The notes under the pieces were generated by a model. That model saw only the letters and a list, made by a program, of their open reading frames with translations, was not told the DNA's origin and did no database searches. Below, piece after piece: positions 1 to 64,000 of a stretch of DNA of 64,000 nucleotides (the stretch's first letter is position 1; each line of letters begins with the position of its first letter). The position numbers and the translations under genes are program-made. Source of the stretch: Bacteroidales bacterium (lineage in GTDB: Bacteria > Bacteroidota > Bacteroidia > Bacteroidales > UBA932); the NCBI GenBank assembly GCA_024398105.1, contig JAKSJP010000010.1, positions 1 through 64,000 on the forward strand. The letters run 5' to 3'.

Positions 1-34
1 CCCCACCAGGTGGGAGAGTAGGCAGCTGCCGTTC
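1..34 (+). rRNA. rrf: 5S ribosomal RNA, 3' end (partial)
   Basis: The first bases read as the last third of a bacterial 5S rRNA: a CACC/GGTGGG helix followed by GAGAGTAGG and a closing CTGCCG, as expected for the 3' end. It is directly followed by a strong terminator, as at the end of an rRNA operon. The 16S, 23S and the rest of the 5S would lie outside the window to the left. The exact 3' end is uncertain by a few bases. Confidence 0.8.
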
Positions 35-39
35 TTCGA

Positions 40-78
40 GGACCCGATCATCACATGATGGTCGGGTCCTTTTGTTTT
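40..78 (+). terminator. Intrinsic terminator of the rRNA operon
   Basis: Bases 40-52 pair with 57-69 (GGACCCGA at the base of the stem with TCGGGTCC) around a four-base ACAT loop. With one G-T wobble this gives a 13-bp stem, followed by TTTTGTTTT. It has the form of a strong rho-independent terminator and ends the rRNA transcript. Confidence 0.9.
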
Positions 79-91
79 GTATAACCATGTT

Positions 92-122
92 TTTGTTTTA
101 TCAGAATTAGTTCCTAAATTTG
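92..122 (+). promoter_or_regulatory. Bacteroidota-type promoter for the small membrane protein
   Basis: TTTG at 92-95 is followed after exactly 19 nt by TAAATTTG at 115-122. This matches the Bacteroidota sigma consensus (-33 TTTG, -7 TAnnTTTG). The start codon at 141 lies 18 nt downstream. Confidence 0.7.
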
Positions 123-140
123 CCGCGCTAATTATTGTTT

Positions 141-575
141 ATGAAGTTTTTAGAAAATAGGACTATTTCCCGCATTTTAATCCGCAGAGCGAACATTTAC
201 GGATGGGGTATCCCAGGTTTGCTGATGTTTGTGTCCGGAATTTACATGAGTCTGACATCTCCAGTCAGAGATTCTGTTGGTGGATTGACTATCCTCCTTT
301 TGTACATAGCCATTTTCACTAATAAGAAGAGTGTAAATCAGCATATCAGTTTCCTTTTTGAGACTGAAGCTGAATATTTGCCGTTGAAGAACATTACAAC
401 GACCCGACTGACTGTGTTGTGGTGGACACATATATTCATTCCTTGGATTCCTTTTATGATCTGGGGTAGGAACTCAGTTTTGTTCTTTGCTTTCATGAAC
501 CTTGAAGGCCTTCTGTATCTGACATATTCAATCAGGTATATCAGGACTTTTTCGCCGAACAAGGTCAATTTGTAG
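141..575 (+). CDS. Small multi-pass membrane protein, unknown function
   Basis: I do not recognise a family. The 144-residue protein has a basic N-terminus (RILIRR) and four hydrophobic stretches, at about residues 21-38, 46-60, 88-106 and 110-128, so it is probably an integral inner-membrane protein. I start it at ATG 141; a TTG two codons upstream is less likely. It is the first gene after the rRNA terminator and has its own promoter. Codons are more AT-rich than in the genes downstream. The next gene follows with only 6 nt between stop and ATG, so the two are likely co-transcribed. Confidence 0.6.
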   Translation: MKFLENRTISRILIRRANIYGWGIPGLLMFVSGIYMSLTSPVRDSVGGLTILLLYIAIFTNKKSVNQHISFLFETEAEYLPLKNITTTRLTVLWWTHIFIPWIPFMIWGRNSVLFFAFMNLEGLLYLTYSIRYIRTFSPNKVNL

Positions 576-581
576 TTGTTA

Positions 582-1016
582 ATGGCTGAATTGACGATAT
601 ATGATCCACTTAGGAAGAAGAAAGTCGCTCTGACTCCAGAAGAAGAAGTCAGGCAGTGGTTCATAAGCGTCCTTCACAATGACCTTAAAGTTCCGATGCA
701 GCTCATGATGAGCGAGGTCGGAATGAAATGTGGTCAGCTTACGGGAGTCATTTCCGGCGTTAAGCAGAAAGAGTACAGGGCAGACATCCTTGTCTATGAC
801 AGAGCCTTGAACCCTATGCTTGTCGTAGAATGCAAGAGACCCGACGTGAAGCTTACATCGGCTGTACTCGAACAGGCTCTTAGATATGCTGAACTGCTCT
901 GCGTAAGATACCTTATCATTACCAACGGAAACAGTACTTATTTCGCAGGAAGTGTTGAAGGAAGACTCAGGTTCCTTGACAAGGTTCCTGAATATGAAGA
1001 AATGATTAAGGCATGA
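582..1016 (+). CDS. Orphan type I restriction HsdR N-terminal-like protein
   Basis: This 144-residue protein matches the small HSDR_N_2 family: a PD-(D/E)xK nuclease fold resembling the N-terminal domain of HsdR but lacking the helicase. The visible core is YRADILVYD followed by LVVECKRPDVKL, giving the Asp...Glu-x-Lys catalytic set, then an AxRYAELL helix and a YLIITNGN strand. No HsdM or HsdS gene is nearby, so it is not a restriction system by itself. Such stand-alone proteins are common in Bacteroidota close to holA, as here (3 kb away). The start is ATG 582. Its stop overlaps the next start (ATGA at 1013), which indicates translational coupling. Function unknown. Confidence 0.75.
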   Translation: MAELTIYDPLRKKKVALTPEEEVRQWFISVLHNDLKVPMQLMMSEVGMKCGQLTGVISGVKQKEYRADILVYDRALNPMLVVECKRPDVKLTSAVLEQALRYAELLCVRYLIITNGNSTYFAGSVEGRLRFLDKVPEYEEMIKA

Positions 1017-2548
1017 GCAATACGATTACACATGGTTTCCTTGACGACCCTATATTCAGAATAGTCTCTGATGTCGCAGCAGAATGCGGTGTCAGAGCGT
1101 TTGTCATAGGTGGTTATGTAAGGGACTGCTTCCTCGGCAGACCTAGCAAGGATATCGATATCGTGGTGGAGGGAAGTGGCATCGCTTTGGCGGAGGCTAT
1201 CGCCCGCAAGGTCGCTGCGACTGAAAGACATCGTTGCCATGTGTCGGTCTTCAAGAACTTCGGAACCGCGATGCTAAGGTACCATGGTACCGAAGTGGAA
1301 TTCGTCGGTGCCCGTAAGGAGTCATACAACCGTGATTCGCGAAAGCCGATAGTCGAGGACGGTACTCTGGAGGATGACCAGAAGAGAAGGGATTTTACCA
1401 TCAATGCGATGGCTTTCAGCCTTCAGAACGAGGATTTCGGCGCTCTGGTCGATCCTTTCGGCGGAATTCAGGATCTCGCAAGGGGAATAATCCGTACTCC
1501 GCTTGATCCGTACGTCACATTCAGTGACGATCCTCTCAGGATGCTGCGTGCAGTGCGTTTCGCAACTAAATTGTCTACAGACCAGCTGAGATTTGAGATT
1601 GTTCCTGAATGTCTTGAGGCCATAAGGTCAATGAAGGACAGAATGGTCATACTTTCTAAGGAAAGAATAGTCGAGGAACTCAACAAGATTTTGATTACCA
1701 GAACCCCTTCCATCGGCTTCAGGCTGATGGACCAGACCGGTCTCATAGAGTACGTCCTGCCTGCTTTGGCAAAGCTGAAAGGAATCGAGACCGTCGACGG
1801 CAGGGGACACAAGGATAATTTCTCACATACGCTCCAGGTGTTGGACAACGTCTGCGCTGACGAGACTTCGTTGATTGCTGAAGGCAAGCTCCATGACTAT
1901 ATTCCGCTTGAAGACGGAAACGGATTTGAGGAAAGAGTCAGGACAGAACCTTATCTATGGCTGAGATGGGCCGCATTGCTCCACGATATAGGAAAACCTG
2001 TGTCAAAGCGTTTCGATCCAGGCATAGGCTGGATGTTCCATGGACATGAGGTCGTTGGATCCAGGATGGTTCCTAAGATCTTCCAGGAACTCAAGATGCC
2101 GCTCAACGAGAAGATGAAATATGTGCAGAAGCTTGTCGGTCTGCATCACAGGCCTGTAGCTCTTGTGGATGAAGAGGTTACGGATTCGGCAGTCAGAAGG
2201 TTGCTTTTTGACGCAGGTAATGAGATCGATGACCTGATGCTCCTGTGCAATGCCGATATTACATCAAAGAATCCGGCCAAGGTCGTAAGGCTTCGCAGGA
2301 ATTTCGAACTTGTGCGCGAGAAACTTGTCCTGGTCGAGGAGAAGGATGCGATACGTAATTTCAAGAATCCTATCACAGGTGAGTATGTGATGGAAGTCTA
2401 TGGTATTGGACCTTCAAATGTCATAGGAACTATCAAGGAGAAGGTCAAGAACGCCATTCTCGATGGAGAGATCCCGAACACTTTCGAGGCTGCGGATGCT
2501 CTTATGCGTTCGTTTGCGCCTGAGCTCGGACTGGTTGCCGTAAAATAA
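1013..2548 (+). CDS. CCA-adding enzyme / poly(A) polymerase family protein with HD domain
   Basis: Class II nucleotidyltransferase of 511 residues. The head domain shows GG at residues 33-34, RD at 37-38 and the metal-binding D47-x-D49 pair, followed by the RRDFTINAMAF nucleotide-recognition motif at about 125-135. The C-terminal half carries an HD phosphohydrolase motif (LLHDIGKP near residue 324, then HGHE), so this is the HD-containing type of tRNA nucleotidyltransferase. The expected role is adding or repairing the 3' CCA of tRNAs; HD-containing members may also show phosphodiesterase activity. It overlaps the upstream gene by 4 nt. A split between CCA- and A-adding activities cannot be excluded from sequence alone. 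Confidence 0.9.
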   Translation: MSNTITHGFLDDPIFRIVSDVAAECGVRAFVIGGYVRDCFLGRPSKDIDIVVEGSGIALAEAIARKVAATERHRCHVSVFKNFGTAMLRYHGTEVEFVGARKESYNRDSRKPIVEDGTLEDDQKRRDFTINAMAFSLQNEDFGALVDPFGGIQDLARGIIRTPLDPYVTFSDDPLRMLRAVRFATKLSTDQLRFEIVPECLEAIRSMKDRMVILSKERIVEELNKILITRTPSIGFRLMDQTGLIEYVLPALAKLKGIETVDGRGHKDNFSHTLQVLDNVCADETSLIAEGKLHDYIPLEDGNGFEERVRTEPYLWLRWAALLHDIGKPVSKRFDPGIGWMFHGHEVVGSRMVPKIFQELKMPLNEKMKYVQKLVGLHHRPVALVDEEVTDSAVRRLLFDAGNEIDDLMLLCNADITSKNPAKVVRLRRNFELVREKLVLVEEKDAIRNFKNPITGEYVMEVYGIGPSNVIGTIKEKVKNAILDGEIPNTFEAADALMRSFAPELGLVAVK

Positions 2549-2561
2549 TTACTATACATAT

Positions 2562-3524
2562 ATGTCGCTGACGGATAGATATTTAGCTTATATCTCCGGC
2601 GTACGCAGGTATTCAGTACGTACGCAGGAAATATATGCTGATGTGCTGTCCAGATTTGTCGCATATTCTGCCGTGTCTCCTTCTGATGAAGACTTGCTCA
2701 AGGCTCTTACCGCTGATTCTCTAAGGAACTATGAAGTCTATCTGATGGATGATATGAAGGAGAGCCCCCGTACGGTCAATCTCCATCTTTCCGTCATAAG
2801 CGGTTTCTGCCGTTTCCTTCAGTCAGAAGGGCTGCTGCTTTCAAATCCGGTCAAGGTCGTTTCACGCCCCAAGGTCGCCAAGCGTCTCCCTGTCGTCTAC
2901 CGACAGGATGCAATGAAGGATTATTTCACTGAGACAGAGTGCTTTGCTGACTCTGAGAATATTGAACTCGTGACTGGCAGCGATGCGGTATCCATGGACC
3001 TTTGGACCCGTCGGAGAGACCGTCTCGTGATGCGTATCCTGTATGATACGGGAATGCGTAGGAGTGAACTTATTGGCCTTGATGTCTCGTCGGTCGATTT
3101 CAAGAGGGGAGTGGTACGAGTTTTGGGAAAAGGAAATAAAATGAGAGAAATTCCTCTGATAGATAGCTTATCGGAAGAAATTTCATTATATTTGACTACA
3201 ACAGCTAAGGTCTTTGGATGCGAAAGACTTCCGTCGGACCCTCTGCTCGTCACGGAAAAGGGCTCCAGACTCTATCCTATGGCGGTCCAGAGGATAGTGG
3301 ATGCGGAGTTGAAGACAGTCGGGATAACAGGCCGCAGGTCTCCACATGCTTTGAGGCATACACTTGCCACTGAGCTTCTGGACAGCGGCGCGGACCTCAA
3401 TTCGATCAAGGAACTGCTCGGACACTCTTCACTCGCTGCGACTCAGGTCTATACGCATACATCGGTCGAAAAGCTGAAACAATCTTATATTAACGCCCAC
3501 CCAAGGGCAAAAAGAGGAGGTTAA
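2562..3524 (+). CDS. xerC: Tyrosine recombinase XerC/XerD family
   Basis: Site-specific tyrosine recombinase of 320 residues. An N-terminal SAM-like DNA-binding domain (about 1-100) is followed by a catalytic domain with the complete set R166, K190, H262, R265, H288 and nucleophile Y297 (motifs DTGMRRSEL, LGKGNKMRE, HALRHTLATELL, LGHSS...TQVYTH). This is the chromosome-dimer resolution type rather than a phage integrase. It is slightly longer than the usual 295-305 residues because of an extra stretch at about 122-150. It sits 13 nt after the CCA enzyme and 2 nt before hpf, a pairing common in Bacteroidota. The choice between xerC and xerD is not certain. Confidence 0.88.
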   Translation: MSLTDRYLAYISGVRRYSVRTQEIYADVLSRFVAYSAVSPSDEDLLKALTADSLRNYEVYLMDDMKESPRTVNLHLSVISGFCRFLQSEGLLLSNPVKVVSRPKVAKRLPVVYRQDAMKDYFTETECFADSENIELVTGSDAVSMDLWTRRRDRLVMRILYDTGMRRSELIGLDVSSVDFKRGVVRVLGKGNKMREIPLIDSLSEEISLYLTTTAKVFGCERLPSDPLLVTEKGSRLYPMAVQRIVDAELKTVGITGRRSPHALRHTLATELLDSGADLNSIKELLGHSSLAATQVYTHTSVEKLKQSYINAHPRAKRGG

Positions 3525-3526
3525 CT

Positions 3527-3820
3527 ATGGAGATCAGGATTCAGTCCCTTAAGTTCAACGCAGATCAGAAGCTGCTTGACTATGTTGAAAAGAAGGTTTC
3601 CAGGATCGAGAGATTCGACGAAGGAATCACAAGTATCGAAGTTGCCTTGTCACTGCTTGAGAAACCTGACAACAAATCTGCGAAGATTCAGGTTCACGTA
3701 CCAGGAGGCAATATCGTAGTCGAGAGGACAGCAAGAACCTTCGAAGAGGCAATCACCGACGCGGTGGATGTCATGAAGGAGAAATTGACAAGAAATAAGG
3801 AGAAGCACGCTGACGCATAG
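3527..3820 (+). CDS. hpf: Ribosome hibernation promoting factor (HPF/RaiA)
   Basis: Short form (97 residues) of the HPF/YfiA family. It starts with MEIRIQSLKFN and has the beta-alpha-beta-beta-beta-alpha pattern of the family, ending in ...AITDAVDVMKEKLTRNKEKH. Family members bind the 30S subunit and promote dimerisation or hibernation of ribosomes in stationary phase; this form lacks the C-terminal dimerisation domain of the long type. A strong ribosome binding site (AGAGGAGG) lies in the last codons of the recombinase gene, 2 nt between the two genes. A terminator follows at 3847. Confidence 0.9.
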   Translation: MEIRIQSLKFNADQKLLDYVEKKVSRIERFDEGITSIEVALSLLEKPDNKSAKIQVHVPGGNIVVERTARTFEEAITDAVDVMKEKLTRNKEKHADA

Positions 3821-3846
3821 TCTCAGAGAGTGCATAAATTACAGCT

Positions 3847-3873
3847 AGGATGGTCTTGGACCATCCTTTTTTT
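3847..3873 (+). terminator. Intrinsic terminator after hpf
   Basis: AGGATGGTC (3847-3855) pairs perfectly with GACCATCCT (3859-3867) around a 3-nt loop, followed by a run of T. It excludes the upstream in-frame start of holA at 3850, because that start would place this hairpin inside the coding sequence. The same 9-bp stem recurs in the terminator at 39258. Confidence 0.9.
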
Positions 3874-3874
3874 G

Positions 3875-3882
3875 TATATTTG
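3875..3882 (+). promoter_or_regulatory. -7 promoter box for holA
   Basis: TATATTTG matches the TAnnTTTG consensus and begins inside the preceding terminator T-tract. Only 6 nt separate it from the holA ATG (3889), so the transcript would be leaderless or nearly so. Confidence 0.6.
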
Positions 3883-3888
3883 TCTATT

Positions 3889-4932
3889 ATGGCTAAATCG
3901 AAAGGAGCGGACGCAGCGGCAGTCTATGCGAAAATATCGGAAGATGTCAGGAATGGCATCTTCTCTCCAGTATATCTCCTTATGGGCGAAGAACCCTACT
4001 ATCCTGACCTCGCCTGCGAGGCGATCATGGCAAATGCACTTCAGGACTATGAGAGGGACTTCAACCAGACAGTATTCTATGGTACGGATACAACTGCCGA
4101 TGTCGTAGCTACCGAGGCGAGAAGTTTCCCTATGATGGCTGACCGCAGGCTTGTCGTCCTGAAGGAGGCTCAGAACATGAAGAGTCAGGACGAACTTGCA
4201 GTCTACTGCGAGGAACCTATGGATTCGACAGTCCTTGTCATCCTTATGCATGGCGCTTCTGCCGACAAGAGAAAGTCTCTGTACAAGATGGTCGCAAAGA
4301 TGGGTACTGTGTTGGAATCCAATGCTTTGCGAGACTATGAGGTTCCTTCATGGATATCTGGCTTCTATTCAAGCAAAGGACTTAGCATCGCCCCTGATGC
4401 GGCGGCCCTGATGGCGGAATATGCTGGCGCTGACCTGACCAGGATCGCGGTCGAGACCGATAAGATGCTCAAGAATCTCCCGGAAGGAACAACCAAGGTC
4501 ACTGTCGCTGACGTCGAGAAGAATGTCGGCATAAGCAGGCAGTTCAGCGTCTTCGAACTGACGAAGGCTCTTTCCTTCAGAGACGCAGCCAAGGCCTTGA
4601 AGATTGCTGCCTACATAGGCGAGCAGCCTAAGTTCGCCATGCCTATGGCTACTGCAACAATCTTCAACCATTTCTATCGCATCCTGAAGTACGAGGCTCT
4701 GCTTCAGCAGGACCCTAGGCCGGACGCTTCTTCTAAGGCAGCGGTTCTTGGAGTCCCTCCGTTCTTCTTCCAGGAATATGATACTGCTGTAAGGAACTAT
4801 CCTCTCCCTAAGTGCATGAGAATTGTCGCACTGATCGAGGAGTATGATTTCAAAGGCAAGGGAGGAGACGCAGGAGATGCCACACCTGCACAGCTTCTGA
4901 CGGAATTGATTGCAAAAATTTTAAGTATTTAA
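3889..4932 (+). CDS. holA: DNA polymerase III subunit delta
   Basis: 347 residues. Delta opens the beta sliding clamp within the clamp-loader complex. The features match the family: an early VYLLMGEEPYYPDLACEAI segment (domain I), FFGTD-like and RRLVVLKEAQ segments, a SWISGFYSSKG linker, and a C-terminal collar-type helical domain (FELTKALSFRDAAKALKIA). It contains no Walker A motif, as expected for delta as opposed to gamma/tau. I use ATG 3889 because earlier in-frame codons overlap the hpf terminator. The HsdR_N-like gene 3 kb upstream and holA often lie close together in this phylum. Confidence 0.85.
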   Translation: MAKSKGADAAAVYAKISEDVRNGIFSPVYLLMGEEPYYPDLACEAIMANALQDYERDFNQTVFYGTDTTADVVATEARSFPMMADRRLVVLKEAQNMKSQDELAVYCEEPMDSTVLVILMHGASADKRKSLYKMVAKMGTVLESNALRDYEVPSWISGFYSSKGLSIAPDAAALMAEYAGADLTRIAVETDKMLKNLPEGTTKVTVADVEKNVGISRQFSVFELTKALSFRDAAKALKIAAYIGEQPKFAMPMATATIFNHFYRILKYEALLQQDPRPDASSKAAVLGVPPFFFQEYDTAVRNYPLPKCMRIVALIEEYDFKGKGGDAGDATPAQLLTELIAKILSI

Positions 4933-4974
4933 TGAAAATCTATAATTATTTATTGTATAACGATAAATAATTTA

Positions 4975-4982
4975 TATATTTG
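4975..4982 (+). promoter_or_regulatory. -7 promoter box for the ABC exporter operon
   Basis: TATATTTG, with an imperfect ATTG 19 nt upstream (4952-4955). It probably drives the four-gene run from 5004 to 8996. Confidence 0.55.
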
Positions 4983-5003
4983 CCAAAACAGTATAAACGA
5001 ACT

Positions 5004-5918
5004 ATGGGAATAATAGAATGTAAGTCCATATGCAAGTCATTCGGGCCTAAGATTGCCCTTGACTCTGTGTCAGTCGACATACCGAAGGGAAAGATCTTCG
5101 GATTGCTCGGGCCGAACGGTGCGGGCAAGACTACGCTGATCCGAATTATCAACCGAATCACGATACCTAACTCAGGCGAGGTCATCTTTGACGGACGTCC
5201 TATCACCCAGCGCGACGTGGAGAAGATCGGATACCTTCCGGAGGAAAGGGGACTCTATCGCAAGATGGAGGTTGGAGCCCAGGCCATGTATTTCGCTCAG
5301 CTCAAGGGCATGTCCCAGAGGGATGCTCAGCGTGAGCTCAAGATCTGGTTCGAGCGCTTCGGCATCCAGGACTGGTGGAAGAAGAAAGTCGAGGAGCTCT
5401 CAAAGGGTATGGCCCAGAAGGTACAGTTCATCACCACTGTGGTGCACAAGCCTCAGCTCATGATACTTGACGAGCCTTTCTCGGGCTTTGATCCTGTGAA
5501 TGCGGAACTCATCCGTCAGGAGATCCTCAGACTCAAGGCAGAAGGCTCTACCATTATCCTCTCGACCCATAACATGGAGTCTGTCGAGGAGCTCTGCGAC
5601 AACATCGCGCTCATCAACAAGTCCAAGCTTGTGATTACAGGAGGCGTGAATGACATCAGACATAAGTACGGCAACAACAACATCGAGCTCGTCTACACCG
5701 GTGAGAATGCCCTCACTGCCGACGCCAGCCTGTTCGACATCCTTTCTGATGACAACAATGCGGGAAGACATACCGCCGTCCTCTCTCTCGCAGAGGGAGT
5801 TACGACCAACGACACCCTTGCGGCAGTTCTTTCACAGAACATCACAGTCAACTCATTCAAGGAGCTTGTCCCTAGAATGAACGACATTTTCATCAAACTT
5901 GTAACGGAGAGCGAATAA
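5004..5918 (+). CDS. ABC transporter ATP-binding protein (NatA/YhaQ-like)
   Basis: 304 residues. ATPase of an ABC-2 type exporter. Walker A is GPNGAGKTT at 36-44, the signature LSKGM is at 132-136, and Walker B LMILDE is at 152-157, followed by the D-loop and STHNMESVEELCDN with the switch histidine. The C-terminal 80 residues form the extra domain typical of drug, sodium or antibiotic exporters. I start at ATG 5004 (MGIIECKSICKSFG); codons upstream overlap the promoter. The stop is 1 nt from the permease start, so the two are certainly one transcription unit. The substrate cannot be told from sequence. Confidence 0.88.
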   Translation: MGIIECKSICKSFGPKIALDSVSVDIPKGKIFGLLGPNGAGKTTLIRIINRITIPNSGEVIFDGRPITQRDVEKIGYLPEERGLYRKMEVGAQAMYFAQLKGMSQRDAQRELKIWFERFGIQDWWKKKVEELSKGMAQKVQFITTVVHKPQLMILDEPFSGFDPVNAELIRQEILRLKAEGSTIILSTHNMESVEELCDNIALINKSKLVITGGVNDIRHKYGNNNIELVYTGENALTADASLFDILSDDNNAGRHTAVLSLAEGVTTNDTLAAVLSQNITVNSFKELVPRMNDIFIKLVTESE

Positions 5919-5919
5919 T

Positions 5920-7320
5920 ATGAACCTGAATAACTTAAGCATCATCATAGGACGTGAGTATACTACCCGCGTCAAGAAGAAGTCATTCCTCATCCTGACC
6001 TTCGTCGTGCCTGTGCTCTTCGCAGCGCTCTGCATCGTTCCTTCTGTGATCATGGCAGTTTCCAAGGAGGAGTCGAAGCGAGTGGCTGTCATCGATGAAT
6101 CAGGCATCGTGCTTCCTTTCCTTGAGAGCAACGAGGTCGTGACGTACGCCGACTACTCGGACTACGATACTGATTCAGTCAAGTCTACTTTGGACGAGCT
6201 GGGCATGGATGCCCTCCTTCACGTCTCAAGGCTTGATACTGTTGCAAGATCCCTTACTGTCGACTCATATTCGAAGAAACCGCTTGGAATCGAGCTGGTT
6301 GCATCCATCGAGGACAAGGTGAATGACGCTGTTGAGGACTACCGCATCACCTCCTATGGTATCGAGAACCTCGACAGGATCATGGATGAAGTCAAGTCGA
6401 ATGTGTCCATGACTACCTATACACTCGACGAGTCAGGCAAGGAGAGCGTATCTTCTTCTGAGGTCTATATGGTCATCTCGATGCTTCTCGGCATGATCAT
6501 CTATATGTTCATCGCTATGTTCAGCGGCACTGTCATGAGTTCTGTCATCGAGGAGAAGTCAAGCAGGGTAGTGGAGGTCCTCGTATCTTCAGTCAAGGCA
6601 ACCGAGCTTCTCTTCGGTAAGATCATCGGAGTCGCTCTCGTGGCTCTCACGCAGTTCCTGATGTGGATAGTGCTGACCCTGGTGATCGTCTCAGTAGCCG
6701 GAGGCCTCATAGGCTTCGACAAGATCACCGAGTCTGCGTCAATGACTGATCCGGCTGCGATGATGAGCTCGATGGGCGTCGATCCTGAGACTGTCGGCAA
6801 TATGGGTATGAACATGGATCTTACAGCGCTGACAGCCGCTGCGGACAGTACTGCCGCCGTTTCACCTATGGCTGCAGTGATGAACACTCTTGCAAGCCTC
6901 AACTACGTACAGATCGTTGTAGCGTTCATCATATTCTTCATTTTCGGATATCTGCTCTACGCTTCACTGTTTGCGGCGATCGGCTCTGCTGTCGAGAACG
7001 AAGCAGACACTCAGCAGCTTCAGATCCCTGTGACAATTCCGCTTCTCATAGGTTTCTTCATCGCCTTCTATTCTTTCAAGGCGCCTGACAGCGGACTTGT
7101 GTTCTGGGGCTCTATGGTTCCGTTCACTTCTCCTATCGTCATGCTGGCAAGAATCCCTTACGGAGTTCCGGTATGGCAGCTGATTGTGTCAATCATTCTT
7201 CTTATCGCTACTTTCGCTGCCTGTGCGTGGGTTTCTGCGAAGATCTACAGGGTAGGTATCCTGATGTTTGGCAAGAAGTCCACATTCAAGGATCTCTGGA
7301 AATGGATCAGACAGGACTAG
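5920..7320 (+). CDS. ABC-2 type transporter permease (NatB-like)
   Basis: 466 residues. Membrane partner of the preceding ATPase. One N-terminal membrane helix (about 20-43) is followed by a large periplasmic region (about 50-180) and a C-terminal bundle of five or more helices from about 185 onward. VIEEKSSRVVEVLVSSV at about 210-226 is the typical ABC2_membrane_3 motif. An unusual Met/Ala/Gly-rich insert (about residues 270-320, including MTDPAAMMSSMG and NMGMNMD) sits between two helices. Likely roles are efflux of sodium, drugs or a lipid-like compound; this is inference. Confidence 0.85.
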   Translation: MNLNNLSIIIGREYTTRVKKKSFLILTFVVPVLFAALCIVPSVIMAVSKEESKRVAVIDESGIVLPFLESNEVVTYADYSDYDTDSVKSTLDELGMDALLHVSRLDTVARSLTVDSYSKKPLGIELVASIEDKVNDAVEDYRITSYGIENLDRIMDEVKSNVSMTTYTLDESGKESVSSSEVYMVISMLLGMIIYMFIAMFSGTVMSSVIEEKSSRVVEVLVSSVKATELLFGKIIGVALVALTQFLMWIVLTLVIVSVAGGLIGFDKITESASMTDPAAMMSSMGVDPETVGNMGMNMDLTALTAAADSTAAVSPMAAVMNTLASLNYVQIVVAFIIFFIFGYLLYASLFAAIGSAVENEADTQQLQIPVTIPLLIGFFIAFYSFKAPDSGLVFWGSMVPFTSPIVMLARIPYGVPVWQLIVSIILLIATFAACAWVSAKIYRVGILMFGKKSTFKDLWKWIRQD

Positions 7321-7339
7321 GAATAAAAACTGTACTGGA

Positions 7340-8164
7340 ATGAAAAAGACAGTCATATCATTTATCATGGCATGTTCATGCCTTTGTATGGCAGCTCAGG
7401 ATTTTTCCTGGACCGTCGTACCTGTTGATGGCTCAAGGACAGGCGTGGTCGCTTCAAATGCTGACAATGTACAGGAGGCGATGGGCCGTATGAAGGGAAA
7501 GAAATATATCGCGCCGAATGGTAAGAAGTTCAAGAAAGGCGTGACACCTAAGGTTGCCGCTCTTCTTCTTGACGCACAGAAGGACATGTACGACCTGAAG
7601 CAGGTAGTCGCATATTCTCCGAAGGCCATGGTACGTCAGGGACCGGAGTGCGAGCTTTCTGACTGGTTCATCGATGAGCTCATGCGTGCAGCACAGGAGA
7701 AATCAGGCAGGAAAGTAGATTTCGGAATCACCAATTTCGGTGGTATCAGAGTCGACATGCCACAGGGAGATGTACTCCTGGACGATATCGTGTCGATGTT
7801 TCCTTTCAAGAACAATCTCTGCTATCTGGAACTCAAGGGCAAGGATATCAGAGCCATACTTGAGCAGCTTGCCGCTACAAGCTGGCAGTGTGTAGGTGGA
7901 GCGCGTTGCGTCGTCAAGGACAAGAAGCTTGTCTCGGCCGAGATAGACGGCAAGCCTATTGACGACGAGAAAGTCTATGGCGTTGCGACCATCTCTTTCC
8001 TCCTTAACGGAGGCGACGGTATTTCTGTCGCAAAGAATGCTTTGGAGCTCAAGATCTTCGATGAGATGATCATCGACGTGATGCTCCCATATGTGAAACG
8101 TCTGACTGCTGAGGGAAAGTACATCGAGTACCAGACTGACGGCAGAATCAAGTATATCGACTAA
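7340..8164 (+). CDS. Secreted 5'-nucleotidase, C-terminal domain protein
   Basis: 274 residues. A signal peptide (MKKTVISFIMACSCLCMAAQ) precedes a stand-alone 5'-nucleotidase C-terminal domain, the substrate-specificity domain of UshA-like enzymes. Visible landmarks are ITNFGGIRVDMPQGDVLLDDIVSMFPFKNNL and NGGDGI near the end. The catalytic metallophosphatase half is encoded separately by the next gene, 13 nt downstream. The two products probably meet in the periplasm to hydrolyse nucleotides for salvage. The start at 7340 gives the signal peptide directly; an upstream ORF extension into the permease gene is rejected. Confidence 0.85.
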   Translation: MKKTVISFIMACSCLCMAAQDFSWTVVPVDGSRTGVVASNADNVQEAMGRMKGKKYIAPNGKKFKKGVTPKVAALLLDAQKDMYDLKQVVAYSPKAMVRQGPECELSDWFIDELMRAAQEKSGRKVDFGITNFGGIRVDMPQGDVLLDDIVSMFPFKNNLCYLELKGKDIRAILEQLAATSWQCVGGARCVVKDKKLVSAEIDGKPIDDEKVYGVATISFLLNGGDGISVAKNALELKIFDEMIIDVMLPYVKRLTAEGKYIEYQTDGRIKYID

Positions 8165-8177
8165 GGAGGAACGCAGT

Positions 8178-8996
8178 ATGAAAAGATTTATTCTCATCAT
8201 GGCCATGGCGGCCGTAGCTGTAAGCGCTTCTGCACAGAGGCTGGTGATTCTCCATGTCAATGACACACACAGCCATTTCGAGCCTGTACGCAGCGGCGAG
8301 GAGGAAGGCCTTGGCGGTGTAATCGAGCGTGCCGCATTCATCGACGAGGTAAGAAAGGAAGAAGGCGCTGACAACGTTCTCCTCCTCCATGCCGGTGACT
8401 TCAATCAGGGTACTTCATATTATACTGTCCTCAAGGGCGAGCTCGAGGTGAAGACTGTCAATGCCATGGGCTATGACTGCATCACACTCGGCAACCATGA
8501 GTTTGACAATGGCATCGAGGACCTTACAGCCCGTCTGGCGAAGATTCAGTGTCCTGTAGTCTGTGCAAACTATGACTTCTCTTCATTCGAGGCAGGCAAG
8601 TACATCAAGCCATACGCGATAATCAACCGTGGCGGTTTCAAGATCGGTATATTCGGAATGCTTACTGATATCCTCAAGGTAGTGGACAGGAACATCTCTG
8701 ACCGACTCCCTAAGCATGAAGATGTGGAGACTGCCAACAAGTGGGCGAAGTATCTCAAGGAAGAGGAGCATTGTGACCTTGTCATTATGCTTTCGCATCT
8801 CGGTTTCTCTGATGAAGCTTTCACTGATCAGGAACTGGTGTCCAGGTCCCGCAATATCGACCTTGTCGTGGGCGGACACTCCCATACAGCTATGGATGAG
8901 ATCCAGTACAGACCTGACGCCGATGGAAAGATGGTTCCTATCGTGCAGGACTACTGCTGGGGAGAGTCCGTCGGCAGACTTGTCGTGACTAAATGA
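8178..8996 (+). CDS. Secreted metallophosphoesterase, 5'-nucleotidase N-terminal half
   Basis: 272 residues. The signal peptide ends in SASAQ at about residue 20. All calcineurin-like metal motifs are present in order: HVNDTHSHFEPV (D and H), HAGDFNQGT, LGNHEFDNG, MLSHLG and GGHSHT. It lacks the C-terminal 5'-nucleotidase domain, which is supplied by the preceding gene. Together they correspond to one UshA/5'-nucleotidase divided in two, an arrangement seen in other Bacteroidota. A good ribosome binding site (AAGGAGG) lies before the ATG. The gene is convergent with the fimbrial operon, with 1 nt between stop codons. Confidence 0.88.
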   Translation: MKRFILIMAMAAVAVSASAQRLVILHVNDTHSHFEPVRSGEEEGLGGVIERAAFIDEVRKEEGADNVLLLHAGDFNQGTSYYTVLKGELEVKTVNAMGYDCITLGNHEFDNGIEDLTARLAKIQCPVVCANYDFSSFEAGKYIKPYAIINRGGFKIGIFGMLTDILKVVDRNISDRLPKHEDVETANKWAKYLKEEEHCDLVIMLSHLGFSDEAFTDQELVSRSRNIDLVVGGHSHTAMDEIQYRPDADGKMVPIVQDYCWGESVGRLVVTK

Positions 8997-8997
8997 C

Positions 8998-11796
8998 CTA
9001 TCTGTTCCACGGAACAGATACGAGATCTCCAGGTGAAGCCGGAAGACCTACAAGATGGTAAGGGACTCCGGCTTCTCCCATATTTACGTCCCGTGTCGAA
9101 TACAGTACTTTCGACCTTGATACTTCCTTTGTACGTATTGTTCCGACATCCACGAGCAGGCTGGCGTCCACGCTGATCAACGGTGAGTAGGTGCTGAAGA
9201 AATCCTCACCGGTCTCGTTCCATTGTGTGAGGTCAGAAAGGCCGACATGATGGTGATAGATCGTCTGGTTGCAGGTAACCATATGCGCCGCATTATATGC
9301 TGTCACATCGCACCAGCTTCCCCATGTGTAGAAGTCGTTGCTGTCAGGGGCGATGTAGTTGCCATTGATGTCATCAGCTGAGTCGAATACATAGTACTGA
9401 GGAGAGATGTATGTTGTCGGACCTTGATGGAAGATAAAGATCTTGCTGTTTGTCAGGCTGCTTATCATATTCTGGAAATAGCTGATGCCAAATCTGTTCG
9501 CGAAGCTGGCCGAAATGTTGTAACCATTTATTATTTCCTTCGCATTTGCGACGAAACCCGTGAACAGGTAGCTTTCGAAATATCCCAGAGTCTTGTAATC
9601 TGAGTATTCTTCGGCCAGTGTGTTGTATATGCGTCCGTACAGTTTATACTTTCCCGCAGAGTATTGGCTTACGTTCTTCCTTTCCAGTCTGATCCTGCCA
9701 TTGTCATAGCTGTATGCCATGTCAGGAGCATCACCACTGACCGAGACATTCGAACTCAGGTCTGATATTCTTATGACTAATGTCGCACCCGCCTTGTCCG
9801 TGACATCCAGAGCTGTCGCATCCACAGATCCGACATAACAGTCATATTTGTTGTTGATGAAACCGAACATCCTGTCCTCTGAGGCCTCTGGGAAAGGGTC
9901 CTGTATCGTGCATATGACAGTCGCCGGCTCGACCTGCAGGGCTATCCTGGAGTCGACAGGAGTGTAGGTCAGTACAGTGCTGTGCTCAGGACCGCAATAA
10001 TCAAGGATGTTCTTGCCAGCGACATTCACACTGGAGGCATATACACCTATATTGTTGCTCGTGAGGAACAGACCGGCCTCTTCTTTCCTGATGCTCGATA
10101 CAGGCCTGAGAAGTCTGTCGTAAAGAGTATTGTCAAATCTGTTCTCCATGTTGCTGCTGGCTGTAGACAGAAGGGCTCCGTCGATGCTTCTATATCTGGC
10201 CAGCAATGTCGCTCTTCCGCCCGTCACCGGAACCACGACGTCTTCTCTGGTCGCAGAAAGCACAGGGGCCAGGACCTCGACCTCGTACTCACTGAGCATG
10301 ACCTTCCTGTCGCCGATGAGGCCTGCTATGGCGATCTTGGCGTCACCCGCTCCGATCAGGGATACGATCGCGCTGTTCGCTTCGGTACCCGACTCGATTT
10401 CCAGCATGTCTGTGCATCCTTCCGCCACTTCGAAGATCAACTTGTCTATGCCAGGAGGCACTTCTGCTTCTATGGTTCCTTTCTGAGCTATGTAGTGAGG
10501 CTTGATCCCCTCCTTCCATCGGCTTGAGACGTCATCTGGAGAGATGTTGATATATGCTATGTCGTCATGGGCATTGTCGAAGGTGCGCACCTTGATGGGA
10601 ATACGGTCACCTACAGTCACCTTATTTTCGATGGCGGTGACGGCTATACCTCTGCCCAAGACCGGCTGCCCAAGACTAAGCGACGCATCTGTGTCATAGA
10701 AGGACCAGCCGTTCCTGAAATTGAAGAACCTGTAGCCGTCGTCAATTGATCCACCAACGGAATAATCGACATCTACGTATGCCGTGACACCAGGCATGGC
10801 GTAGTAGTCCCTGCTCCGGAATGCCAGTGACCTTGAGTCAGACACATCGCTGTTGTCAACCTTCCAGTTGTCTACGATGTTGAATCCGTCAAGGGTCAGC
10901 CTCAGGCTGATTTCATAGTCTGTGTTCCTTTCAACGTCGAAGTTGCCTGTGTTGTCGCTTCCGATATAGAATCGGTAGCGCCTGTCTCCAGAGACACCAT
11001 AAGTGTCCTCCTGTGTCAGTACCACATCCATATATGAACAGAGTTCGGCGAGGTCTGACTTTCCACTTGCCTGGAGATTCTCCAGATTCTTCCTGTAAGG
11101 GTCCCTGTTGGATGGAAGAAGATCTCCCTGAAGGTTCTCTGGAAGGTAGAATACCATAGGGTTGCTCAGGGTCGCCGTATAGTCTCCTGAGATCAGGTCC
11201 GCTTTGCTTCCTGCCTTCGAGCTTCCGAACAGAGCGACAGATGAATTGGTGTTTCCTACAGTGATGCTCTTCAGCTTGAATGAACTTTCTCCCGGCCAGT
11301 CAGTGTCTATCTTCAAAGATACTTTCGCCAGCAGCCTTTTCACGGTCAGCCTTGCGTTTGAACTACCTTTGGCGTAACTGCTTACTCCTGCCATAGGGAA
11401 ACCCTTGCTGTTGATGGAAGACCATCCGAGCGTCTCTTTCATCTTGAGCGCGTCTGACAAGGAAGAAGGCATGGTGGCGCTTCTGTCACCCATGTTGGCA
11501 ATCGCCAGGACTGTATGGTCCAAGCTTCTGTTGAGTATCAGGAACAATCCCGATGTCCCCGTGAAATGTCGGCAGTCAGCCAACGCCCCGTTGCTGTATG
11601 CTGCAAGGGTGATTTCCTTGATCGATGTCGGATCAGCGGTCACGGCGTTGCCTTTTGACTGAACGGTCTCATTCTCCAGGACGAAGCTGACCTTGTCAGC
11701 TGATGCTACATAGGAATCCTCCCGGCCCTGTTCTTCCGTACATGCGAGGAATATGGCGGCCAGAAAAAGTATGATTGACTTGTTGAGTGTCTTCAT
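8998..11796 (-). CDS. Large fimbria-associated lipoprotein (DUF4906-type, probable tip or accessory subunit)
   Basis: 932 residues with a lipoprotein signal (FLAAIFLAC, Cys19). The N-terminal third reads like a FimA/Mfa-type protein: TVKRLLAKVSLKIDT, a VFYLPENLQGD segment, then NTDYEISLRLTLDGFNIVDNW, as found in Bacteroidales DUF4906 proteins encoded at the end of fimbrial operons. The rest is beta-rich with Ig-like stretches, and the C-terminus (after about 730) is a separate domain rich in aromatic residues. It is the last gene of the operon, 11 nt after the Mfa2/FimB-like gene. By analogy with Mfa3-5 and FimC-E it would be carried at the fimbrial tip. The exact role is inferred from position. 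Confidence 0.7.
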   Translation of the reverse strand: MKTLNKSIILFLAAIFLACTEEQGREDSYVASADKVSFVLENETVQSKGNAVTADPTSIKEITLAAYSNGALADCRHFTGTSGLFLILNRSLDHTVLAIANMGDRSATMPSSLSDALKMKETLGWSSINSKGFPMAGVSSYAKGSSNARLTVKRLLAKVSLKIDTDWPGESSFKLKSITVGNTNSSVALFGSSKAGSKADLISGDYTATLSNPMVFYLPENLQGDLLPSNRDPYRKNLENLQASGKSDLAELCSYMDVVLTQEDTYGVSGDRRYRFYIGSDNTGNFDVERNTDYEISLRLTLDGFNIVDNWKVDNSDVSDSRSLAFRSRDYYAMPGVTAYVDVDYSVGGSIDDGYRFFNFRNGWSFYDTDASLSLGQPVLGRGIAVTAIENKVTVGDRIPIKVRTFDNAHDDIAYINISPDDVSSRWKEGIKPHYIAQKGTIEAEVPPGIDKLIFEVAEGCTDMLEIESGTEANSAIVSLIGAGDAKIAIAGLIGDRKVMLSEYEVEVLAPVLSATREDVVVPVTGGRATLLARYRSIDGALLSTASSNMENRFDNTLYDRLLRPVSSIRKEEAGLFLTSNNIGVYASSVNVAGKNILDYCGPEHSTVLTYTPVDSRIALQVEPATVICTIQDPFPEASEDRMFGFINNKYDCYVGSVDATALDVTDKAGATLVIRISDLSSNVSVSGDAPDMAYSYDNGRIRLERKNVSQYSAGKYKLYGRIYNTLAEEYSDYKTLGYFESYLFTGFVANAKEIINGYNISASFANRFGISYFQNMISSLTNSKIFIFHQGPTTYISPQYYVFDSADDINGNYIAPDSNDFYTWGSWCDVTAYNAAHMVTCNQTIYHHHVGLSDLTQWNETGEDFFSTYSPLISVDASLLVDVGTIRTKEVSRSKVLYSTRDVNMGEAGVPYHLVGLPASPGDLVSVPWNR
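8999..9020. promoter_or_regulatory. 22-bp near-perfect palindrome at a convergent gene junction
   Basis: TATCTGTTCC (8999-9008) and GGAACAGATA (9011-9020) are perfect 10-bp inverted arms separated by AC. It covers the last codons of the minus-strand fimbrial gene, just after the plus-strand stop at 8996. No T-run follows on either strand, so it is not a classical terminator. The roles open are a dimer binding site or a bidirectional transcript end. Confidence 0.4.
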
Positions 11797-11807
11797 AGCG
11801 TTGATTT

Positions 11808-12590
11808 TCAGATTGTTTCCAGGTAGGAATCACCTTCTTTCCATTCTTCGAAGGCTATGGTTGTCTCCATACGGCCCATGTCAAAGTCTATCCATGCGTC
11901 GTCAAGGTCTTCCGTATCCCATCTGTACCCGCTGGAACTCAGAAGAGCGGCAAGGTCTTCAGCCTTGACTATCTCGTCCCCGGCGTATGCCTCCATTGTA
12001 AGCAGGTCGCCCATCTGACGAGGCACGCGGATGTTGAAGAACCCGTCATCGGAATATGCGACATATTCGAAATCACCTTCTACCGGTGACAGGTCTTCAA
12101 TTGACATTCCGTTGCAGCTTGCCTTGATGATGACTTTCGATATGTCTGCCATCGTCTCTCCCTTCATGCCGAAAGAGATGTTCAGCACTGCATACTGTTT
12201 ATGGAGGACAACCCTGTCAACCGCAGTCTCGCCGTCCGTGATGACTGTCTGCCGGTAGGCAAACATAGGCTCGGCCTGGTTGCCGAACGGACAGTAGACC
12301 ACAGAACCTATCTGGCGGTAGGATGGTATGTCGCTGCAGACGCTGTAACAGACGCTGCCGCGGGGTACCATGAACTTTATGCCGTCAGGATAGTCCTTTA
12401 CCAATACTTTCGTTCCGAACAGAGTACTGGATCCTGTCCATCCCTTGATAGAAAGTGCGTCCTTGCTTTCGTGGCACGAGGAGAAATCTATCGTCAGGAT
12501 GCAAGGACATTCTGACCTGTCTTCCTTGACCGTACACGCCGTGACGGCAAGCAGACAGAATATTAATGATCGGCATAAAGTCTTCTGCAT
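11808..12590 (-). CDS. FimB/Mfa2 family fimbrial anchor subunit
   Basis: 260 residues. Lipoprotein signal with Cys19 (LLAVTAC), directly followed by the hallmark KEDRSECPC of the FimB/Mfa2 family. Two transthyretin-like beta-domains are expected. Family members cap the fimbrial base, anchoring it to the outer membrane and limiting its length. The C-terminus (FEEWKEGDSYLETI) closely resembles the end of the neighbouring fimbrillin (AEWSAGANYEETI). It lies 30 nt downstream of the fimbrillin gene, in the order typical of these operons. Confidence 0.85.
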   Translation of the reverse strand: MQKTLCRSLIFCLLAVTACTVKEDRSECPCILTIDFSSCHESKDALSIKGWTGSSTLFGTKVLVKDYPDGIKFMVPRGSVCYSVCSDIPSYRQIGSVVYCPFGNQAEPMFAYRQTVITDGETAVDRVVLHKQYAVLNISFGMKGETMADISKVIIKASCNGMSIEDLSPVEGDFEYVAYSDDGFFNIRVPRQMGDLLTMEAYAGDEIVKAEDLAALLSSSGYRWDTEDLDDAWIDFDMGRMETTIAFEEWKEGDSYLETI

Positions 12591-12620
12591 AAGTTTCAGC
12601 TGATAGGGTTGTCTTCAGAT

Positions 12621-13673
12621 CTAGATTGTTTCTTCGTAATTGGCGCCGGCAGACCATTCAGCTACGCTGATGCTGACGCTTGCTGCGCCTTTGTCGACTT
12701 CCTTGTTAGGGTCGGACGATCCGGGACCTGTGATGGTCAGCTCGACTGTGTAGGTCTTGTTCCTTTCGAGAGTAGCGTTGTCGAGGAATACCGGATAGTA
12801 TTGTGTCTTTCCGTCTATGCTTGCTGTGACGACAAGTACGGTACGCTGAGCAGCGAAAGTCGCCTTGAATCCGTCCGGCTTGGTAGTCGAGCTGTTAGGG
12901 AATCCGTAGAAGAGATAAGGTACGGCAGGTGTGTGTGACTGGCCGTTGTCAATCGAGACAGCAGTGCCGTTGAAAGTGAGCTCAGGACATGATGCCTTAT
13001 ATGTCGCGCCGTCGATGATGTGGGCTGCGTTCCTGGTCGATTCATCGGCTCTTCCTTCCTTGTTATACCATACTGAGGCTGCTGCAGTGCCTTCGAGGTT
13101 CTGATTTCCTACGACATTGGACAGGTAGACGTTCTTTATCTGAAGGGCTCCGAGAGAAGAAGGAAGACTGTTCGTGACTTTCTTGAGGGCGACTCTGGAG
13201 ACGAACCTTGAGACTGTCACTGAACATGACACCTGGCTTGAGGCAACTGTACATGATGCGCTTCCTGCCATCACGAATCCGTTGGTCTTGCTGTTGTCGC
13301 TGAGGTCTATGGCCTTTGCCTTGAGATCGGCCATTGTCTTGACAGAAGCGAGGTCCGGACCGTTCACTACCGCCCATACGGTCTTTGTCCCTGCAGTGGT
13401 GCTGATGCTTGTCGTGGTGCTCGAGCCGATGTTCCTGTAGATGTTGATGTCTCCGTTATCGCCGAATACGAATACCTGTACGTTCTTCACTGCTTTCTCG
13501 AAGTCCTGGGAGGTGGTGTAGGCGGTGACGGCCTTTGTCTGTACGTCTTCGTCTACCACGCTGAGATGGATCGTTCCCATCTGCTGAGGCTTCTGCATCT
13601 GAATCTCGTTCTTGTTGCATGAAATCATGCTCAATGCTGCCAAGGCAGCAATCATCAATTCTTTTGTTCTCAT
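12621..13673 (-). CDS. Major fimbrial subunit (FimA/Mfa1-type fimbrillin)
   Basis: 350 residues. A lipoprotein signal (LSMISC, Cys19) is followed by a pilin body rich in Thr, Ser and Val. Family landmarks are a VQVFVFGDNGDI strand early, the SRFVSRVALKKV segment, LFYGFPNS, and a C-terminal NKTYTVELTITGPG then VAEWSAGANYEETI. In type V pili the lipidated precursor is trimmed by an outer-membrane protease and polymerises by strand exchange; I infer the same here. The start codon shares 1 nt with the stop of the upstream gene (TAATG), so translation is coupled. Confidence 0.88.
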   Translation of the reverse strand: MRTKELMIAALAALSMISCNKNEIQMQKPQQMGTIHLSVVDEDVQTKAVTAYTTSQDFEKAVKNVQVFVFGDNGDINIYRNIGSSTTTSISTTAGTKTVWAVVNGPDLASVKTMADLKAKAIDLSDNSKTNGFVMAGSASCTVASSQVSCSVTVSRFVSRVALKKVTNSLPSSLGALQIKNVYLSNVVGNQNLEGTAAASVWYNKEGRADESTRNAAHIIDGATYKASCPELTFNGTAVSIDNGQSHTPAVPYLFYGFPNSSTTKPDGFKATFAAQRTVLVVTASIDGKTQYYPVFLDNATLERNKTYTVELTITGPGSSDPNKEVDKGAASVSISVAEWSAGANYEETI

Positions 13674-15610
13674 TATTGTGGGTCTTTGTTAAGATTGTAT
13701 TTCTTTATCAGGTCTGATATCTCCGGGTCCAGGTTGCCTCGGCTGACGAAACTGCGGTTCATGGTACATGCATCGAGGTAGTTCTGCACGGCATTGCCGT
13801 AGTCACCTATGCGGCTGTAGATGATAGCCTTCATATACTTGACCTTGTCGCTCTGCTCCAGCCCGTCCAGGATTTCCAAGGCGCTCATATTATAGTCCAT
13901 CGCACAGTATGCGACCGCTGCGTTGTAGTCCTTGTAAGGGGCCAGGATGGTCACAGCCGTCTCATATTCCCTCTCTTTGAGGGCATTGACTCCTTCCATG
14001 TAGAGTGAGTCGAGCACGGTAGTATGGACTGTGTCCTTTACCATGCCTTTGCGATGGAGATGGAAATCGAAACGGACGGTCCTCAGCTTCGGGTAGAATT
14101 CCTGTGACATCCTTGGATAGAATGTCTCTGCCTTCATCCTGTTCTCCCTGAGGTCGATGTCCTCGGTACGCATGAGCTCGTAGAAACGTTCCTTCTGTGA
14201 CGTGGACATGAGCGTGTCGCTCCTTACCAGGTTCTCGAGCATCGTCCAGTTCTCTCCGTTGCTCCGGGGTATGATACGTATCCCGTCGGCCTTTTCCGTC
14301 ATCTCACCGGCTAAGTCCAGGATGATCCCTTCCTCGCGCCTGATGGAATCCATGATCGTCCGTACATGCCCGTTGAACAGTGCGGATACCGATTCGGACC
14401 TTTTCAATGACAGCGAGCTGTTGAGCGAGGCGTTGCCTTCAGGTGAACTTGACGAGCTCACGACTATCGAGTCAAGGTCAAATTCCATGTTCAGCAGGAG
14501 AGAGGACAGGTAGCTTCTTATCCTGCCTATCTCTTCCTTGTTGTTCCTGAACTCCGGATCCACTTCTGTCCTTCCCTTGTCGAAGTCGATGCTGCATGTC
14601 GCATTCGCACCTACTCTTCTCTCGGTGACCATGGTCATGTACCTCTCGTTGTCATCTACGAAGGAACTGAGCGAACTGATGTAGAATGTCAGCGGGTCGC
14701 TCTCCGGTATCCTGAAGATACGCCTGTCCTGCTCATAGATGTCTCCGGAAAGTACGACTTCCGCCTTCCTCAGCTTAGGCCTGGCCTCGATCGTCTGGGT
14801 GTAACGGTAGATTATGTCATTGCCTTCACCAGTCACCACGGTGTCCAGCCTCAGCCCTTCAGTCACGATAGGCGCCTTTACATACCTGCGATACATCCTG
14901 TCCTTCATCGCGATCTTCCTGTTGTTGATGTGGGTCAGCAACCATCTTGTGTAATGATTGACAGCCTGTCTCTCGGTGACTCCATAGTATGAGCTGAACT
15001 CTTCGTCAGATACATACGAGGTGTCGTCCTTGAAACGGTAGATCTCAGGCATGTTCCTTTCGATGAACATAAGCAGCTGGTGCCTGAACTGAAGCCTTGT
15101 CGTGTCGGTGATGATAGATGACATGAAGCGGTTGAAATGTTCGTATCCACGCTTCTGCTGCCGCCTGAACTCGCTGCCAGTTATGATGATGGGCTCAAGA
15201 CGGGTGCTGTCCTCCATCACATAGAGATCGGGATAGAACCGCAGCTGCCATCTGCTGTCCTGCATGCTGAGAGGAACGGTGACGTCGAAGCTGATGTCGA
15301 CCTTCCCGTGCCTCTCGGCGACATTGCGGAAGCGGGCCGTGACAGTCGCAGCCTCGATGACGTCATTCGCCACCATGTCACCGTTCTCGTCCATGGTCGC
15401 TCTCATGATGAGGATCTCCTTGCCGTTCTCATCCCTTACGGTCAAGGTGTCCCGCCTGACAGACTCGACGTCTATCTCGGGCACTTCGTATTCTTCCGCA
15501 AGGGACAAGGTCGGGGCTATCGCGTTCCTTCTGATGGAATTCAGCTTGTTCTGTGTCGAACAGCCGATTGCCAGCACTATCAGACCGATTATGCTTATTC
15601 TACGTGGCAA
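13673..15610 (-). CDS. Fimbrial operon outer-membrane lipoprotein with OmpA-like domain (DUF3868-like)
   Basis: 645 residues. Lipoprotein signal with Cys17 (VLAIGC). The first half is beta-rich and includes WQLRFYPDLY and a GSEFRRQQKRGYEHFNRF segment, similar to DUF3868-type proteins that accompany Bacteroidales fimbriae. Around residues 340-420 an OmpA-like peptidoglycan-binding domain is recognisable (SIDFDKGRTEVDPEF, then SSSSSPEGNASLNSSLSLKRSESV). The last 120 residues look like TPR helices. It probably ties the fimbrial base to the cell wall. The start overlaps the 3' end of the ssb-like gene by 16 nt, making it the second gene of the operon. Confidence 0.65.
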   Translation of the reverse strand: MPRRISIIGLIVLAIGCSTQNKLNSIRRNAIAPTLSLAEEYEVPEIDVESVRRDTLTVRDENGKEILIMRATMDENGDMVANDVIEAATVTARFRNVAERHGKVDISFDVTVPLSMQDSRWQLRFYPDLYVMEDSTRLEPIIITGSEFRRQQKRGYEHFNRFMSSIITDTTRLQFRHQLLMFIERNMPEIYRFKDDTSYVSDEEFSSYYGVTERQAVNHYTRWLLTHINNRKIAMKDRMYRRYVKAPIVTEGLRLDTVVTGEGNDIIYRYTQTIEARPKLRKAEVVLSGDIYEQDRRIFRIPESDPLTFYISSLSSFVDDNERYMTMVTERRVGANATCSIDFDKGRTEVDPEFRNNKEEIGRIRSYLSSLLLNMEFDLDSIVVSSSSSPEGNASLNSSLSLKRSESVSALFNGHVRTIMDSIRREEGIILDLAGEMTEKADGIRIIPRSNGENWTMLENLVRSDTLMSTSQKERFYELMRTEDIDLRENRMKAETFYPRMSQEFYPKLRTVRFDFHLHRKGMVKDTVHTTVLDSLYMEGVNALKEREYETAVTILAPYKDYNAAVAYCAMDYNMSALEILDGLEQSDKVKYMKAIIYSRIGDYGNAVQNYLDACTMNRSFVSRGNLDPEISDLIKKYNLNKDPQ

Positions 15611-15951
15611 GGTGAGAGGGTTTCTTCTGATTCTACAATTGTGACCTTGCTGGCGATTACTTCGGAGATACGCTTCATGGTTCCGTCTGATGAGGTGTAC
15701 TCACGCTCTCTCATCCTGCCTAGCACATGTACAACCGTTCCTTTCTGGAGCTTGCTGAAGTCCTGGAGCGACTGAGGCCTTTTCCATGCTGAGACATTGA
15801 ACCACATGGTCTCGACGACTCCGTTTCCGTCTCGTCCTTTATAGACATAGTTCGTTACGACTGAGAATGTCGCCATAGGGTTGCCGTCGAAGTCGTTGAT
15901 TCTGACGAAACCGACAGTTCCTCTGATTTCTACACGATTGATCTGTTCCAT
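15595..15951 (-). CDS. ssb: Short single-stranded DNA-binding protein (SSB-like)
   Basis: 118 residues from ATG 15951. The OB-fold of SSB is clear: MEQINRVEIRGTVGFVRI, FSVVTNYVYKGRDG, TMWFNVSAWK, and LQKGTVVHVLGRMREREYTSSDG. It ends shortly after the OB-fold (ESEETLSPCHVE) and lacks both the glycine/proline-rich linker and the acidic DDxPF tip through which normal SSB recruits partner proteins. Its 3' end overlaps the next fimbrial gene by 16 nt. A main ssb is probably elsewhere on the chromosome. Whether this copy is a housekeeping relic or serves the fimbrial locus is open. Confidence 0.8.
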   Translation of the reverse strand: MEQINRVEIRGTVGFVRINDFDGNPMATFSVVTNYVYKGRDGNGVVETMWFNVSAWKRPQSLQDFSKLQKGTVVHVLGRMREREYTSSDGTMKRISEVIASKVTIVESEETLSPCHVE

Positions 15952-16308
15952 TTGACAAAGTTTTTTAAGTTGTTCCTGCCTTCCCTGCGCGCCGGTCGGC
16001 TTGTGCAAATAAAGGATATTGCCTGCGGAAGACGGGAAAGAAGAGGGCGGAGGACGTCGATATTTCTGTGATATCTTACTCGAGACGCGCTTTTCTTTAC
16101 GGGTAAGAAAAATATCTTACCCAGTATGCAGGAGGGCTTGTCCCGGTCAGATAAGTGCCTTCCCGTGTTAAAGCCGGGACCTTACCTGGTAAAGAAAAAT
16201 CTTAACCGGTAAGGAAAAGATGCCAGGCGGTAAAGATTCAGGAAAAAGTCGGGGCAGGGCACCATGGTCATTGCCGAAGTGTCGCCGAGCTTGAGTAATT
16301 TTCGGCAA
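15952..16308. promoter_or_regulatory. Intergenic region with an array of GGTAA half-sites
   Basis: This 357-nt non-coding stretch separates the ssb-fimbria operon (minus) from the zinc-ribbon gene (plus). It contains a perfect inverted repeat GGGTAAGA (16101-16108) / TCTTACCC (16115-16122) and further copies of GGTAA(A/G)G or its complement near 16181, 16188, 16201, 16208 and 16229, plus a half-site at 16073-16079. Between 16139 and 16180, GTCCCGG and CCGGGAC form another inverted repeat. The clustering suggests binding of a dimeric regulator that controls one or both flanking units. No consensus -7 box with exact TAnnTTTG was found for ssb; the closest is AAACTTTG just before its ATG. Confidence 0.55.
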
Positions 16309-16743
16309 ATGGCTAAGAAGACTATATATCGCAGGCTGTATGGCGACGAGGAGACGGTGAGGTGCCTTGAATGCGGAGACCTCATCGAGTATGGACGTTC
16401 AGACAAGAAATTCTGCTGCAGCGAGTGCAAGAACATGTTCCATAACCGTACCCGGAACGTGGAGGCGAAGCTGAGACTGGAACTGGCGGCAAGATTGAAG
16501 GTGAACTATTCGGTCCTCTCATGGCTGCTGTGGAGCGGCAGACGCAATTCCAGGATCGAGGAGATGTCGGAAAGAGGCTTCGATCCCGCGTTCTTCACTG
16601 CCAGGAGGAAGTCGGGGATCCATATGGAGTATGAGTGCTATGACATCGCATATAATATGTCCTCGAACAAGGTGTTCAATGTCCACAGGATAGATTACGT
16701 ATCTCCTGTAAATGGTTATCTTTGTAAGGATAAAAGACATTGA
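16309..16743 (+). CDS. Zinc-ribbon-like protein, unknown function
   Basis: 144 residues from ATG 16309 (MAKKTIYRRLYG). The N-terminus has a treble Cys pattern, C19-x2-C22 and C36-C37-x2-C40 followed by H45 (CLECG...KKFCCSECKNMFHN), typical of small zinc-ribbon/MYND-like folds found widely in Bacteroidota. The rest is charged and helical (VEAKLRLELAARLKVNYSVLSWLLW), with a short beta-rich end (YECYDIAYNMSSNKVFNVHRIDYV). It may bind DNA or RNA, or stabilise a protein complex; nothing more can be said. It is divergent from the ssb-fimbria operon across the GGTAA repeat array, so it is a candidate regulator of that operon. Its last codons overlap the dcp promoter. Confidence 0.6.
   Translation: MAKKTIYRRLYGDEETVRCLECGDLIEYGRSDKKFCCSECKNMFHNRTRNVEAKLRLELAARLKVNYSVLSWLLWSGRRNSRIEEMSERGFDPAFFTARRKSGIHMEYECYDIAYNMSSNKVFNVHRIDYVSPVNGYLCKDKRH
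16717..16724 (+). promoter_or_regulatory. -7 promoter box for dcp
   Basis: TATCTTTG, 20 nt upstream of the dcp ATG at 16745, lying within the 3' end of the zinc-ribbon gene. Confidence 0.55.
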
Positions 16744-16744
16744 T

Positions 16745-18772
16745 ATGGACAGGAACCCATTGCTCGCGCATTCAGATGCTCCTTTCGGAGCCCCTCGATT
16801 CGACCTTTTCACGAATGACATGTACCTTCCTGCGTTCAGGGAGGCCATCGCGCTGTATAAGAAAGAGATTGACGCAATAGTCGCCGATGAGGCTGAACCG
16901 GACTTCAGGAATACCATCCTCGCATTGGAGTATGCAGGAGAGGACCTCAGGAACGTTGAAGGCATATTCTTCAATCTTCTCGAGGCTGATACAGATGAGC
17001 AGAAGCAGGCTATCGCTGAGGAGATATCGCCGGAACTGACCGAGATGGGAATGTACATTTCCCTCAATGAGACGCTTTTCTCCAAGGTGAAGCATGTGTA
17101 CGGGAACCACGGCGAGCTCGGAGTGTCCGAGATGCGTCTTCTCGAAGATACATATCTGTCTTTCGTCCGTAGCGGAGCTGCCTTGGAAGGGGAGGACAGG
17201 GAGAAATACCGCACCCTGGAAGAGGAACTCTCGCTGCTGGAGCTCAAGTATGGCAACAATGTCCTTGCCGCCACCAATGCCTATACTCTCCATCTCAGCT
17301 CGGAAGAGGATCTCGCTGGTCTTCCGGACTATGTAAAGGATGCCGGAGTACAGACGGCAAAGGAGAAAGGACTGGAAGGTTGGGCTTTCACACTCCATTT
17401 CCCAAGCTTCTCTCCATTCATGAAATACAGCACACGTCGTGACCTCAGGGAACAGATGTGGAAGGCATATAACTCCAAGGCCCTCGGTGGTGAGAATGAC
17501 AACACCGAAGTCATCAGGAAGATCGTCGGCCATAGGATCAGCATATCGAACCTGCTTGGCTATGAGACCTATGCTGACTATGCGCTTGAGAGAAGAATGG
17601 CCAAGAACAGGGAGACTGTCGAGAAGTTCCTCGATTCATTGATGGCACCTTCTCTTCCTGTAGCCAGGAAAGAACTGGATGCGATACTTGCATATGCCAA
17701 GGCGGAGGGCTTCGATGCCGATGAACTCATGCCATGGGACTTCCCGTTCTGGTCAGAGAAGTGGAAACAGGCCAACTATCAGATTGACGAGCAGCTTCTC
17801 AAGCCATATTTCCGTCTCGAGGACTGTATCAGCGCCGTCCTTGGACTTGCGACCCGCCTCTATGGTATCAGTTTCGAAGAGAGGACTGACATCCCTGTCT
17901 ACCACAAGGATGTCAAGGTCTATGATGTCAAGGATGAGGCAGGCGAGCACCTTGCCCTGTTCTATGCCGACTTCTTCCCGAGGGAAAGCAAGAGGGGCGG
18001 AGCATGGATGACTGCCTTCCGCGAGCAGTTCTGCAAGGACGGGAAGGACTTGAGACCTTTCATCAGCATCGTGACTAACTTCTCGAAGCCGACGGCGGAC
18101 GACCCTTCACTCCTGACCCATGGCGAGCTCGAGACCTTCCTCCACGAATTCGGCCACTCGCTCCACGGCATGCTTTCGAAGGGAGTCTATCCGTCCCAGT
18201 GCGGCACCAGCGTCGCAAGAGACTTCGTCGAGCTCCCGTCACAGATAATGGAGAACTGGGCCTATGAGCCTGAATTCCTCAACAGCTTCGCCCGTCACTA
18301 CAGGAGCGGCGAGCCTATCCCTGCCGAATACATCCAGAGGATAGTCGAGGCGAAGAACTGCCTTTCCGGCTATCTCCAGGTCCGTCAGCTCCATTTCGGC
18401 TATCTTGACATGGCATGGCATACCCTGACCGAAGTTCCTTCAGCCGACGTCGAGACCTTCGAGAGGACCGTCCTGGAACCGTACAGGACCTTGACCATGG
18501 TACCATGTTCCGCTGTAAGTACCTCGTTCGGGCATATCTTCTCAGGCGGCTATTCTGCCGGCTACTACAGCTACAAATGGGCAGAGGTGCTCGAGGCGGA
18601 CGCTTTCGAGCTCTTCCAGCAGAAAGGCCTGTTCGGAGGAGAGGCGGCGGACAGCTTCAGAAAAAACATCCTCGAACGTGGATCGTCCGAGGATGAGAGT
18701 GTTCTTTATGAAAGATTCCGTGGCCGTCAGCCGGAGCCTGATGCCCTGCTGAAGAAACTCGGAATAATCTAA
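16745..18772 (+). CDS. dcp: Peptidyl-dipeptidase / M3 family metallopeptidase (Dcp)
   Basis: 675 residues. Zinc metallopeptidase of the thimet oligopeptidase family. The zinc site HEFGH is at residues 467-471, preceded by LETFL and followed about 25 residues later by the third-ligand region (FVELPSQIMENW). The family signature FGHIFSGGYSAGYYSYKWAE is near the C-terminus. The length fits Dcp (about 680). There is no signal peptide, so it is probably cytoplasmic or periplasmic-lacking and degrades short peptides by releasing C-terminal dipeptides. I start at ATG 16745, after its promoter. It is convergent with the nucleoside permease and overlaps its stop by 4 nt. Confidence 0.9.
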   Translation: MDRNPLLAHSDAPFGAPRFDLFTNDMYLPAFREAIALYKKEIDAIVADEAEPDFRNTILALEYAGEDLRNVEGIFFNLLEADTDEQKQAIAEEISPELTEMGMYISLNETLFSKVKHVYGNHGELGVSEMRLLEDTYLSFVRSGAALEGEDREKYRTLEEELSLLELKYGNNVLAATNAYTLHLSSEEDLAGLPDYVKDAGVQTAKEKGLEGWAFTLHFPSFSPFMKYSTRRDLREQMWKAYNSKALGGENDNTEVIRKIVGHRISISNLLGYETYADYALERRMAKNRETVEKFLDSLMAPSLPVARKELDAILAYAKAEGFDADELMPWDFPFWSEKWKQANYQIDEQLLKPYFRLEDCISAVLGLATRLYGISFEERTDIPVYHKDVKVYDVKDEAGEHLALFYADFFPRESKRGGAWMTAFREQFCKDGKDLRPFISIVTNFSKPTADDPSLLTHGELETFLHEFGHSLHGMLSKGVYPSQCGTSVARDFVELPSQIMENWAYEPEFLNSFARHYRSGEPIPAEYIQRIVEAKNCLSGYLQVRQLHFGYLDMAWHTLTEVPSADVETFERTVLEPYRTLTMVPCSAVSTSFGHIFSGGYSAGYYSYKWAEVLEADAFELFQQKGLFGGEAADSFRKNILERGSSEDESVLYERFRGRQPEPDALLKKLGII

Positions 18773-20049
18773 GCCTGTTTCTTTGCAGGATCCTTGAAGA
18801 GGATGGAGAAAAGCACTGCGACTACGAGGGCGTAGCCTGCGAAGATATACCATGCTGTAGCCCAGTTGGAAGGTTCTGCGAAGCAGTTGCATGCCTCGAC
18901 GACCTTGCCGGCAGCGAGGGTTCCGATGGTTGCTCCAAGACCGTTGGTCATGAGCATGAAGAGACCCTGTGCGCTTGAACGGATGTCGGTGGAGGTGTTC
19001 TGCTCTACATAGAGTGAACCTGAGATGTTGAAGAAGTCAAAGGCCACACCATATACGATGCATGAGAGGATGAAGAGGAGCACGCCTGGCATTGCAGGTG
19101 AACCGAGTCCGAAGAAACCGAAGCGGAATACCCAGGCGAACATGGCGATGAGCATTACCTTCTTGATGCCGAACTTCTTCATGCAGTAAGGGATGAGGAG
19201 GATACAGAGAGTCTCTGAAGCCTGTGAGATCGCGAGGATCGCGTTTGAATTCTTGACTGCGAATGTATTTGCAAGAGCAGGGTTCTCAGCGAATGAGCCG
19301 AGGAAGGTGTTCGCATATCCGTTGGTGATCTGGAGAGAAGCACCGAGGAGCATCGAGAAGATGAAGAAGATTGCGAACTGGCCGTCCTTGAAGAGGCTGA
19401 ACGCATTGAGTCCGAGGGCCTCCATCATTGACTGCTCCTTCTGGGAAGAACGAGGCTTCACAGGGCACTCAGGCATGGTCAGGGCATATGCGCAGAGGAT
19501 GACGGAAAGGATTCCTGAAGAGATCATCTGTGTGTATGAGTCCTGCATTGAGACTCCGCCGAACCTGAGCCAGTTGGTGGCGAGCATGCTGATGATGAAG
19601 CCGATCGTGCCGAATACTCTGATAGGAGGGAATTCCTTGACAGGATCGAGACCTGCCTTGCCCAGGGCATTGTATGCGACTGAGTTCACGAGCGCGATGG
19701 TAGGCATGAAGAATGCTACGCTGAAGCTGTAGAGAACGAAGAGAGGTGCGAACTGGATCGCATCACCTGCGCCCATGCAGTAGAGTCCTGCGGCGGCCAT
19801 GAAGGCGCCTGCGAGTCCGTGGCAGAGAGACAGTACCTTCTGAGCCTGGATCTTGCGGTCTGCGATGATGCCCATGATGGTCGGCATGAAGATCGAAACG
19901 ATTCCCTGCATTGCGAAGAACCACTTGATCTGAGCTCCGAGCCCGATGTTTCCGAGATAGCGTCCGAGAGAGGTGAGGTATGCGCCCCATACGGCGAATT
20001 CAAGGAAATTGAGAACAATTAGTCTGATTTTCAGCTGAGTGTTTTTCAT
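18769..20049 (-). CDS. Nucleoside:H+ symporter, NupG/XapB family (MFS)
   Basis: 426 residues with about 12 membrane helices. The N-terminus (LNFLEFAVWGAYLTSLGRYL), FFAMQGIVSIFMPTIMGIIADR and LGKAGLDPVKEFPPIRVFGTIGFI are characteristic of the NupG-type nucleoside transporters. It imports nucleosides using the proton gradient; it fits with the secreted 5'-nucleotidase pair at 7340-8996 for nucleotide salvage, although the genes are 10 kb apart. I start at ATG 20049 (MKNTQLKIRL); a longer ORF would run into its own promoter. Confidence 0.85.
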   Translation of the reverse strand: MKNTQLKIRLIVLNFLEFAVWGAYLTSLGRYLGNIGLGAQIKWFFAMQGIVSIFMPTIMGIIADRKIQAQKVLSLCHGLAGAFMAAAGLYCMGAGDAIQFAPLFVLYSFSVAFFMPTIALVNSVAYNALGKAGLDPVKEFPPIRVFGTIGFIISMLATNWLRFGGVSMQDSYTQMISSGILSVILCAYALTMPECPVKPRSSQKEQSMMEALGLNAFSLFKDGQFAIFFIFSMLLGASLQITNGYANTFLGSFAENPALANTFAVKNSNAILAISQASETLCILLIPYCMKKFGIKKVMLIAMFAWVFRFGFFGLGSPAMPGVLLFILSCIVYGVAFDFFNISGSLYVEQNTSTDIRSSAQGLFMLMTNGLGATIGTLAAGKVVEACNCFAEPSNWATAWYIFAGYALVVAVLFSILFKDPAKKQA

Positions 20050-20076
20050 TATTCCGTAGTAGTTATGTTTTATCCT

Positions 20077-20084
20077 CAAATATA
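20077..20084 (-). promoter_or_regulatory. -7 promoter box for the nucleoside permease
   Basis: On the minus strand this reads TATATTTG, 27 nt upstream of the start at 20049. It is back to back with the tgt promoter. Confidence 0.55.
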
Positions 20085-20119
20085 CGACTATAATTTTACA
20101 AACGATGCGTAAGTTTTAG

Positions 20120-20127
20120 TATCTTTG
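20120..20127 (+). promoter_or_regulatory. -7 promoter box for tgt
   Basis: TATCTTTG, 21 nt upstream of the tgt ATG (20149). Confidence 0.55.
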
Positions 20128-20148
20128 AAAACTGAACAGGACTGAACA

Positions 20149-21282
20149 ATGAAGTTTACAAAGATAGCCCAGGCACCGGGTTCAGCGGCAAGGTGCGGCA
20201 TACTCACCACTGACCATGGACAGATCGAGACACCGATCTTCATGCCGGTGGGCACTGTCGGATCCGTGAAGGGCGTATACCACAGGGACCTCAAGGACGA
20301 CATCGAGGCCCAGATCATCCTCGGCAACACATACCATCTCTACCTCCGTCCAGGCCTTGACATACTCAAGGCGGCAGGCGGACTCCATAAGTTCATAGGC
20401 TGGGACAGACCTATCCTTACCGACAGCGGTGGATTCCAGGTCTTCTCCCTCACAGGCATACGTAAGCTCACTCCTGACGGATGTACCTTCGCATCCCATA
20501 TCGACGGTTCGAGGCATACATTCACTCCGGAGAACAACGTGGACACACAGCGTGTGATCGGAGCCGACATAATGATGGCTCTGGATGAGTGCTGTCCGGG
20601 CGACGCCGACTACAACTATGCGAAGAAGTCGCTCAAGCTTACCCAGAACTGGCTCGAGCGCTATGCGAAGAGATTCAAGGAGACCGAGCCTCTCTACGGC
20701 TATGACCAGGCTTTCTTCCCGATAATCCAGGGATGCGTCTATCCTGACCTCAGGGTCCAGGCTGCCGAGCATGCTCTCGGATTCGCCGATGCGGGTATCG
20801 CGATCGGTGGACTTGCAGTAGGCGAGCCGACAGAGAAGATGTACGAGATGCTCGAGACCGTGTGTCCTGTCCTTCCTGAGGACGGCGTCGCAAGATATCT
20901 CATGGGAGTCGGTACTCCTGCCAACCTCCTCGAGGCAATCGACAGGGGAGTCGACATGTTCGACTGCGTCATGCCGACAAGGAACGGCCGCAACGGAATG
21001 CTCTTCACCTGGAACGGCATCATGAACATGAGGAACAAGAAGTGGGAGGACGACTTCTCACCTCTCGATCCTATGGGAACCTCATTCGTGGATTCCCACT
21101 ATACAAAAGCATATCTCAGGCACCTCTTCATCGCAGGAGAGATGTTCGCGGCGATGATCGCCAGCGAGCACAACCTTGCCTTCTACCTCGACGTCGTACG
21201 TCAGGCCAGGGCTCACATAAAGGCCGGCGACTTCAGGCAGTGGAAAGAAGAAGCGGTCAGGAAACTAACTTCAAGGATGTAG
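20149..21282 (+). CDS. tgt: tRNA-guanine transglycosylase
   Basis: 377 residues. Exchanges guanine 34 of Asp, Asn, His and Tyr tRNAs for a queuosine precursor. The substrate-binding D92 is in LTDSGGFQVFS; nucleophile D272 is in MFDCVMPTRNGRNG; GGLAVGEP is present. Notably the zinc site is altered: where most bacterial enzymes have CxCxxC followed by YSRAYL, this one has G310-T-S312-F-V-D315 before YTKAYL, so all three cysteines are missing while the downstream histidine (SEHNLAFY) remains. The rest of the fold looks intact. Its stop is 3 nt from the LptF/G-type permease. Confidence 0.92.
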   Translation: MKFTKIAQAPGSAARCGILTTDHGQIETPIFMPVGTVGSVKGVYHRDLKDDIEAQIILGNTYHLYLRPGLDILKAAGGLHKFIGWDRPILTDSGGFQVFSLTGIRKLTPDGCTFASHIDGSRHTFTPENNVDTQRVIGADIMMALDECCPGDADYNYAKKSLKLTQNWLERYAKRFKETEPLYGYDQAFFPIIQGCVYPDLRVQAAEHALGFADAGIAIGGLAVGEPTEKMYEMLETVCPVLPEDGVARYLMGVGTPANLLEAIDRGVDMFDCVMPTRNGRNGMLFTWNGIMNMRNKKWEDDFSPLDPMGTSFVDSHYTKAYLRHLFIAGEMFAAMIASEHNLAFYLDVVRQARAHIKAGDFRQWKEEAVRKLTSRM

Positions 21283-21285
21283 CGC

Positions 21286-22380
21286 ATGGACCTGAGGCTT
21301 AGGAAACTGGACTGGTATATCATCAGGAAGTTCATGGGAACGTTCTTCGTTGCCATACTCCTGATCATCGGAATCATCATCATCTTCGACATCAGTGAGA
21401 AGATCGATGATTTCGTCGCCAATGAGGCACCTCTCAAGGCCATAGCCCTCCAGTACTATGCCAACTTCGTCCCATACTACCTGAACATGTTCAGCCCTCT
21501 GTTCGTGTTCATCACGGTCATCTTCTTCACGTCGCGAATGGCGGCGAACTCGGAGATAGTGGCAATCCTCTCATGCGGAATCAGCTTCCACAGGATGGTC
21601 TATCCGTATCTGCTGTCGGCCCTGCTGATCGCGACTCTGTCCCTTGGCCTCAACCTGTGGGTGATACCTCGCTCCAATGAGGTCAGGCTCAGCTTCGAGA
21701 ACAAGTATATCAAGAAGAGGGCGGCCGCCGCGGACAGGAACATCCATTACCAGCTTTCTCCAGGCCAGTTCGTCACGATCGAGTCGTTCAGCAGCTGGAA
21801 CAATACCGCATACAATGTACAGCTGGAAAGCATCGAGAACAACAGGATCACATCGAAGCTGACAGCCCAGACGGCAGTGTGGGACAGCACCTCAAGAAGC
21901 TGGAACATGAAGAACTACATCATCCGTGACTTCACTGAAGGCATACTTGCGGACAAAGTGAAGACCGGAAAGCAGATCGATACGACCCTTGAGCTTACCA
22001 TAGAGGATTTCTACAGGAAGAAGAACACAGTCGAACAGCTTCCTTTCGAGGACCTCAACGGCCTGATCGAGACCCAGAAGATGAGAGGTGACGCCAATGT
22101 GAAATACTCTCTCATCGAGAAGCACCAGAGGTTCGCACTGCCATTTTCGGCCTTCATCCTGACCCTGATGGGAGTCGCCCTGTCGTCAAGGAAGCGCAGG
22201 GGAGGCATAGGCTGGAACCTTGCCGCCGGCATTGCGCTCAGCTTCACATATATCCTGTTCCTGCGATTCAGTCAGATGTTCGTATATACCGGATCCCTGC
22301 CTCCAGGAATAGCCATGTGGCTGCCTAACATGCTTTTCGCCGTCATCGCCGGCGTACTTTACAAGATTGCACCTAAGTAA
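21286..22380 (+). CDS. LptF/LptG family permease (lipopolysaccharide export)
   Basis: 364 residues. YjgP/YjgQ family: the N-terminus [29 protein letters not shown] is typical, three membrane helices lie in the first 130 residues, a periplasmic beta-jellyroll spans about 135-255, and three helices follow at the C-terminus. It would form the inner-membrane part of the Lpt machine with LptB and a second permease. It is translationally linked to tgt (3-nt gap) and followed by dut after 10 nt. LptF versus LptG is not decidable by eye. Confidence 0.87.
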
Positions 22381-22390
22381 AACATACTAT

Positions 22391-22825
22391 ATGAAAGTCA
22401 AGATAATCAACAAGTCATCAAACCCTTCTCCGGCATACGCCACTCCGCTTTCTGCAGGAATGGACGTAAGGGCAGACATAACCGAACCTATCGTACTCGG
22501 TCCGCTTGAAAGGGCCATGGTACCTACAGGATTGTATATGGCCCTGCCTGAAGGCTACGAGTGCCAGGTCCGTCCGCGTAGCGGCCTCGCTGCAAAGCAT
22601 GGTATCACAGTCCTGAATACCCCAGGCACGGTAGATGCTGACTACAGAGGAGAGGTCAGGGTGATCCTGGTCAATCTTTCGAATACTCCGTTCACCATCG
22701 AGCCGGGCGAGAGGATCGCGCAGCTCGTCATCGCGAAGCATGAGCATGTGGAGTGGGAGGAGGTCGAGATTCTTGACGAGACCGAAAGAGGTGCCGGCGG
22801 CTTCGGAAGCACCGGTACAAAGTAA
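22391..22825 (+). CDS. dut: dUTP diphosphatase
   Basis: 144 residues from ATG 22391. All five dUTPase motifs can be followed: [43 protein letters not shown] and the C-terminal P-loop-like [10 protein letters not shown]. It hydrolyses dUTP to dUMP and pyrophosphate as a trimer, keeping uracil out of DNA and feeding thymidylate synthesis. It lies between the LptF/G permease and murF with gaps of 10 and 12 nt, so probably within one operon from tgt to murF. Confidence 0.95.
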
Positions 22826-22837
22826 GGACAAGGTACC

Positions 22838-24193
22838 ATGGAAATATCAGAACTTCACAGTCTCTTCCTCAAGACAGGGGGAGTGACGACCGACAGCCGC
22901 GCGATCAAGGGCGGCGAGATGTTCATCGCTCTCAAGGGCGAGAACTTTGACGGAAACGAATATGCACAGAAGGCTATCGAGGCCGGAGCGGCCTATGCTG
23001 TAGTCAACGAGGGCTCGAAGTATGCCGGTACTGATGAGAGGATAATCGCTTTCCCCGATACTCTCAAGGCACTTACTGACCTAGCGAGATACCACCGCGA
23101 GAATACATTCGTGAACGGTGAGAGACTGACTGTCATCGGACTTACTGGAACAAACGGAAAGACCACTACCAAGAACCTTATCCGTGAGGTCCTTGCGACC
23201 AAGTATAAGGTGACAGCCACTGAGGGCAACCTGAACAACGATATCGGAGTTCCGCTTTCTCTCCTCAAGATCAATTCCGAGACTGAGATCGCTGTCATCG
23301 AGATGGGCGCCAACCATCCGGACGACATCGAGAAGCTCGTCAAGGTCGCTGAGCCTGACTATGGTCTCATCACCAATGTGGGCAAGGCACATCTCCTGGG
23401 CTTCGGAAGCTTCGAGGGAGTGAAGGCTGCCAAGGGCAAGCTCTATGACTGGATCGCCGAGAACGGCAAGGCAGTGTTCCTCAATGCCGACGATGCCGAC
23501 CTCTGCGAGATGGTCCGCCAGCGAGGTGGACTCTCCATGGTCAGCTATGGCGTAAATGAGTGGAAGACCGAGGTCATCCCATCTGATCCTGAGCATCCAT
23601 ATCTGCGCATTGCGATTCCTGTGGGCAGCGAGACTATCGATACAGACAGCGATATGCTCTATGTAGTAGAATCCAATCTCGTCGGAGCATACAATGCCGA
23701 CAACGTGCTTGCTGCCATTGCGGTAGGACATTTCTTCGGAGTCGAACTTTCAGATGCGTTCCATGCCATACATTCGTTCGTTCCTTCGAACAACCGCTCC
23801 CAGATGGTACGCACAGAGAGGAATTCACTCATCGTAGACGCATATAACGCCAACCCAACCAGCATGGCTGCAGCTCTTGACAACTTCGCCATGGCGATCA
23901 GCGGCAACAAGGTCGCCCTTCTTGGAGACATGAGGGAACTTGGCGAGGATTCTGTCGCGGAGCACATCGCCATTGTCGAGAAGGTGAAGGGCATGGACAT
24001 CGCAAAGGTCTGCTACGTCGGAGAAGAGTTCCGTAAGGCTCTTGAGTCGGCAGGAACAGCGGATAACGCGATGTGGTTCGAGTCTTCAGAGGCACTTGCT
24101 GCATATCTTGCGGACAACGCTCTCGAAGGCGCCCTCGTGCTTGTCAAGGGATCGAGAGGCATCCAGATGGAAAAGACAATACCACAGCTTTAG
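22838..24193 (+). CDS. murF: UDP-N-acetylmuramoyl-tripeptide--D-alanyl-D-alanine ligase
   Basis: 451 residues. Mur ligase: N-terminal substrate domain with TTDSRAIKGGEMFIALKGENFDG, ATP loop GLTGTNGKTTTKNLI, EMGANHPDDIE, NADDADL, and C-terminal VDAYNANPTSMAAAL with LGDMRELGEDS, both typical of MurF. It adds D-Ala-D-Ala to the muramyl tripeptide in the cytoplasm. Not being next to the usual dcw genes, it sits in a tgt-lpt-dut run. Its start codon is embedded in the recurrent word GGTACCATG (22832-22840). Confidence 0.95.
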   Translation: MEISELHSLFLKTGGVTTDSRAIKGGEMFIALKGENFDGNEYAQKAIEAGAAYAVVNEGSKYAGTDERIIAFPDTLKALTDLARYHRENTFVNGERLTVIGLTGTNGKTTTKNLIREVLATKYKVTATEGNLNNDIGVPLSLLKINSETEIAVIEMGANHPDDIEKLVKVAEPDYGLITNVGKAHLLGFGSFEGVKAAKGKLYDWIAENGKAVFLNADDADLCEMVRQRGGLSMVSYGVNEWKTEVIPSDPEHPYLRIAIPVGSETIDTDSDMLYVVESNLVGAYNADNVLAAIAVGHFFGVELSDAFHAIHSFVPSNNRSQMVRTERNSLIVDAYNANPTSMAAALDNFAMAISGNKVALLGDMRELGEDSVAEHIAIVEKVKGMDIAKVCYVGEEFRKALESAGTADNAMWFESSEALAAYLADNALEGALVLVKGSRGIQMEKTIPQL

Positions 24194-24204
24194 CAAATAA
24201 TTGC

Positions 24205-24212
24205 TATATTTG
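24205..24212 (+). promoter_or_regulatory. -7 promoter box for trpS
   Basis: TATATTTG, 24 nt upstream of the trpS ATG (24237). Confidence 0.55.
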
Positions 24213-24236
24213 AGGCTCACTTCATATAAAACGACT

Positions 24237-25394
24237 ATGTCAGAGAAAATCATACTTACAGGAGACCGTCCTACAGGAAGGCTTCATATCGGCCACTATG
24301 TAGGCTCGCTCAGAAGAAGAGTTGAACTCCAGAACGAGGGCGACTATAAGAAGATGTTTGTGTTCATCGCTGATGCACAGGCACTTACAGACAATATCGA
24401 CAATCCTGAGAAGGTTCGTCAGAACGTCATCGAGGTAGCACTTGATTACCTTGCTGCCGGACTCGACCCTGAGAAGGTGACCATCTTCATCCAGAGCCAG
24501 GTCCCTGAGCTCTGCGAGCTTTCATTCTACTTCATGGACATGGTTACTGTAGCCCGTCTTCAGAGAAACCCAACTGTCAAGAACGAGATGATCCAGAGAG
24601 GATACAAGGACTCCAACGACGGAAGCGAGGACAATGACGACAACAAGAGGGGACTCCCTGTCGGCTTCTTCACATATCCTATCTCACAGGCAGCCGACAT
24701 CACCGCGTTCAAGGCTACCACAGTCCCTGTAGGAGCTGACCAGAAGCCTATGCTCGAGCAGGCATCCGAGATCGTTCATACTTTCAACAGGATCTATGGC
24801 GAGACACTCGTGGACCCGGAGATCATGCTGCCTTCGAACAGCGTCTGCATGAGACTCCCAGGTACCGACGGAAAGGCAAAGATGTCAAAGTCACTGGGCA
24901 ACTGCATCTATCTCTCGGATTCAGCTGAAGAGGTCAATGCAAAGGTAAAGAGCATGTTCACTGATCCAGGTCACCTCCAGGTGAGCGACCCAGGCAAGGT
25001 GGAGGGCAATACAGTCTTCACCTATCTCGACGCTTTCTGCAAGCCTGAGCACTTCGACAAGTTCGCTTCATGCTTCGTAGGACGCAAGGCAAGCTTCGAG
25101 TTCCACAGCCTCGACGAGGTCAAGGACCAGTACCGCAAGGGTGGACTCGGTGACATGATGATCAAGAACTTCCTCGCAGCAGTCCTCAACGACATCCTCG
25201 AGCCTATGCGCGTACGCCGCAAGCAGTACGAGAAGAACATCCCTGCAATCTACGAGATGCTCAAGAAGGGTTGTGAAGATGCGCGTGCAGCCGCTGGCGA
25301 AACACTCGCAGAGGTTCGCAAGGCGATGAAGATCAACTACTTCGACGATGCCTCCCTTATCGAGGAGCAGGCTAGGAGATACGGTCAGGAATAA
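24237..25394 (+). CDS. trpS: Tryptophan--tRNA ligase
   Basis: 385 residues. Class I aminoacyl-tRNA synthetase: the HIGH motif is H17-I-G-H20 in GRLHIGHYVGSL, and KMSKS is at 215-219. GADQKPMLEQA and the long DPEIMLPSNS segment agree with the TrpRS subgroup that has an acidic insertion (SNDGSEDNDDN, near residues 125-136). It charges tRNA-Trp in the cytoplasm. The start is ATG 24237, after the promoter. It is convergent with the Fur-family gene. Confidence 0.93.
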   Translation: MSEKIILTGDRPTGRLHIGHYVGSLRRRVELQNEGDYKKMFVFIADAQALTDNIDNPEKVRQNVIEVALDYLAAGLDPEKVTIFIQSQVPELCELSFYFMDMVTVARLQRNPTVKNEMIQRGYKDSNDGSEDNDDNKRGLPVGFFTYPISQAADITAFKATTVPVGADQKPMLEQASEIVHTFNRIYGETLVDPEIMLPSNSVCMRLPGTDGKAKMSKSLGNCIYLSDSAEEVNAKVKSMFTDPGHLQVSDPGKVEGNTVFTYLDAFCKPEHFDKFASCFVGRKASFEFHSLDEVKDQYRKGGLGDMMIKNFLAAVLNDILEPMRVRRKQYEKNIPAIYEMLKKGCEDARAAAGETLAEVRKAMKINYFDDASLIEEQARRYGQE

Positions 25395-25397
25395 GGC

Positions 25398-25820
25398 TTA
25401 CTTCGAACAGTCAGGGCAGGTTCCCTTGATCACGAAGTTCGTGGATACTACATTATATCCCTGTGGCAGAGCAACATCTGGCACGGGGATATTTTCAAGA
25501 CAGAAAGTCCTGTGGCACTTCTCGCAGTAGAAGTGGGCGTGGAGGTCATTGTCATGCTCATGCTCGTCATGGCTGTGGCAGAGCTCGTACTTCACATTGT
25601 CGCTTCCGTCTTCGATAGTATGCACCAGATGGGCTTTCTTGAAAGCGGTCAGCGCCCTGAAGATATTGGACTTGTCGATCGAATCGATCTCATATTCCAG
25701 CTCGGACATCGACATAGGACGTCCGGCGAGAGAAAGGCTTCTCGCGATAAGGATCCTGTTCGCCGTAGGGCGTATGCCATGCTCCACAAGGAGCTCTTCA
25801 ATTGTTCTTTCCTCAGTCAT
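25398..25820 (-). CDS. Fur family metal-dependent transcriptional regulator
   Basis: 140 residues. Winged-helix N-terminal domain (RPTANRILIARSL, MSMSELEYEI, SNIFRALTAFKKAHLVHTIEDGS) and a metal-binding C-terminal domain with a His-rich loop (CHSHDEHEHDNDLHAHFYC) and two CxxC pairs (CEKC and CPDC) for the structural zinc. The order fits Fur, Zur or PerR; the abundant histidines make a zinc or iron sensor most likely. Its start overlaps the end of the flavoprotein gene by 8 nt (25813-25820), so the two are co-transcribed. The target genes are not evident here. Confidence 0.85.
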   Translation of the reverse strand: MTEERTIEELLVEHGIRPTANRILIARSLSLAGRPMSMSELEYEIDSIDKSNIFRALTAFKKAHLVHTIEDGSDNVKYELCHSHDEHEHDNDLHAHFYCEKCHRTFCLENIPVPDVALPQGYNVVSTNFVIKGTCPDCSK

Positions 25821-27021
25821 TCCTGTCTATTATCGAATTAGCGGCAACATAGCCTGTCGTCCATGCGGCCTGCAGATTGAAACCACCTGTGATCGCGTCG
25901 ATGTCGAGCACTTCGCCGGCGAAATAAAGTCCGGGATATCGTTTCGATTCCATGGTACCCTGATTCACCTCCTGGAGACTTACTCCACCGCAGGTCACGA
26001 ACTCATCCTTGAACTTTGTCTTTCCGCAGACCTGATAGCTGTCGTTGATGAGAGTGTTGCAGAACTTGTTCAGTCCGGTCTTGCCGACTTCGCCCCAGCG
26101 GATGTCAGTTCTCAGACCGCTCTTCGCGACAAGGTAGCTCCAGAGTCTCGACGGTATCTCGTCGGGGTGCACAGAGGTCACCAGCTTCTTCTCATTTCCT
26201 TTCACCAGCTTGCTCAGAAGCGTCCTTGCATCCTCTTCGCTGCCGTTGATCCAGTTGACCAGAAGCGGTGTCCTGTACTGCTGGAGAGCCAGATGACGCG
26301 CTGCGTATGAGGACAGCTTGAGAATTGCAGGACCGCTCATTCCCCAGTCTGTGATGAGGAGCGGACCATGGGCCTTGAACTTCGTGCCAGGAAGGGACGC
26401 GGTCGCCTCGACCACGGTCCCCATCATCTCCGTGACGGGATCGTCGATGGTGAAAGTGAAAAGGGAAGGGAGCGACTCGACCATCTCGATCCCAAGGTCC
26501 TTGAGGAAGGAAGCGTTTCCGCTTCGTGGGTATCCGCCTGCCGTCACGACTACAATGTCGGCCTCCGCTTTCTTCCCGTCTCCGTACTCGAGGATGAAAC
26601 GTTCCTCTTTCCTGATGGAACTGATCCTTGTACCGAGATGTATGTTGCATCCTAGGCAGCCTCGCAGAAGAGTGCGTACGATCTCCATTGCATCCTGCGA
26701 ACAGGGGAATATGCAGAAGTCGTCCTGTCTGACCAGGCGCACACCTTCGGCTTCGAACCATCGCTGGCAGCTGTCATGGTCAAAGACCTTGAAAAGCCTT
26801 CTGATCAGGCGGTGCCCCCTTGGATAAGCCTCGGAAAGGTCTCCGATGCCTTCGAAGGTGTTCGTAAGGTTGCATCGTCCTCCACCGGTCACGGCGACTT
26901 TCGCAAGTGCCTTCGGACCAGCCTCATAGATGTCTATGACAGCATCCGGGAGAGCCCTTCTGAGCTGTGTGGCACAGAATGTTCCGGCAGCTCCGGCACC
27001 TATGATCGCAATTTTTTTCAT
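25813..27021 (-). CDS. HI0933/YhiN family FAD-dependent oxidoreductase
   Basis: 402 residues. N-terminal Rossmann FAD motif (IIGAGAAGTFCATQL), the family signature KVAVTGGGRCNLTN, and the C-terminal GLYFAGEVLDIDAITGGFNLQAAWTTG, which contacts FAD. The physiological reaction of this family is not established. The gene precedes and overlaps the Fur-family gene. It is divergent from the UvrD-like helicase with 73 nt between them. Confidence 0.88.
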   Translation of the reverse strand: MKKIAIIGAGAAGTFCATQLRRALPDAVIDIYEAGPKALAKVAVTGGGRCNLTNTFEGIGDLSEAYPRGHRLIRRLFKVFDHDSCQRWFEAEGVRLVRQDDFCIFPCSQDAMEIVRTLLRGCLGCNIHLGTRISSIRKEERFILEYGDGKKAEADIVVVTAGGYPRSGNASFLKDLGIEMVESLPSLFTFTIDDPVTEMMGTVVEATASLPGTKFKAHGPLLITDWGMSGPAILKLSSYAARHLALQQYRTPLLVNWINGSEEDARTLLSKLVKGNEKKLVTSVHPDEIPSRLWSYLVAKSGLRTDIRWGEVGKTGLNKFCNTLINDSYQVCGKTKFKDEFVTCGGVSLQEVNQGTMESKRYPGLYFAGEVLDIDAITGGFNLQAAWTTGYVAANSIIDRND

Positions 27022-27094
27022 ACGCTTGTAAAATTACCAAAATTTGCGCGTTACTTTTCGTATATTGCAGAATATTTTGACAACGTAGGGGAAA

Positions 27095-29275
27095 ATGGAT
27101 CTGAGGACATTGAATGAAAGGCAGCGACAGGCTGTCGAGGCAACGGAAGGACGTATCAGGGTGGTCGCAGGAGCGGGCTCCGGAAAGACACGCGCCCTTG
27201 CTTACCGCTATGCCTATATCGTCAATGAGATCGGTATCGATCCTGCGAACATGCTCTGCCTTACTTTCACCAACAAGGCGGCGCAGGAGATGAAGTCCCG
27301 TATCAGCCAGCTCGTGCCTCCGGGATATACCAATGACTTTGTCTGTACGATCCATGGCTTCTGTGTGCGTTTCCTCAGACAGGAGATCTTCCGCATCGGA
27401 TATCCGAGGAATTTCCAGATACTTGATGAGGAGGACATGAAATCCCTGGCCCGTCAGGTCCTGACGGAGAACAACGCCGAACGCTCGGTAAAGACAGTCA
27501 GGGACCTGCTGGATGCCCTGGCAGGAGTAAAGAAAGACGGCTATATAGAGAATTACATAGTCGGCACCAATGCGGTCGGCGACAGACGTTCCCTTTCCCA
27601 GCCGGTCCAGCTGCTCTTCAAGGAAAAGGACAAGCTGGCTCTGGACTATGACGACCTTATAGCCTTCACCCGCCATATCCTCCACGCCTTCCCTGAGGTA
27701 AGGGAGAACTGGCAGGAAAAGATGAACTATGTGATGGTCGATGAGGCCCAGGACTGCAACGCTGCGGAATGGGATATCATAGAGACCCTCAGCGCAATTT
27801 GCGGCAACCTTTTCATAGTGGGAGACCCTGACCAGTCGATCTACGAGTGGAGGGGAGCGAAGCCTGATGTCTTCGTAAGCTTCCAGGCAGACCAGACCAT
27901 AGTCCTGGACGAGAACTACCGCTCTACTCCGCTTATCCTCGACGTCGCGAATTCGATCATCGTCAACAACCGCAACAGGATTGAGAAGACGATGTTCACC
28001 AAGCGTACAGGCGGTGACTCGATCATCCATTTCCATGCGAAGGATGAGAAGCAGGAGGCTCAGTGGATATGCCAGGAGATACTGAAGAAGGTCGCATCCG
28101 GCTCAGTGTTCTCGGATTTCGCCGTGCTTTTCAGGGCGTCGCATCTCTCACGCTTCATAGAGCAGGCTCTGATCAAGGCGAACATCCCATATATCATGTG
28201 GGGCGGCGTGCGTTTCTTCGAAAGGGCCGAAGTGAAGGACTGTATCAGCTATCTGAGACTTGTCGCAGGAGATGATGACCTTGCTTTTGAGCGCATAATA
28301 AACACACCTTCCCGCAAGGTAGGAAAGGTCACGCTTGAACTTGTATCGGCCTATGCAGACGCAGAGGGAACATCTCTCTATCAGGCGCTCAGGAACCATG
28401 TCGACGAGCCGAAGCTCAACAGACCTGCCATCCATGATTTCATCTCTGTCATAGAAGAATGCAGGAACAGGGTGGATTCGGCACCGGTCTCAGTCATGCT
28501 TGAATACATACTCGAGAAGACCGGGCTCAAGAAGGAATACCGCGACGACAATGACGAGCAGAGGCTTGAGAACATCACCGAGCTCCTGAATTCGATCAAG
28601 TCATACGAGCAGGACAGATATGAGGAACCGGCGACTCTTGAGGAGTACCTTCAGGACATCGCACTGTATACCAATGCGGACTACCGCAAGGAGACCAACA
28701 AGGTCAAGCTCATGACCGTCCACCAGTCGAAGGGACTTGAGTTCCCGTTCGTGTTCATCATCGGACTGAGCGACGGAATCTTCCCGAATGCCAGGAGCAT
28801 ACGCGAGCGCAAGGCCTCGGCTCTGGAGGAAGAGCGCAGGCTTATGTACGTAGCTTCGACCAGGGCGGAGAAATGTCTGTTCCTGACAGAATCGGAAGGC
28901 TACAATGCCCAGGCCCGTCAGGACAAGCTGCCGTCACGTTTCATCGCCGAGATAAAGAGAGACCTCTTCGTGACCGAAGGCGACATGGACGAGGCCCTCT
29001 GGCAGAGACTGCGCAACCAGCTCGCTGCGGAATATATAGACGATGACGAGGAGGAAGACCTTCCTGAGCCGGACTCCGGAAAGATCGCCAAGGTTGTGCC
29101 GGGTACCATGGTCGAGCACCGTGTGTTCGGAAAAGGTACGGTCATGGCAATTGACGACTCCGGTTCATGCAAGGTGAAATTCGATACCGGCGTCATAAGA
29201 TTCCTCAGGAAAGATGTACTGACGGTCGTATTGACGGTCGCAGTCCAGACTACAGGGAAACGTGTACTTAACTAG
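27095..29275 (+). CDS. UvrD/PcrA-type ATP-dependent DNA helicase
   Basis: 726 residues. SF1A helicase with all expected motifs: Q-motif NERQRQAVEA, Walker A GAGSGKTRAL, Ia LTFTNKAAQEMKSR, II VDEAQDCN, III GDPDQSIYEWRGA, IV DENYRSTP, V VKLMTVHQSKGLEFPFVFI, VI RRLMYVASTRAEK. The C-terminus (KVVPGTMVEHRVFGKGTVMAID) is the Tudor-like domain that docks PcrA/UvrD to RNA polymerase. It acts in nucleotide excision or mismatch repair and in clearing DNA-bound proteins. The usual family length is about 720-760. Confidence 0.93.
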   Translation: MDLRTLNERQRQAVEATEGRIRVVAGAGSGKTRALAYRYAYIVNEIGIDPANMLCLTFTNKAAQEMKSRISQLVPPGYTNDFVCTIHGFCVRFLRQEIFRIGYPRNFQILDEEDMKSLARQVLTENNAERSVKTVRDLLDALAGVKKDGYIENYIVGTNAVGDRRSLSQPVQLLFKEKDKLALDYDDLIAFTRHILHAFPEVRENWQEKMNYVMVDEAQDCNAAEWDIIETLSAICGNLFIVGDPDQSIYEWRGAKPDVFVSFQADQTIVLDENYRSTPLILDVANSIIVNNRNRIEKTMFTKRTGGDSIIHFHAKDEKQEAQWICQEILKKVASGSVFSDFAVLFRASHLSRFIEQALIKANIPYIMWGGVRFFERAEVKDCISYLRLVAGDDDLAFERIINTPSRKVGKVTLELVSAYADAEGTSLYQALRNHVDEPKLNRPAIHDFISVIEECRNRVDSAPVSVMLEYILEKTGLKKEYRDDNDEQRLENITELLNSIKSYEQDRYEEPATLEEYLQDIALYTNADYRKETNKVKLMTVHQSKGLEFPFVFIIGLSDGIFPNARSIRERKASALEEERRLMYVASTRAEKCLFLTESEGYNAQARQDKLPSRFIAEIKRDLFVTEGDMDEALWQRLRNQLAAEYIDDDEEEDLPEPDSGKIAKVVPGTMVEHRVFGKGTVMAIDDSGSCKVKFDTGVIRFLRKDVLTVVLTVAVQTTGKRVLN

Positions 29276-29300
29276 ATAGACAATCTAAAATACTGATATT

Positions 29301-30059
29301 ATGAAATTTGCAAAATTCTTCATCGGCGGCCTCTGTGCTGCATCAATGATGGCTTGCGGCGGACCGAAGGAGTCTGTCGTAGAGGCGTGGTGGCTTCCTG
29401 ACAGAGACCCGTCAAACAATCCTGTATCTCTCTTCGGCGAAGTCCCTGAGTCAATCGTGGAGGAACTCGGAATCCAGGACGGAATCCCTGCTTCCATGAG
29501 CGCTTATCTCGTCAAGGTAGACGGCATGCCTATCCTTTTTGACACAGGTTTCGGCAACCGCCTCGCAGAAGGTCTTGCTGAGCAGGGTGTTGACGCGGCT
29601 GAGCTCGAGTATATCTACCTCACACATCTCCATGGTGACCACATCGGAGGCCTTATGAAGCCGGATGCATTCCCTAAGGCGACTGTCTATATCTCAAGGC
29701 CTGAGTTTGAGGCATGGAAGAATATGGAGTCAGGCAATACCCAGCAGCTCCAGCTTTTCGAGATGTATGCAGACAGGATCAGCCTCTTCGAGTTCGGTGA
29801 CGTGCTCCCTGGCGGCGTGCTTCCTATGGATGCTAAGGGCCATACCCCTGGTCATACCGTTTTCGAGGTAGGAAACTATCTCATCATCGGTGACCTCATG
29901 CATGGTGCTGCGCTTCAGATGGCATATCCTGAGTATTGCGCAAGCTTCGACATGAACCACGAGGATGCAGTCGCAAGCAGAGTCAAGTATCTCCAGTATG
30001 CAAAGGAGAAGGGCCTGACCCTTGCGGGTATGCACATGCCTGGTTTCGTCGAGCAGTAG
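29301..30059 (+). CDS. Secreted metallo-beta-lactamase-fold hydrolase (lipoprotein)
   Basis: 252 residues. Lipoprotein signal with the lipobox SMMAC (Cys19) followed by GG. The zinc-binding motif HLHGDH (LTHLHGDHIGG) sits near residue 112, followed by PGHT (the next histidine) and GDLMHG. The acyl-homoserine lactonase/quinolone-type MBL subfamily is closest by eye, but the substrate is unknown. It is a stand-alone gene between the helicase and cysE, and is convergent with cysE (3-nt gap). Confidence 0.8.
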   Translation: MKFAKFFIGGLCAASMMACGGPKESVVEAWWLPDRDPSNNPVSLFGEVPESIVEELGIQDGIPASMSAYLVKVDGMPILFDTGFGNRLAEGLAEQGVDAAELEYIYLTHLHGDHIGGLMKPDAFPKATVYISRPEFEAWKNMESGNTQQLQLFEMYADRISLFEFGDVLPGGVLPMDAKGHTPGHTVFEVGNYLIIGDLMHGAALQMAYPEYCASFDMNHEDAVASRVKYLQYAKEKGLTLAGMHMPGFVEQ

Positions 30060-30062
30060 GAA

Positions 30063-30938
30063 CTAGATACCGCCACCATCCTCGAAAGAGGAAATGGTGG
30101 CCCTTCCCTGAAGGACCTTTGAATAAGGAGGCACTGAGGCGGTCTGCCAGATGTTGCCTCCTATTGTCGTATCATGGCCTATGGTGATGCGGCCGAGGAT
30201 GGATGCGTTCGAGTAGACGGTGACATTGTCTTCGAGTATAGGATGGCGCGGCTCGTTGACAGGATTGCCTTCGCTGTCGAACTTGAAACTCTTCGCACCG
30301 AGGGTGACGCCCTGGTAGAGACGTACATGGCTGCCTATGATGCAGGTCTCGCCGATTACGACGCCGGTTCCGTGGTCGATACTGAAATACTCGCCGATAG
30401 TCGCACCCGGATGGATGTCGATACCGGTCTTCGAGTGGCTCATCTCGGTGATGATCCTTGGGATGATAGGAACATGGTAGCCCAGCAGCGCGTGTGCAAG
30501 CCTGTAGTTCGAGATGGCTACCATCGATGGGTAGCAGAGGATCACCTCTCTGTAGCTCTTGGCGGCAGGGTCGCCGTCGAACACTGCCTTTACATCCGTG
30601 CTGAGGATTCTTTTCAGCTCAGGGATGCTGGCAAGAAGCTTCTCGGTGATGCTGTTGGCAAGGGCCTCAGGCTCAATATCGCTGGATTCTGCAGAAGCTT
30701 CCTCGCGGAATGCGATTGCGATCTGCTTCGACATGATCGAGCCGAAGCGAGAAAGGATGTAGGGGAGAGGGTCCTGACGGAAATAGCCGGTGAACACAGC
30801 GGAACGGAACAGTTCCACCGCCTCAGCTATCTCTGAGGTGTCAAGGCTCTCGTCTTCCTGGAGTGGAATGTATTCGTTGTCCTTGGTTATCTCTCCGTAA
30901 AGCTGCATCGACAGCTTGTCCCACATATTGATTGCCAT
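30063..30938 (-). CDS. cysE: Serine O-acetyltransferase
   Basis: 291 residues. An N-terminal helical domain (about 1-150) is followed by a left-handed beta-helix acetyltransferase domain: GIDIHPGATIGEYFSIDHGTGVVIGETCIIGSHVRLYQGVTLGAK, then HPILEDNVTVYSNASILGRITIG. The catalytic Asp-His pair is within SIDHGTG. The reaction is acetyl-CoA plus serine to O-acetylserine, the substrate for CysK encoded next to it on the opposite strand. The longer form with an extended N-terminus is the one often called EpsC/SatA in Bacteroidota. Confidence 0.9.
   Translation of the reverse strand: MAINMWDKLSMQLYGEITKDNEYIPLQEDESLDTSEIAEAVELFRSAVFTGYFRQDPLPYILSRFGSIMSKQIAIAFREEASAESSDIEPEALANSITEKLLASIPELKRILSTDVKAVFDGDPAAKSYREVILCYPSMVAISNYRLAHALLGYHVPIIPRIITEMSHSKTGIDIHPGATIGEYFSIDHGTGVVIGETCIIGSHVRLYQGVTLGAKSFKFDSEGNPVNEPRHPILEDNVTVYSNASILGRITIGHDTTIGGNIWQTASVPPYSKVLQGRATISSFEDGGGI
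30072..30101. other. Hairpin with GAAA tetraloop at a convergent junction
   Basis: GCCACCAT (30072-30079) pairs with ATGGTGGC (30094-30101). Inside it CCTC (30080-30083) pairs with GAGG (30088-30091) around a GAAA loop, leaving a two-base bulge. It lies in the last codons of cysE just past the stop of the hydrolase gene. No T-run follows, so it may protect 3' ends or act as a weak bidirectional terminator. Confidence 0.45.
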
Positions 30939-31033
30939 TGTACGTTCGTTTTTCAGCTGCCGAAAATACAGAAAATCCTTGAATAATCTGCAAATAATCC
31001 GTAGATTTATTTTTACTTAACAAATACATGATT

Positions 31034-31951
31034 ATGGCAAAGATTGCAAAATCAATCCTCGACCTTGTCGGCAGGACCCCGCTCGTTGAACTTGACGTCA
31101 ATGCAAAGGCAAGAGTGATCGTAAAGCTTGAATCCTTCAATCCCGCTGGCAGCGCGAAGGACAGAATCGCTGCTGCGATGGTGGCAGACGCAGAGGCAAA
31201 GGGCATACTCAAGCCTGGCGCGACTATCATTGAACCTACTTCGGGAAATACAGGCGTCGGACTCGCACTCGTCTCAGCAGTAAAGGGTTACCATCTTATC
31301 CTTACCATGCCGGAGACCATGAGCATAGAGCGTCGCAATCTTGTGAAGGCCTATGGTGCCGAGGTGGTGCTGACTTCCGGAAAGGAAGGCATGAAGGGTG
31401 CGATCGCCAAGGCTGATGCCCTCCGCGACGAGATCGAAGGATCGGTCATCCTCCAGCAGTTCGAGAACCTCGCAAACCCTAAGGCCCACTATGAGTCGAC
31501 AGGTATCGAAATCTGGGAAGACACCGACGGTGCAGTCGATATCTTCGTCGCAGGTGTAGGTACAGGCGGTACGGTCTCCGGTGTCGGCAAACGACTCAAG
31601 GAGTACAACCCTGCTGTCAAGGTCGTAGCAGTCGAGCCTGCTTCAAGCCCTGTCCTCTCCGGAGGCCAGCCAGGCGGTCATAAGATCCAGGGTATAGGCG
31701 CAGGATTCGTCCCTGCAACCTTCTCACGCGACGTCGTCGATGAGATCATCACCGTGGCAAACGAGGACGCATTCGTCGCAAGCCGTAACATCGCCCGCAC
31801 CCAGGGTATCCTTGTCGGTATCTCTTCAGGAGCCGCTCTCAAGGCTGCGCTCGAGCTCGCAGAGCGTGAGGAAAACGCAGGAAAGACCATCGTAGTCCTT
31901 CTTCCGGACACAGGCGAACGCTATCTTTCAACTGAATTATTCTCCGAGTAG
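31034..31951 (+). CDS. cysK: Cysteine synthase A (O-acetylserine thiol-lyase)
   Basis: 305 residues from ATG 31034 ([20 protein letters not shown]). PLP-dependent fold type II: the lysine Schiff base is in NPAGSAKDR, the phosphate-binding PTSGNTGVG motif and [15 protein letters not shown] are present, and the C-terminal [14 protein letters not shown] is typical of CysK. It makes cysteine from O-acetylserine and sulfide. It is divergent from cysE, and followed by a probable cysteine desulfidase, so synthesis and breakdown of cysteine sit side by side. A second ATG two codons upstream (31028) is possible. Confidence 0.93.
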
Positions 31952-32007
31952 CGGTTATTCTCTGCAAATTGTGTAAATTTAAGCCTTGAAGCAATACCAC
32001 AAGGTTT

Positions 32008-33396
32008 ATGACACAGAGAGAGTCAGAGATAATTGAACTTATACATAAGGAAGTGAAGCCGGCCCTCGGCTGCACAGAACCTATTGCAGTAGCCCTTGCA
32101 GTGACGAAGGCGGTCGAACTGATCCGCAACAATTGCTGCAAGGGTTGCCTTCGCTATAACGGCGACCAGTGGCGTCTGGACACGAATTTCAGGATCATGG
32201 TATATGTCTCCGGAAACATCCTCAAGAACGGAATGGGTGTGGGTATCCCGGGGACAGGAATGGTCGGACTCCATATCGCTGCCGCTCTCGGAGCAGTATG
32301 CGGAAAGACCGAATATGGACTGGAGGTCCTCCACGACCTTGACTACATGTCAATAGAAAGAGCAAAGCAGCTGGTGTCCGAAGGTTATGTCACCGTAGCA
32401 CTGGCCGAGACCGATGCCAAGCTATATGTCAAGGCAGTGGTCGAAGCGTCGTCACATGACAATTTCTGTCCTGACCTTCAGCTCAGAGGATCGAAGGACG
32501 GGAACTGCCATATAGCGAACGCTGTGATCGAAGGCGACCATGACCGTTTCGTCGAGACCGCGCTTGACGACAATATCCTCTTCTCTTCACAGGCAGGAGG
32601 GCAGGGTACCATGAACGAGAAATCTACTCTTGATTATGGGCTGACAGTCAAGGAGATCTGGGATTTTGCAAATACGGTCTCTTTTGACGACATTTCTTTC
32701 ATCCTTGATTCCAGGACTCTCAACAAGGCTCTGGCGAAGGAGGGACTCGAGGGTAATTACGGTCTGAAAGTCGGTAAGACGATATTCGACAAGAAATTCA
32801 AGCCTGTCTTCGGAGAGGATTTCCTTGGCTATGCGATGGCCCAGACCGCGGCTGCGTCGGATGCCAGGATGGCGGGATGCACACTTCCTGCGATGAGCAA
32901 CTCGGGCAGCGGAAACCAGGGCATCACGGTCACCATGCCGGTCATTTCATATTCAGAGAAATACGACGTGTCGGATGAGAGGCTCGCAAGGGCTCTTGTC
33001 CTCAGCCATCTTGTCGCGATCCATATCAAGGGCTATCTCGGCAAGCTGTCCGCATTGTGCGGATGCGTGATCGCGTCGACCGGATCGTCATGCGGACTTG
33101 TCTATCTCGAAGGCGGTGGCTACGATGAGGTCTGCTCTGCGATAAAGAACATGATCGGAAACATAACCGGAATGGTGTGCGACGGTGCGAAGGTCGGCTG
33201 TGCCCTGAAGGTAGCCTCCGGCGTCTCAAGCTCAGTCCAGTCGGCTGTCCTTGCCCTGTCAGGAACCTGCATCTCAGACAATGACGGCATCATTGAGAAA
33301 GATATTGAGAAGACTATACAGAACCTTGGAAAGATCGGATCTGTGGGAATGCAGAGTACGGACCATCTTATTCTTGATATAATGTCTTGTAAATAA
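32008..33396 (+). CDS. cyuA: L-cysteine desulfidase family protein (UPF0597)
   Basis: 462 residues. Serine dehydratase-alpha-like/UPF0597 family: N-terminal HKEVKPALGCTEPIAVALA and the C-terminal cysteine-containing MAGCTLPAMSNSGSGNQGITVTMPV that ligates the iron-sulfur cluster in this family, with AGCVIAST-like and GMVCDGAK motifs following. E. coli CyuA (YhaM) breaks down cysteine to pyruvate, ammonia and sulfide. It lies 56 nt after cysK on the same strand. Some members may act on other amino acids, so the substrate is likely but not proven. Confidence 0.8.
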   Translation: MTQRESEIIELIHKEVKPALGCTEPIAVALAVTKAVELIRNNCCKGCLRYNGDQWRLDTNFRIMVYVSGNILKNGMGVGIPGTGMVGLHIAAALGAVCGKTEYGLEVLHDLDYMSIERAKQLVSEGYVTVALAETDAKLYVKAVVEASSHDNFCPDLQLRGSKDGNCHIANAVIEGDHDRFVETALDDNILFSSQAGGQGTMNEKSTLDYGLTVKEIWDFANTVSFDDISFILDSRTLNKALAKEGLEGNYGLKVGKTIFDKKFKPVFGEDFLGYAMAQTAAASDARMAGCTLPAMSNSGSGNQGITVTMPVISYSEKYDVSDERLARALVLSHLVAIHIKGYLGKLSALCGCVIASTGSSCGLVYLEGGGYDEVCSAIKNMIGNITGMVCDGAKVGCALKVASGVSSSVQSAVLALSGTCISDNDGIIEKDIEKTIQNLGKIGSVGMQSTDHLILDIMSCK

Positions 33397-33416
33397 ATTA
33401 ATTAACATCATATTTT

Positions 33417-35735
33417 ATGTTTAAGAGATTAATGATTTCAATGGCAGCTCTTGCGGTGGCATTCACTGCGTCTGCCCAGAGGAACGGTGCTCCTGTCCAG
33501 CACGCTTCTCCTATCGTGAATCCGGACAACACAGTGACATTCAACCTCAGCGCTCCGAATGCGAAGAGTGTAAAGGTTAATGCTCAGTTCGCTCCTAAGA
33601 CTGACATGGTCAAGGGAGAGGACGGTAACTGGTCGGTGACCCTCGGTCCTGTCGTTCCGGATATCTATCCATACTGCTTCGAGGTTGACGGCATCCAGGT
33701 GATGGACCCTCAGAACCCGGAGTGGTTCCCTAACGAGACATTCAAGAACTCTCTTCTTGACGTAAGAGGCAACAAGACCCCTGACTACGCACTCAACTCA
33801 GTTCCTCATGGAAAGGTTGACTATGTGAACTATTACTCAGAGACCATGGGTCTCCATGGCAACGCAATCATCTACACTCCTCCTACCTACGACCAGAACC
33901 CTGACAAGAGATACCCTGTGTTCTATCTTATCAGCGGCACCACCGATACGGAGGAAGTGTATTTCAAGGTCGGCAAGATGAACCTCATCCTTGACAACCT
34001 TCTCGCAGAAGGCAAGGCCAAGGAGATGATCATCGTGCTTCCTTACGGAAATCCTTCAAAGTATTATCCAGCAGGCACACGTCTCATGGGTGATGTCATG
34101 AGCAAGGACTTCATCAATGACCTCATGCCATATGTCGAGAAGAACTACCGTACCATCGCTGACCGTGACCACAGAGGAATCGGCGGTTTCTCTCGCGGCG
34201 GTAACCAGGGTCTCGGCCTCGGCCTCGCGAACCTTGACAAGTTCTCATACCTCTGCTCATACAGCTCGTTCACAAGCACCACCATCCCTGGTGTCTACGA
34301 CAATGCGGAGGATACCAACAACAAGATCCATCTCTTCTGGCTCGGTGTGGGTACCGATGACTTCCTCTATGGCAATGCGAAGGACTTCATGGACCATCTT
34401 GACCTCAACGGTATCCGCAATGTCAGGGAGTTCACGACCGACAAGCACGGCCATACATGGATGAATGCACGTTACTTCCTCTATAAGACTCTCCCTCTCC
34501 TCTTCAATGAGGAGGCATCTGAGGCATATATGAGCCAGTATAACGCCAAGAAGGCCAAGAAGGCTGTCCTCAAGGAGCAGGCTGCCAAGGAGAAGGCCGC
34601 AAAGGCTGCTGTCAAGGCTCAGGCTGCAGCACCGGCAGGTGACGGTCAGAGGCTTACCCCTCAGGTGATGGCGGCTCTCTTCCCTGCAGGTGTCGTGTCT
34701 CCGGACTACAACAAGGACGGCAGCGTGACATTCCGTGCGCAGGCTCCGAACGCGACTAAGGTCGAGCTCGAGTGCCAGATGTTCGAAGGACGCAAGGAGA
34801 TGACCAAGGACGAGAAGGGCGTATGGTCGATCACTGTGAAGCCTGACCAGCCTGACATCTATCCATACTGCTTCGTTGTCGACGGCACCAAGATCGCTGA
34901 CCCTAACAACATGTTCATCTTCCCTAATGAGGGATTCAAGAACAGCCTTGCCGACGTACGTGGCGCTGCTCCTGACATGCAGGACCTCCAGAACGTACCT
35001 CACGGAAAGGTTGCATATACCTATTATCATTCCAACGCATGCGGATTCGACAGACCTGTAGTCATCTACACTCCTGCCGGATATGATCCGAACGGATCTG
35101 AGAAGTACCCTGTACTCTATCTCATCCATGGAATGACAGATACCTACGAGACCTGGTTCAAGGTAGGTAAGGTCAACAATATCCTTGACAACCTTATCGC
35201 AAAGGGACTCGCGAAGAAGATGATCGTCGTCATGCCATATGCAAACCCATATCCTGAACTCATGCTCCGCGGTCTTGCCGACAGATATGACTCAATGGAC
35301 ACCAAGCTCACCACAAAGGAGTTCACAGAGTCAGTCGTTCCTTTCGTCGAGGCTAACTACAAGGTCCTCACAGATGCAGACAACAGAGCAATCGCGGGCT
35401 TCTCACTCGGCGGACGCCAGACACTCGCTTGCGGTCTCGGAAACCCTGACAAGTTCCATTATGTATGTGCATTCGCACCGGCAATCTTCGGCAACGAGGC
35501 TGTCACCAACTTCCAGGACGGCACATATGCAAAGCCTGAGGCCATCAAGTCCCAGCTCAAGCTCATGTGGCTCAGCACAGGTACATCAGATTTCCTCTAC
35601 CAGGCATCCCTCGGTCTCGACAAGGCTCTTACTGACAATGGCATCGAGCACAGGACCATGTATCCAGGCGGTGGCCATACATGGATGAACTGCCGTGACT
35701 ATATCACAGCCGTGGCCCAGCTCCTCTTCAAGTAA
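33417..35735 (+). CDS. Secreted two-module esterase (Esterase_D / CE1-like, tandem duplication)
   Basis: 772 residues with a signal peptide ending in TASAQ (about residue 21). Two homologous halves (about 22-378 and 405-772) each hold an N-terminal E-set/CBM48-like domain (PDIYPYCFEVDG in the first, PDIYPYCFVVDG in the second) and an alpha/beta-hydrolase of the feruloyl/acetyl-xylan esterase type. Predicted nucleophiles are S259 (GFSRGG) and S663 (GFSLGG), with histidines H346 and H754 (GHTWMN). A Lys/Ala-rich linker (about 375-400) joins them. The first half has LISG where the second has LIHG near the oxyanion hole. It likely removes ester decorations from plant polysaccharides outside the cytoplasm. 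Confidence 0.8.
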   Translation: MFKRLMISMAALAVAFTASAQRNGAPVQHASPIVNPDNTVTFNLSAPNAKSVKVNAQFAPKTDMVKGEDGNWSVTLGPVVPDIYPYCFEVDGIQVMDPQNPEWFPNETFKNSLLDVRGNKTPDYALNSVPHGKVDYVNYYSETMGLHGNAIIYTPPTYDQNPDKRYPVFYLISGTTDTEEVYFKVGKMNLILDNLLAEGKAKEMIIVLPYGNPSKYYPAGTRLMGDVMSKDFINDLMPYVEKNYRTIADRDHRGIGGFSRGGNQGLGLGLANLDKFSYLCSYSSFTSTTIPGVYDNAEDTNNKIHLFWLGVGTDDFLYGNAKDFMDHLDLNGIRNVREFTTDKHGHTWMNARYFLYKTLPLLFNEEASEAYMSQYNAKKAKKAVLKEQAAKEKAAKAAVKAQAAAPAGDGQRLTPQVMAALFPAGVVSPDYNKDGSVTFRAQAPNATKVELECQMFEGRKEMTKDEKGVWSITVKPDQPDIYPYCFVVDGTKIADPNNMFIFPNEGFKNSLADVRGAAPDMQDLQNVPHGKVAYTYYHSNACGFDRPVVIYTPAGYDPNGSEKYPVLYLIHGMTDTYETWFKVGKVNNILDNLIAKGLAKKMIVVMPYANPYPELMLRGLADRYDSMDTKLTTKEFTESVVPFVEANYKVLTDADNRAIAGFSLGGRQTLACGLGNPDKFHYVCAFAPAIFGNEAVTNFQDGTYAKPEAIKSQLKLMWLSTGTSDFLYQASLGLDKALTDNGIEHRTMYPGGGHTWMNCRDYITAVAQLLFK

Positions 35736-35755
35736 TATTCTTACATATTATTAAT

Positions 35756-35790
35756 AAAATCCGGTCCTGAGCGGCCGGATTTTATCGTTT
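35756..35790 (+). terminator. Intrinsic terminator after the double esterase
   Basis: AAAATCCGG (35756-35764) pairs with CCGGATTTT (35775-35783) around a 10-nt loop, followed by ATCGTTT. It ends the cysK-cyuA-esterase direction of transcription before the TonB receptor. Confidence 0.75.
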
Positions 35791-35850
35791 AAGTAGGATT
35801 TTATATATTATTTAAACGATACTATATATTCAAGGCTCAAAAAAAGACAC

Positions 35851-35858
35851 TAAATTTG
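35851..35858 (+). promoter_or_regulatory. -7 promoter box for the TonB-dependent receptor
   Basis: TAAATTTG, 28 nt upstream of the start at 35887. The surrounding 90 nt are AT-rich, as in strong Bacteroidota promoters. Confidence 0.6.
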
Positions 35859-35886
35859 CGTCACTTTTAAATCAAATGTATCAGTA

Positions 35887-38800
35887 ATGAAAAACTACCT
35901 TAGAATCGTACTGTCTGCAATGGCAGTGCTCATGTGCGTCTTCACTGCGTCTGCGCAGGTGACCACTTCAACCCTCAGTGGTAAGGTTTCTGATGTTGAC
36001 GGTGCCGTCATCGGTGCCCCAGTCATCGCAACCTATGTACCTACTGGTGCTACTTATTATGGTGTCTCAGATGTCAATGGATCATACCGTATCAACGGTG
36101 TGAACCCAGGAGGTCCATACACTATCTCAGTCGAGATGCTCGGATATCGCAAGATGAGCATTACCGATGTATATGCCGCTCTTGCAGAGAACAACATCGT
36201 TGACTTCACTCTCGAGGAAGAGTCTCTCGGCCTTGATGCAGCTGTTTTCACAGCTGAGGCGGTTGATTCAAAGATGAACATCCAGCACTCAGGTGTTGGA
36301 ACATCTATCAATGCAAAGAGAATGTCATCTGTTCCTACAGTAAGCCGTAGCATGAACGACATCATGAAGCTTACTCCACAGGCATCAACAACAACTTCTG
36401 GTTTCGCTGTAGGTGGCGGTAACTACCGTGGTTCTTCAGTGACTGTCGATGGTGCTGCTTTCAACAACCAGTTCGGTATTGGTTCAAACCTCCCTGCAGG
36501 TGGTTCACCTATCTCTCTTGACGCTCTTGATCAGCTCACTATCAATGTTACTCCTTTCGACGTACGTCAGTCAGGTTTCACAGGTGGTGCTATCAATGCA
36601 GTCACAAAGTCTGGTTCAAACACCTTCCACGCTTCAGTCTATGACTATTACACTGCTGATACCTTCAAGGGTACCAAGGTGGCAGGCGAGGATGTCGCTA
36701 ACGACAAGTCTCTCAACAATACAACTGGTTTCACAATCGGTGGTCCTATCGTGAAGAACAAGCTCTTCTACTTCGTGAACGCCGAGTACACAATCGACAA
36801 CCATCCTGGATCAACCAGACTTGCCCGTAAGTCTGCAAATGATGCATGGGGCAATGAGACTTCATACAACCGTCCTCTTGAGTCCGAGCTTGATGAGATC
36901 AAGTCTTTCCTTATGGATAAGTTCGGATATGACCCAGGTGCATACCAGGGATACGCACTCAATACTCCTTCTTACAAGGCTCTTGCACGTATTGACTGGA
37001 ACATCAACGACAACAACCGTTTCAATGTCCGCTTCAGCCATACTCACTCATTCTATTCATCTGCACCTTCATCATCAATGTCACCTATCGGAGGAACAAA
37101 CTCTTCGTATAAGTACAATGGTGAGACAATCACTTTCAACAGATATTCTGCAGGCCGTCAGTCTCCATATGCGCTCTACTTCTCTAACTCACGTTACTAC
37201 CAGGAGCAGAACTTCACATCTGTAGCTGCCGAGCTTACATCACGTCTTTTCGAGGGCAAGGGCAATAACGTCCTCCGTTTCACCTGGTCACATCAGGATG
37301 AGCCACGTTCATACGACGGAGGTTTCTTCCCAACTGTAGATATCCTTAATCCAGCAGGTGCAACAGGTTCTGATACTTCAGCTATCTTCACTACTTTCGG
37401 TATCGATCCATTCACATATGGTAACCTCCGTGATGTGCAGACATACAATGTAACTGAGGAGCTTACATATCAGACAGGCATCCACAACGTGATCGGTGGT
37501 GTACAGTTCGAGTGGAACAAGGCTACCAATGGCTTCATGCAGGGTGGTGCAGGCTGGTACATCTATGATTCATGGGAGACATTCAAGAACGACGTGCTCA
37601 ATCCAAGCGCATCAACTCTCCCAGCAGCATTCATGATCACCCACGCAAATCTTGAGGATCCTACTCAGCAGGCGTTCCCAGCATTCACAAACACTCAGGT
37701 TTCTTGGTATGCACAGGATGAGATCAGCTTCAGCAGCAACTTCAAGCTTACAGCAGGTATCCGCTTCGAGCTTCCTATGATCAACATCCCTACAGAGAAC
37801 GAGAACAAGGACTTCACCTCACTTGGTGTGAACAATCCTGAGAGCTCATTCGCTGGTCTCAAGACTTCTGACATCCCTGTGAACCGCGTAAACGTTTCAC
37901 CTCGTATCGGTTTCAACTGGGACGTTCTCAAGAACCGTAACCTCATCGTGCGCGGTGGTACAGGTATCTACACTGGACGTATTCCTAATGTATGGCTCGT
38001 TTCTGCAATCGGTAATGCAAACGTTCTTCAGTATCAGTACATCGCTCACTCTGGTACAGGATACGCTCCTGTTCACTTCAGCAATGACAGATCTCAGATC
38101 ATCAACTCTATCTACTCTTCAGGTAAGTACGTGATGCAGGACAATCCAGCTCCAACAGGTGCAACTATCATTGCTAAGGATCTCAGGATGCCTTCTTCAT
38201 GGAAGACTTCTCTCGCAGTTGATGCAAACCTTCCAGGTGGCATCAAGGCTACATTCGAGGGCATTTACAGCTACAATTCAAATGAGGTCTATGTCAATAC
38301 ACTCGGTTATAAGAATGCTGGTACAGTCGTTCTCCCAGGAGAGCCTGCAGCACGTGAGGTATGGGCTAGCGAGAACATCAAGAATTCAGCTACTCCAAAG
38401 GCTGCTACAGTAGGTGGCTACTATCTCAAGAATGCTAAGGATTTCCATGGTCAGTATTATTCTGCAACCGCACAGCTCAGCAAGTCTTTCGCATGGGGTC
38501 TTGATCTCATGGCTGCTTATACATACAGCAATTCAAAGACTCTTACTGACGGTAATGGTGACCAGGTCTATGAGATGGCTAACAACTACACCATCCATGG
38601 AACCAACACCCCTATGCTCGGCTACTCAAGCTATGTTGCTCCTCACCGTGTGATTGCAAGCGCAAGCTACACGATCAAGGAGGGTGCACATGCTGCAACC
38701 AAGCTCGGTGTGTTCTATGAGGGTTACAACATCGGTTACATGAGCTCATACTCATACTCAAGAATGTCTTACCTTATGTCTGCCAACGGAGCTTCAGGTC

Positions 38801-39231
38801 TTAACAAGGTCGCTCAGCTGCTCTATATTCCAACAGATTCAGAGCTTGCTTCAATGCCGTTCGCATCTGATGAGAACAAGGCTGCATACAAGGCTTTCCT
38901 TGCTGATGACAAGTATTGCTCATCGCATAGGGGCGAGTATTCTGAGAGAGGTGGCATCGTTGCACCGTTCCTCAACAGAATCAATGTGAAGGTCGCTCAG
39001 GATTTTTATTTCAACATCGCTGGCAAGCAGCACACCCTCGAGGTATCTGCTGATATCAACAACATCGGCAACATGCTTAACAGCAACTGGGGTGTAAACC
39101 AGATCCTCAGTACCAACACAATCCTTGATTACAACAACGGTGTCTATAAGTTCACCGAGCCAACTTGGAAGAACTATAACAGCCTCTCATCAACCTGGTC
39201 AATGCTCTTCAGCGCAAAGTGGAGCTTCTAA
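35887..39231 (+). CDS. TonB-dependent outer-membrane receptor, Oar-like, with carboxypeptidase-regulatory domain
   Basis: 1114 residues. Signal peptide (ending TASAQ) followed by a CarboxypepD_reg-like domain (TLSGKVSDVDGAVIGAPV...DVNGSYRINGV, about 28-110), a plug domain (about 130-260, with SVTVDGAAFNNQF and GGAINAVTKSGSNTFHASVYDYY) and a large beta-barrel ending in ...FSAKWSF with the C-terminal phenylalanine typical of outer-membrane proteins. No SusD partner follows, so it is the Oar-like rather than the SusC type. Codons are noticeably richer in TCA, CCA, ACA and GGT than in the neighbouring genes, which suggests high expression. Substrate unknown. Confidence 0.88.
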   Translation: MKNYLRIVLSAMAVLMCVFTASAQVTTSTLSGKVSDVDGAVIGAPVIATYVPTGATYYGVSDVNGSYRINGVNPGGPYTISVEMLGYRKMSITDVYAALAENNIVDFTLEEESLGLDAAVFTAEAVDSKMNIQHSGVGTSINAKRMSSVPTVSRSMNDIMKLTPQASTTTSGFAVGGGNYRGSSVTVDGAAFNNQFGIGSNLPAGGSPISLDALDQLTINVTPFDVRQSGFTGGAINAVTKSGSNTFHASVYDYYTADTFKGTKVAGEDVANDKSLNNTTGFTIGGPIVKNKLFYFVNAEYTIDNHPGSTRLARKSANDAWGNETSYNRPLESELDEIKSFLMDKFGYDPGAYQGYALNTPSYKALARIDWNINDNNRFNVRFSHTHSFYSSAPSSSMSPIGGTNSSYKYNGETITFNRYSAGRQSPYALYFSNSRYYQEQNFTSVAAELTSRLFEGKGNNVLRFTWSHQDEPRSYDGGFFPTVDILNPAGATGSDTSAIFTTFGIDPFTYGNLRDVQTYNVTEELTYQTGIHNVIGGVQFEWNKATNGFMQGGAGWYIYDSWETFKNDVLNPSASTLPAAFMITHANLEDPTQQAFPAFTNTQVSWYAQDEISFSSNFKLTAGIRFELPMINIPTENENKDFTSLGVNNPESSFAGLKTSDIPVNRVNVSPRIGFNWDVLKNRNLIVRGGTGIYTGRIPNVWLVSAIGNANVLQYQYIAHSGTGYAPVHFSNDRSQIINSIYSSGKYVMQDNPAPTGATIIAKDLRMPSSWKTSLAVDANLPGGIKATFEGIYSYNSNEVYVNTLGYKNAGTVVLPGEPAAREVWASENIKNSATPKAATVGGYYLKNAKDFHGQYYSATAQLSKSFAWGLDLMAAYTYSNSKTLTDGNGDQVYEMANNYTIHGTNTPMLGYSSYVAPHRVIASASYTIKEGAHAATKLGVFYEGYNIGYMSSYSYSRMSYLMSANGASGLNKVAQLLYIPTDSELASMPFASDENKAAYKAFLADDKYCSSHRGEYSERGGIVAPFLNRINVKVAQDFYFNIAGKQHTLEVSADINNIGNMLNSNWGVNQILSTNTILDYNNGVYKFTEPTWKNYNSLSSTWSMLFSAKWSF

Positions 39232-39257
39232 TTTGAATCAATCAGAATTCTCTATAG

Positions 39258-39290
39258 AAAGGATGGTCAACGACCATCCTTTTTTTCTTT
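39258..39290 (+). terminator. Intrinsic terminator after the TonB receptor
   Basis: AAAGGATGGTC (39258-39268) pairs perfectly with GACCATCCTTT (39272-39282) around a 3-nt loop, followed by TTTTTTCTTTT. The core stem is the same as in the hpf terminator at 3847. Confidence 0.9.
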
Positions 39291-39303
39291 TCCCCAAATT
39301 CAC

Positions 39304-39311
39304 TATCTTTG
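39304..39311 (+). promoter_or_regulatory. -7 promoter box for the AGCS symporter
   Basis: TATCTTTG, 26 nt upstream of the ATG at 39338. Confidence 0.55.
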
Positions 39312-39337
39312 AAGAAGACGAACTTACAGATTGAATT

Positions 39338-40711
39338 ATGATCGAAATCCTCAACGGAGTCATCTCGGATATAAACTCCATCCTCTGGGGCGTACCGATG
39401 CTCCTTCTTCTGCTCGGCACCCACCTTTACCTGACTGTCAGGCTGCGTTTCCCGCAACGTCATATCATAAAGGCTATAAAGCTTTCGTTCAGGAAGGACG
39501 AGGGCTCGGTCGGTGACGTGAGCCAGTTCAGCGCCCTTGCGACCAGCCTTGCCGGCACCATCGGAACCGGTAACATCATTGGTGTCGCGACGGCCATCAC
39601 CATGGGAGGCCCAGGAGCAGTGTTCTGGTGCTGGATCACCGGCGTATTCGGCATCTCGACCAAGTATGCAGAAGGTCTTCTCGCGACCAAGTATCGCGTG
39701 CAGACCAAGGACGGAAAGATGCTTGGCGGTCCTATGTACGCGATCGAGAGGGGAATGAAATGCAAGTGGCTCGCTGTGTTCTTCGCTGCCATGGCTTCCA
39801 TCACTGCGTTCTTCATCGGCAATACCGTACAGTGCAACGCTATATCAACAGTTCTTGAGAAGACTTATGGAGTTGGTACTGTCTGGACAGGACTTGCTAT
39901 CGCCGCTCTGACCCTGGCCGTCATAGTATTCGGCGTCAAGGGCATCGCAAGGGTCTGTGAGAGCCTTGTTCCGCTGATGGCAATAATATATGTCCTCGGC
40001 TGTTTCATATTGCTTGGAATCAACCATGATTATATTTTCCCTGCCATAGGCCTCATCGTCAAGAGTGCCTTCACTACAAAGGCCGCGGCCGGAGGATTTG
40101 TCGGCAGCACATTGATGATCGCAATGCGCTATGGTATGGCCAGGGGACTGTTCTCGAATGAATCCGGTATGGGTTCGGCTCCTATCGTAGCCGCTGCGGC
40201 ACAGACCAGGAACCCGGTCCGTCAGGCCCTCGTCTCTTCGACCTCGACTTTCTGGGATACGGTCATCATCTGCGCCATCACCGGAATCATGCTTGTCAGC
40301 AGTATCATGGCAAATCCAGGCATAGATTCGTCCGCTGGTGCGGTCCTGACAGAGTTCGCCTTCAGGCAGATCCCGTATGTCGGAACTCCTCTTCTTTCGA
40401 TCGGCATAGTGACCTTCGCGTTCTCTACAATCCTCGGATGGAGCTATATCGGTGAGAAGGCACTCGAGTATCTTATGGGAAAGAAGGCCCGCCTGATCTA
40501 TAGGATCCTCTGGGTCATCGCTACTTTCCTCGGCTCGGTTACGGCAATCAACCTTGTATGGAATCTCGGAGACCTTACCAATGCGCTCATGGCAATTCCT
40601 AACATTGTCTGCATCCTTGCCCTCTCTGGCGTAATTGTCAGAGAAACGAGAAAATATCTTTGGGAAAACCGTCTGGATGAGGCTTCTGACGAAGTTCTAG
40701 ACGAAGAATAG
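39338..40711 (+). CDS. Sodium:alanine symporter family protein (AGCS)
   Basis: 457 residues with about 11 membrane helices. AGCS signatures are clear: GDVSQFSALATSLAGTIGTGNIIGVATAI, GGPGAVFWCWITG, ATKYR...GGPMY and ARGLFSNESGMGSAPIVAAAAQT. It imports alanine or glycine with sodium across the inner membrane. It has its own promoter and directly follows the TonB receptor terminator. Its end overlaps the convergent EamA-family gene by 15 nt. Confidence 0.9.
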   Translation: MIEILNGVISDINSILWGVPMLLLLLGTHLYLTVRLRFPQRHIIKAIKLSFRKDEGSVGDVSQFSALATSLAGTIGTGNIIGVATAITMGGPGAVFWCWITGVFGISTKYAEGLLATKYRVQTKDGKMLGGPMYAIERGMKCKWLAVFFAAMASITAFFIGNTVQCNAISTVLEKTYGVGTVWTGLAIAALTLAVIVFGVKGIARVCESLVPLMAIIYVLGCFILLGINHDYIFPAIGLIVKSAFTTKAAAGGFVGSTLMIAMRYGMARGLFSNESGMGSAPIVAAAAQTRNPVRQALVSSTSTFWDTVIICAITGIMLVSSIMANPGIDSSAGAVLTEFAFRQIPYVGTPLLSIGIVTFAFSTILGWSYIGEKALEYLMGKKARLIYRILWVIATFLGSVTAINLVWNLGDLTNALMAIPNIVCILALSGVIVRETRKYLWENRLDEASDEVLDEE

Positions 40712-41617
40712 AGAGACTCCGATCACGGCAATCACAGCTCCAAGCGCCTGGATGAGAGATACCTTTCTCTTGAAAAGGAACTTGTCCGGGAGGAGTATTA
40801 TGACAGGTACCATGGCCATGATGGTGCTGGCAACCGCCGTGTTTGAATGCTGTACCGCAAGAAGTGACAAGGTGACTCCCACGAACGGTCCGAAGATGCT
40901 GCCACAGAAGGTGAGCAAGACGCCCTGTCCGTTCTTGCAGCTGGCGATGAATTCCTTGGCTCCTCTGCGCATCAGGATGATGGCAGCGAATGAGAAGATT
41001 CCGGCGATACATCTTATCTGGGTTGATGCAAGAGGGATGTAGAGTGCAGAATCGCAGCTGTACGCTGCTGAATAAGCGTTCATTCCGATCTTGCTGAGCA
41101 CTATTCCGAATCCCTGTCCGAAAGCTCCTATGATTGCATAGATGCAGCCTTTCACAGGCAGGTCAAGCTTGACTGCGTGGCCGCTCTCGTCGCCTTTGCT
41201 GAATACTGAGATACCGATACCGACCAGCGTCACAAGCATTCCAAGAATGGACAAGAAAGACAGCGTCTCGCTGAGTATGATGAAGCTGAATATCGCGGTG
41301 AAAAGGGGAGCGAGGGTCATGAACAGCTGTGAGAAGCGCGCTGTGATCATCGTGTAGGATGCGAACAGGAAATAGTCTCCGAGCACGAAGCCGATAAGTC
41401 CTGAGAGTGAGATCAGCAGCCAGGCCTTTCCGTCTGCGCCCACAGGGAAGAAGTGTCCTGCCATGACAGCCAGGGTGGCTCCGAGCATTACGAATGCAAA
41501 ACATAACCTGATAAGGTTCAGGTTCAAAGATCCTATCTTGCGCCCTCCGAACTCGAAGAACACTGCACTTAAAGTCCAGCAGATTGCGACTACTATCGCG
41601 ATGATATCTCCATTCAT
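40697..41617 (-). CDS. EamA family (DMT) transporter
   Basis: 306 residues with ten predicted membrane helices in two repeated EamA halves (N-half starting VVAICWTLSAVFFEFGGRKIG, C-half starting GCIYAIIGAFGQGFGIVLSKIGMNAYSA). Members export or import amino-acid-like or nucleotide-sugar compounds; the substrate is unknown. I start at ATG 41617 (MNGDIIAIVVAICW), 9 nt downstream of a -7 box, so the leader is extremely short. It is divergent from the small protein at 41707. Confidence 0.82.
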   Translation of the reverse strand: MNGDIIAIVVAICWTLSAVFFEFGGRKIGSLNLNLIRLCFAFVMLGATLAVMAGHFFPVGADGKAWLLISLSGLIGFVLGDYFLFASYTMITARFSQLFMTLAPLFTAIFSFIILSETLSFLSILGMLVTLVGIGISVFSKGDESGHAVKLDLPVKGCIYAIIGAFGQGFGIVLSKIGMNAYSAAYSCDSALYIPLASTQIRCIAGIFSFAAIILMRRGAKEFIASCKNGQGVLLTFCGSIFGPFVGVTLSLLAVQHSNTAVASTIMAMVPVIILLPDKFLFKRKVSLIQALGAVIAVIGVSLFFV

Positions 41618-41626
41618 ACTAATGTA

Positions 41627-41634
41627 CAAAAATA
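41627..41634 (-). promoter_or_regulatory. -7 promoter box for the EamA transporter
   Basis: On the minus strand this reads TATTTTTG, separated from the ATG at 41617 by only 9 nt. Confidence 0.5.
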
Positions 41635-41667
41635 CTCTTTCTCGACGATTCTTAAAAAGAAAAGTGG

Positions 41668-41675
41668 TATATTTG
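41668..41675 (+). promoter_or_regulatory. -7 promoter box for the EF-hand-like protein
   Basis: TATATTTG, 31 nt upstream of the ATG at 41707, back to back with the EamA promoter. Confidence 0.55.
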
Positions 41676-41706
41676 AGATACTTGTAAACAATAGAACTAT
41701 TCCACT

Positions 41707-42165
41707 ATGGCATCAATTTCAGAACTTATCCTCAAGCAGGTTACTTCTGCAGCCGGAAACATCGACATTCCGGCAAATCTCAAGAATCAGGTACTGAACG
41801 GCGTTTCTGAATCAATTCTCGGAAGTCTCACCCAGACTGCTGCAAAGGCTGGTGGCGTAGACGCCATCAAGGCTCTCCTCCAGGGAAAGACATCTGCGGC
41901 GTCAAGCCCTGTCACTCAGCTCGCAGTCAAGCTTCTCGGCGGCAAGCTCGGTGGCCTTGGCCTCAGTGCATCCCAGAATGCTTCTGTATCCAACCTTGTC
42001 CCTCAGGCGATGGGCCTTCTCTCCAATGTCATCAAGGACCAGGACGGAGACGGCGATGTAGACCTCAACGACATCCTTATCACCCTTCAGGGCGGCGGTG
42101 CAGGAAAAGCTGCGCTCCTGGGAACAGCTGCCAAGGTACTTGGTGGTTTCCTCAAGAAGAAATAA
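41707..42165 (+). CDS. Small Ala/Gly/Leu-rich protein with EF-hand-like calcium loop
   Basis: 152 residues, unrecognised beyond a loose likeness to DUF937-type proteins. There is no signal peptide. It is rich in Ala, Gly, Leu and Ser with amphipathic helices, and near residues 110-122 carries DQDGDGDVDLND, which fits the 12-residue calcium loop of EF-hands and dockerins. It ends in VLGGFLKKK. It is monocistronic: its own promoter upstream and a terminator 22 nt downstream. It may be an abundant cytoplasmic or surface-associated calcium-binding protein; the function cannot be stated. Confidence 0.65.
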   Translation: MASISELILKQVTSAAGNIDIPANLKNQVLNGVSESILGSLTQTAAKAGGVDAIKALLQGKTSAASSPVTQLAVKLLGGKLGGLGLSASQNASVSNLVPQAMGLLSNVIKDQDGDGDVDLNDILITLQGGGAGKAALLGTAAKVLGGFLKKK

Positions 42166-42186
42166 GCGTAAGGAAATGATATGAAA

Positions 42187-42214
42187 AAGCCGGTCAGTAA
42201 TGGCCGGCTTGAAT
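42187..42214. terminator. Terminator between convergent genes
   Basis: AAGCCGGTC (42187-42195) pairs with GGCCGGCTT (42202-42210), with one T-G wobble, around a 6-nt loop. On the plus strand GAATTTTATT follows; on the minus strand the leader AAAAA gives a U-run. It can serve both 41707-42165 (plus) and the VWA lipoprotein (minus). Confidence 0.75.
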
Positions 42215-42215
42215 T

Positions 42216-43391
42216 TTATTCCATATAATGGCTGATCAGCCTTGTCATCAGCTCATTCAGTTTCTCGACTTCGAATTCGCCGACTCTAGGTTCCAGATGG
42301 TCGCCTCCGACTCCGCTGTCGTTCGTCAGGAATGTGTAGGTTCCGTTTGTGACGATCGCGAAGTTCCTGAGCATGAACTCAGTCTGGAGGTCAGCTCCGC
42401 TCGCTGCGACGGGGATGATGATTATACCCATGTCGGCGAATTTCTCTATTGATTTGTGGAGGCTCTCCACGACCTTCGTCTTCAGATGAGCAGGGGCGTC
42501 AAGGATCAGGAACGCTATCCTTGACTTGGCGTATACATTCCAGTCAAGTTCCTGCAGGGTCGCTTCAAGGGCTGTGTGTACGGCTTCAGGGTAGTCTCCT
42601 CCGCCGTAAGCGCTCTGATGCCTGATGAACTCGCGGGTGTCCGCTGTCTTGGCTGTCAGCTGCGAACTGCGTGTGACATATTCGTCTTCCTCGTCCCTGT
42701 AGAAAATGGCTCCGGTGCGGATCGATGCTGAATTGATTGCGGATGCCTTTCCGATGATGTCTTCGATGTCGTCCTGCAGGAACCTGATCTCGTCTTCCAT
42801 CGAACCGGTGGCGTCCACGACGAAAGCCACGTCCACGCTGTTCTCGATGTCTGCCTTCTGCGAGGCCTTGTAGCTGTTGACCTTCGCGTCTCCGTCCTGC
42901 GGATAGCTGATCACCGGCGTGCCGCTCTGTTCCTTTCCGTTGATCCTGACCTTGAGGACTGCGTCATCGTCGAGTTCCTTGCCGTCGAACAGGTTGAGCC
43001 AGAGGTTCGCGGTACCATGATTGTCGGTCACGGTGCTCCAGACGATCTTCGAGTCCATGGTGGCTTCGACCCGGGCTCCGGAGACGGCTTTGCCGGCAGC
43101 GTCCGTCACTTTGACGGCGATTCGCTTGTCGACATTGAATTCCCATACCTTGCTGGCCTTGGTGATGTCTTCATCCTTGAAAAGCTTTCCCCAGAAATCC
43201 CAATGGTCCAGGTCGTTCCATTCGCCTGCGGTAAGGACTCCGGCACTGGTGTTGCCTCCTTCGCCACCAGGGACCGCAATCGCGCTCTCGTCGCCTACAG
43301 CGTCGAACATGGACTCTGTAGTACATGAAGCGACGCTGCCCAGACAGAGCAGCGCCACTCCAGCGATCTTATATAGTTTCATCGTTTTCAT
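42216..43391 (-). CDS. VWA domain lipoprotein
   Basis: 391 residues. Lipoprotein signal (LLCLGSVASC, lipid Cys at about 23). Residues about 70-150 resemble a carboxypeptidase-regulatory/Ig-like domain (VKVTDAAGKAVSGARVEATM). The von Willebrand factor A domain begins at about 185 with VAFVVDATGSMEDEI, where D-x-T-G-S replaces the classical DxSGS MIDAS but keeps the metal-binding pattern, and continues to the C-terminus. It is likely surface-exposed and metal-dependent in binding; partner unknown. A second ATG at 43382 is possible. The start codon lies in an inverted repeat (43389-43410). Confidence 0.8.
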   Translation of the reverse strand: MKTMKLYKIAGVALLCLGSVASCTTESMFDAVGDESAIAVPGGEGGNTSAGVLTAGEWNDLDHWDFWGKLFKDEDITKASKVWEFNVDKRIAVKVTDAAGKAVSGARVEATMDSKIVWSTVTDNHGTANLWLNLFDGKELDDDAVLKVRINGKEQSGTPVISYPQDGDAKVNSYKASQKADIENSVDVAFVVDATGSMEDEIRFLQDDIEDIIGKASAINSASIRTGAIFYRDEEDEYVTRSSQLTAKTADTREFIRHQSAYGGGDYPEAVHTALEATLQELDWNVYAKSRIAFLILDAPAHLKTKVVESLHKSIEKFADMGIIIIPVAASGADLQTEFMLRNFAIVTNGTYTFLTNDSGVGGDHLEPRVGEFEVEKLNELMTRLISHYME

Positions 43392-43410
43392 CTATTACAG
43401 TCAATAGATG
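43389..43410 (-). promoter_or_regulatory. Inverted repeat covering the start codon of the VWA lipoprotein
   Basis: CATCTATT (43389-43396) and AATAGATG (43403-43410) are 8-bp arms with a 6-nt spacer. In the minus-strand mRNA the ATG start codon is in one arm, so folding would hide it. It could control translation or be an operator. Confidence 0.45.
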
Positions 43411-43441
43411 CAGATTGGGACCGATATGTTGCTTCAATAAG

Positions 43442-44752
43442 CTATTTTACGATACCTTTCTCGAGGTATTCTACGAGATTGGTCTTCCTGACCTTCTCGG
43501 CTGCCGACTCGGCTGCAACCTCCTTCATGTCGTGCTCTACCATAATGTGTACAAGCTCCTCGAATGAGGTCTTGGTAGGATTCCATTTCAGCTGTGCGCG
43601 GGCCTTGGTCGGGTCGCCCCAGAGGTTGACTACGTCGGTAGGGCGGTAGAAATCCTTTGATACGGCTACGAGCTCCTTGCCTACAAGTTCTGCTGGACCT
43701 GCTACGCAGATACCCTTCTCGTCAGCGCCTTCGCCCTTGAACTCAAGCTCGATGCCGGCCTCCTTGAACGCGAGGTAGCAGAATTCGCGTACGCTGTGCT
43801 GCACGCCGGTGGCGATCACGAAGTCCTCAGGCTTCTTGTTCTGGAGAATGAGCCACATGCACTCTACATAGTCCTTCGCATAGCCCCAGTCGCGGAGAGA
43901 TGAGAGGTTGCCGAGGAAGAGCTTCTCCTGCTTGCCCTGTGCGATCCTTGCTGCGGCGAGGGTGATCTTGCGTGTCACGAATGTCTCACCACGGCGCTCT
44001 GACTCATGGTTGAAGAGGATGCCGTTGCAGCAGAACATGTTGTATGCCTCGCGGTACTCCTTTACGATCCAGAATCCGTAGAGCTTTGCGACAGCATATG
44101 GAGAATATGGGTGGAAAGGAGTATTCTCGTTCTGAGGTACTTCCTCGACCTTGCCGTAGAGCTCCGAAGTGGAAGCCTGGTAGATTCGGCAGGTCTGGGC
44201 AAGTCCGGTCTGGCGGACTGCCTCGAGTATGCGGAGCACGCCGGTGGCGTCTACGTCTGCGGTGAACTCAGGGGAGTCGAAGCTTACCTGGACGTGGCTC
44301 TGTGCGGCGAGATTGTATACCTCGTCAGGACGTACCTTATTGAGTACCTGGATGATGCTCATAGAGTCTCCGAGGTCTGCGTAATGGAGGTGGAAGTTAG
44401 GCTGTCCCTCAAGATGTGCGATACGTTCGCGATAGTCTACGGATGAACGGCGGATTGTTCCGTGTACGTCATAACCCTTCTCAAGAAGGAACTCGGCGAG
44501 GTAGCTTCCGTCCTGGCCTGTGATTCCGGTGATAAGTGCAGTCTTCATATCTGTTTTTCCCTGTTTGTTGAATTTTGTGTCAAGTGCTTCCTCAATAGCG
44601 CTGAGGCTGGTGCGTGAGATGCCTACCTTGCCGGCGAACCAGCGTGATACTGCGGTCTCGTCCTTGCCGATAGCCTCGGCCAGCTCCCTTTGTGTGAGCC
44701 CCTTGCGCTGCATTGCGCCCTTGATCTGCGAGATAAGCTTAATATCAATCAT
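43442..44752 (-). CDS. gmd: HTH domain fused to GDP-mannose 4,6-dehydratase
   Basis: 436 residues. Residues 1-62 are a Cro/C1-type helix-turn-helix ([20 protein letters not shown] with SLSAIEEAL following). From M69 a complete GDP-mannose 4,6-dehydratase begins: NAD motif G76-x2-G79-x2-G82 ([11 protein letters not shown]), STSELYGK, catalytic [35 protein letters not shown] and [13 protein letters not shown]. That part is 368 residues, the normal length. The enzyme makes GDP-4-keto-6-deoxymannose, precursor of GDP-fucose and related sugars. No fcl gene is adjacent. An internal start at 44548, preceded by AGGGAAA, could also give the bare enzyme. The promoter with operator-like repeats is described separately. 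Confidence 0.9.
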
Positions 44753-44756
44753 GCTG

Positions 44757-44764
44757 CAAAGTTA
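44757..44764 (-). promoter_or_regulatory. -7 promoter box for HTH-gmd
   Basis: On the minus strand this reads TAACTTTG, with TTTG exactly 20 nt further upstream (44785-44788). Only 4 nt separate the box from the ATG at 44752, so the HTH form would be translated from a leaderless mRNA. Confidence 0.6.
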
Positions 44765-44768
44765 CGAA

Positions 44769-44831
44769 ACTTGCAGGAACTTGACAAAAATATTTAAGGG
44801 AAAATTTGACTTGACAAAAATACTGTCAAGT
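44769..44831. promoter_or_regulatory. Phased operator-like repeats upstream of HTH-gmd
   Basis: ACTTGACAAAAATA occurs at 44779-44792 and again at 44809-44822, exactly 30 bp apart. A partial copy ACTTGCA lies at 44769, 10 bp before the first. The second copy forms an inverted repeat with TGTCAAGT (44824-44831; 8-bp arms, 7-bp spacer). All copies therefore face the same side of the helix. They overlap the -33 box and two further TATTTTTG boxes. Autoregulation by the fused HTH domain is the simplest reading (inference). Confidence 0.6.
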
Positions 44832-45590
44832 CTATAGGCTGAACTCGTCTGCGTCGTCGAGGACAGGGAAGGCCTTCCTGAATGCTTCGAGGTCTTCCAT
44901 CTTTATCTCGGCTGTCACATTGCTCTCCTTGAAATCCTCGCATGCGGCGACGACCTCGCCGTGAGGCTCGAGTATGACGCTGCCTCCTTTGTAAGGGCCG
45001 ACACTGTCCGTGCCTGCTCTGTTGACTGCAAGCATAAAGCACTGATTCTCAATTGTTCTGGCTCTTACAAGAGTATCCCACGCATATGAGCGTACGGCTG
45101 GCCAGTTTGCTACGCAGATGATTGCGTCATAGTCTCTCCTGTTCCTGATCCATACAGGGAAACGCAGGTCGTAGCAAACCAGAAGCAGGAAACGGAATCC
45201 TCTCCATTCGACTATCACTCTTTCCTTGCCGCCCGAAAACCTGTGATGTTCTCCTCCGTAGGTGAAAAGATGACGCTTGTCATAGTATGTGACCTCTCCG
45301 TCTGGCTTGACAAAATAGAAACGGTTCCTGTTCTGACCTTCTGAATTGAGGGCGACGCTTCCGGCGATGGCACAGTCATATTCCTTCGCCCATTTCTTCA
45401 TATACTCAAGAGTTGCGCATGGTTCCTTCTCGGCATTCTCGACAGAACCGGTGATGAAACCTGTTGAGAACATCTCAGGAAGTACATAGAGGTCGGAGCC
45501 CTTAAGCTGTTCAAGTTCTTTTTCAATCAGTTCGACGTTCTTCTGCGGATCTGCCCAGACGATGTCTCTTTGGAGGAGTGTGACTCTCAT
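44832..45590 (-). CDS. Carbon-nitrogen hydrolase, omega-amidase (YafV/Nit2-like)
   Basis: 252 residues. Nitrilase superfamily with catalytic triad E (VLPEMFSTGF, near residue 40), K (YYDKRHLFTYGGE, near 105) and C (LLVCYDLRFPVW, near 139). YafV-type members hydrolyse alpha-ketoglutaramate or ketosuccinamate, clearing by-products of glutamine transaminases. The gene follows the P-type ATPase gene by 17 nt on the same strand, so it is probably co-transcribed, and its stop touches the operator region of HTH-gmd. Confidence 0.87.
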   Translation of the reverse strand: MRVTLLQRDIVWADPQKNVELIEKELEQLKGSDLYVLPEMFSTGFITGSVENAEKEPCATLEYMKKWAKEYDCAIAGSVALNSEGQNRNRFYFVKPDGEVTYYDKRHLFTYGGEHHRFSGGKERVIVEWRGFRFLLLVCYDLRFPVWIRNRRDYDAIICVANWPAVRSYAWDTLVRARTIENQCFMLAVNRAGTDSVGPYKGGSVILEPHGEVVAACEDFKESNVTAEIKMEDLEAFRKAFPVLDDADEFSL

Positions 45591-45607
45591 TGCAATATGC
45601 TGTTTAT

Positions 45608-47527
45608 TTAGTTCTTCAAAGTCCTCATCGAGTTGAGGACGGCGAGGAAGGTGACTCCTACGTCAGCGAATACGGCCAGCCACATTGCAGCAAGACCGAA
45701 AGCTGCGAGAATCAGCACCAAGACCTTGACGCCAATTGCGAATATAGTGTTTTCTCTTGCTATTCGTATTGTCTTCCTCGCAATTTCCACAGCCTGAGCT
45801 ATTTTTGACGGTTTGTCGTCCATCAGGACTATGTCTGCCGCCTCGATCGCGGCGTCTGATCCCATCGCGCCCATGGCGATTCCAATGTCGGCTCTCGCAA
45901 GTACCGGAGCGTCGTTGATTCCGTCTCCGACAAATGCGAGCTTCCTGCCTTCAGGCAGTTCCTTCAGCAGAGCCTCGACCTTCTCGACTTTATCCGCAGG
46001 AAGAAGTTCTGCATGGTATCCGTCAAGACCTAGATTCTCGGCTACGGCCCTGGCAACGGCCTCGTGGTCACCGGTCAGCATGACATTCCTTCTGATACCG
46101 CTTTCCTTGAGCGCCACGACTGTCTCTTTCGCATCCTCCTTGATGCGGTCGGAGATTACGATGTGGCCAATATATTCTCCGTCCATGGCAACATGGATCG
46201 TGGTTCCTACGTGTCCGCAGTCTTTCCATTCAATTCCCATGCTCTTCATCATCTTCGCATTGCCTACGCAGACAGTCTTTCCGTTTACAAGAGCCCTGAC
46301 TCCGTGACCTGCGATCTCCTCTATGTCGCGGACCTCGCAACCGTCATTCTCCTGAGGATATGCGTTCCTGAGCGATGCGGCAATAGGATGTGTAGAATAT
46401 CTTTCCACATGGGCTGCAAGGTGCAGAAGCTCGTCGGCATCAATCTTTTCAGGATGTACGGTGCTGACTTCGAATACACCGTGTGTGAGGGTTCCGGTCT
46501 TGTCGAAAACGACTGTGTCGGCAGCGGCGAGCGCTTCCAGATAGTTGGAGCCCTTGACCAGTATTCCTTTCCTTGATGCACCGCCTATTCCTCCGAAGAA
46601 TGCGAGTGGGACGGAAAGCACAAGTGCGCATGGACATGAGACGATAAGGAAGGTGAGTGCCCTGTACAGCCAGATAGGGAAGACGCTCCATCCGGCAATC
46701 ATTGGCGGAATGAATGCCACAGCCAGGGCTGCGACGACTACGACAGGGGTGTATATGCGGGCGAACCTGGTGATGAAGTGCTCGCTGCTGGATTTGTTGC
46801 TTGATGCGTTCTCTACCAGATCGAGGATCTTAGACGCGGTGGATTCGCCGAATGCTTTCGTGACCCTGACCTTCAGCAGGCCGCTCAGATTGACGCAGCC
46901 GGATATGACACTGTCCTCGCGCCTGACGCTTCTCGGTACGCTTTCTCCTGTTATTGCGACAGTGTCGAGGCTGGAACTGCCTTCGGTCACGATTCCGTCC
47001 ATCGGTATCCTGTCTCCTGGACGTATGACTATGGTCTCTCCGATCTCCACGCTCTCAGGGCTTACAGTCAGTATCTCTCCGTTTCTCTCGACGTTCGCCG
47101 TGTCAGGACGTATGTCCATCAGGTGTGCCACGGACTCTCTGCTCTTGCCTTCCGCTATGCCCTCGAACAGTTCTCCGACCTGGAAGAACAGCATCACGAA
47201 TACCGCTTCGGCAAACTGTGTCTCTGCTCCTGGAAGGAAACCTATGCCCATGGCACCTATCGTGGCGATGCTCATCAGGAAATCCTCGCCCAGGGCCTCT
47301 CCGTGCATGAGACCTTCAGCGGCCTCGTTCAGAGTCTCGGCACCGGCGATGAGGTAGGGTACCATGAAAATAAGAAGAAGCTGCCAGGTCCTGAGTCCTG
47401 GACAAAGTCTCTCGACAAGGATGGCTGCTATGAGAAGGACGGATGCAGCGGCTATCTTGATGACAGCCTCGTGCGATTCGCCGTGCTCATGGTTATGTTC
47501 GTGGTGATGCTCGTGATGCTTATCCAT
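45608..47527 (-). CDS. Heavy-metal translocating P-type ATPase (Zn/Cd/Pb type)
   Basis: 639 residues. P1B ATPase with a strongly His-rich N-terminus (about 11 His among the first 19 residues) in place of a CxxC metal-binding domain. Landmarks: transmembrane SCPCAL (CPC, zinc/cadmium class), phosphorylation site DKTGTLTHG, HP motif (STHPIAAS), TGDHE, and GDGINDAPVLARADIGIAMG. The catalytic core is complete. It exports divalent metals from the cytoplasm; the histidines suggest zinc. A Fur-family regulator exists at 25398 but is not adjacent. Confidence 0.92.
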   Translation of the reverse strand: MDKHHEHHHEHNHEHGESHEAVIKIAAASVLLIAAILVERLCPGLRTWQLLLIFMVPYLIAGAETLNEAAEGLMHGEALGEDFLMSIATIGAMGIGFLPGAETQFAEAVFVMLFFQVGELFEGIAEGKSRESVAHLMDIRPDTANVERNGEILTVSPESVEIGETIVIRPGDRIPMDGIVTEGSSSLDTVAITGESVPRSVRREDSVISGCVNLSGLLKVRVTKAFGESTASKILDLVENASSNKSSSEHFITRFARIYTPVVVVAALAVAFIPPMIAGWSVFPIWLYRALTFLIVSCPCALVLSVPLAFFGGIGGASRKGILVKGSNYLEALAAADTVVFDKTGTLTHGVFEVSTVHPEKIDADELLHLAAHVERYSTHPIAASLRNAYPQENDGCEVRDIEEIAGHGVRALVNGKTVCVGNAKMMKSMGIEWKDCGHVGTTIHVAMDGEYIGHIVISDRIKEDAKETVVALKESGIRRNVMLTGDHEAVARAVAENLGLDGYHAELLPADKVEKVEALLKELPEGRKLAFVGDGINDAPVLARADIGIAMGAMGSDAAIEAADIVLMDDKPSKIAQAVEIARKTIRIARENTIFAIGVKVLVLILAAFGLAAMWLAVFADVGVTFLAVLNSMRTLKN

Positions 47528-47546
47528 AATTTTAAGTTTATGGATG

Positions 47547-47554
47547 CAAAGATA
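47547..47554 (-). promoter_or_regulatory. -7 promoter box for the P-type ATPase
   Basis: On the minus strand this reads TATCTTTG, 19 nt before the start at 47527 and just downstream of the PAP2 gene stop. Confidence 0.55.
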
Positions 47555-47563
47555 GCTGGGACT

Positions 47564-48145
47564 TTACGCAACCCGGTTGCAAATGGCAATGGCAGCACGG
47601 CTCAGGGCATAGCCTATCAGGCAGCCGACCATAGCGCCGACCAGAATGTCTCCGAAGAAATGCTTTCCTACGAACACTCGGCTTATCGAGACCATGGTTG
47701 CCCAGACCAGGCCTGTCGCTGCGTATGGCTGATGGTTGTTCTTCTTGTCAAGCCCATAGAGACACAGGATAGCGCAGACGACAAAGCCGAATGAGTCCGC
47801 TGCGTGTGCTGAATAGAATCCGAAATGGTGTCCACGTCCTTCCAGTATGTGCAGGCCGTTGTCGAGCATGTATGTGTCATAGCATGGCCTGAGCCTGCAG
47901 ACGCTGTCCTTGACGACGTTTCCAAGCTGGTCGCAGGCGACGATGGCGATGACGATCGAGACAGTGGTGATGAGGGTCTTCTTCCATCCGAGCCTCCATA
48001 CGAGCAATGCCAGGGCCAGCATATAGAACGGCACCCAGACCTTCTTGTCGGACATGAATATCCACAGACTGTCGCTCAGGGTACAATGTACGCTGTTGAT
48101 GGCCAGAGTGATTTCCTGGTCTATGCTATGAATGCCTTCAAGCAT
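47564..48145 (-). CDS. PAP2 superfamily membrane phosphatase
   Basis: 193 residues with five or six membrane helices. The three phosphatase motifs are visible: KDSVCRLRP (KxxxxxxRP), YSAHAADSFG (PSGH-like with SAH) and SRVFVGKHFFGDILVG (SRxxxxxHxxxD). Such enzymes dephosphorylate undecaprenyl pyrophosphate or lipid phosphates at the inner membrane. It directly follows obgE on the minus strand (24-nt gap), probably as one unit. Confidence 0.87.
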   Translation of the reverse strand: MLEGIHSIDQEITLAINSVHCTLSDSLWIFMSDKKVWVPFYMLALALLVWRLGWKKTLITTVSIVIAIVACDQLGNVVKDSVCRLRPCYDTYMLDNGLHILEGRGHHFGFYSAHAADSFGFVVCAILCLYGLDKKNNHQPYAATGLVWATMVSISRVFVGKHFFGDILVGAMVGCLIGYALSRAAIAICNRVA

Positions 48146-48169
48146 GAAAGGGGAGAGTCACTGAATATT

Positions 48170-49168
48170 CTAATACTCGGCGCAGAGTGCGTCCCAGAGT
48201 CCGTCCTTGAGATCGTCCAGGCCTTCGCCGGTCACAGATGAGATGAGGTAGTGAGGAATCTTCTTAGGTAGTCTCCTCATTATCCTCTTTCTCTGCTCCT
48301 CGTCGATGACGTCGCACTTCGTGACAGCGAGTATCCTTTCCTTGGCAAGCAGCTCAGGGTTGTACTTCTCAAGCTCCTTGAGCAGGATCCTGTACTGCTC
48401 TGAGATATTCTCATCCTCTGCGGAAACCATGAACAGAAGCACTGAGTTTCTCTCGATGTGGCGGAGGAAACGCAGACCGATGCCCTTGCCTTCGGCAGCT
48501 CCTTCGATGATTCCTGGGATGTCCGCGATGACGAATGACTTGTCGTCGTAGTAACGTACGATTCCGAGGTTAGGCTCGAGCGTGGTGAAAGGGTAGTTTG
48601 CGATCTTAGGCTTTGCAGATGTCACTGATGCGAGGAAAGTGGACTTTCCAGCGTTAGGGAAACCGACGAGTCCTACGTCGGCAAGTACCTTCAGTTCAAG
48701 GATGAACCAGTTCTCGACGCCTTCTTCGCCTGGCTGGGCATATCGAGGGGTCTGGTTGGTCGCAGACTTGAAGTGGTCGTTGCCCCAGCCGCCGCGGCCT
48801 CCCTGACAAAGGATTACCTCCTCTCCAGGTTCAACCATCTCGAAGAGTACCTCCTCGGTCTCGGCATCCTTTACGACAGTACCTACAGGGACGTCAAGAT
48901 AGATGTCCTCTCCCTGCTTTCCCTTGCAGAGAGCTGCTCCGCCAGGTCCGCCGTTCTCGGCTCTGACGACCTTGCGGTATTTCAGGTGGATCAGAGTCCA
49001 GAACTGCTCGTTGGCACGAAGGATGATGTGACCGCCACGACCGCCGTCACCTCCGTCCGGACCGCCCTTTGGAATGTACTTCGCGCGATGGAGGTGTACT
49101 GAACCGGAACCGCCGTGTCCGGATGCACAGAATATCTTTACGTAATCGATGAAATTGGACTCTGCCAT
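48170..49168 (-). CDS. obgE: GTPase Obg/CgtA
   Basis: 332 residues from ATG 49168 ([13 protein letters not shown]). Glycine-rich Obg fold ([28 protein letters not shown]) and a G domain with G1 [10 protein letters not shown]3 DIPG (DIPGIIEGA) and G4 TKCD. The C-terminal domain is short, as usual in this phylum. Essential GTPase in ribosome assembly and stress response. The larger ORF extending to 49369 is rejected because it would cross a -7 box and lacks the family's N-terminal pattern. Confidence 0.95.
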
Positions 49169-49176
49169 AAAATACT

Positions 49177-49184
49177 TATATTTG
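49177..49184 (+). promoter_or_regulatory. -7 promoter box for the DUF6055-like lipoprotein
   Basis: TATATTTG on the plus strand, 45 nt before the start at 49230. It lies only 4 nt from the oppositely directed obgE box, so the two promoters must compete. Confidence 0.5.
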
Positions 49185-49188
49185 GACA

Positions 49189-49196
49189 CAAATATA
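49189..49196 (-). promoter_or_regulatory. -7 promoter box for obgE
   Basis: On the minus strand this reads TATATTTG, 20 nt before the obgE ATG (49168). Confidence 0.55.
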
Positions 49197-49229
49197 CTAA
49201 CTTTTCCGCTAATACTGTTTACGCACTGT

Positions 49230-51248
49230 ATGAAGACCACTATGACTATCCTCAGGGCGCTTCTGGCGTCTATGCTTTTACTATCTGTGCCAGTATTCTC
49301 TTCTTGTGACCAGAAGACAGATGATCCTCCCAAGGAAGATCCCATGGTCATGGATCCCTCAAAGATCAAGGATTACGACAAGTACTACTGCCCTGCGGCA
49401 TATAACGACGGATTCGAGAAAGGTCCGAAGGAAATGCTTCGCAAGGATGCTCGCTGGTCATGGTGGCGCATGAAGCAGAGCGAACATTTCTTCGTGTTCT
49501 GGGAACCAGGTTTCGGCGACGATCCGGGTGCGGCTTCGGTCCCGGCAGAGATGAGAGTCAATATCGATGATCTTCTCGCAAAGGCAGAGCAATTCTATTC
49601 TACGAATGTCGAAAGGCTTGGGATGGCAGTGACCGGTCAGGGCAAGAGCCGACTGGACAGCTACAAGATGCAGATATATCTTCTCTATCAAACTGAGTGG
49701 CTTGCAACCGGCTCGGGATATGACAACATGATCGGCGCTCTATGGGTGAATCCGAGCACCTGCCAGCCAGTGGGTTCGGTGATTGGACATGAGATAGGCC
49801 ACAGCTTCCAGTATCAGGTTTCAGCTGACCTGCTGATGAACAAAGTGGGCAGCCTCACTGATTTCGGGGCTACGGTAGGATTCCGCTATGGATACGGATC
49901 CGGAGGTTCCGGCGGATGTGCTTTCTGGGAGCAGTGTGCACAGTGGCAGAGCTTCCAGGACTTTCCTCAGGAAGCTTTCACCCAGGACTATCATATACAG
50001 GAATGGCTTGCTCACCACCATCGCGGCTTTCTTCATGAATGGTACAGATACGCCAGCTACTGGTTTCCTTACTGGTATACACAGGAACATGGCATCGGTG
50101 CGCATGCAAGGATATGGAGGGAAAGCGTCTATCCCGAAGATCCACTCCAGGCGTATATGAGATTCTATTTTGACGGGGATCTGGAACAGTTCTACGACGA
50201 GTATTTCAGCTATGCACAGCATTGTGCCGCATATGATTTCGATGCTGTCCATAAGTATGTCACTGAGTCGGCGCTCCATTATACGACTAGCATGTTCAGG
50301 AATTCCGACGGCAGGTATCAGGTCTCATATGGAAACTGCCCAGGAACCACTGGCTTCAATCTCGTACCTCTGAATGTTGCGGCAGGGGAGACAGTGAAGG
50401 TGGAATTCAATGGACTTGAGCCGGGCTCGGCATTGGTGGCTGAGGATCCTGGACAGATAATCGACGGCGATGGCGTCGTTCAGGGTACCATGACCACATA
50501 CAACAGGCAGTCGAACAAGGAAAGCGGATATCGTTTCGGCTTCGTGTCGGTAGACTATGATGGCGTCAGCCACTATGGAGAAATGTATTCCGGTACTTCG
50601 GGTATAGCTGAATATGACGTGCCCGAGAATGCACAGAAGCTGTATTTCGTCGTTGTAGGCGCTCCTACGAAGTACATCAGGCAGGCGTGGGATGATAATG
50701 GAAGGAACGATGAGCAGTGGCCTTACCAGATCAGCATAGTGAACAGCGATCTTCTCGGAAATGTGACTATACCTGATGGAGAACCCGAGAATGTGTCTCT
50801 TTCGCATGAGCTCACTCTTGACAGTTCTCAGGATATATATGAGCTTGGCAGTATGAACCTTCTGGACAACGGGGATATCATCAAGATAGCCAAGGCTTTC
50901 CGTATGCAGCCGTCAGAGATCTCTGCCAAGACTGTGTCGAAGGTGCCATCAGGCGGCCCAGGCGAGGGTCAGGTGGCTGTCGGCCTTACCCAGTCAAACG
51001 GGAGCATCTCGTATGACTATACAGCGAACGGGGCCGGTTTCTGGTGCAGGAAGAATGGTGACAAGGGGTCGTGGAACAACAACGATCCGGTCTATTTCGA
51101 GTATGATCCTTCCACTTTCCGCCTTGCATATGGCCATCGCTATGGTGTTACGGCTGCAGGCTCGGAGTATGTCATCAAGCCTACTCTGGTCTATCAGAAG
51201 GATGGAGTCCTCTACAAGGCCGTGATAGCCCTTACCCTCAGGTTCTAG
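49230..51248 (+). CDS. Secreted zincin-like lipoprotein (DUF6055/DUF4859-type)
   Basis: 672 residues from ATG 49230. Lipoprotein signal ([11 protein letters not shown], Cys about 26). A putative metallopeptidase domain spans about 60-400: [44 protein letters not shown] with a HExxH zinc motif (HEIGH), then [14 protein letters not shown], which would give the third ligand region. A middle beta-domain follows (about 400-530). The C-terminal 120 residues resemble DUF4859 ([15 protein letters not shown] and [24 protein letters not shown]). It is likely anchored at the cell surface. Peptidase activity is inferred from the motif only. Confidence 0.72.
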
Positions 51249-51283
51249 CTGATTCAGTCAAGAAAGGACTCAGGTCTGGATAT

Positions 51284-51378
51284 AAATACCAAGGCTGTGC
51301 CTTCGGAGATCCTCCCCGCTAGCGGGTCCCCTCCCTTTTCGGGAGCCAAAGTCTCCTTAAGGCACAGCCTTGGTATTT
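51284..51378. repeat. Three-way-junction inverted-repeat element
   Basis: Bases 51284-51303 pair perfectly with 51359-51378 (20 bp). After a small bulge, 51305-51309 pairs with 51352-51356. Inside are two hairpins: CCCG-CTAG-CGGG (51315-51326) and CTCCC-TTTTC-GGGAG (51331-51345). The result is a cloverleaf-like structure with a long closing stem between the convergent lipoprotein and adk genes. There is no coding frame and no U-run. It could be a small mobile repeat (MITE or REP-like), a structured RNA or an unusual terminator. Confidence 0.7.
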
Positions 51379-51395
51379 CAGAACAGATCTGTATC

Positions 51396-51974
51396 TTACT
51401 TGATAGAGTCTACGAGTGCGAGCACATTAGCGCGGTTCTCCTCGATAGTCTCGCAGGTACAAGCGACCTCATAGTACTTGTCAGCCTTCTTGTAGTACTC
51501 GATGAGAGGCTCAGTCTGAGAATGATAAGTCTTGATTCTGTTGGTGATGATCTCATCGTTTGCATCGTCAGCGCGACCCTCGATGAGAGCGCGGCCCTGG
51601 ATACGGGTATAGATGAGCTCGTCTGGAATCATGAGAGCAACGACAGCGGTAACAGCCTCACCCTTCTTTGCAAGGATAGCGTCGAGGTCAGCAGCCTGTG
51701 CGAGGTTGCGTGGGAAACCGTCAAGAAGGAATCCGTCAACGCCCTTCACTGTGTCGTAAGCATTCTCTATCATGCCTTCAACCACTGCGTCAGGAACGAG
51801 TTCACCAGCGTCGATGAGTGTCTTAGCCTGCTTGCCAAGCTCGGTGCCTGCTGCGATCTCCTCACGGAGAAGAGCACCTGTAGAGATGTGCTTGAGGTTG
51901 TACTTCTCGGCGATTGCGCCTGCGTGTGTACCCTTACCAGCTCCTGGAGGGCCGAAAAGAATGTAAGTCTTCAT
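51396..51974 (-). CDS. adk: Adenylate kinase
   Basis: 192 residues from ATG 51974 (MKTYILFGPPGAGKGTHAG). P-loop GPPGAGKGT at the N-terminus, NMP-binding STGALLREEI, GFLLDGFPRNLAQA, and RADDANDEIITNRIKTYHSQTEPLIEYY. It has the short-LID form with no zinc finger, common in this phylum. It interconverts ATP, ADP and AMP. The gene is 21 nt downstream of hpt on the same strand, forming a purine pair. Upstream in-frame TTG codons are not used. Confidence 0.95.
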   Translation of the reverse strand: MKTYILFGPPGAGKGTHAGAIAEKYNLKHISTGALLREEIAAGTELGKQAKTLIDAGELVPDAVVEGMIENAYDTVKGVDGFLLDGFPRNLAQAADLDAILAKKGEAVTAVVALMIPDELIYTRIQGRALIEGRADDANDEIITNRIKTYHSQTEPLIEYYKKADKYYEVACTCETIEENRANVLALVDSIK

Positions 51975-51995
51975 TTGTTTCAATAATATATAAAG

Positions 51996-52541
51996 TTATT
52001 CGTTGTCAATTACATAAATATCCTTGTAGTTCCTGCCGAGCTCGTCATAGTCAAGGCCGAAACCTACGATGAATGCATTAGGGATCTCCTTTGCCACATA
52101 GTCAAGCCTGACGTCCTTGTCATATACCTCCGGCTTGAGCAGCATGGTGCAGATCTTCACACACTTGGCACCCTTGTCCTCCAGGCTCTTCTTCAGCTGG
52201 ACGATGGTGTTGCCTGTGTCGACGATGTCCTCGATGACAATCACGGTCCTGCCTTCGATGCTTCCGGTAAGTCCCATCATCTCGCGGACCTTTCCTGTCG
52301 ACTGGGTTCCGGAATAGGAAGACAGCTTGATCGACTTGAGTTCAGCATCGAATCTCATCCTCTTCATAAGTTCTCCGCAGAACATCACCGAGCCGTTCAG
52401 TACGCACAGGAGAATAGGAACTTCCCCTTTTCCTTCGAAGTCGGCATTGATCTTCTCGGCGACATTGTCGATAGCTTCGGCTATCTCTTCGTATGAGAGA
52501 AACGGCTTGAATGTCTTGTCAAACAGTCTGATCTTGTCCAT
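51996..52541 (-). CDS. hpt: Hypoxanthine phosphoribosyltransferase
   Basis: 181 residues. Type I phosphoribosyltransferase: PRPP-binding VIVIEDIVDTGNTIVQL, flexible-loop SSYSGTQSTGKV, and VGFGLDYDELGRNYKDIYVI at the C-terminus. It salvages hypoxanthine and guanine to IMP and GMP. It forms an operon with adk. The promoter TATATTTG (minus strand) is 16 nt upstream of the start. Confidence 0.94.
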   Translation of the reverse strand: MDKIRLFDKTFKPFLSYEEIAEAIDNVAEKINADFEGKGEVPILLCVLNGSVMFCGELMKRMRFDAELKSIKLSSYSGTQSTGKVREMMGLTGSIEGRTVIVIEDIVDTGNTIVQLKKSLEDKGAKCVKICTMLLKPEVYDKDVRLDYVAKEIPNAFIVGFGLDYDELGRNYKDIYVIDNE

Positions 52542-52557
52542 AACAGTGTCTATCGTT

Positions 52558-52565
52558 CAAATATA
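52558..52565 (-). promoter_or_regulatory. -7 promoter box for hpt-adk
   Basis: On the minus strand this reads TATATTTG, 16 nt before the hpt ATG (52541). Confidence 0.55.
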
Positions 52566-52691
52566 GGTATAAATGTTTATCAAATATAGTAAAAATCCAT
52601 TGTATTTGGTTAAGATTTCCGAATACTTTTTCTTTACCTGTTTTCTGACAAGTCCGACAGGGTATAATTGCATGAATTATATGTATTTCGC

Positions 52692-54461
52692 ATGAAAGGA
52701 CGCAGATTACGGACAGTCATCATAGTGGTATTTCTTACCATGGCGGCGGACCTCCTGAGGGCCCAGGACCTGCAGGGAGTGATGACCATCGTCGGAGTCA
52801 GGGAAGAGGAGGAGCTGTCGGAACAGCTCATAGAGCGATTCGAGAGCCTTGCTCGTTCGCCTGTCGACATCAATCTCTCATCGATGCAGAAACTCCTCTC
52901 CAGCGGTCTTTTTACCCAATACCAGGTTGCGTCACTCCTGGACTACCGCTCGACCTACGGTGACATCCTGTCGATCGAGGAACTTTCCGCGGTCGACGGT
53001 TTCGGCAAGACCTATGCAGAGGCACTCAGCCCTTACATCACCCTCTTCTCCAAATCCCTCCCGGGGCAGACTACAAGGCATCAGCTGTCCGGCACAGCTA
53101 CGCTCCGCAGCACATGGAAGACGCAGACGGGCGATACGAAACCATCCGGAGTCGTCAAAGGAAAACTGGTGCTGGACTATGGTACCAGGGCATCCGCCGC
53201 ACTGACCGGCAGCTGGAGCGAGGCAGGGAACTATGGTTGCTCTTTCCATGGTACCTTGTACGGCCGCAAGCACCTCGACCGTCTGGTCGTCGGGGACTTC
53301 AACGCCAGGTTCGGACAGGGTCTTGCTATCTGGAGCGGCTTCTCTCTCAGTGGAATGGGAGCGCCGTCGTCCCTGTATAGACGATCTACAGGAATAACTC
53401 CATCTGCGTCATACTCGGGAACCGGCCTGAGAGGCGTCGCTCTGGCCACGTCGTGGGGGCGGCTGACGCTGAGTTCTTTCGCAGGCGTGACGGTGCCATG
53501 GATGGGAGGCAGGAACTTGTCGTTTACGCCTGGTGCGAACCTGGGTTATTATATGAAGTACGGACAGGTGTCGCTGAGTGTCCTTTCTTCCTTTGCAGAG
53601 GATAGTAAGGAGCTGGGTTCCTGGTCAAGGAACGAACTGAGAATCGGAGCGGACATGAGGTTCTGTATCCGAGGCGTTGACCTCTTCGGAGAAGTGGGGA
53701 CAGACCTTCAGGGTATGTGCATAGCAGGAGTTGGAGGCCTTGCCTTCCCGGTAGGAGAGTATTCGAAATTCGGTGTTGTCGGCCGTTATTATCCGCAGAA
53801 CTATTCAAAGCTTCTGACCGGCGCTGTCAAGAGCGGAACATACGCCCGGGATGAGCTTGGGACAACAGTCTCTTATGAGAGGAAAGGCCTTGTGGCAAGC
53901 GCCGATTTCTATAGGAAACTGTCGACTGGCCGCGATCAGCTCAAACTGCTGGCGTCGCATGAGATAGCAGTCGGCGAGGCATGGTCGCTCAAGCCAAGAT
54001 TCTCCGCCAGGCTTCGTCTGGAGGACTCCGGCGCTTCTGCGCCTGGGGACGGGATCGAGCTCAAGACGGACATCAGGACAGACGTCAGCTGGAACAGGGT
54101 ACCATGGTCCCAGACCGTCAGGGTCGACTGGTCGCATTTTAAGGGCGACGGCTTTCTTGGATATTATGAACTTGGGGTGCAGAAAGCCGTCCTGACGGCG
54201 TATGTGAGGGTCACAGGCTTCTGGATTGACAGTTGGGACGACAGGATATATGTCTATGAGAGAGACGGACCTGGCAACTTCAATGTGCCCGCATACTACG
54301 GCAGAGGCTACGGGCTCAGCCTGACAGGGGCGTGGAAGCCGGATATGAGGAGGGGGAGACTGAAACTCTATTCCAGCATATATTATAAGGAAGCGAAAAA
54401 GCCCGGAGAGGTCTCTTCGAGAACTGCCGGGCTAAGATTTCAGACTGTGTTCGATTTCTAG
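52692..54461 (+). CDS. Outer-membrane protein with helix-hairpin-helix domain
   Basis: 589 residues from ATG 52692. Signal peptide (MKGRRLRTVIIVVFLTMAADLLRAQ). Residues about 30-120 contain a ComEA-like helix-hairpin-helix (VDINLSSMQKLLSSGLFTQYQVASLLDYRSTYGDILSIEELSAVDGFGKTYAEAL is a long run of this domain; key residues VDIN, SIEEL and GFGKTYA). The remaining 460 residues are beta-strand-rich with alternating polar and hydrophobic residues and end in FQTVFDF, typical of a beta-barrel. This architecture is common in Bacteroidota but its role is not established; DNA uptake is a possibility. Confidence 0.7.
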   Translation: MKGRRLRTVIIVVFLTMAADLLRAQDLQGVMTIVGVREEEELSEQLIERFESLARSPVDINLSSMQKLLSSGLFTQYQVASLLDYRSTYGDILSIEELSAVDGFGKTYAEALSPYITLFSKSLPGQTTRHQLSGTATLRSTWKTQTGDTKPSGVVKGKLVLDYGTRASAALTGSWSEAGNYGCSFHGTLYGRKHLDRLVVGDFNARFGQGLAIWSGFSLSGMGAPSSLYRRSTGITPSASYSGTGLRGVALATSWGRLTLSSFAGVTVPWMGGRNLSFTPGANLGYYMKYGQVSLSVLSSFAEDSKELGSWSRNELRIGADMRFCIRGVDLFGEVGTDLQGMCIAGVGGLAFPVGEYSKFGVVGRYYPQNYSKLLTGAVKSGTYARDELGTTVSYERKGLVASADFYRKLSTGRDQLKLLASHEIAVGEAWSLKPRFSARLRLEDSGASAPGDGIELKTDIRTDVSWNRVPWSQTVRVDWSHFKGDGFLGYYELGVQKAVLTAYVRVTGFWIDSWDDRIYVYERDGPGNFNVPAYYGRGYGLSLTGAWKPDMRRGRLKLYSSIYYKEAKKPGEVSSRTAGLRFQTVFDF

Positions 54462-54463
54462 GA

Positions 54464-56233
54464 CTATTTCTTTACAGGAATCTTCAGCTTCATTCCGATC
54501 TTGATGGTCTCACCCTCAAGTGAATTGAGCTCCTTAAGCTCGTTGAGGGTGACTCCAGGATATTTCTTGATGATCCCGTAAAGAGTGTCGCCGGACTTCA
54601 CTGTGTAGATGACAGGCTCCGGTTCCTTGACTTCTTCGACTACCTCAACTACCTGCTGCGCCTTGGTGAGTGTCGAGTCTGCTGCTGCCAATGTGCTGTC
54701 AACGACTGAAAGCAAAGTGCTGTCCTTCACCTCTTTGAGCGTGTCTGCGGCGGCCTTCTTCACCGGATCTGGAGTCTGTATCGCAGGTGCGGTCGTCTTA
54801 GGAACTGCAACCCTCCTGTAGATGACGAGATTCTGTCCGATGGTGATGTTGTTGCTCTTGAGGTTGTTCCACTTACGGAGGTCGTTGACTGTGACGTGGT
54901 ACTTGGAAGCGATCCTTCCGAGCACGTCTCCCTTCTTGACCTTGTAGGTGATCCTTTCCTGTCCGTATTCGACTGTAGTGCTGCCGCTTCCGCTCCTGAG
55001 CACACCTTCCGTCAGATACTCGTCAGCCTTGTACTTGTAGACAGAGTCCTCGAACTGGATGAATCTCTTGGTGTAGTTGTATGGGATGCGGAGTACGTAG
55101 CTGGTGGATTCTCCAGCAGGAATTATCTCCTTGGTGTACTGAGGGTTGAGGTCCTTGAGTATCTCCATCGGCACACCGATGAGCTCGTTGACCTGCCTGA
55201 ACGCAAGCTTGTGGGATACGTAGAAAGAATCTACGTGGGCAGGGAGGGGACAGGTCTCGGCTGTGATGCCGTGTTCCTTGTAGTAGTTGAATGCGTACAT
55301 CGCTCCTACGAACGCAGGAACATAGCCGCGCGTCTCTCTCGGAAGATAGTCGTATATCCTCCAGTAGTCGGTGCTGCCGCTTCTCCTGATCGCCTTGTTG
55401 ACATTGCCTGCTCCGCAGTTATATGACGAGATGGCGAGAGCCCAGTCTCCGAAGATTCCGTAGGCGTCCTTGAGGTATCTCGCAGCTGCATCCACCGCTT
55501 TCTCTACGTCGAAACGCTCGTCGATGTACGAGTCTATCTGAAGTCCGTAGCTCTTTCCGGTCGTACGCATGAACTGCCACATGCCGCCTGCTCCGGCCCT
55601 TGAGATAGCCGTAGGATTGAGGGCTGACTCGATGACGGCCATGTACTTGAGCTCCTCAGGAAGTCCGTATCTGTCGAACGCTTCCTCGAAGATAGGCATG
55701 TAGTACTTTGCGAGACCGAGCATCTGGCCCATCTTGGTAGGCATCTTGTCGGCGTATCGGATGATGTAGTTCCTGACTGTCTCGTTGTATGGGAGGGTGA
55801 TGTACGAGTTCATCGCCTTGAGCCTTTCGATGAACACCTCGTCGGACACCTCTGATGAGAATCTTACATGGTCCATGTCATACTCCTCGCCCTCGTGGTT
55901 GTCCCTTGCTCTCTGGAGCAGGTACCAGAAGGTGAGAAGGCTGTCTGTCACGTCCGCATTGTAGTCTTCAGGCTTGAGGCCTGCTCCTATGCGTCCGTCG
56001 TGGACATACTTCTTCTCCGGGACCACTGCTTCCTTCTCCGCCTCGGCGAGCTTGTATTCATAGTCGTCGATGACCCGCAGCAGCGAATCAATCAATTCGT
56101 CCTTCCTTATGTTCTCAGCCTCTGCGGCTCTTCTTCTGCTTGTCCATGGCAAGTTGACCTGAGCCTGAGCTGCAAAGGGATTGAGGCTTAGGAGCATCGC
56201 AATGGTGAGGAGTAAGTTCGTAATCTTCTTCAT
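54464..56233 (-). CDS. mltD: Membrane-bound lytic transglycosylase with LysM repeats (MltD-like)
   Basis: 589 residues. Signal peptide (ending AAQAQ). The SLT domain lies at about 170-320 with catalytic Glu in AVIESALNPTAISRAGAGGMWQF and later YNCGAGNVNKAI. Two LysM domains follow in the C-terminal half: KVKKGDVLGRIASKYHV (about 425-470) and TVKSGDTLYGIIKKYP (about 540-586), separated by an Ala/Asp/Thr-rich linker. It cleaves peptidoglycan glycan strands. It is the last gene of a parA-parB-DUF5683-mltD cluster, the usual order in Bacteroidota; spoT, which often follows, is absent here. Confidence 0.93.
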   Translation of the reverse strand: MKKITNLLLTIAMLLSLNPFAAQAQVNLPWTSRRRAAEAENIRKDELIDSLLRVIDDYEYKLAEAEKEAVVPEKKYVHDGRIGAGLKPEDYNADVTDSLLTFWYLLQRARDNHEGEEYDMDHVRFSSEVSDEVFIERLKAMNSYITLPYNETVRNYIIRYADKMPTKMGQMLGLAKYYMPIFEEAFDRYGLPEELKYMAVIESALNPTAISRAGAGGMWQFMRTTGKSYGLQIDSYIDERFDVEKAVDAAARYLKDAYGIFGDWALAISSYNCGAGNVNKAIRRSGSTDYWRIYDYLPRETRGYVPAFVGAMYAFNYYKEHGITAETCPLPAHVDSFYVSHKLAFRQVNELIGVPMEILKDLNPQYTKEIIPAGESTSYVLRIPYNYTKRFIQFEDSVYKYKADEYLTEGVLRSGSGSTTVEYGQERITYKVKKGDVLGRIASKYHVTVNDLRKWNNLKSNNITIGQNLVIYRRVAVPKTTAPAIQTPDPVKKAAADTLKEVKDSTLLSVVDSTLAAADSTLTKAQQVVEVVEEVKEPEPVIYTVKSGDTLYGIIKKYPGVTLNELKELNSLEGETIKIGMKLKIPVKK

Positions 56234-56247
56234 CAGAAATGTCGGTG

Positions 56248-57156
56248 TTAGAAAGTGAATCCCAGACGCAGCCCGAAACCGCTAGGGGCAGGGTTGAATG
56301 CATATGCGGACTCGTTGGTGATGACTGCCGGGCTTACCTGCATGGCGATGTCATCTCCCAAGTCGAAATCTGTCATGTACGAGAACACATTCGCATCGAT
56401 GACCTGGAGCAGGTATGATGCTGCGATGGCAAGGACTGAGTAGTCCCTGTAACGCCTGAAGGTGTTCCTGTAGTATAGTGCCGTGGATTCTGAGACAGGA
56501 CCGTCATAGACGATGGACTCGTCTGTGGCCTGCTTGTATATCCACTGATATCTCTTGTAGCTTTTCTGGTTGTCAATGTAGAAATGGATGGATCCTGCCA
56601 TGATGCCGTAGTAGATAGGGATTTTCCAGTATTCTCCGTTGTACGCCTGTCCGAGGCCGGGAAGCAGCAGCGAGTAGAGCGTAGCCTTTCCTGCCTGATG
56701 CTTGAGGTCCCTCTTGTAGTTGACGGTTCCGTCAAGCAGGGACGCCCAGTAGACCAGACCGGCTCCGGCGAAGAACCAGTTGCTCATCTTCCTGAACTCT
56801 TCATTCGCCTCCTTGTTGTATTTCTGGCGGTAGACGATTCCTCCACCTACGCCGGCAGCGATGCCGCCATAGACGACAGGGAGTTTCCAGTACTGCTTGT
56901 TGTACATCTGGGCTCCGCCGACGAACACAGTCGAACCGCCCACGATCACTCCGATCCTAGGGTCTCTCTTATGCTTGATTCCTCCGAAATATTCCTTGAA
57001 TGAGAACAGCACGTCTGTCGAGTCTCGTCCGAGAGTGTCTGCGACGTCGGAGTAGTTCTGCGAGAAGGCCTCTTCCCTGAACTGCGCACTTGCGGATACA
57101 GAGGAAGCCGCCAGGACTATGGCGGCGACTATGATGTATCTGAAAAGCTTGTGCAT
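56248..57156 (-). CDS. DUF5683 domain protein
   Basis: 302 residues. Signal peptide (ending SASAQ). Family features: FKEYFGGIKHKRDPRIGV and two repeated membrane-associated units, AQMYNKQYWKLPVVYGGIAAGVG (about 81-103) and GQAYNGEYWKIPIYYGIMAGSIH (about 170-192), which align with each other, suggesting an internal duplication. It ends FGLRLGFTF. The function is unknown; conserved neighbourhood with parAB and mltD ties it to cell-envelope growth or division. The gap to parB is 17 nt. Confidence 0.85.
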   Translation of the reverse strand: MHKLFRYIIVAAIVLAASSVSASAQFREEAFSQNYSDVADTLGRDSTDVLFSFKEYFGGIKHKRDPRIGVIVGGSTVFVGGAQMYNKQYWKLPVVYGGIAAGVGGGIVYRQKYNKEANEEFRKMSNWFFAGAGLVYWASLLDGTVNYKRDLKHQAGKATLYSLLLPGLGQAYNGEYWKIPIYYGIMAGSIHFYIDNQKSYKRYQWIYKQATDESIVYDGPVSESTALYYRNTFRRYRDYSVLAIAASYLLQVIDANVFSYMTDFDLGDDIAMQVSPAVITNESAYAFNPAPSGFGLRLGFTF

Positions 57157-57173
57157 CGGCTGTCAGTGGCGGT

Positions 57174-58103
57174 CTAGAGATTGGTGTCGTCAAGCGCCTT
57201 GAGGAACCTTGCCATCTCTTCGTCTGAATCGAACTTTATGGTCATGGTACCCTTGCCGTTGGCACTTCTCTTCATGCTGATGTCGTTGCTGAAGTATTTG
57301 CCGATATGCTCGAGCACCCTGTAGTACTCGTTCGGCAGATCCTGCTTCTTAGGCTGAGGCTTCTCTTCTGTGGAAGCAGCCTTGCGTATCCTTTCCTCAA
57401 GCTGACGCACAGAAAGGTCGTTCTTGATGACGAGGTCGCAGAGCTCCTCCTGGAGCACCTGGTCCTCGATTCCGAGAAGGACCTTGGCATGTCCGACGCT
57501 GAGGAGACCGACCTTCAGGTCGTGCTGCACCTTCGCTGGAAGTCTGAGAAGTCGCAGGTAGTTTGTCACGGAAGCCCTCTTCTTGCCGACTCTGTCCGCC
57601 ATCTGCTCCTGGGTGAGGCTGCATTCCTCGATGAGGCGCTGGTAGCTCATCGCTACCTCGATAGGGTCGAGGTTCTCTCTCTGTATGTTCTCCACGATCG
57701 CCATCTCGAGCATTCCCTGGTCGTTGGCGTCGCGGATGTAGGCAGGCACCATCTCCATCCCGGCTATCCTGCAGGCCTTGAACCTGCGTTCTCCGCTGAT
57801 GATCTGGTATTTGCCCTCTCCCTTCTTGCGTACTGTGATAGGCTGGATGAGACCGAAGGTCCTGATTGACTCAGCGAGTTCGTTGAGGGCCTGCTGGTCG
57901 AATGAAAGACGAGGCTGGAACGGGTTCGGCTCGATCATCTCCACAGGTATCCTGAGGATGTCCGATGTGTCGACAGGCTCTTTCGCGCCCACGACGTCCT
58001 TGTTTACATAGCCTACCGGCTTGCGGAGCATGGAAAGGTCTGAATTATCTCCAAGGAGAGCACCGAGACCCTTGCCAAGTCCTCTCTGAGGTTTTCCTGA
58101 CAT
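57174..58103 (-). CDS. parB: Chromosome partitioning protein ParB
   Basis: 309 residues. N-terminal ParA-activating segment (QRGLGKGLGALLGD), CTP-binding/ParB domain (PNPFQPRLSF, GLIQPITVRKKGEGKYQIISGERRFKACRIAG with the GERRxRA box), a central HTH (LTQEQMADRVGKKRASVTNYLRLLRLP) and a C-terminal dimerisation domain. It loads on parS and spreads as a CTP-dependent clamp to organise the origin. It is 9 nt from parA. Confidence 0.95.
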   Translation of the reverse strand: MSGKPQRGLGKGLGALLGDNSDLSMLRKPVGYVNKDVVGAKEPVDTSDILRIPVEMIEPNPFQPRLSFDQQALNELAESIRTFGLIQPITVRKKGEGKYQIISGERRFKACRIAGMEMVPAYIRDANDQGMLEMAIVENIQRENLDPIEVAMSYQRLIEECSLTQEQMADRVGKKRASVTNYLRLLRLPAKVQHDLKVGLLSVGHAKVLLGIEDQVLQEELCDLVIKNDLSVRQLEERIRKAASTEEKPQPKKQDLPNEYYRVLEHIGKYFSNDISMKRSANGKGTMTIKFDSDEEMARFLKALDDTNL

Positions 58104-58112
58104 ATTCTGGTA

Positions 58113-58880
58113 TTAGGAATTTCTTTCAAGAACCTCCTTTGCGAGGCTCAGGTAATTGTTGGTTCCGTTGCACATCACGTCATAGAGGATGATAGGCTTT
58201 CCGTGTGACGGAGCCTCGCTCAGGCGGATGTTTCTCTGGATGATAGTGTTGAAGACCATTTCGCCGAAATGCTCCCTGAGCTCTCCGAGGACCTGGGCAT
58301 GGACCTTGGTCCTTCCGTCGAACATGGTGACGATGAAGCCTTCGATGGTGAGCGTAGGGTTGATCTCGTTCTGCACCAGACGTATGGTCTGGAGCAGCTT
58401 GCCGAGACCCTCGAGCGCGAAGAATTCAGGCTGCACAGGGATCATCACCGAATCAGCGGCTGTAAGTGAGTTGACTGTGATGAGACCGAGGGAAGGGGAG
58501 CAGTCGATGATGATGAAGTCATACTCGTCCTTGATAGGGTCGAGCGCCTTCTTCAGCACTGATTCCCTGTCTTCTGCATTGAGAAGCTCGATCTCTGCAC
58601 CTACGAGGTTGATGTGGGAAGGAATCATATGCAGGTTGGACATCTCGGTCTGGATGAGGGAGTCACGTACGTCGAGCTCGCCGATCATGACCTCATAGAG
58701 GGTCCTCTTCTGGTCGTCTTCAGGATCGAAGTTGAGACCAGAGGTCGTGTTGGCCTGCGGATCGGCGTCGATGACGAGAACCTTCTTCTCGAGCACGGCC
58801 AGAGATGCAGCAAGATTGATGGCTGTGGTTGTCTTGCCGACACCACCCTTCTGATTCGCTATTGCTATAATTTTACCCAT
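58113..58880 (-). CDS. parA: Chromosome partitioning ATPase ParA/Soj
   Basis: 255 residues. Deviant Walker A KGGVGKTT at 11-18, DADPQANTTSGL (A' box), and DCSPSLGLITVNSL. The short type without an N-terminal HTH is chromosomal Soj/ParA. It forms ATP-dependent dimers on the nucleoid and moves ParB-parS complexes. First gene of the par-DUF5683-mltD cluster, with its own promoter. Confidence 0.95.
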   Translation of the reverse strand: MGKIIAIANQKGGVGKTTTAINLAASLAVLEKKVLVIDADPQANTTSGLNFDPEDDQKRTLYEVMIGELDVRDSLIQTEMSNLHMIPSHINLVGAEIELLNAEDRESVLKKALDPIKDEYDFIIIDCSPSLGLITVNSLTAADSVMIPVQPEFFALEGLGKLLQTIRLVQNEINPTLTIEGFIVTMFDGRTKVHAQVLGELREHFGEMVFNTIIQRNIRLSEAPSHGKPIILYDVMCNGTNNYLSLAKEVLERNS

Positions 58881-58903
58881 ATCGGCAGAAAAGTCTTATT
58901 TAG

Positions 58904-58911
58904 CAAAAATA
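58904..58911 (-). promoter_or_regulatory. -7 promoter box for parAB
   Basis: On the minus strand this reads TATTTTTG, 23 nt before the parA ATG (58880). Confidence 0.5.
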
Positions 58912-58958
58912 GCAATAATATTTCATTCCCGTAGGGAATTATCTTCAGAAAATTGTGA

Positions 58959-58966
58959 TACATTTG
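58959..58966 (+). promoter_or_regulatory. -7 promoter box for the acyltransferase
   Basis: TACATTTG, 9 nt before the first of three clustered ATG codons (58976, 58982, 58988). Confidence 0.5.
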
Positions 58967-58975
58967 GGAAAAATC

Positions 58976-60106
58976 ATGATTATGGAGATGAAGACACAGG
59001 ACAGACTCGTATTCGCGGACTACCTCAGAGTGGTCGCATGTTTCCTTGTCATGCTGGTCCATGCCAGCGAGAACTTCTACGGAGCGGACTCTTCGGGAAT
59101 GGCCGGAAACGTGTCCATGCTTGCGAATGAGGCGAACCGTTTCTGGGCCGCGTTCTATGACGGCGGCCTCGCCAGGGCATGCGTGCCTCTGTTCATGGTA
59201 CTTTCAGCCTTCCTGCTTGTACCTATGAAGGCCGGCACTACCATGACCGGCTTCTACAAGAGGCGCTTCACCCGCATCCTTCCTCCGTTCGTACTTTTCC
59301 TCGTGCTCTACAGCGTCCTTCCTGTACTCTGGGGAGCGATCAGCCCTGTGCAGTCGCTCGCTGACCTCAGGAACATTCCGTTCAACTTCCCGTCCATGGC
59401 AGGTCATCTCTGGTTCATGTACCCGCTGATCAGCCTGTATCTGATAATTCCTGTCGTATCCCCTTGGCTGGAGAAAGCGACTGCTAAGGAAGAGAGAATA
59501 TTCATAGGCCTTTTCATCGTGTCCTGCTTCATTCCGTGGATACACCGTTTCATCTCTCCTGAACTCTGGGGTGAATGCTTCTGGAACAGATTCTCAATGC
59601 TTTGGTACTGTTCAGGTTATCTTGGCTATCTTGTAGTAGCGCATTATATCCGTTTCCACCTCGGCTGGGACAATAGGAAACGTCTCTCCATAGGCGCAGC
59701 ATGCTTCCTTGTCGGAGCCGCTTTCACCACCTGGTCGTTCTGGAAAGAGGGCGTTCCTGGCCAGCTTATCGAGACTCCGATACTTGAGTGGTCGTGGGAA
59801 TTCTGCACCCCTAACGTGCTCCTCCAGACCGTCGGAATCTTCCTTATGTTCACCTGTATCGGCAACTCCAGACCTGCGCCTAGGATCATCACTGAGATAT
59901 CGCGTCTTTCCTTCGGAATGTATCTCATGCACATGTTCTATCTCGCGGCGTTTGCCAAGCTTTACATCGGAGGCAGCGCGGCCGAGCCTCTGGTGCCTGT
60001 ATACCTTGCTATACCGATGATCGCCGCCAGCACTTTCATCTGTAGTGCGCTGACGGCGAAACTGATCTCCCTGATCCCAGGGAGCAAGTGGATTATCGGA
60101 GCCTAG
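58976..60106 (+). CDS. Acyltransferase family 3 membrane protein
   Basis: 376 residues with about ten membrane helices. Acyl_transf_3 family: the first helix has FADYLRVVACFLVMLVHASENF with the catalytic-type histidine, then FMVLSAFLL, YKRRFTRILPPF, and WFMYPLISLYLIIPVVSPWL. These enzymes O-acylate surface polysaccharides, peptidoglycan or other sugars. The start could be any of three nearby ATGs; I take the first. It is convergent with the DUF418 gene and overlaps it by 4 nt. Confidence 0.82.
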   Translation: MIMEMKTQDRLVFADYLRVVACFLVMLVHASENFYGADSSGMAGNVSMLANEANRFWAAFYDGGLARACVPLFMVLSAFLLVPMKAGTTMTGFYKRRFTRILPPFVLFLVLYSVLPVLWGAISPVQSLADLRNIPFNFPSMAGHLWFMYPLISLYLIIPVVSPWLEKATAKEERIFIGLFIVSCFIPWIHRFISPELWGECFWNRFSMLWYCSGYLGYLVVAHYIRFHLGWDNRKRLSIGAACFLVGAAFTTWSFWKEGVPGQLIETPILEWSWEFCTPNVLLQTVGIFLMFTCIGNSRPAPRIITEISRLSFGMYLMHMFYLAAFAKLYIGGSAAEPLVPVYLAIPMIAASTFICSALTAKLISLIPGSKWIIGA

Positions 60107-61239
60107 AACTTGATCCAGGTAAGCTTCTTCCAGAGAGCCTCCAGAGGTCCGTGGTCATGCTTCTTGAACCACAGGACGCAGAAGATATATTGGCAGACCA
60201 CCATCGCGATTCCGACGAGGAGAGCGTAGGTGATGCAGAGCTTTGCGCTCAGGTTGAAGCCGTATCCGCAGAACAGCCCGCAGCCGATGATCGACTGGAG
60301 GAAGTAGTTCGTAAGGCTCATCTTGCCGAAAGTCCTCATTGAAGACAGCACCTTAGGACACCATGAGGTCTTGTACCAGAGAAGAACTACGCCAGACACT
60401 ATCATCATGAGGATGAAGAAGTTGTAGATAGGAGAGATCCATGCGCTGATCTTCCTGATGCTTGTGATTCCGAATACGCTGCCGAGAACTACGAGGCCGA
60501 GGCTGGCGAAGAAGATGACAGCCCACTTCCTGAGATTGTTGCCCTCATTGTAGAACATGCGTGTACGTCCGAGGAGCATTCCGAGGATGAAGAGAGCGAT
60601 TGTCTGGGTGTGGCGTCCCTTGGCAAGATACCAAAGAGTATTGCCCACCTGACCCCATCTGAGGTTGGTGAGACAGTTCTCGATGAATGTTCCGTTGTGG
60701 TGTGCGACTCCCATCGTGCTGTATGCCTGTCCCATCGCCTTCATGTTGATATGCCATCCGCTGAACATCGAGTACAGTTCGATAGGCTGGATGATCAGAA
60801 GACCGAAGATCGCCCATACATATTTAGACGGCAGGTAGCTGATAGGGATGAGGAAGAGTCCGTAGATGGCGTAGCTCATCAGGATGTCTCCATCGTAGAA
60901 CATGGTGTTGACGATGCCGAGGATGAAAAGAAGTACCATTCTCCAAGCGAAACGTCCTGAGAAATTGTTGCCTCTCTGCTGCTGGTTGTCGTTCATGATG
61001 AAGAAGCTCAGACCGAAAAGCATCGCGAAGATGCCGTACATCTTGCCTGAGAACAGCCACTGCATCACCTTGAACACTGTCCTGTCGCAGGCTAGGGTGT
61101 TCTGGATCAGTGATGAATCGTACATGTTGAAATGCTCGACTGAGTGGAACAGGATGATACCTGCCACGGCGATGCCTCTCAGAGCATCAGCGACGTCGAT
61201 TCTCGAATTCTTGATTCCTTGAGTCTTGTAGATCTGCAT
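60103..61239 (-). CDS. DUF418 family membrane protein
   Basis: 378 residues from ATG 61239 (MQIYKTQGIKNSRIDVADALRGIAV). About eight membrane helices. The N-terminus RIDVADALRGIAVAGIILFHSVEHFN and the C-terminal TFGKMSLTNYFLQSIIG are the hallmark segments of DUF418 (YeiB-type) proteins, which are distantly related to acyltransferases. Function unknown, possibly acyl transfer at the inner membrane. The promoter (TATCTTTG, minus) is inside the 3' end of the upstream esterase gene. Confidence 0.85.
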   Translation of the reverse strand: MQIYKTQGIKNSRIDVADALRGIAVAGIILFHSVEHFNMYDSSLIQNTLACDRTVFKVMQWLFSGKMYGIFAMLFGLSFFIMNDNQQQRGNNFSGRFAWRMVLLFILGIVNTMFYDGDILMSYAIYGLFLIPISYLPSKYVWAIFGLLIIQPIELYSMFSGWHINMKAMGQAYSTMGVAHHNGTFIENCLTNLRWGQVGNTLWYLAKGRHTQTIALFILGMLLGRTRMFYNEGNNLRKWAVIFFASLGLVVLGSVFGITSIRKISAWISPIYNFFILMMIVSGVVLLWYKTSWCPKVLSSMRTFGKMSLTNYFLQSIIGCGLFCGYGFNLSAKLCITYALLVGIAMVVCQYIFCVLWFKKHDHGPLEALWKKLTWIKF

Positions 61240-61255
61240 ATTATGATTTTGATTG

Positions 61256-61957
61256 TTATCTTGTGTGGCCCTGCAAAGATACGAATAATCTCTCAAGCCT
61301 CGGGACGATAGGAGAGAAGTGGGTGACATTTTCCTCCAGGACATATTCCACCTCTGTCTGTTCCTTCAGCCTTCCGACTATCCTTGCCGTGCAGTCCTCA
61401 ACAGTCGACATCCTCGGGTCCTTTGAATTTTTCTCCCGGTCGCCGAGCGAGATGTAGACTCGTCCTACATTGCTGTCCAGCCTGTTTCCCTCGACCCATC
61501 GTACGAATCCGTCGTACCAGAAAGAACCTGAGATGGCTGCGATTTCGTCGAAGGTGTCGCAGCCGAATCCGGCCCACAGGGCGAACAGTCCCGATAGCGA
61601 TATGCCTGCGATGGTCCTGACCGTCTGCCCGTCTCCGCTATCCTTGCGGCCGAGTCCTGACTGGCTTTCGAACCATGGTACCATGGTCCCGCTGAATGCC
61701 CTCAGGAATTCTTCGGCCCGTCCTTCGAAAGGCTTCGCCTTTCTGAACACGCCCGGTGCCGGCCATGGGGTCAGGTCGTTGTTCCAGTCCATTCCGCGGA
61801 CAAGCACGATCGAGGCACCATGGACCTGGCATGCCTCGTCCGCCCATTTCTCCATCTCGTCTCCCAGGCCTCGGGGTACGAGTATATAGACGGTCCTTCC
61901 GCTTCCTCCCCGGTAGAGGTCGAACGAAATGCTGTCGTGGAGAAATCTTTCTTTCAT
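61256..61957 (-). CDS. Alpha/beta-hydrolase-like protein (esterase-like)
   Basis: 233 residues from ATG 61957 (MKERFLHDSISFDLYRGG). It shows an esterase-type nucleophile elbow GISLSG (near residue 120), an acidic candidate in SLGDREKNSKDP, and a histidine near the end (ENVTHFSP), together giving a plausible Ser-Asp-His triad. AISGSFWYDGFVRW is also typical of Esterase_D-like proteins. No signal peptide is seen, so it is probably cytoplasmic. Its last codons contain the promoter of the next gene. Confidence 0.7.
   Translation of the reverse strand: MKERFLHDSISFDLYRGGSGRTVYILVPRGLGDEMEKWADEACQVHGASIVLVRGMDWNNDLTPWPAPGVFRKAKPFEGRAEEFLRAFSGTMVPWFESQSGLGRKDSGDGQTVRTIAGISLSGLFALWAGFGCDTFDEIAAISGSFWYDGFVRWVEGNRLDSNVGRVYISLGDREKNSKDPRMSTVEDCTARIVGRLKEQTEVEYVLEENVTHFSPIVPRLERLFVSLQGHTR
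61274..61281 (-). promoter_or_regulatory. -7 promoter box for the DUF418 gene, inside the upstream CDS
   Basis: On the minus strand this reads TATCTTTG, 34 nt before the DUF418 ATG (61239) and within the last codons of the esterase gene. Confidence 0.5.
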
Positions 61958-62007
61958 TTTTTTTGTGATTTTCTTAGCTTGTGAAGTGTTATGGCACAAG
62001 CTGCCGC

Positions 62008-62015
62008 TACCTTTG
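62008..62015 (+). promoter_or_regulatory. Possible -7 box for a small membrane protein
   Basis: TACCTTTG, 29 nt upstream of ATG 62045. No clear -33 TTTG is seen. Confidence 0.35.
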
Positions 62016-62044
62016 CATCAGAAACAATAAAAAACTACGAGCTT

Positions 62045-62266
62045 ATGATCGCATATATTCTTTTTACCGTTCCGGTCTTTGCAATTCTTCTTGCTGTCAT
62101 CTTCCAGGCTGTGAAGGAGGGATGGACTGAATACAGGATGTCCGCCCGGGTCAGGATCGCCAGGATAAGATTCTGCCGTGCCGTGGAGTGGGCAAGCCTC
62201 TTCGGACTATATGTTAAAGGTAGTTGTTCAGCCCAGCCTTCACTGCGTACTTCGAAAGCTTCTTGA
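62045..62266 (+). CDS. Putative small membrane protein
   Basis: 73 residues if started at ATG 62045. A single strong membrane helix (YILFTVPVFAILLAVIFQAV, residues 4-23) is followed by a basic, helical tail (SARVRIARIRFCRAV). It lies between the divergent-facing esterase gene and rpoD, and its last 53 nt overlap the 3' end of rpoD on the opposite strand. A -7-like box lies upstream, but the ribosome binding site is weak. It may be a real small protein or a chance ORF. Confidence 0.4.
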   Translation: MIAYILFTVPVFAILLAVIFQAVKEGWTEYRMSARVRIARIRFCRAVEWASLFGLYVKGSCSAQPSLRTSKAS

Positions 62267-63071
62267 GGGCCTTCTCCTTGATCTGGCGTACGCGCTCCCT
62301 GGTAAGACCGAGCCTGTCGCCGATCTCCTCGAGCGAGAGCTCGGGCTGTCCGATGCCGAAGCACATGCGGATGATCTCCGCGTCTCTTTCCGGAAGGATC
62401 CTGAGCGCTGAGTCGAGGTCCTTTGAAAGCGACTGGTCCATCACTCTTGAGTCTGTGCTCTCGATAGATGTGTCTGGAATGACATCGTAGAGGTTACCGT
62501 CCTCGTCGTCGCCCATGAATGCTGCGTCCATTGACATGTGGCTTCCTGAGATCCTTGAGCTCTCCATCACCTTGTCCTCGAGGATGCCGGTGATCTCTGA
62601 AAGCTCGGCAGGGCTTGGCTCGCGCATCTCTTCCTGGAGGAATCTTTCCCTAGCCTTGCTGATCTTGCTGATGTTGCCGATCTGGTTGAGAGGGAGCTTT
62701 ACGACACGTGAGTTCTCCGAGATGCCCTGGAGGATTGACTGACGGATCCACCATACCGCATATGAGATGAACTTGAAGCCGAGGGTAGGGTCGAACTTGA
62801 GCGCTGCCTTCATGAGGCCCACGTTGCCTTCTGTGATGATGTCTGTGAGCTCGAGGCCGCTGCTCTGATACTGCTTAGCTACAGAAACGACGAATCGGAG
62901 GTTTGACTGAACGAGAGTCTTGAGTGCCTCGTCATCTCCCTGCTTGATCCTCATTGCGAGTTCTACTTCCTCGTCCGGTGAGATCATTGGATATCTTGCG
63001 ATGTCTGCAAGGTATGAATTGAGTGCGTCTGTCCTGTTTGTTATCGATTTGGTAATCTTTATCTGCTGCAT
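62214..63071 (-). CDS. rpoD: Primary RNA polymerase sigma factor (sigma-70 family, Bacteroidota short type)
   Basis: 285 residues. It lacks region 1.1 and the non-conserved insertion, as in the Bacteroidota housekeeping sigma. Region 1.2 (NSYLADIARYPMISPDEEVELAMRI), region 2 with core-binding LKTLVQSNLRFVVSVAKQYQ and the -7-recognising YAVWWIRQSILQ, region 3 (KISKARERFLQ), and region 4 with the HTH LSLEEIGDRLGLTRERVRQIKEKAL are all intact. It would recognise the TAnnTTTG promoters seen all over this window. Confidence 0.95.
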   Translation of the reverse strand: MQQIKITKSITNRTDALNSYLADIARYPMISPDEEVELAMRIKQGDDEALKTLVQSNLRFVVSVAKQYQSSGLELTDIITEGNVGLMKAALKFDPTLGFKFISYAVWWIRQSILQGISENSRVVKLPLNQIGNISKISKARERFLQEEMREPSPAELSEITGILEDKVMESSRISGSHMSMDAAFMGDDEDGNLYDVIPDTSIESTDSRVMDQSLSKDLDSALRILPERDAEIIRMCFGIGQPELSLEEIGDRLGLTRERVRQIKEKALKKLSKYAVKAGLNNYL

Positions 63072-63335
63072 ATATCTAACCCGTATGTCTTTATAAGGAA
63101 ATGCAAAAATAGTAAATATTTCAATATGCCGTACCGGAAGATGGACAAAATATGATATTTATGCTACATTTGCGCCCGGTTCGTGATCTTCATACGCCGA
63201 TGGAACAGCAAGAAATGGGCGGGCAAGAAACTCATCAGATAGCCTCGGAAGCATTCTTTCCTTCGGAAATATTTGATTATATTTGTGGTATTGACACTAT
63301 TATACCATTATACCATTATACTGATCACTTGTTTT
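63072..63335. other. Divergent intergenic region between rpoD and the histidine phosphatase
   Basis: 264 nt, mostly AT-rich. Minus-strand TATTTTTG at 63104-63111 is the likely rpoD -7 box (32 nt before its ATG). On the plus strand TACATTTG (63165-63172) and TATATTTG (63278-63285) both match the -7 consensus; the second lies 50 nt before the phosphatase start. An 8-nt unit ATTATACC is repeated three times at 63299-63322 (last copy with one change) in the 5' leader. Confidence 0.5.
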
Positions 63336-64000
63336 ATGAGAAAGACTTTCATCACTTTCGTTGCTTTGGCGCTGTGTGTCAGCCTCAACGCCCAGGATGT
63401 CAAGACCCTCTTCGCTGAGAATCCTGACCGTGCCGCCAATAATATGCATTCCTATGAATTCGTAGAAATCAAGGACACTCCGGCTCCAAAAGGCTTCAAG
63501 CCGTTCTATATCGAGCATTATGGCCGCCACGGTTCGCGCTATGAGCAGAATTCCACATTCGGAAATACTGCTATCAGAACTCTCAGCCACCTCGACGGCA
63601 TGGGACTTCTCACCGCAGACGGAAAGGCTCTCCTTGCCGGCATCCAGGCAGTTCAGGACGAGCATGTAGGAATGGAAGGAATGCTTACTCCTCGCGGAGC
63701 GAACGAGCACAGACAGATCGCAGCCAGAATGGCTAAGAGATATCCTGAAGTATTCAAGAGCAAGGTACGTGACGAGGTCAACTGCGTTTCCAGCACAAGC
63801 CAGAGATGCATCATCAGCATGACCAACTTCACATACAGCCTCAAGGAATGCTTCCCGGCACAGAACTTCACCTTCTCTACCGGTGAGAGGTATATGAGCT
63901 ACATCAACCCAAGCCTCAGGGTGTATGCCCCAGGCAATGAACCTCCGACACCTCCTGCAGGTGCCAGACCTCAGATGCCAGCAGGTGGATTTCCTCCTAT
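63336..64000 (+). CDS. Secreted histidine-type phosphatase (partial, phytase/MINPP-like)
   Basis: 221 residues visible; the gene runs off the window end. The signal peptide is MRKTFITFVALALCVSLNAQ. The catalytic RHGxR motif is present in IEHYGRHGSRYEQN (near residue 62), followed by LTPRGANEHRQIAARMAKRYPEVF. This is the histidine acid phosphatase superfamily; family members in Bacteroidota include inositol-phosphate phosphatases. The C-terminal HD/HAE motif lies beyond the window. Near the window end there is a Pro-rich stretch (EPPTPPAGARPQMPAGG). The substrate is therefore open. Confidence 0.85.
   Translation, partial: MRKTFITFVALALCVSLNAQDVKTLFAENPDRAANNMHSYEFVEIKDTPAPKGFKPFYIEHYGRHGSRYEQNSTFGNTAIRTLSHLDGMGLLTADGKALLAGIQAVQDEHVGMEGMLTPRGANEHRQIAARMAKRYPEVFKSKVRDEVNCVSSTSQRCIISMTNFTYSLKECFPAQNFTFSTGERYMSYINPSLRVYAPGNEPPTPPAGARPQMPAGGFPP

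Follow-up and report, generated by a model that had tools for sequence, protein, structure and literature searches.

The locus considered here raises the question of why a GDP-mannose 4,6-dehydratase (GMD) should begin with a Cro/C1-type helix-turn-helix (HTH) domain, and on which promoter such a domain would act. The gene lies in a 64-kb stretch of DNA, the whole of which is referred to here as the window, and the features of the locus are as follows.

44809..44831, no strand assigned: O1, candidate operator, a perfect inverted repeat ACTTGACA-N7-TGTCAAGT (CTTGAC-N9-GTCAAG), repeated with N8 or N9 in many, not all, relatives
44785..44788, minus strand: putative -33 element TTTG (consensus as in the available text of PMC7366714)
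44779..44786, minus strand: O2, candidate operator, TGTCAAGT over the putative -33 element, invariant in the aligned fusion promoters (16/16)
44757..44764, minus strand: putative -7 element TAACTTTG, 4 nt ahead of the ATG; a gap of 4-5 nt in 13/23 listed fusion genes
43442..44752, minus strand: HTH-GMD fusion gene, 436 aa, a single continuous frame
44567..44752, minus strand: N-terminal Cro/C1-type HTH domain, residues 1-62, with a match to HTH_3 and under purifying selection
44578..44585, minus strand: O3, candidate intragenic operator, ACTTGACA near the HTH/enzyme junction, many relatives having a counterpart that falls in another codon frame
44549..44566, minus strand: short linker, residues 63-68, variable in alignment A1
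43442..44548, minus strand: complete GMD from M69 (TIGR01472; 1db3, E 2.4e-134; alignment A1)

That the HTH is joined in one frame to a full-length dehydratase, as an earlier note on this sequence had claimed, is borne out for both parts of the 436-residue protein. When the N-terminal 68 aa were used as the query, HTH_3 (Pfam) matched residues 10-61 with an E value of 3.5e-12 (46.6 bits, cut-off 23), and even with the whole protein as the query it scored 42.4 bits against the gathering cut-off of 23, which places the domain in the Cro/C1 (XRE) class. The gmd equivalog TIGR01472 covers residues 70-411 at 501.2 bits against a cut-off of 415, the alignment extending over profile positions 1-341 of 342, i.e., the full length. 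The GMD motifs STSE...YAVAK and GITGQDG, which we take to have their usual roles in the enzyme, are retained in alignment A1, and together with the match to 1db3 this alignment depicts an enzyme part that is intact and highly conserved by sequence. Within the HTH, a stretch of 10 protein letters is presumably the recognition-helix region. The fusion is the sole GMD-level match of its own genome (the assembly is 91.8% complete), the next match being partial and only 29% identical, and the gene for GDP-L-fucose synthase (fcl) is found on another contig, C34, with 481.9 bits to NF047922, slightly short of the 500 required, which the relatives tested also fail to reach. An artefact of assembly or reading frame was ruled out, since the same fusion is seen across many separate assemblies.

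The distribution of the fusion was assessed with an HTH profile (A2), which matched 62 of 400 sampled genomes of the same genus at E <= 1e-12. When the frames at the top-ranking loci were read, 20 enzyme fusions emerged, of which 17 are HTH-GMD, one per genome and with the genome of the window counted, and three carry other enzymes; matches beyond the best loci were judged by frame length, with the exception of a 272-aa frame in G599, which was considered as a further fusion and rejected, as by eye it carries an HTH with no enzyme part that could be recognised. A scan of genome contigs with the full protein returned four HTH carriers among the best 80 loci. Three of these (L007, L008 and L009) are HTH-GMD fusions on contigs bearing the names of other Bacteroidales; the fourth, L055, shares 150 bp of upstream DNA with L142 of G584 (by eye) and is therefore not an independent case. 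The fusion, for whose conservation in related genomes the earlier note had proposed to look, is present in 17/400 genomes of the genus and also in L007-L009. GMD was found at E <= 1e-100 in 30 of 101 genus genomes, four of the 30 being fusions. The fusion is nonetheless rare, as 392 additional order-level and 394 phylum-level genomes yielded no other one at E <= 1e-12. A broader profile run against 200 genus genomes (overlapping the 400) at E <= 1e-9 gave no new kind of fusion as judged by frame length. A phage origin of the HTH was dropped after a single scan of viral contigs found no relative of the domain.

An fcl-like gene directly follows the HTH-GMD gene at eight loci (L008, L009, L210, L211, L212, L213, L214 and L218), and at L222 one gene lies between the two; in the window no fcl-like gene directly follows. 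The identity of fcl was tested by profile in L008, L009 and L211 only (427-482 bits, all below the curated cut-off of 500) and by eye in the others.

Is the HTH a functional domain, or simply baggage? Small HTH domains are easily acquired, so that the domain could be a passive remnant of a gene fusion without any role in DNA binding. However, of 13 pairs compared, 12 give a dN/dS for the HTH between 0.03 and 0.25 (the other being saturated for the HTH), with lower values for GMD in each of the 12, and judged by these ratios the HTH is under purifying selection. As the candidate binding sites described below are also conserved together with the fusion, the passive remnant is considered a most improbable explanation. 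A second possibility, raised in the earlier note, is that the gene yields two isoforms, the fused regulator and a bare enzyme started at M69. An in-frame ATG is present at 44548 in the window, behind an A-rich leader, and in several relatives, so that two products may be made here; however, this cannot be general, as the junction lacks an ATG in L009, L144, L146, L147, L148 and L150-L152 and reads CTG in L008, so that there the principal product has to be the fused form. The internal start would thus be a local feature at most, and the two-isoform explanation appears unlikely.

If the HTH is maintained by selection, the DNA that it would recognise becomes the central question. Exact copies of ACTTGACA occur four times in the window, all of them at this locus: at 44779-44786 (+), 44809-44816 (+), 44824-44831 (-) and 44578-44585 (-). 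The first three, which had been pointed out previously, are confirmed as exact matches, whilst the fourth, O3, lies inside the gene and had been missed. The count by itself is unremarkable (shuffled sequences average 2.2 copies and 21 of 100 shuffles reach four); what is notable about these sites is their clustering and conservation. Under a first-order Markov control, 150-bp upstream regions were simulated 2000 times and in no case attained the window's count of three half-sites.

The promoter consensus given in the available text of PMC7366714, TTTG at -33 and TAnnTTTG at -7, points to a putative promoter among these sites. O2 covers part of the TTTG at 44785-44788, in agreement with the previous claim that the sites overlap the -33 box, and this TTTG stands 20 nt from TAACTTTG. 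With 4 nt between the end of the TAACTTTG box and the ATG, a leaderless or almost leaderless mRNA is predicted; the same part of that source gives 5' UTRs shorter than 10 nt as rare in B. thetaiotaomicron (about 3.7%). A TAnnTTTG box 4-5 nt before the ATG, predictive of a leaderless mRNA, is seen in 13 of 23 fusion genes (44752-44764 in the window, and relatives).

Repeat conservation, which the earlier note had also wished to see checked, is strongest at O2, the promoter-proximal 8-mer TGTCAAGT being invariant in all 16 aligned HTH-GMD promoters; this alignment leaves out L055, L118, L142 and L147, which have TGTCAAG at -34 too, and L156, an HTH-GMD fusion with another motif. The inverted repeat O1 lies about 30 bp further upstream, and wherever two upstream TGTCAAG copies exist they are 30-32 bp apart, with a third copy further on in L151. 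Of the phasing of 10 and 30 bp proposed previously, the spacing of about 30 bp is thus conserved, whereas the 10-bp element is unsupported, since the partial copy at 44769 (ACTTGCAG), which is present in the window, is not conserved in the 16-promoter alignment. O1 itself is more variable: its left arm is imperfect in L007, L144, L148, L150 and L151, its right arm is altered in L089 and L149, and in L009 the left arm is missing and only a half-site is retained. Nine of the 19 fusion genomes have an exact TTGAC-N8-9-GTCAAG upstream of their fusion gene and two more (G457 and G437) have one solely within it, leaving eight without one at the fusion gene. The association with the fusion is nevertheless marked, as CTTGACA or TGTCAAG was present within 250 bp upstream of 10/10 fusions first examined (136 bp being available for L007) versus 1/101 non-fused GMD genes (L107 having been dropped for its short upstream DNA).

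At the intragenic site O3, ACTTGACA starts at coding nucleotide 168 in the window and at 179 in each of the 12 main-group genes, in which codons N60-L61-T62 read AAC-TTG-ACA without exception. Elsewhere among the first 63 codons of this group, the codon used for each conserved Leu, Thr, Ser or Val varies, and of 28 conserved codons 8 are invariant throughout. The fraction of synonymous shuffles reaching one site was 0.002-0.012 for six main-group genes and 0.006 for L009, and 0.238 for the window, 0.125 for L150 and 0.17 for L152, so that the window alone is within chance. The junctions of L150 and L151 hold a complete CTTGAC-N9-GTCAAG, and no intragenic ACTTGACA counterpart was found in the genes of L007 and L008. 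Taken together, these patterns give moderate support to O3 as a selected site. At the junction of L152, TGTCAAG stands where L150 and L151 have CTTGACA, with an Asp-to-Val change, the half-site being kept in the opposite orientation.

Recognition helix and site were then compared over 51 distinct HTH domains chosen by a custom motif, L007 being dropped for its short upstream DNA. An E-T-x-[VI]-S-R-W helix is present in 18 fusions, every one of which carries at least one upstream CTTGACA/TGTCAAG (one of them, L221, also has one TGTTAAG), whereas the four with an E-[ASP]-E-[VI]-S-R-W helix all have CTTAACA/TGTTAAG upstream and none has CTTGACA/TGTCAAG. For these four A-type regions the site counts were reached in 0.001-0.011 of Markov simulations. 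Among 29 HTH genes without an enzyme, CTTGACA/TGTCAAG was found upstream of three (L164, L165 and L196), which have an E-S-E helix, and CTTAACA/TGTTAAG upstream of two, whilst four with an E-T helix (L171, L173, L190 and L197) have neither site. The link between helix and site is thus confined to the fusions and does not amount to a simple code. These small enzyme-free XRE-type proteins, encoded in the same genomes, share the HTH fold and are the next best matches to the HTH profile; however, they stand apart on the HTH tree and the sites are mostly absent upstream of them.

The favoured explanation, which we regard as probable, is that the window gene encodes a self-repressing enzyme whose HTH would act on its own promoter, with binding, repression and the cooperative use of O1-O3 all inferred from sequence comparison. 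Every subunit of the multimeric GMD would bear an N-terminal HTH; predicted pairs of these on the multimer would bind the inverted repeat O1 as well as O2, which lies across the -33 box, with the intragenic O3 as a probable further target; the bound protein would then block RNA polymerase at its own promoter, and the concentration of the enzyme would set its own synthesis. Where fcl follows the fusion, the entire GDP-fucose branch could be controlled in this way, whereas the genome of the window has its fcl elsewhere. The earlier proposal that the enzyme represses its own transcription hence gains strong comparative support, as the sites track the fusion, helix and site covary among fusions, and the intergenic palindromes that could be placed are mostly at fusion genes, whilst the interpretation as a whole is supported in part.

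The main targets of the HTH might instead be other genes, such as those of a capsule or surface-glycan regulon. The sequence TTTTGTCAAGT is found at four places in the genome, two of them here, one inside a frame on C23 and one, on C20, directly ahead of a probable start codon, which would suit such a role. Palindromes of the form TTGAC-N7-10-GTCAA occur at 10 places in the same genome, compared with five for the reversed pattern; however, the nine other than O1 all lie in long frames, leaving O1 as the only intergenic one. Across the 19 fusion genomes, TTGAC-N8-9-GTCAAG occurs no more often than the reversed pattern used as control (83 vs 100, both strands), and a wider regulon was rejected on these two counts. 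When 30 palindrome loci were fetched, being part of all the places listed for these genomes, 12 were outside long frames, of which 10 adjoin the fusion gene (eight of 10 distinct places) and two, L227 and L239, are elsewhere and would again fit action on other genes. On balance a main role away from its own promoter is judged quite improbable.

A rival explanation is that bound GDP-mannose, GDP-fucose or NADP(H) would alter the oligomer and so release or strengthen DNA binding. The intact and highly conserved enzyme domain is in keeping with such a ligand-gated trigger enzyme; however, the linker is short and variable. Even with the precedent of BzdR and its bifunctional chimera (PMC3602430, in the part available), ligand gating is regarded as possible yet rather doubtful.

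Trigger enzymes such as PutA, NadR and BirA combine a metabolic enzyme and a transcription repressor in one polypeptide. The fusion described here would resemble them in having both, the repressor being predicted, and differs in that other proteins and other pathways are involved; we know of no trigger enzyme of the GMD, IspD or Gfo/Idh/MocA kind. No described HTH-GMD fusion was found among the matches listed in the literature searched, subscription journals being largely outside its scope, which agrees with the previous statement that there is no known example; the principle of an enzyme as regulator is itself already known from BzdR (PMC3602430). In their available portions, PMC4443731 treats GMD and HTH regulators apart, and PMC12565409 describes XRE regulators as often autoregulatory and as binding palindromes as dimers. 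According to the part of PMC3602430 at hand, BzdR consists of an XRE-type HTH and a shikimate-kinase-like domain which has lost catalysis and answers to benzoyl-CoA, and Q1 is a synthetic, bifunctional chimera in which the BzdR HTH is joined to a real enzyme. BzdR, Q1 and the fusion are alike in having an XRE-type HTH in front of an enzyme fold. However, the enzyme of the fusion looks intact, has another fold and has its own gene as its apparent target, and with a GMD rather than a shikimate-kinase-like C-terminal domain the protein falls outside the BzdR subfamily. If the proposed function is correct, these fusions would be natural instances, their enzyme sequence being intact, of the step from enzyme to transcription factor that was rebuilt synthetically for BzdR, as presented in that portion of PMC3602430. 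They would also form a very small circuit in which one gene product, as enzyme and repressor, steadies a glycan precursor in uncultured gut Bacteroidales, and the two classes of helix and operator make its specificity directly testable.

Unexpectedly, related HTHs were also found on a second GMD lineage (L150-L152), on an IspD-family protein (L153, by Pfam; below the NCBIfam equivalog cut-offs and so assigned at family level only) and on Gfo/Idh/MocA oxidoreductases (L154 and L155, the latter with HTH_3 at 22.5, just below the cut-off of 23), whilst L156 is an HTH-GMD fusion with an A-type helix. On a tree of the HTH, 23 fused domains split from 28 enzyme-free ones with an SH-aLRT of 98 (58 columns, with long-branch warnings), a split that is favoured by the fused set having supplied the search profiles. 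A single clade of all HTH-GMD proteins in the GMD tree (48 rows hand-picked out of 121) was rejected with a p-AU of 9.3e-6 for 20 rows, an optimistic value as the grouping was tested after the first tree had been viewed. As the GMD parts are not monophyletic, the HTH has come together with different enzyme genes on more than one occasion, either through fresh fusions or because the enzyme part recombined, and one original fusion with later recombination of its GMD part may suffice. A broader reading, tentative and a little short of an even chance, is that an operator-bearing promoter and a small HTH form a reusable module that has been joined repeatedly to genes for sugar-nucleotide and surface-polymer enzymes of at least three folds, creating self-limiting enzymes; helix and operator would have co-diverged, and the junction site O3 would take part in the repression complex, the multimer possibly bridging O1, O2 and O3.

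The surroundings of the other enzyme fusions were also inspected. In G630 (L207:9736-10659), the HTH-IspD-family gene has TGTTAAG and CTTAACA upstream and, by eye, a probable transporter gene downstream, and in G478 (L209:6350-9682) CTTAACA sites lie upstream of an HTH fused to a Gfo/Idh/MocA oxidoreductase. In G581 (L208:9331-16315, the locus of L154), an HTH-Gfo/Idh/MocA gene with CTTAACA upstream is adjoined by sugar-nucleotide genes and is followed on the same strand by genes for an amino-acid permease, a nucleotidyltransferase, PEP mutase, phosphonopyruvate decarboxylase and 2-aminoethylphosphonate aminotransferase, the last three scoring above curated cut-offs and thus marking a phosphonate gene run.
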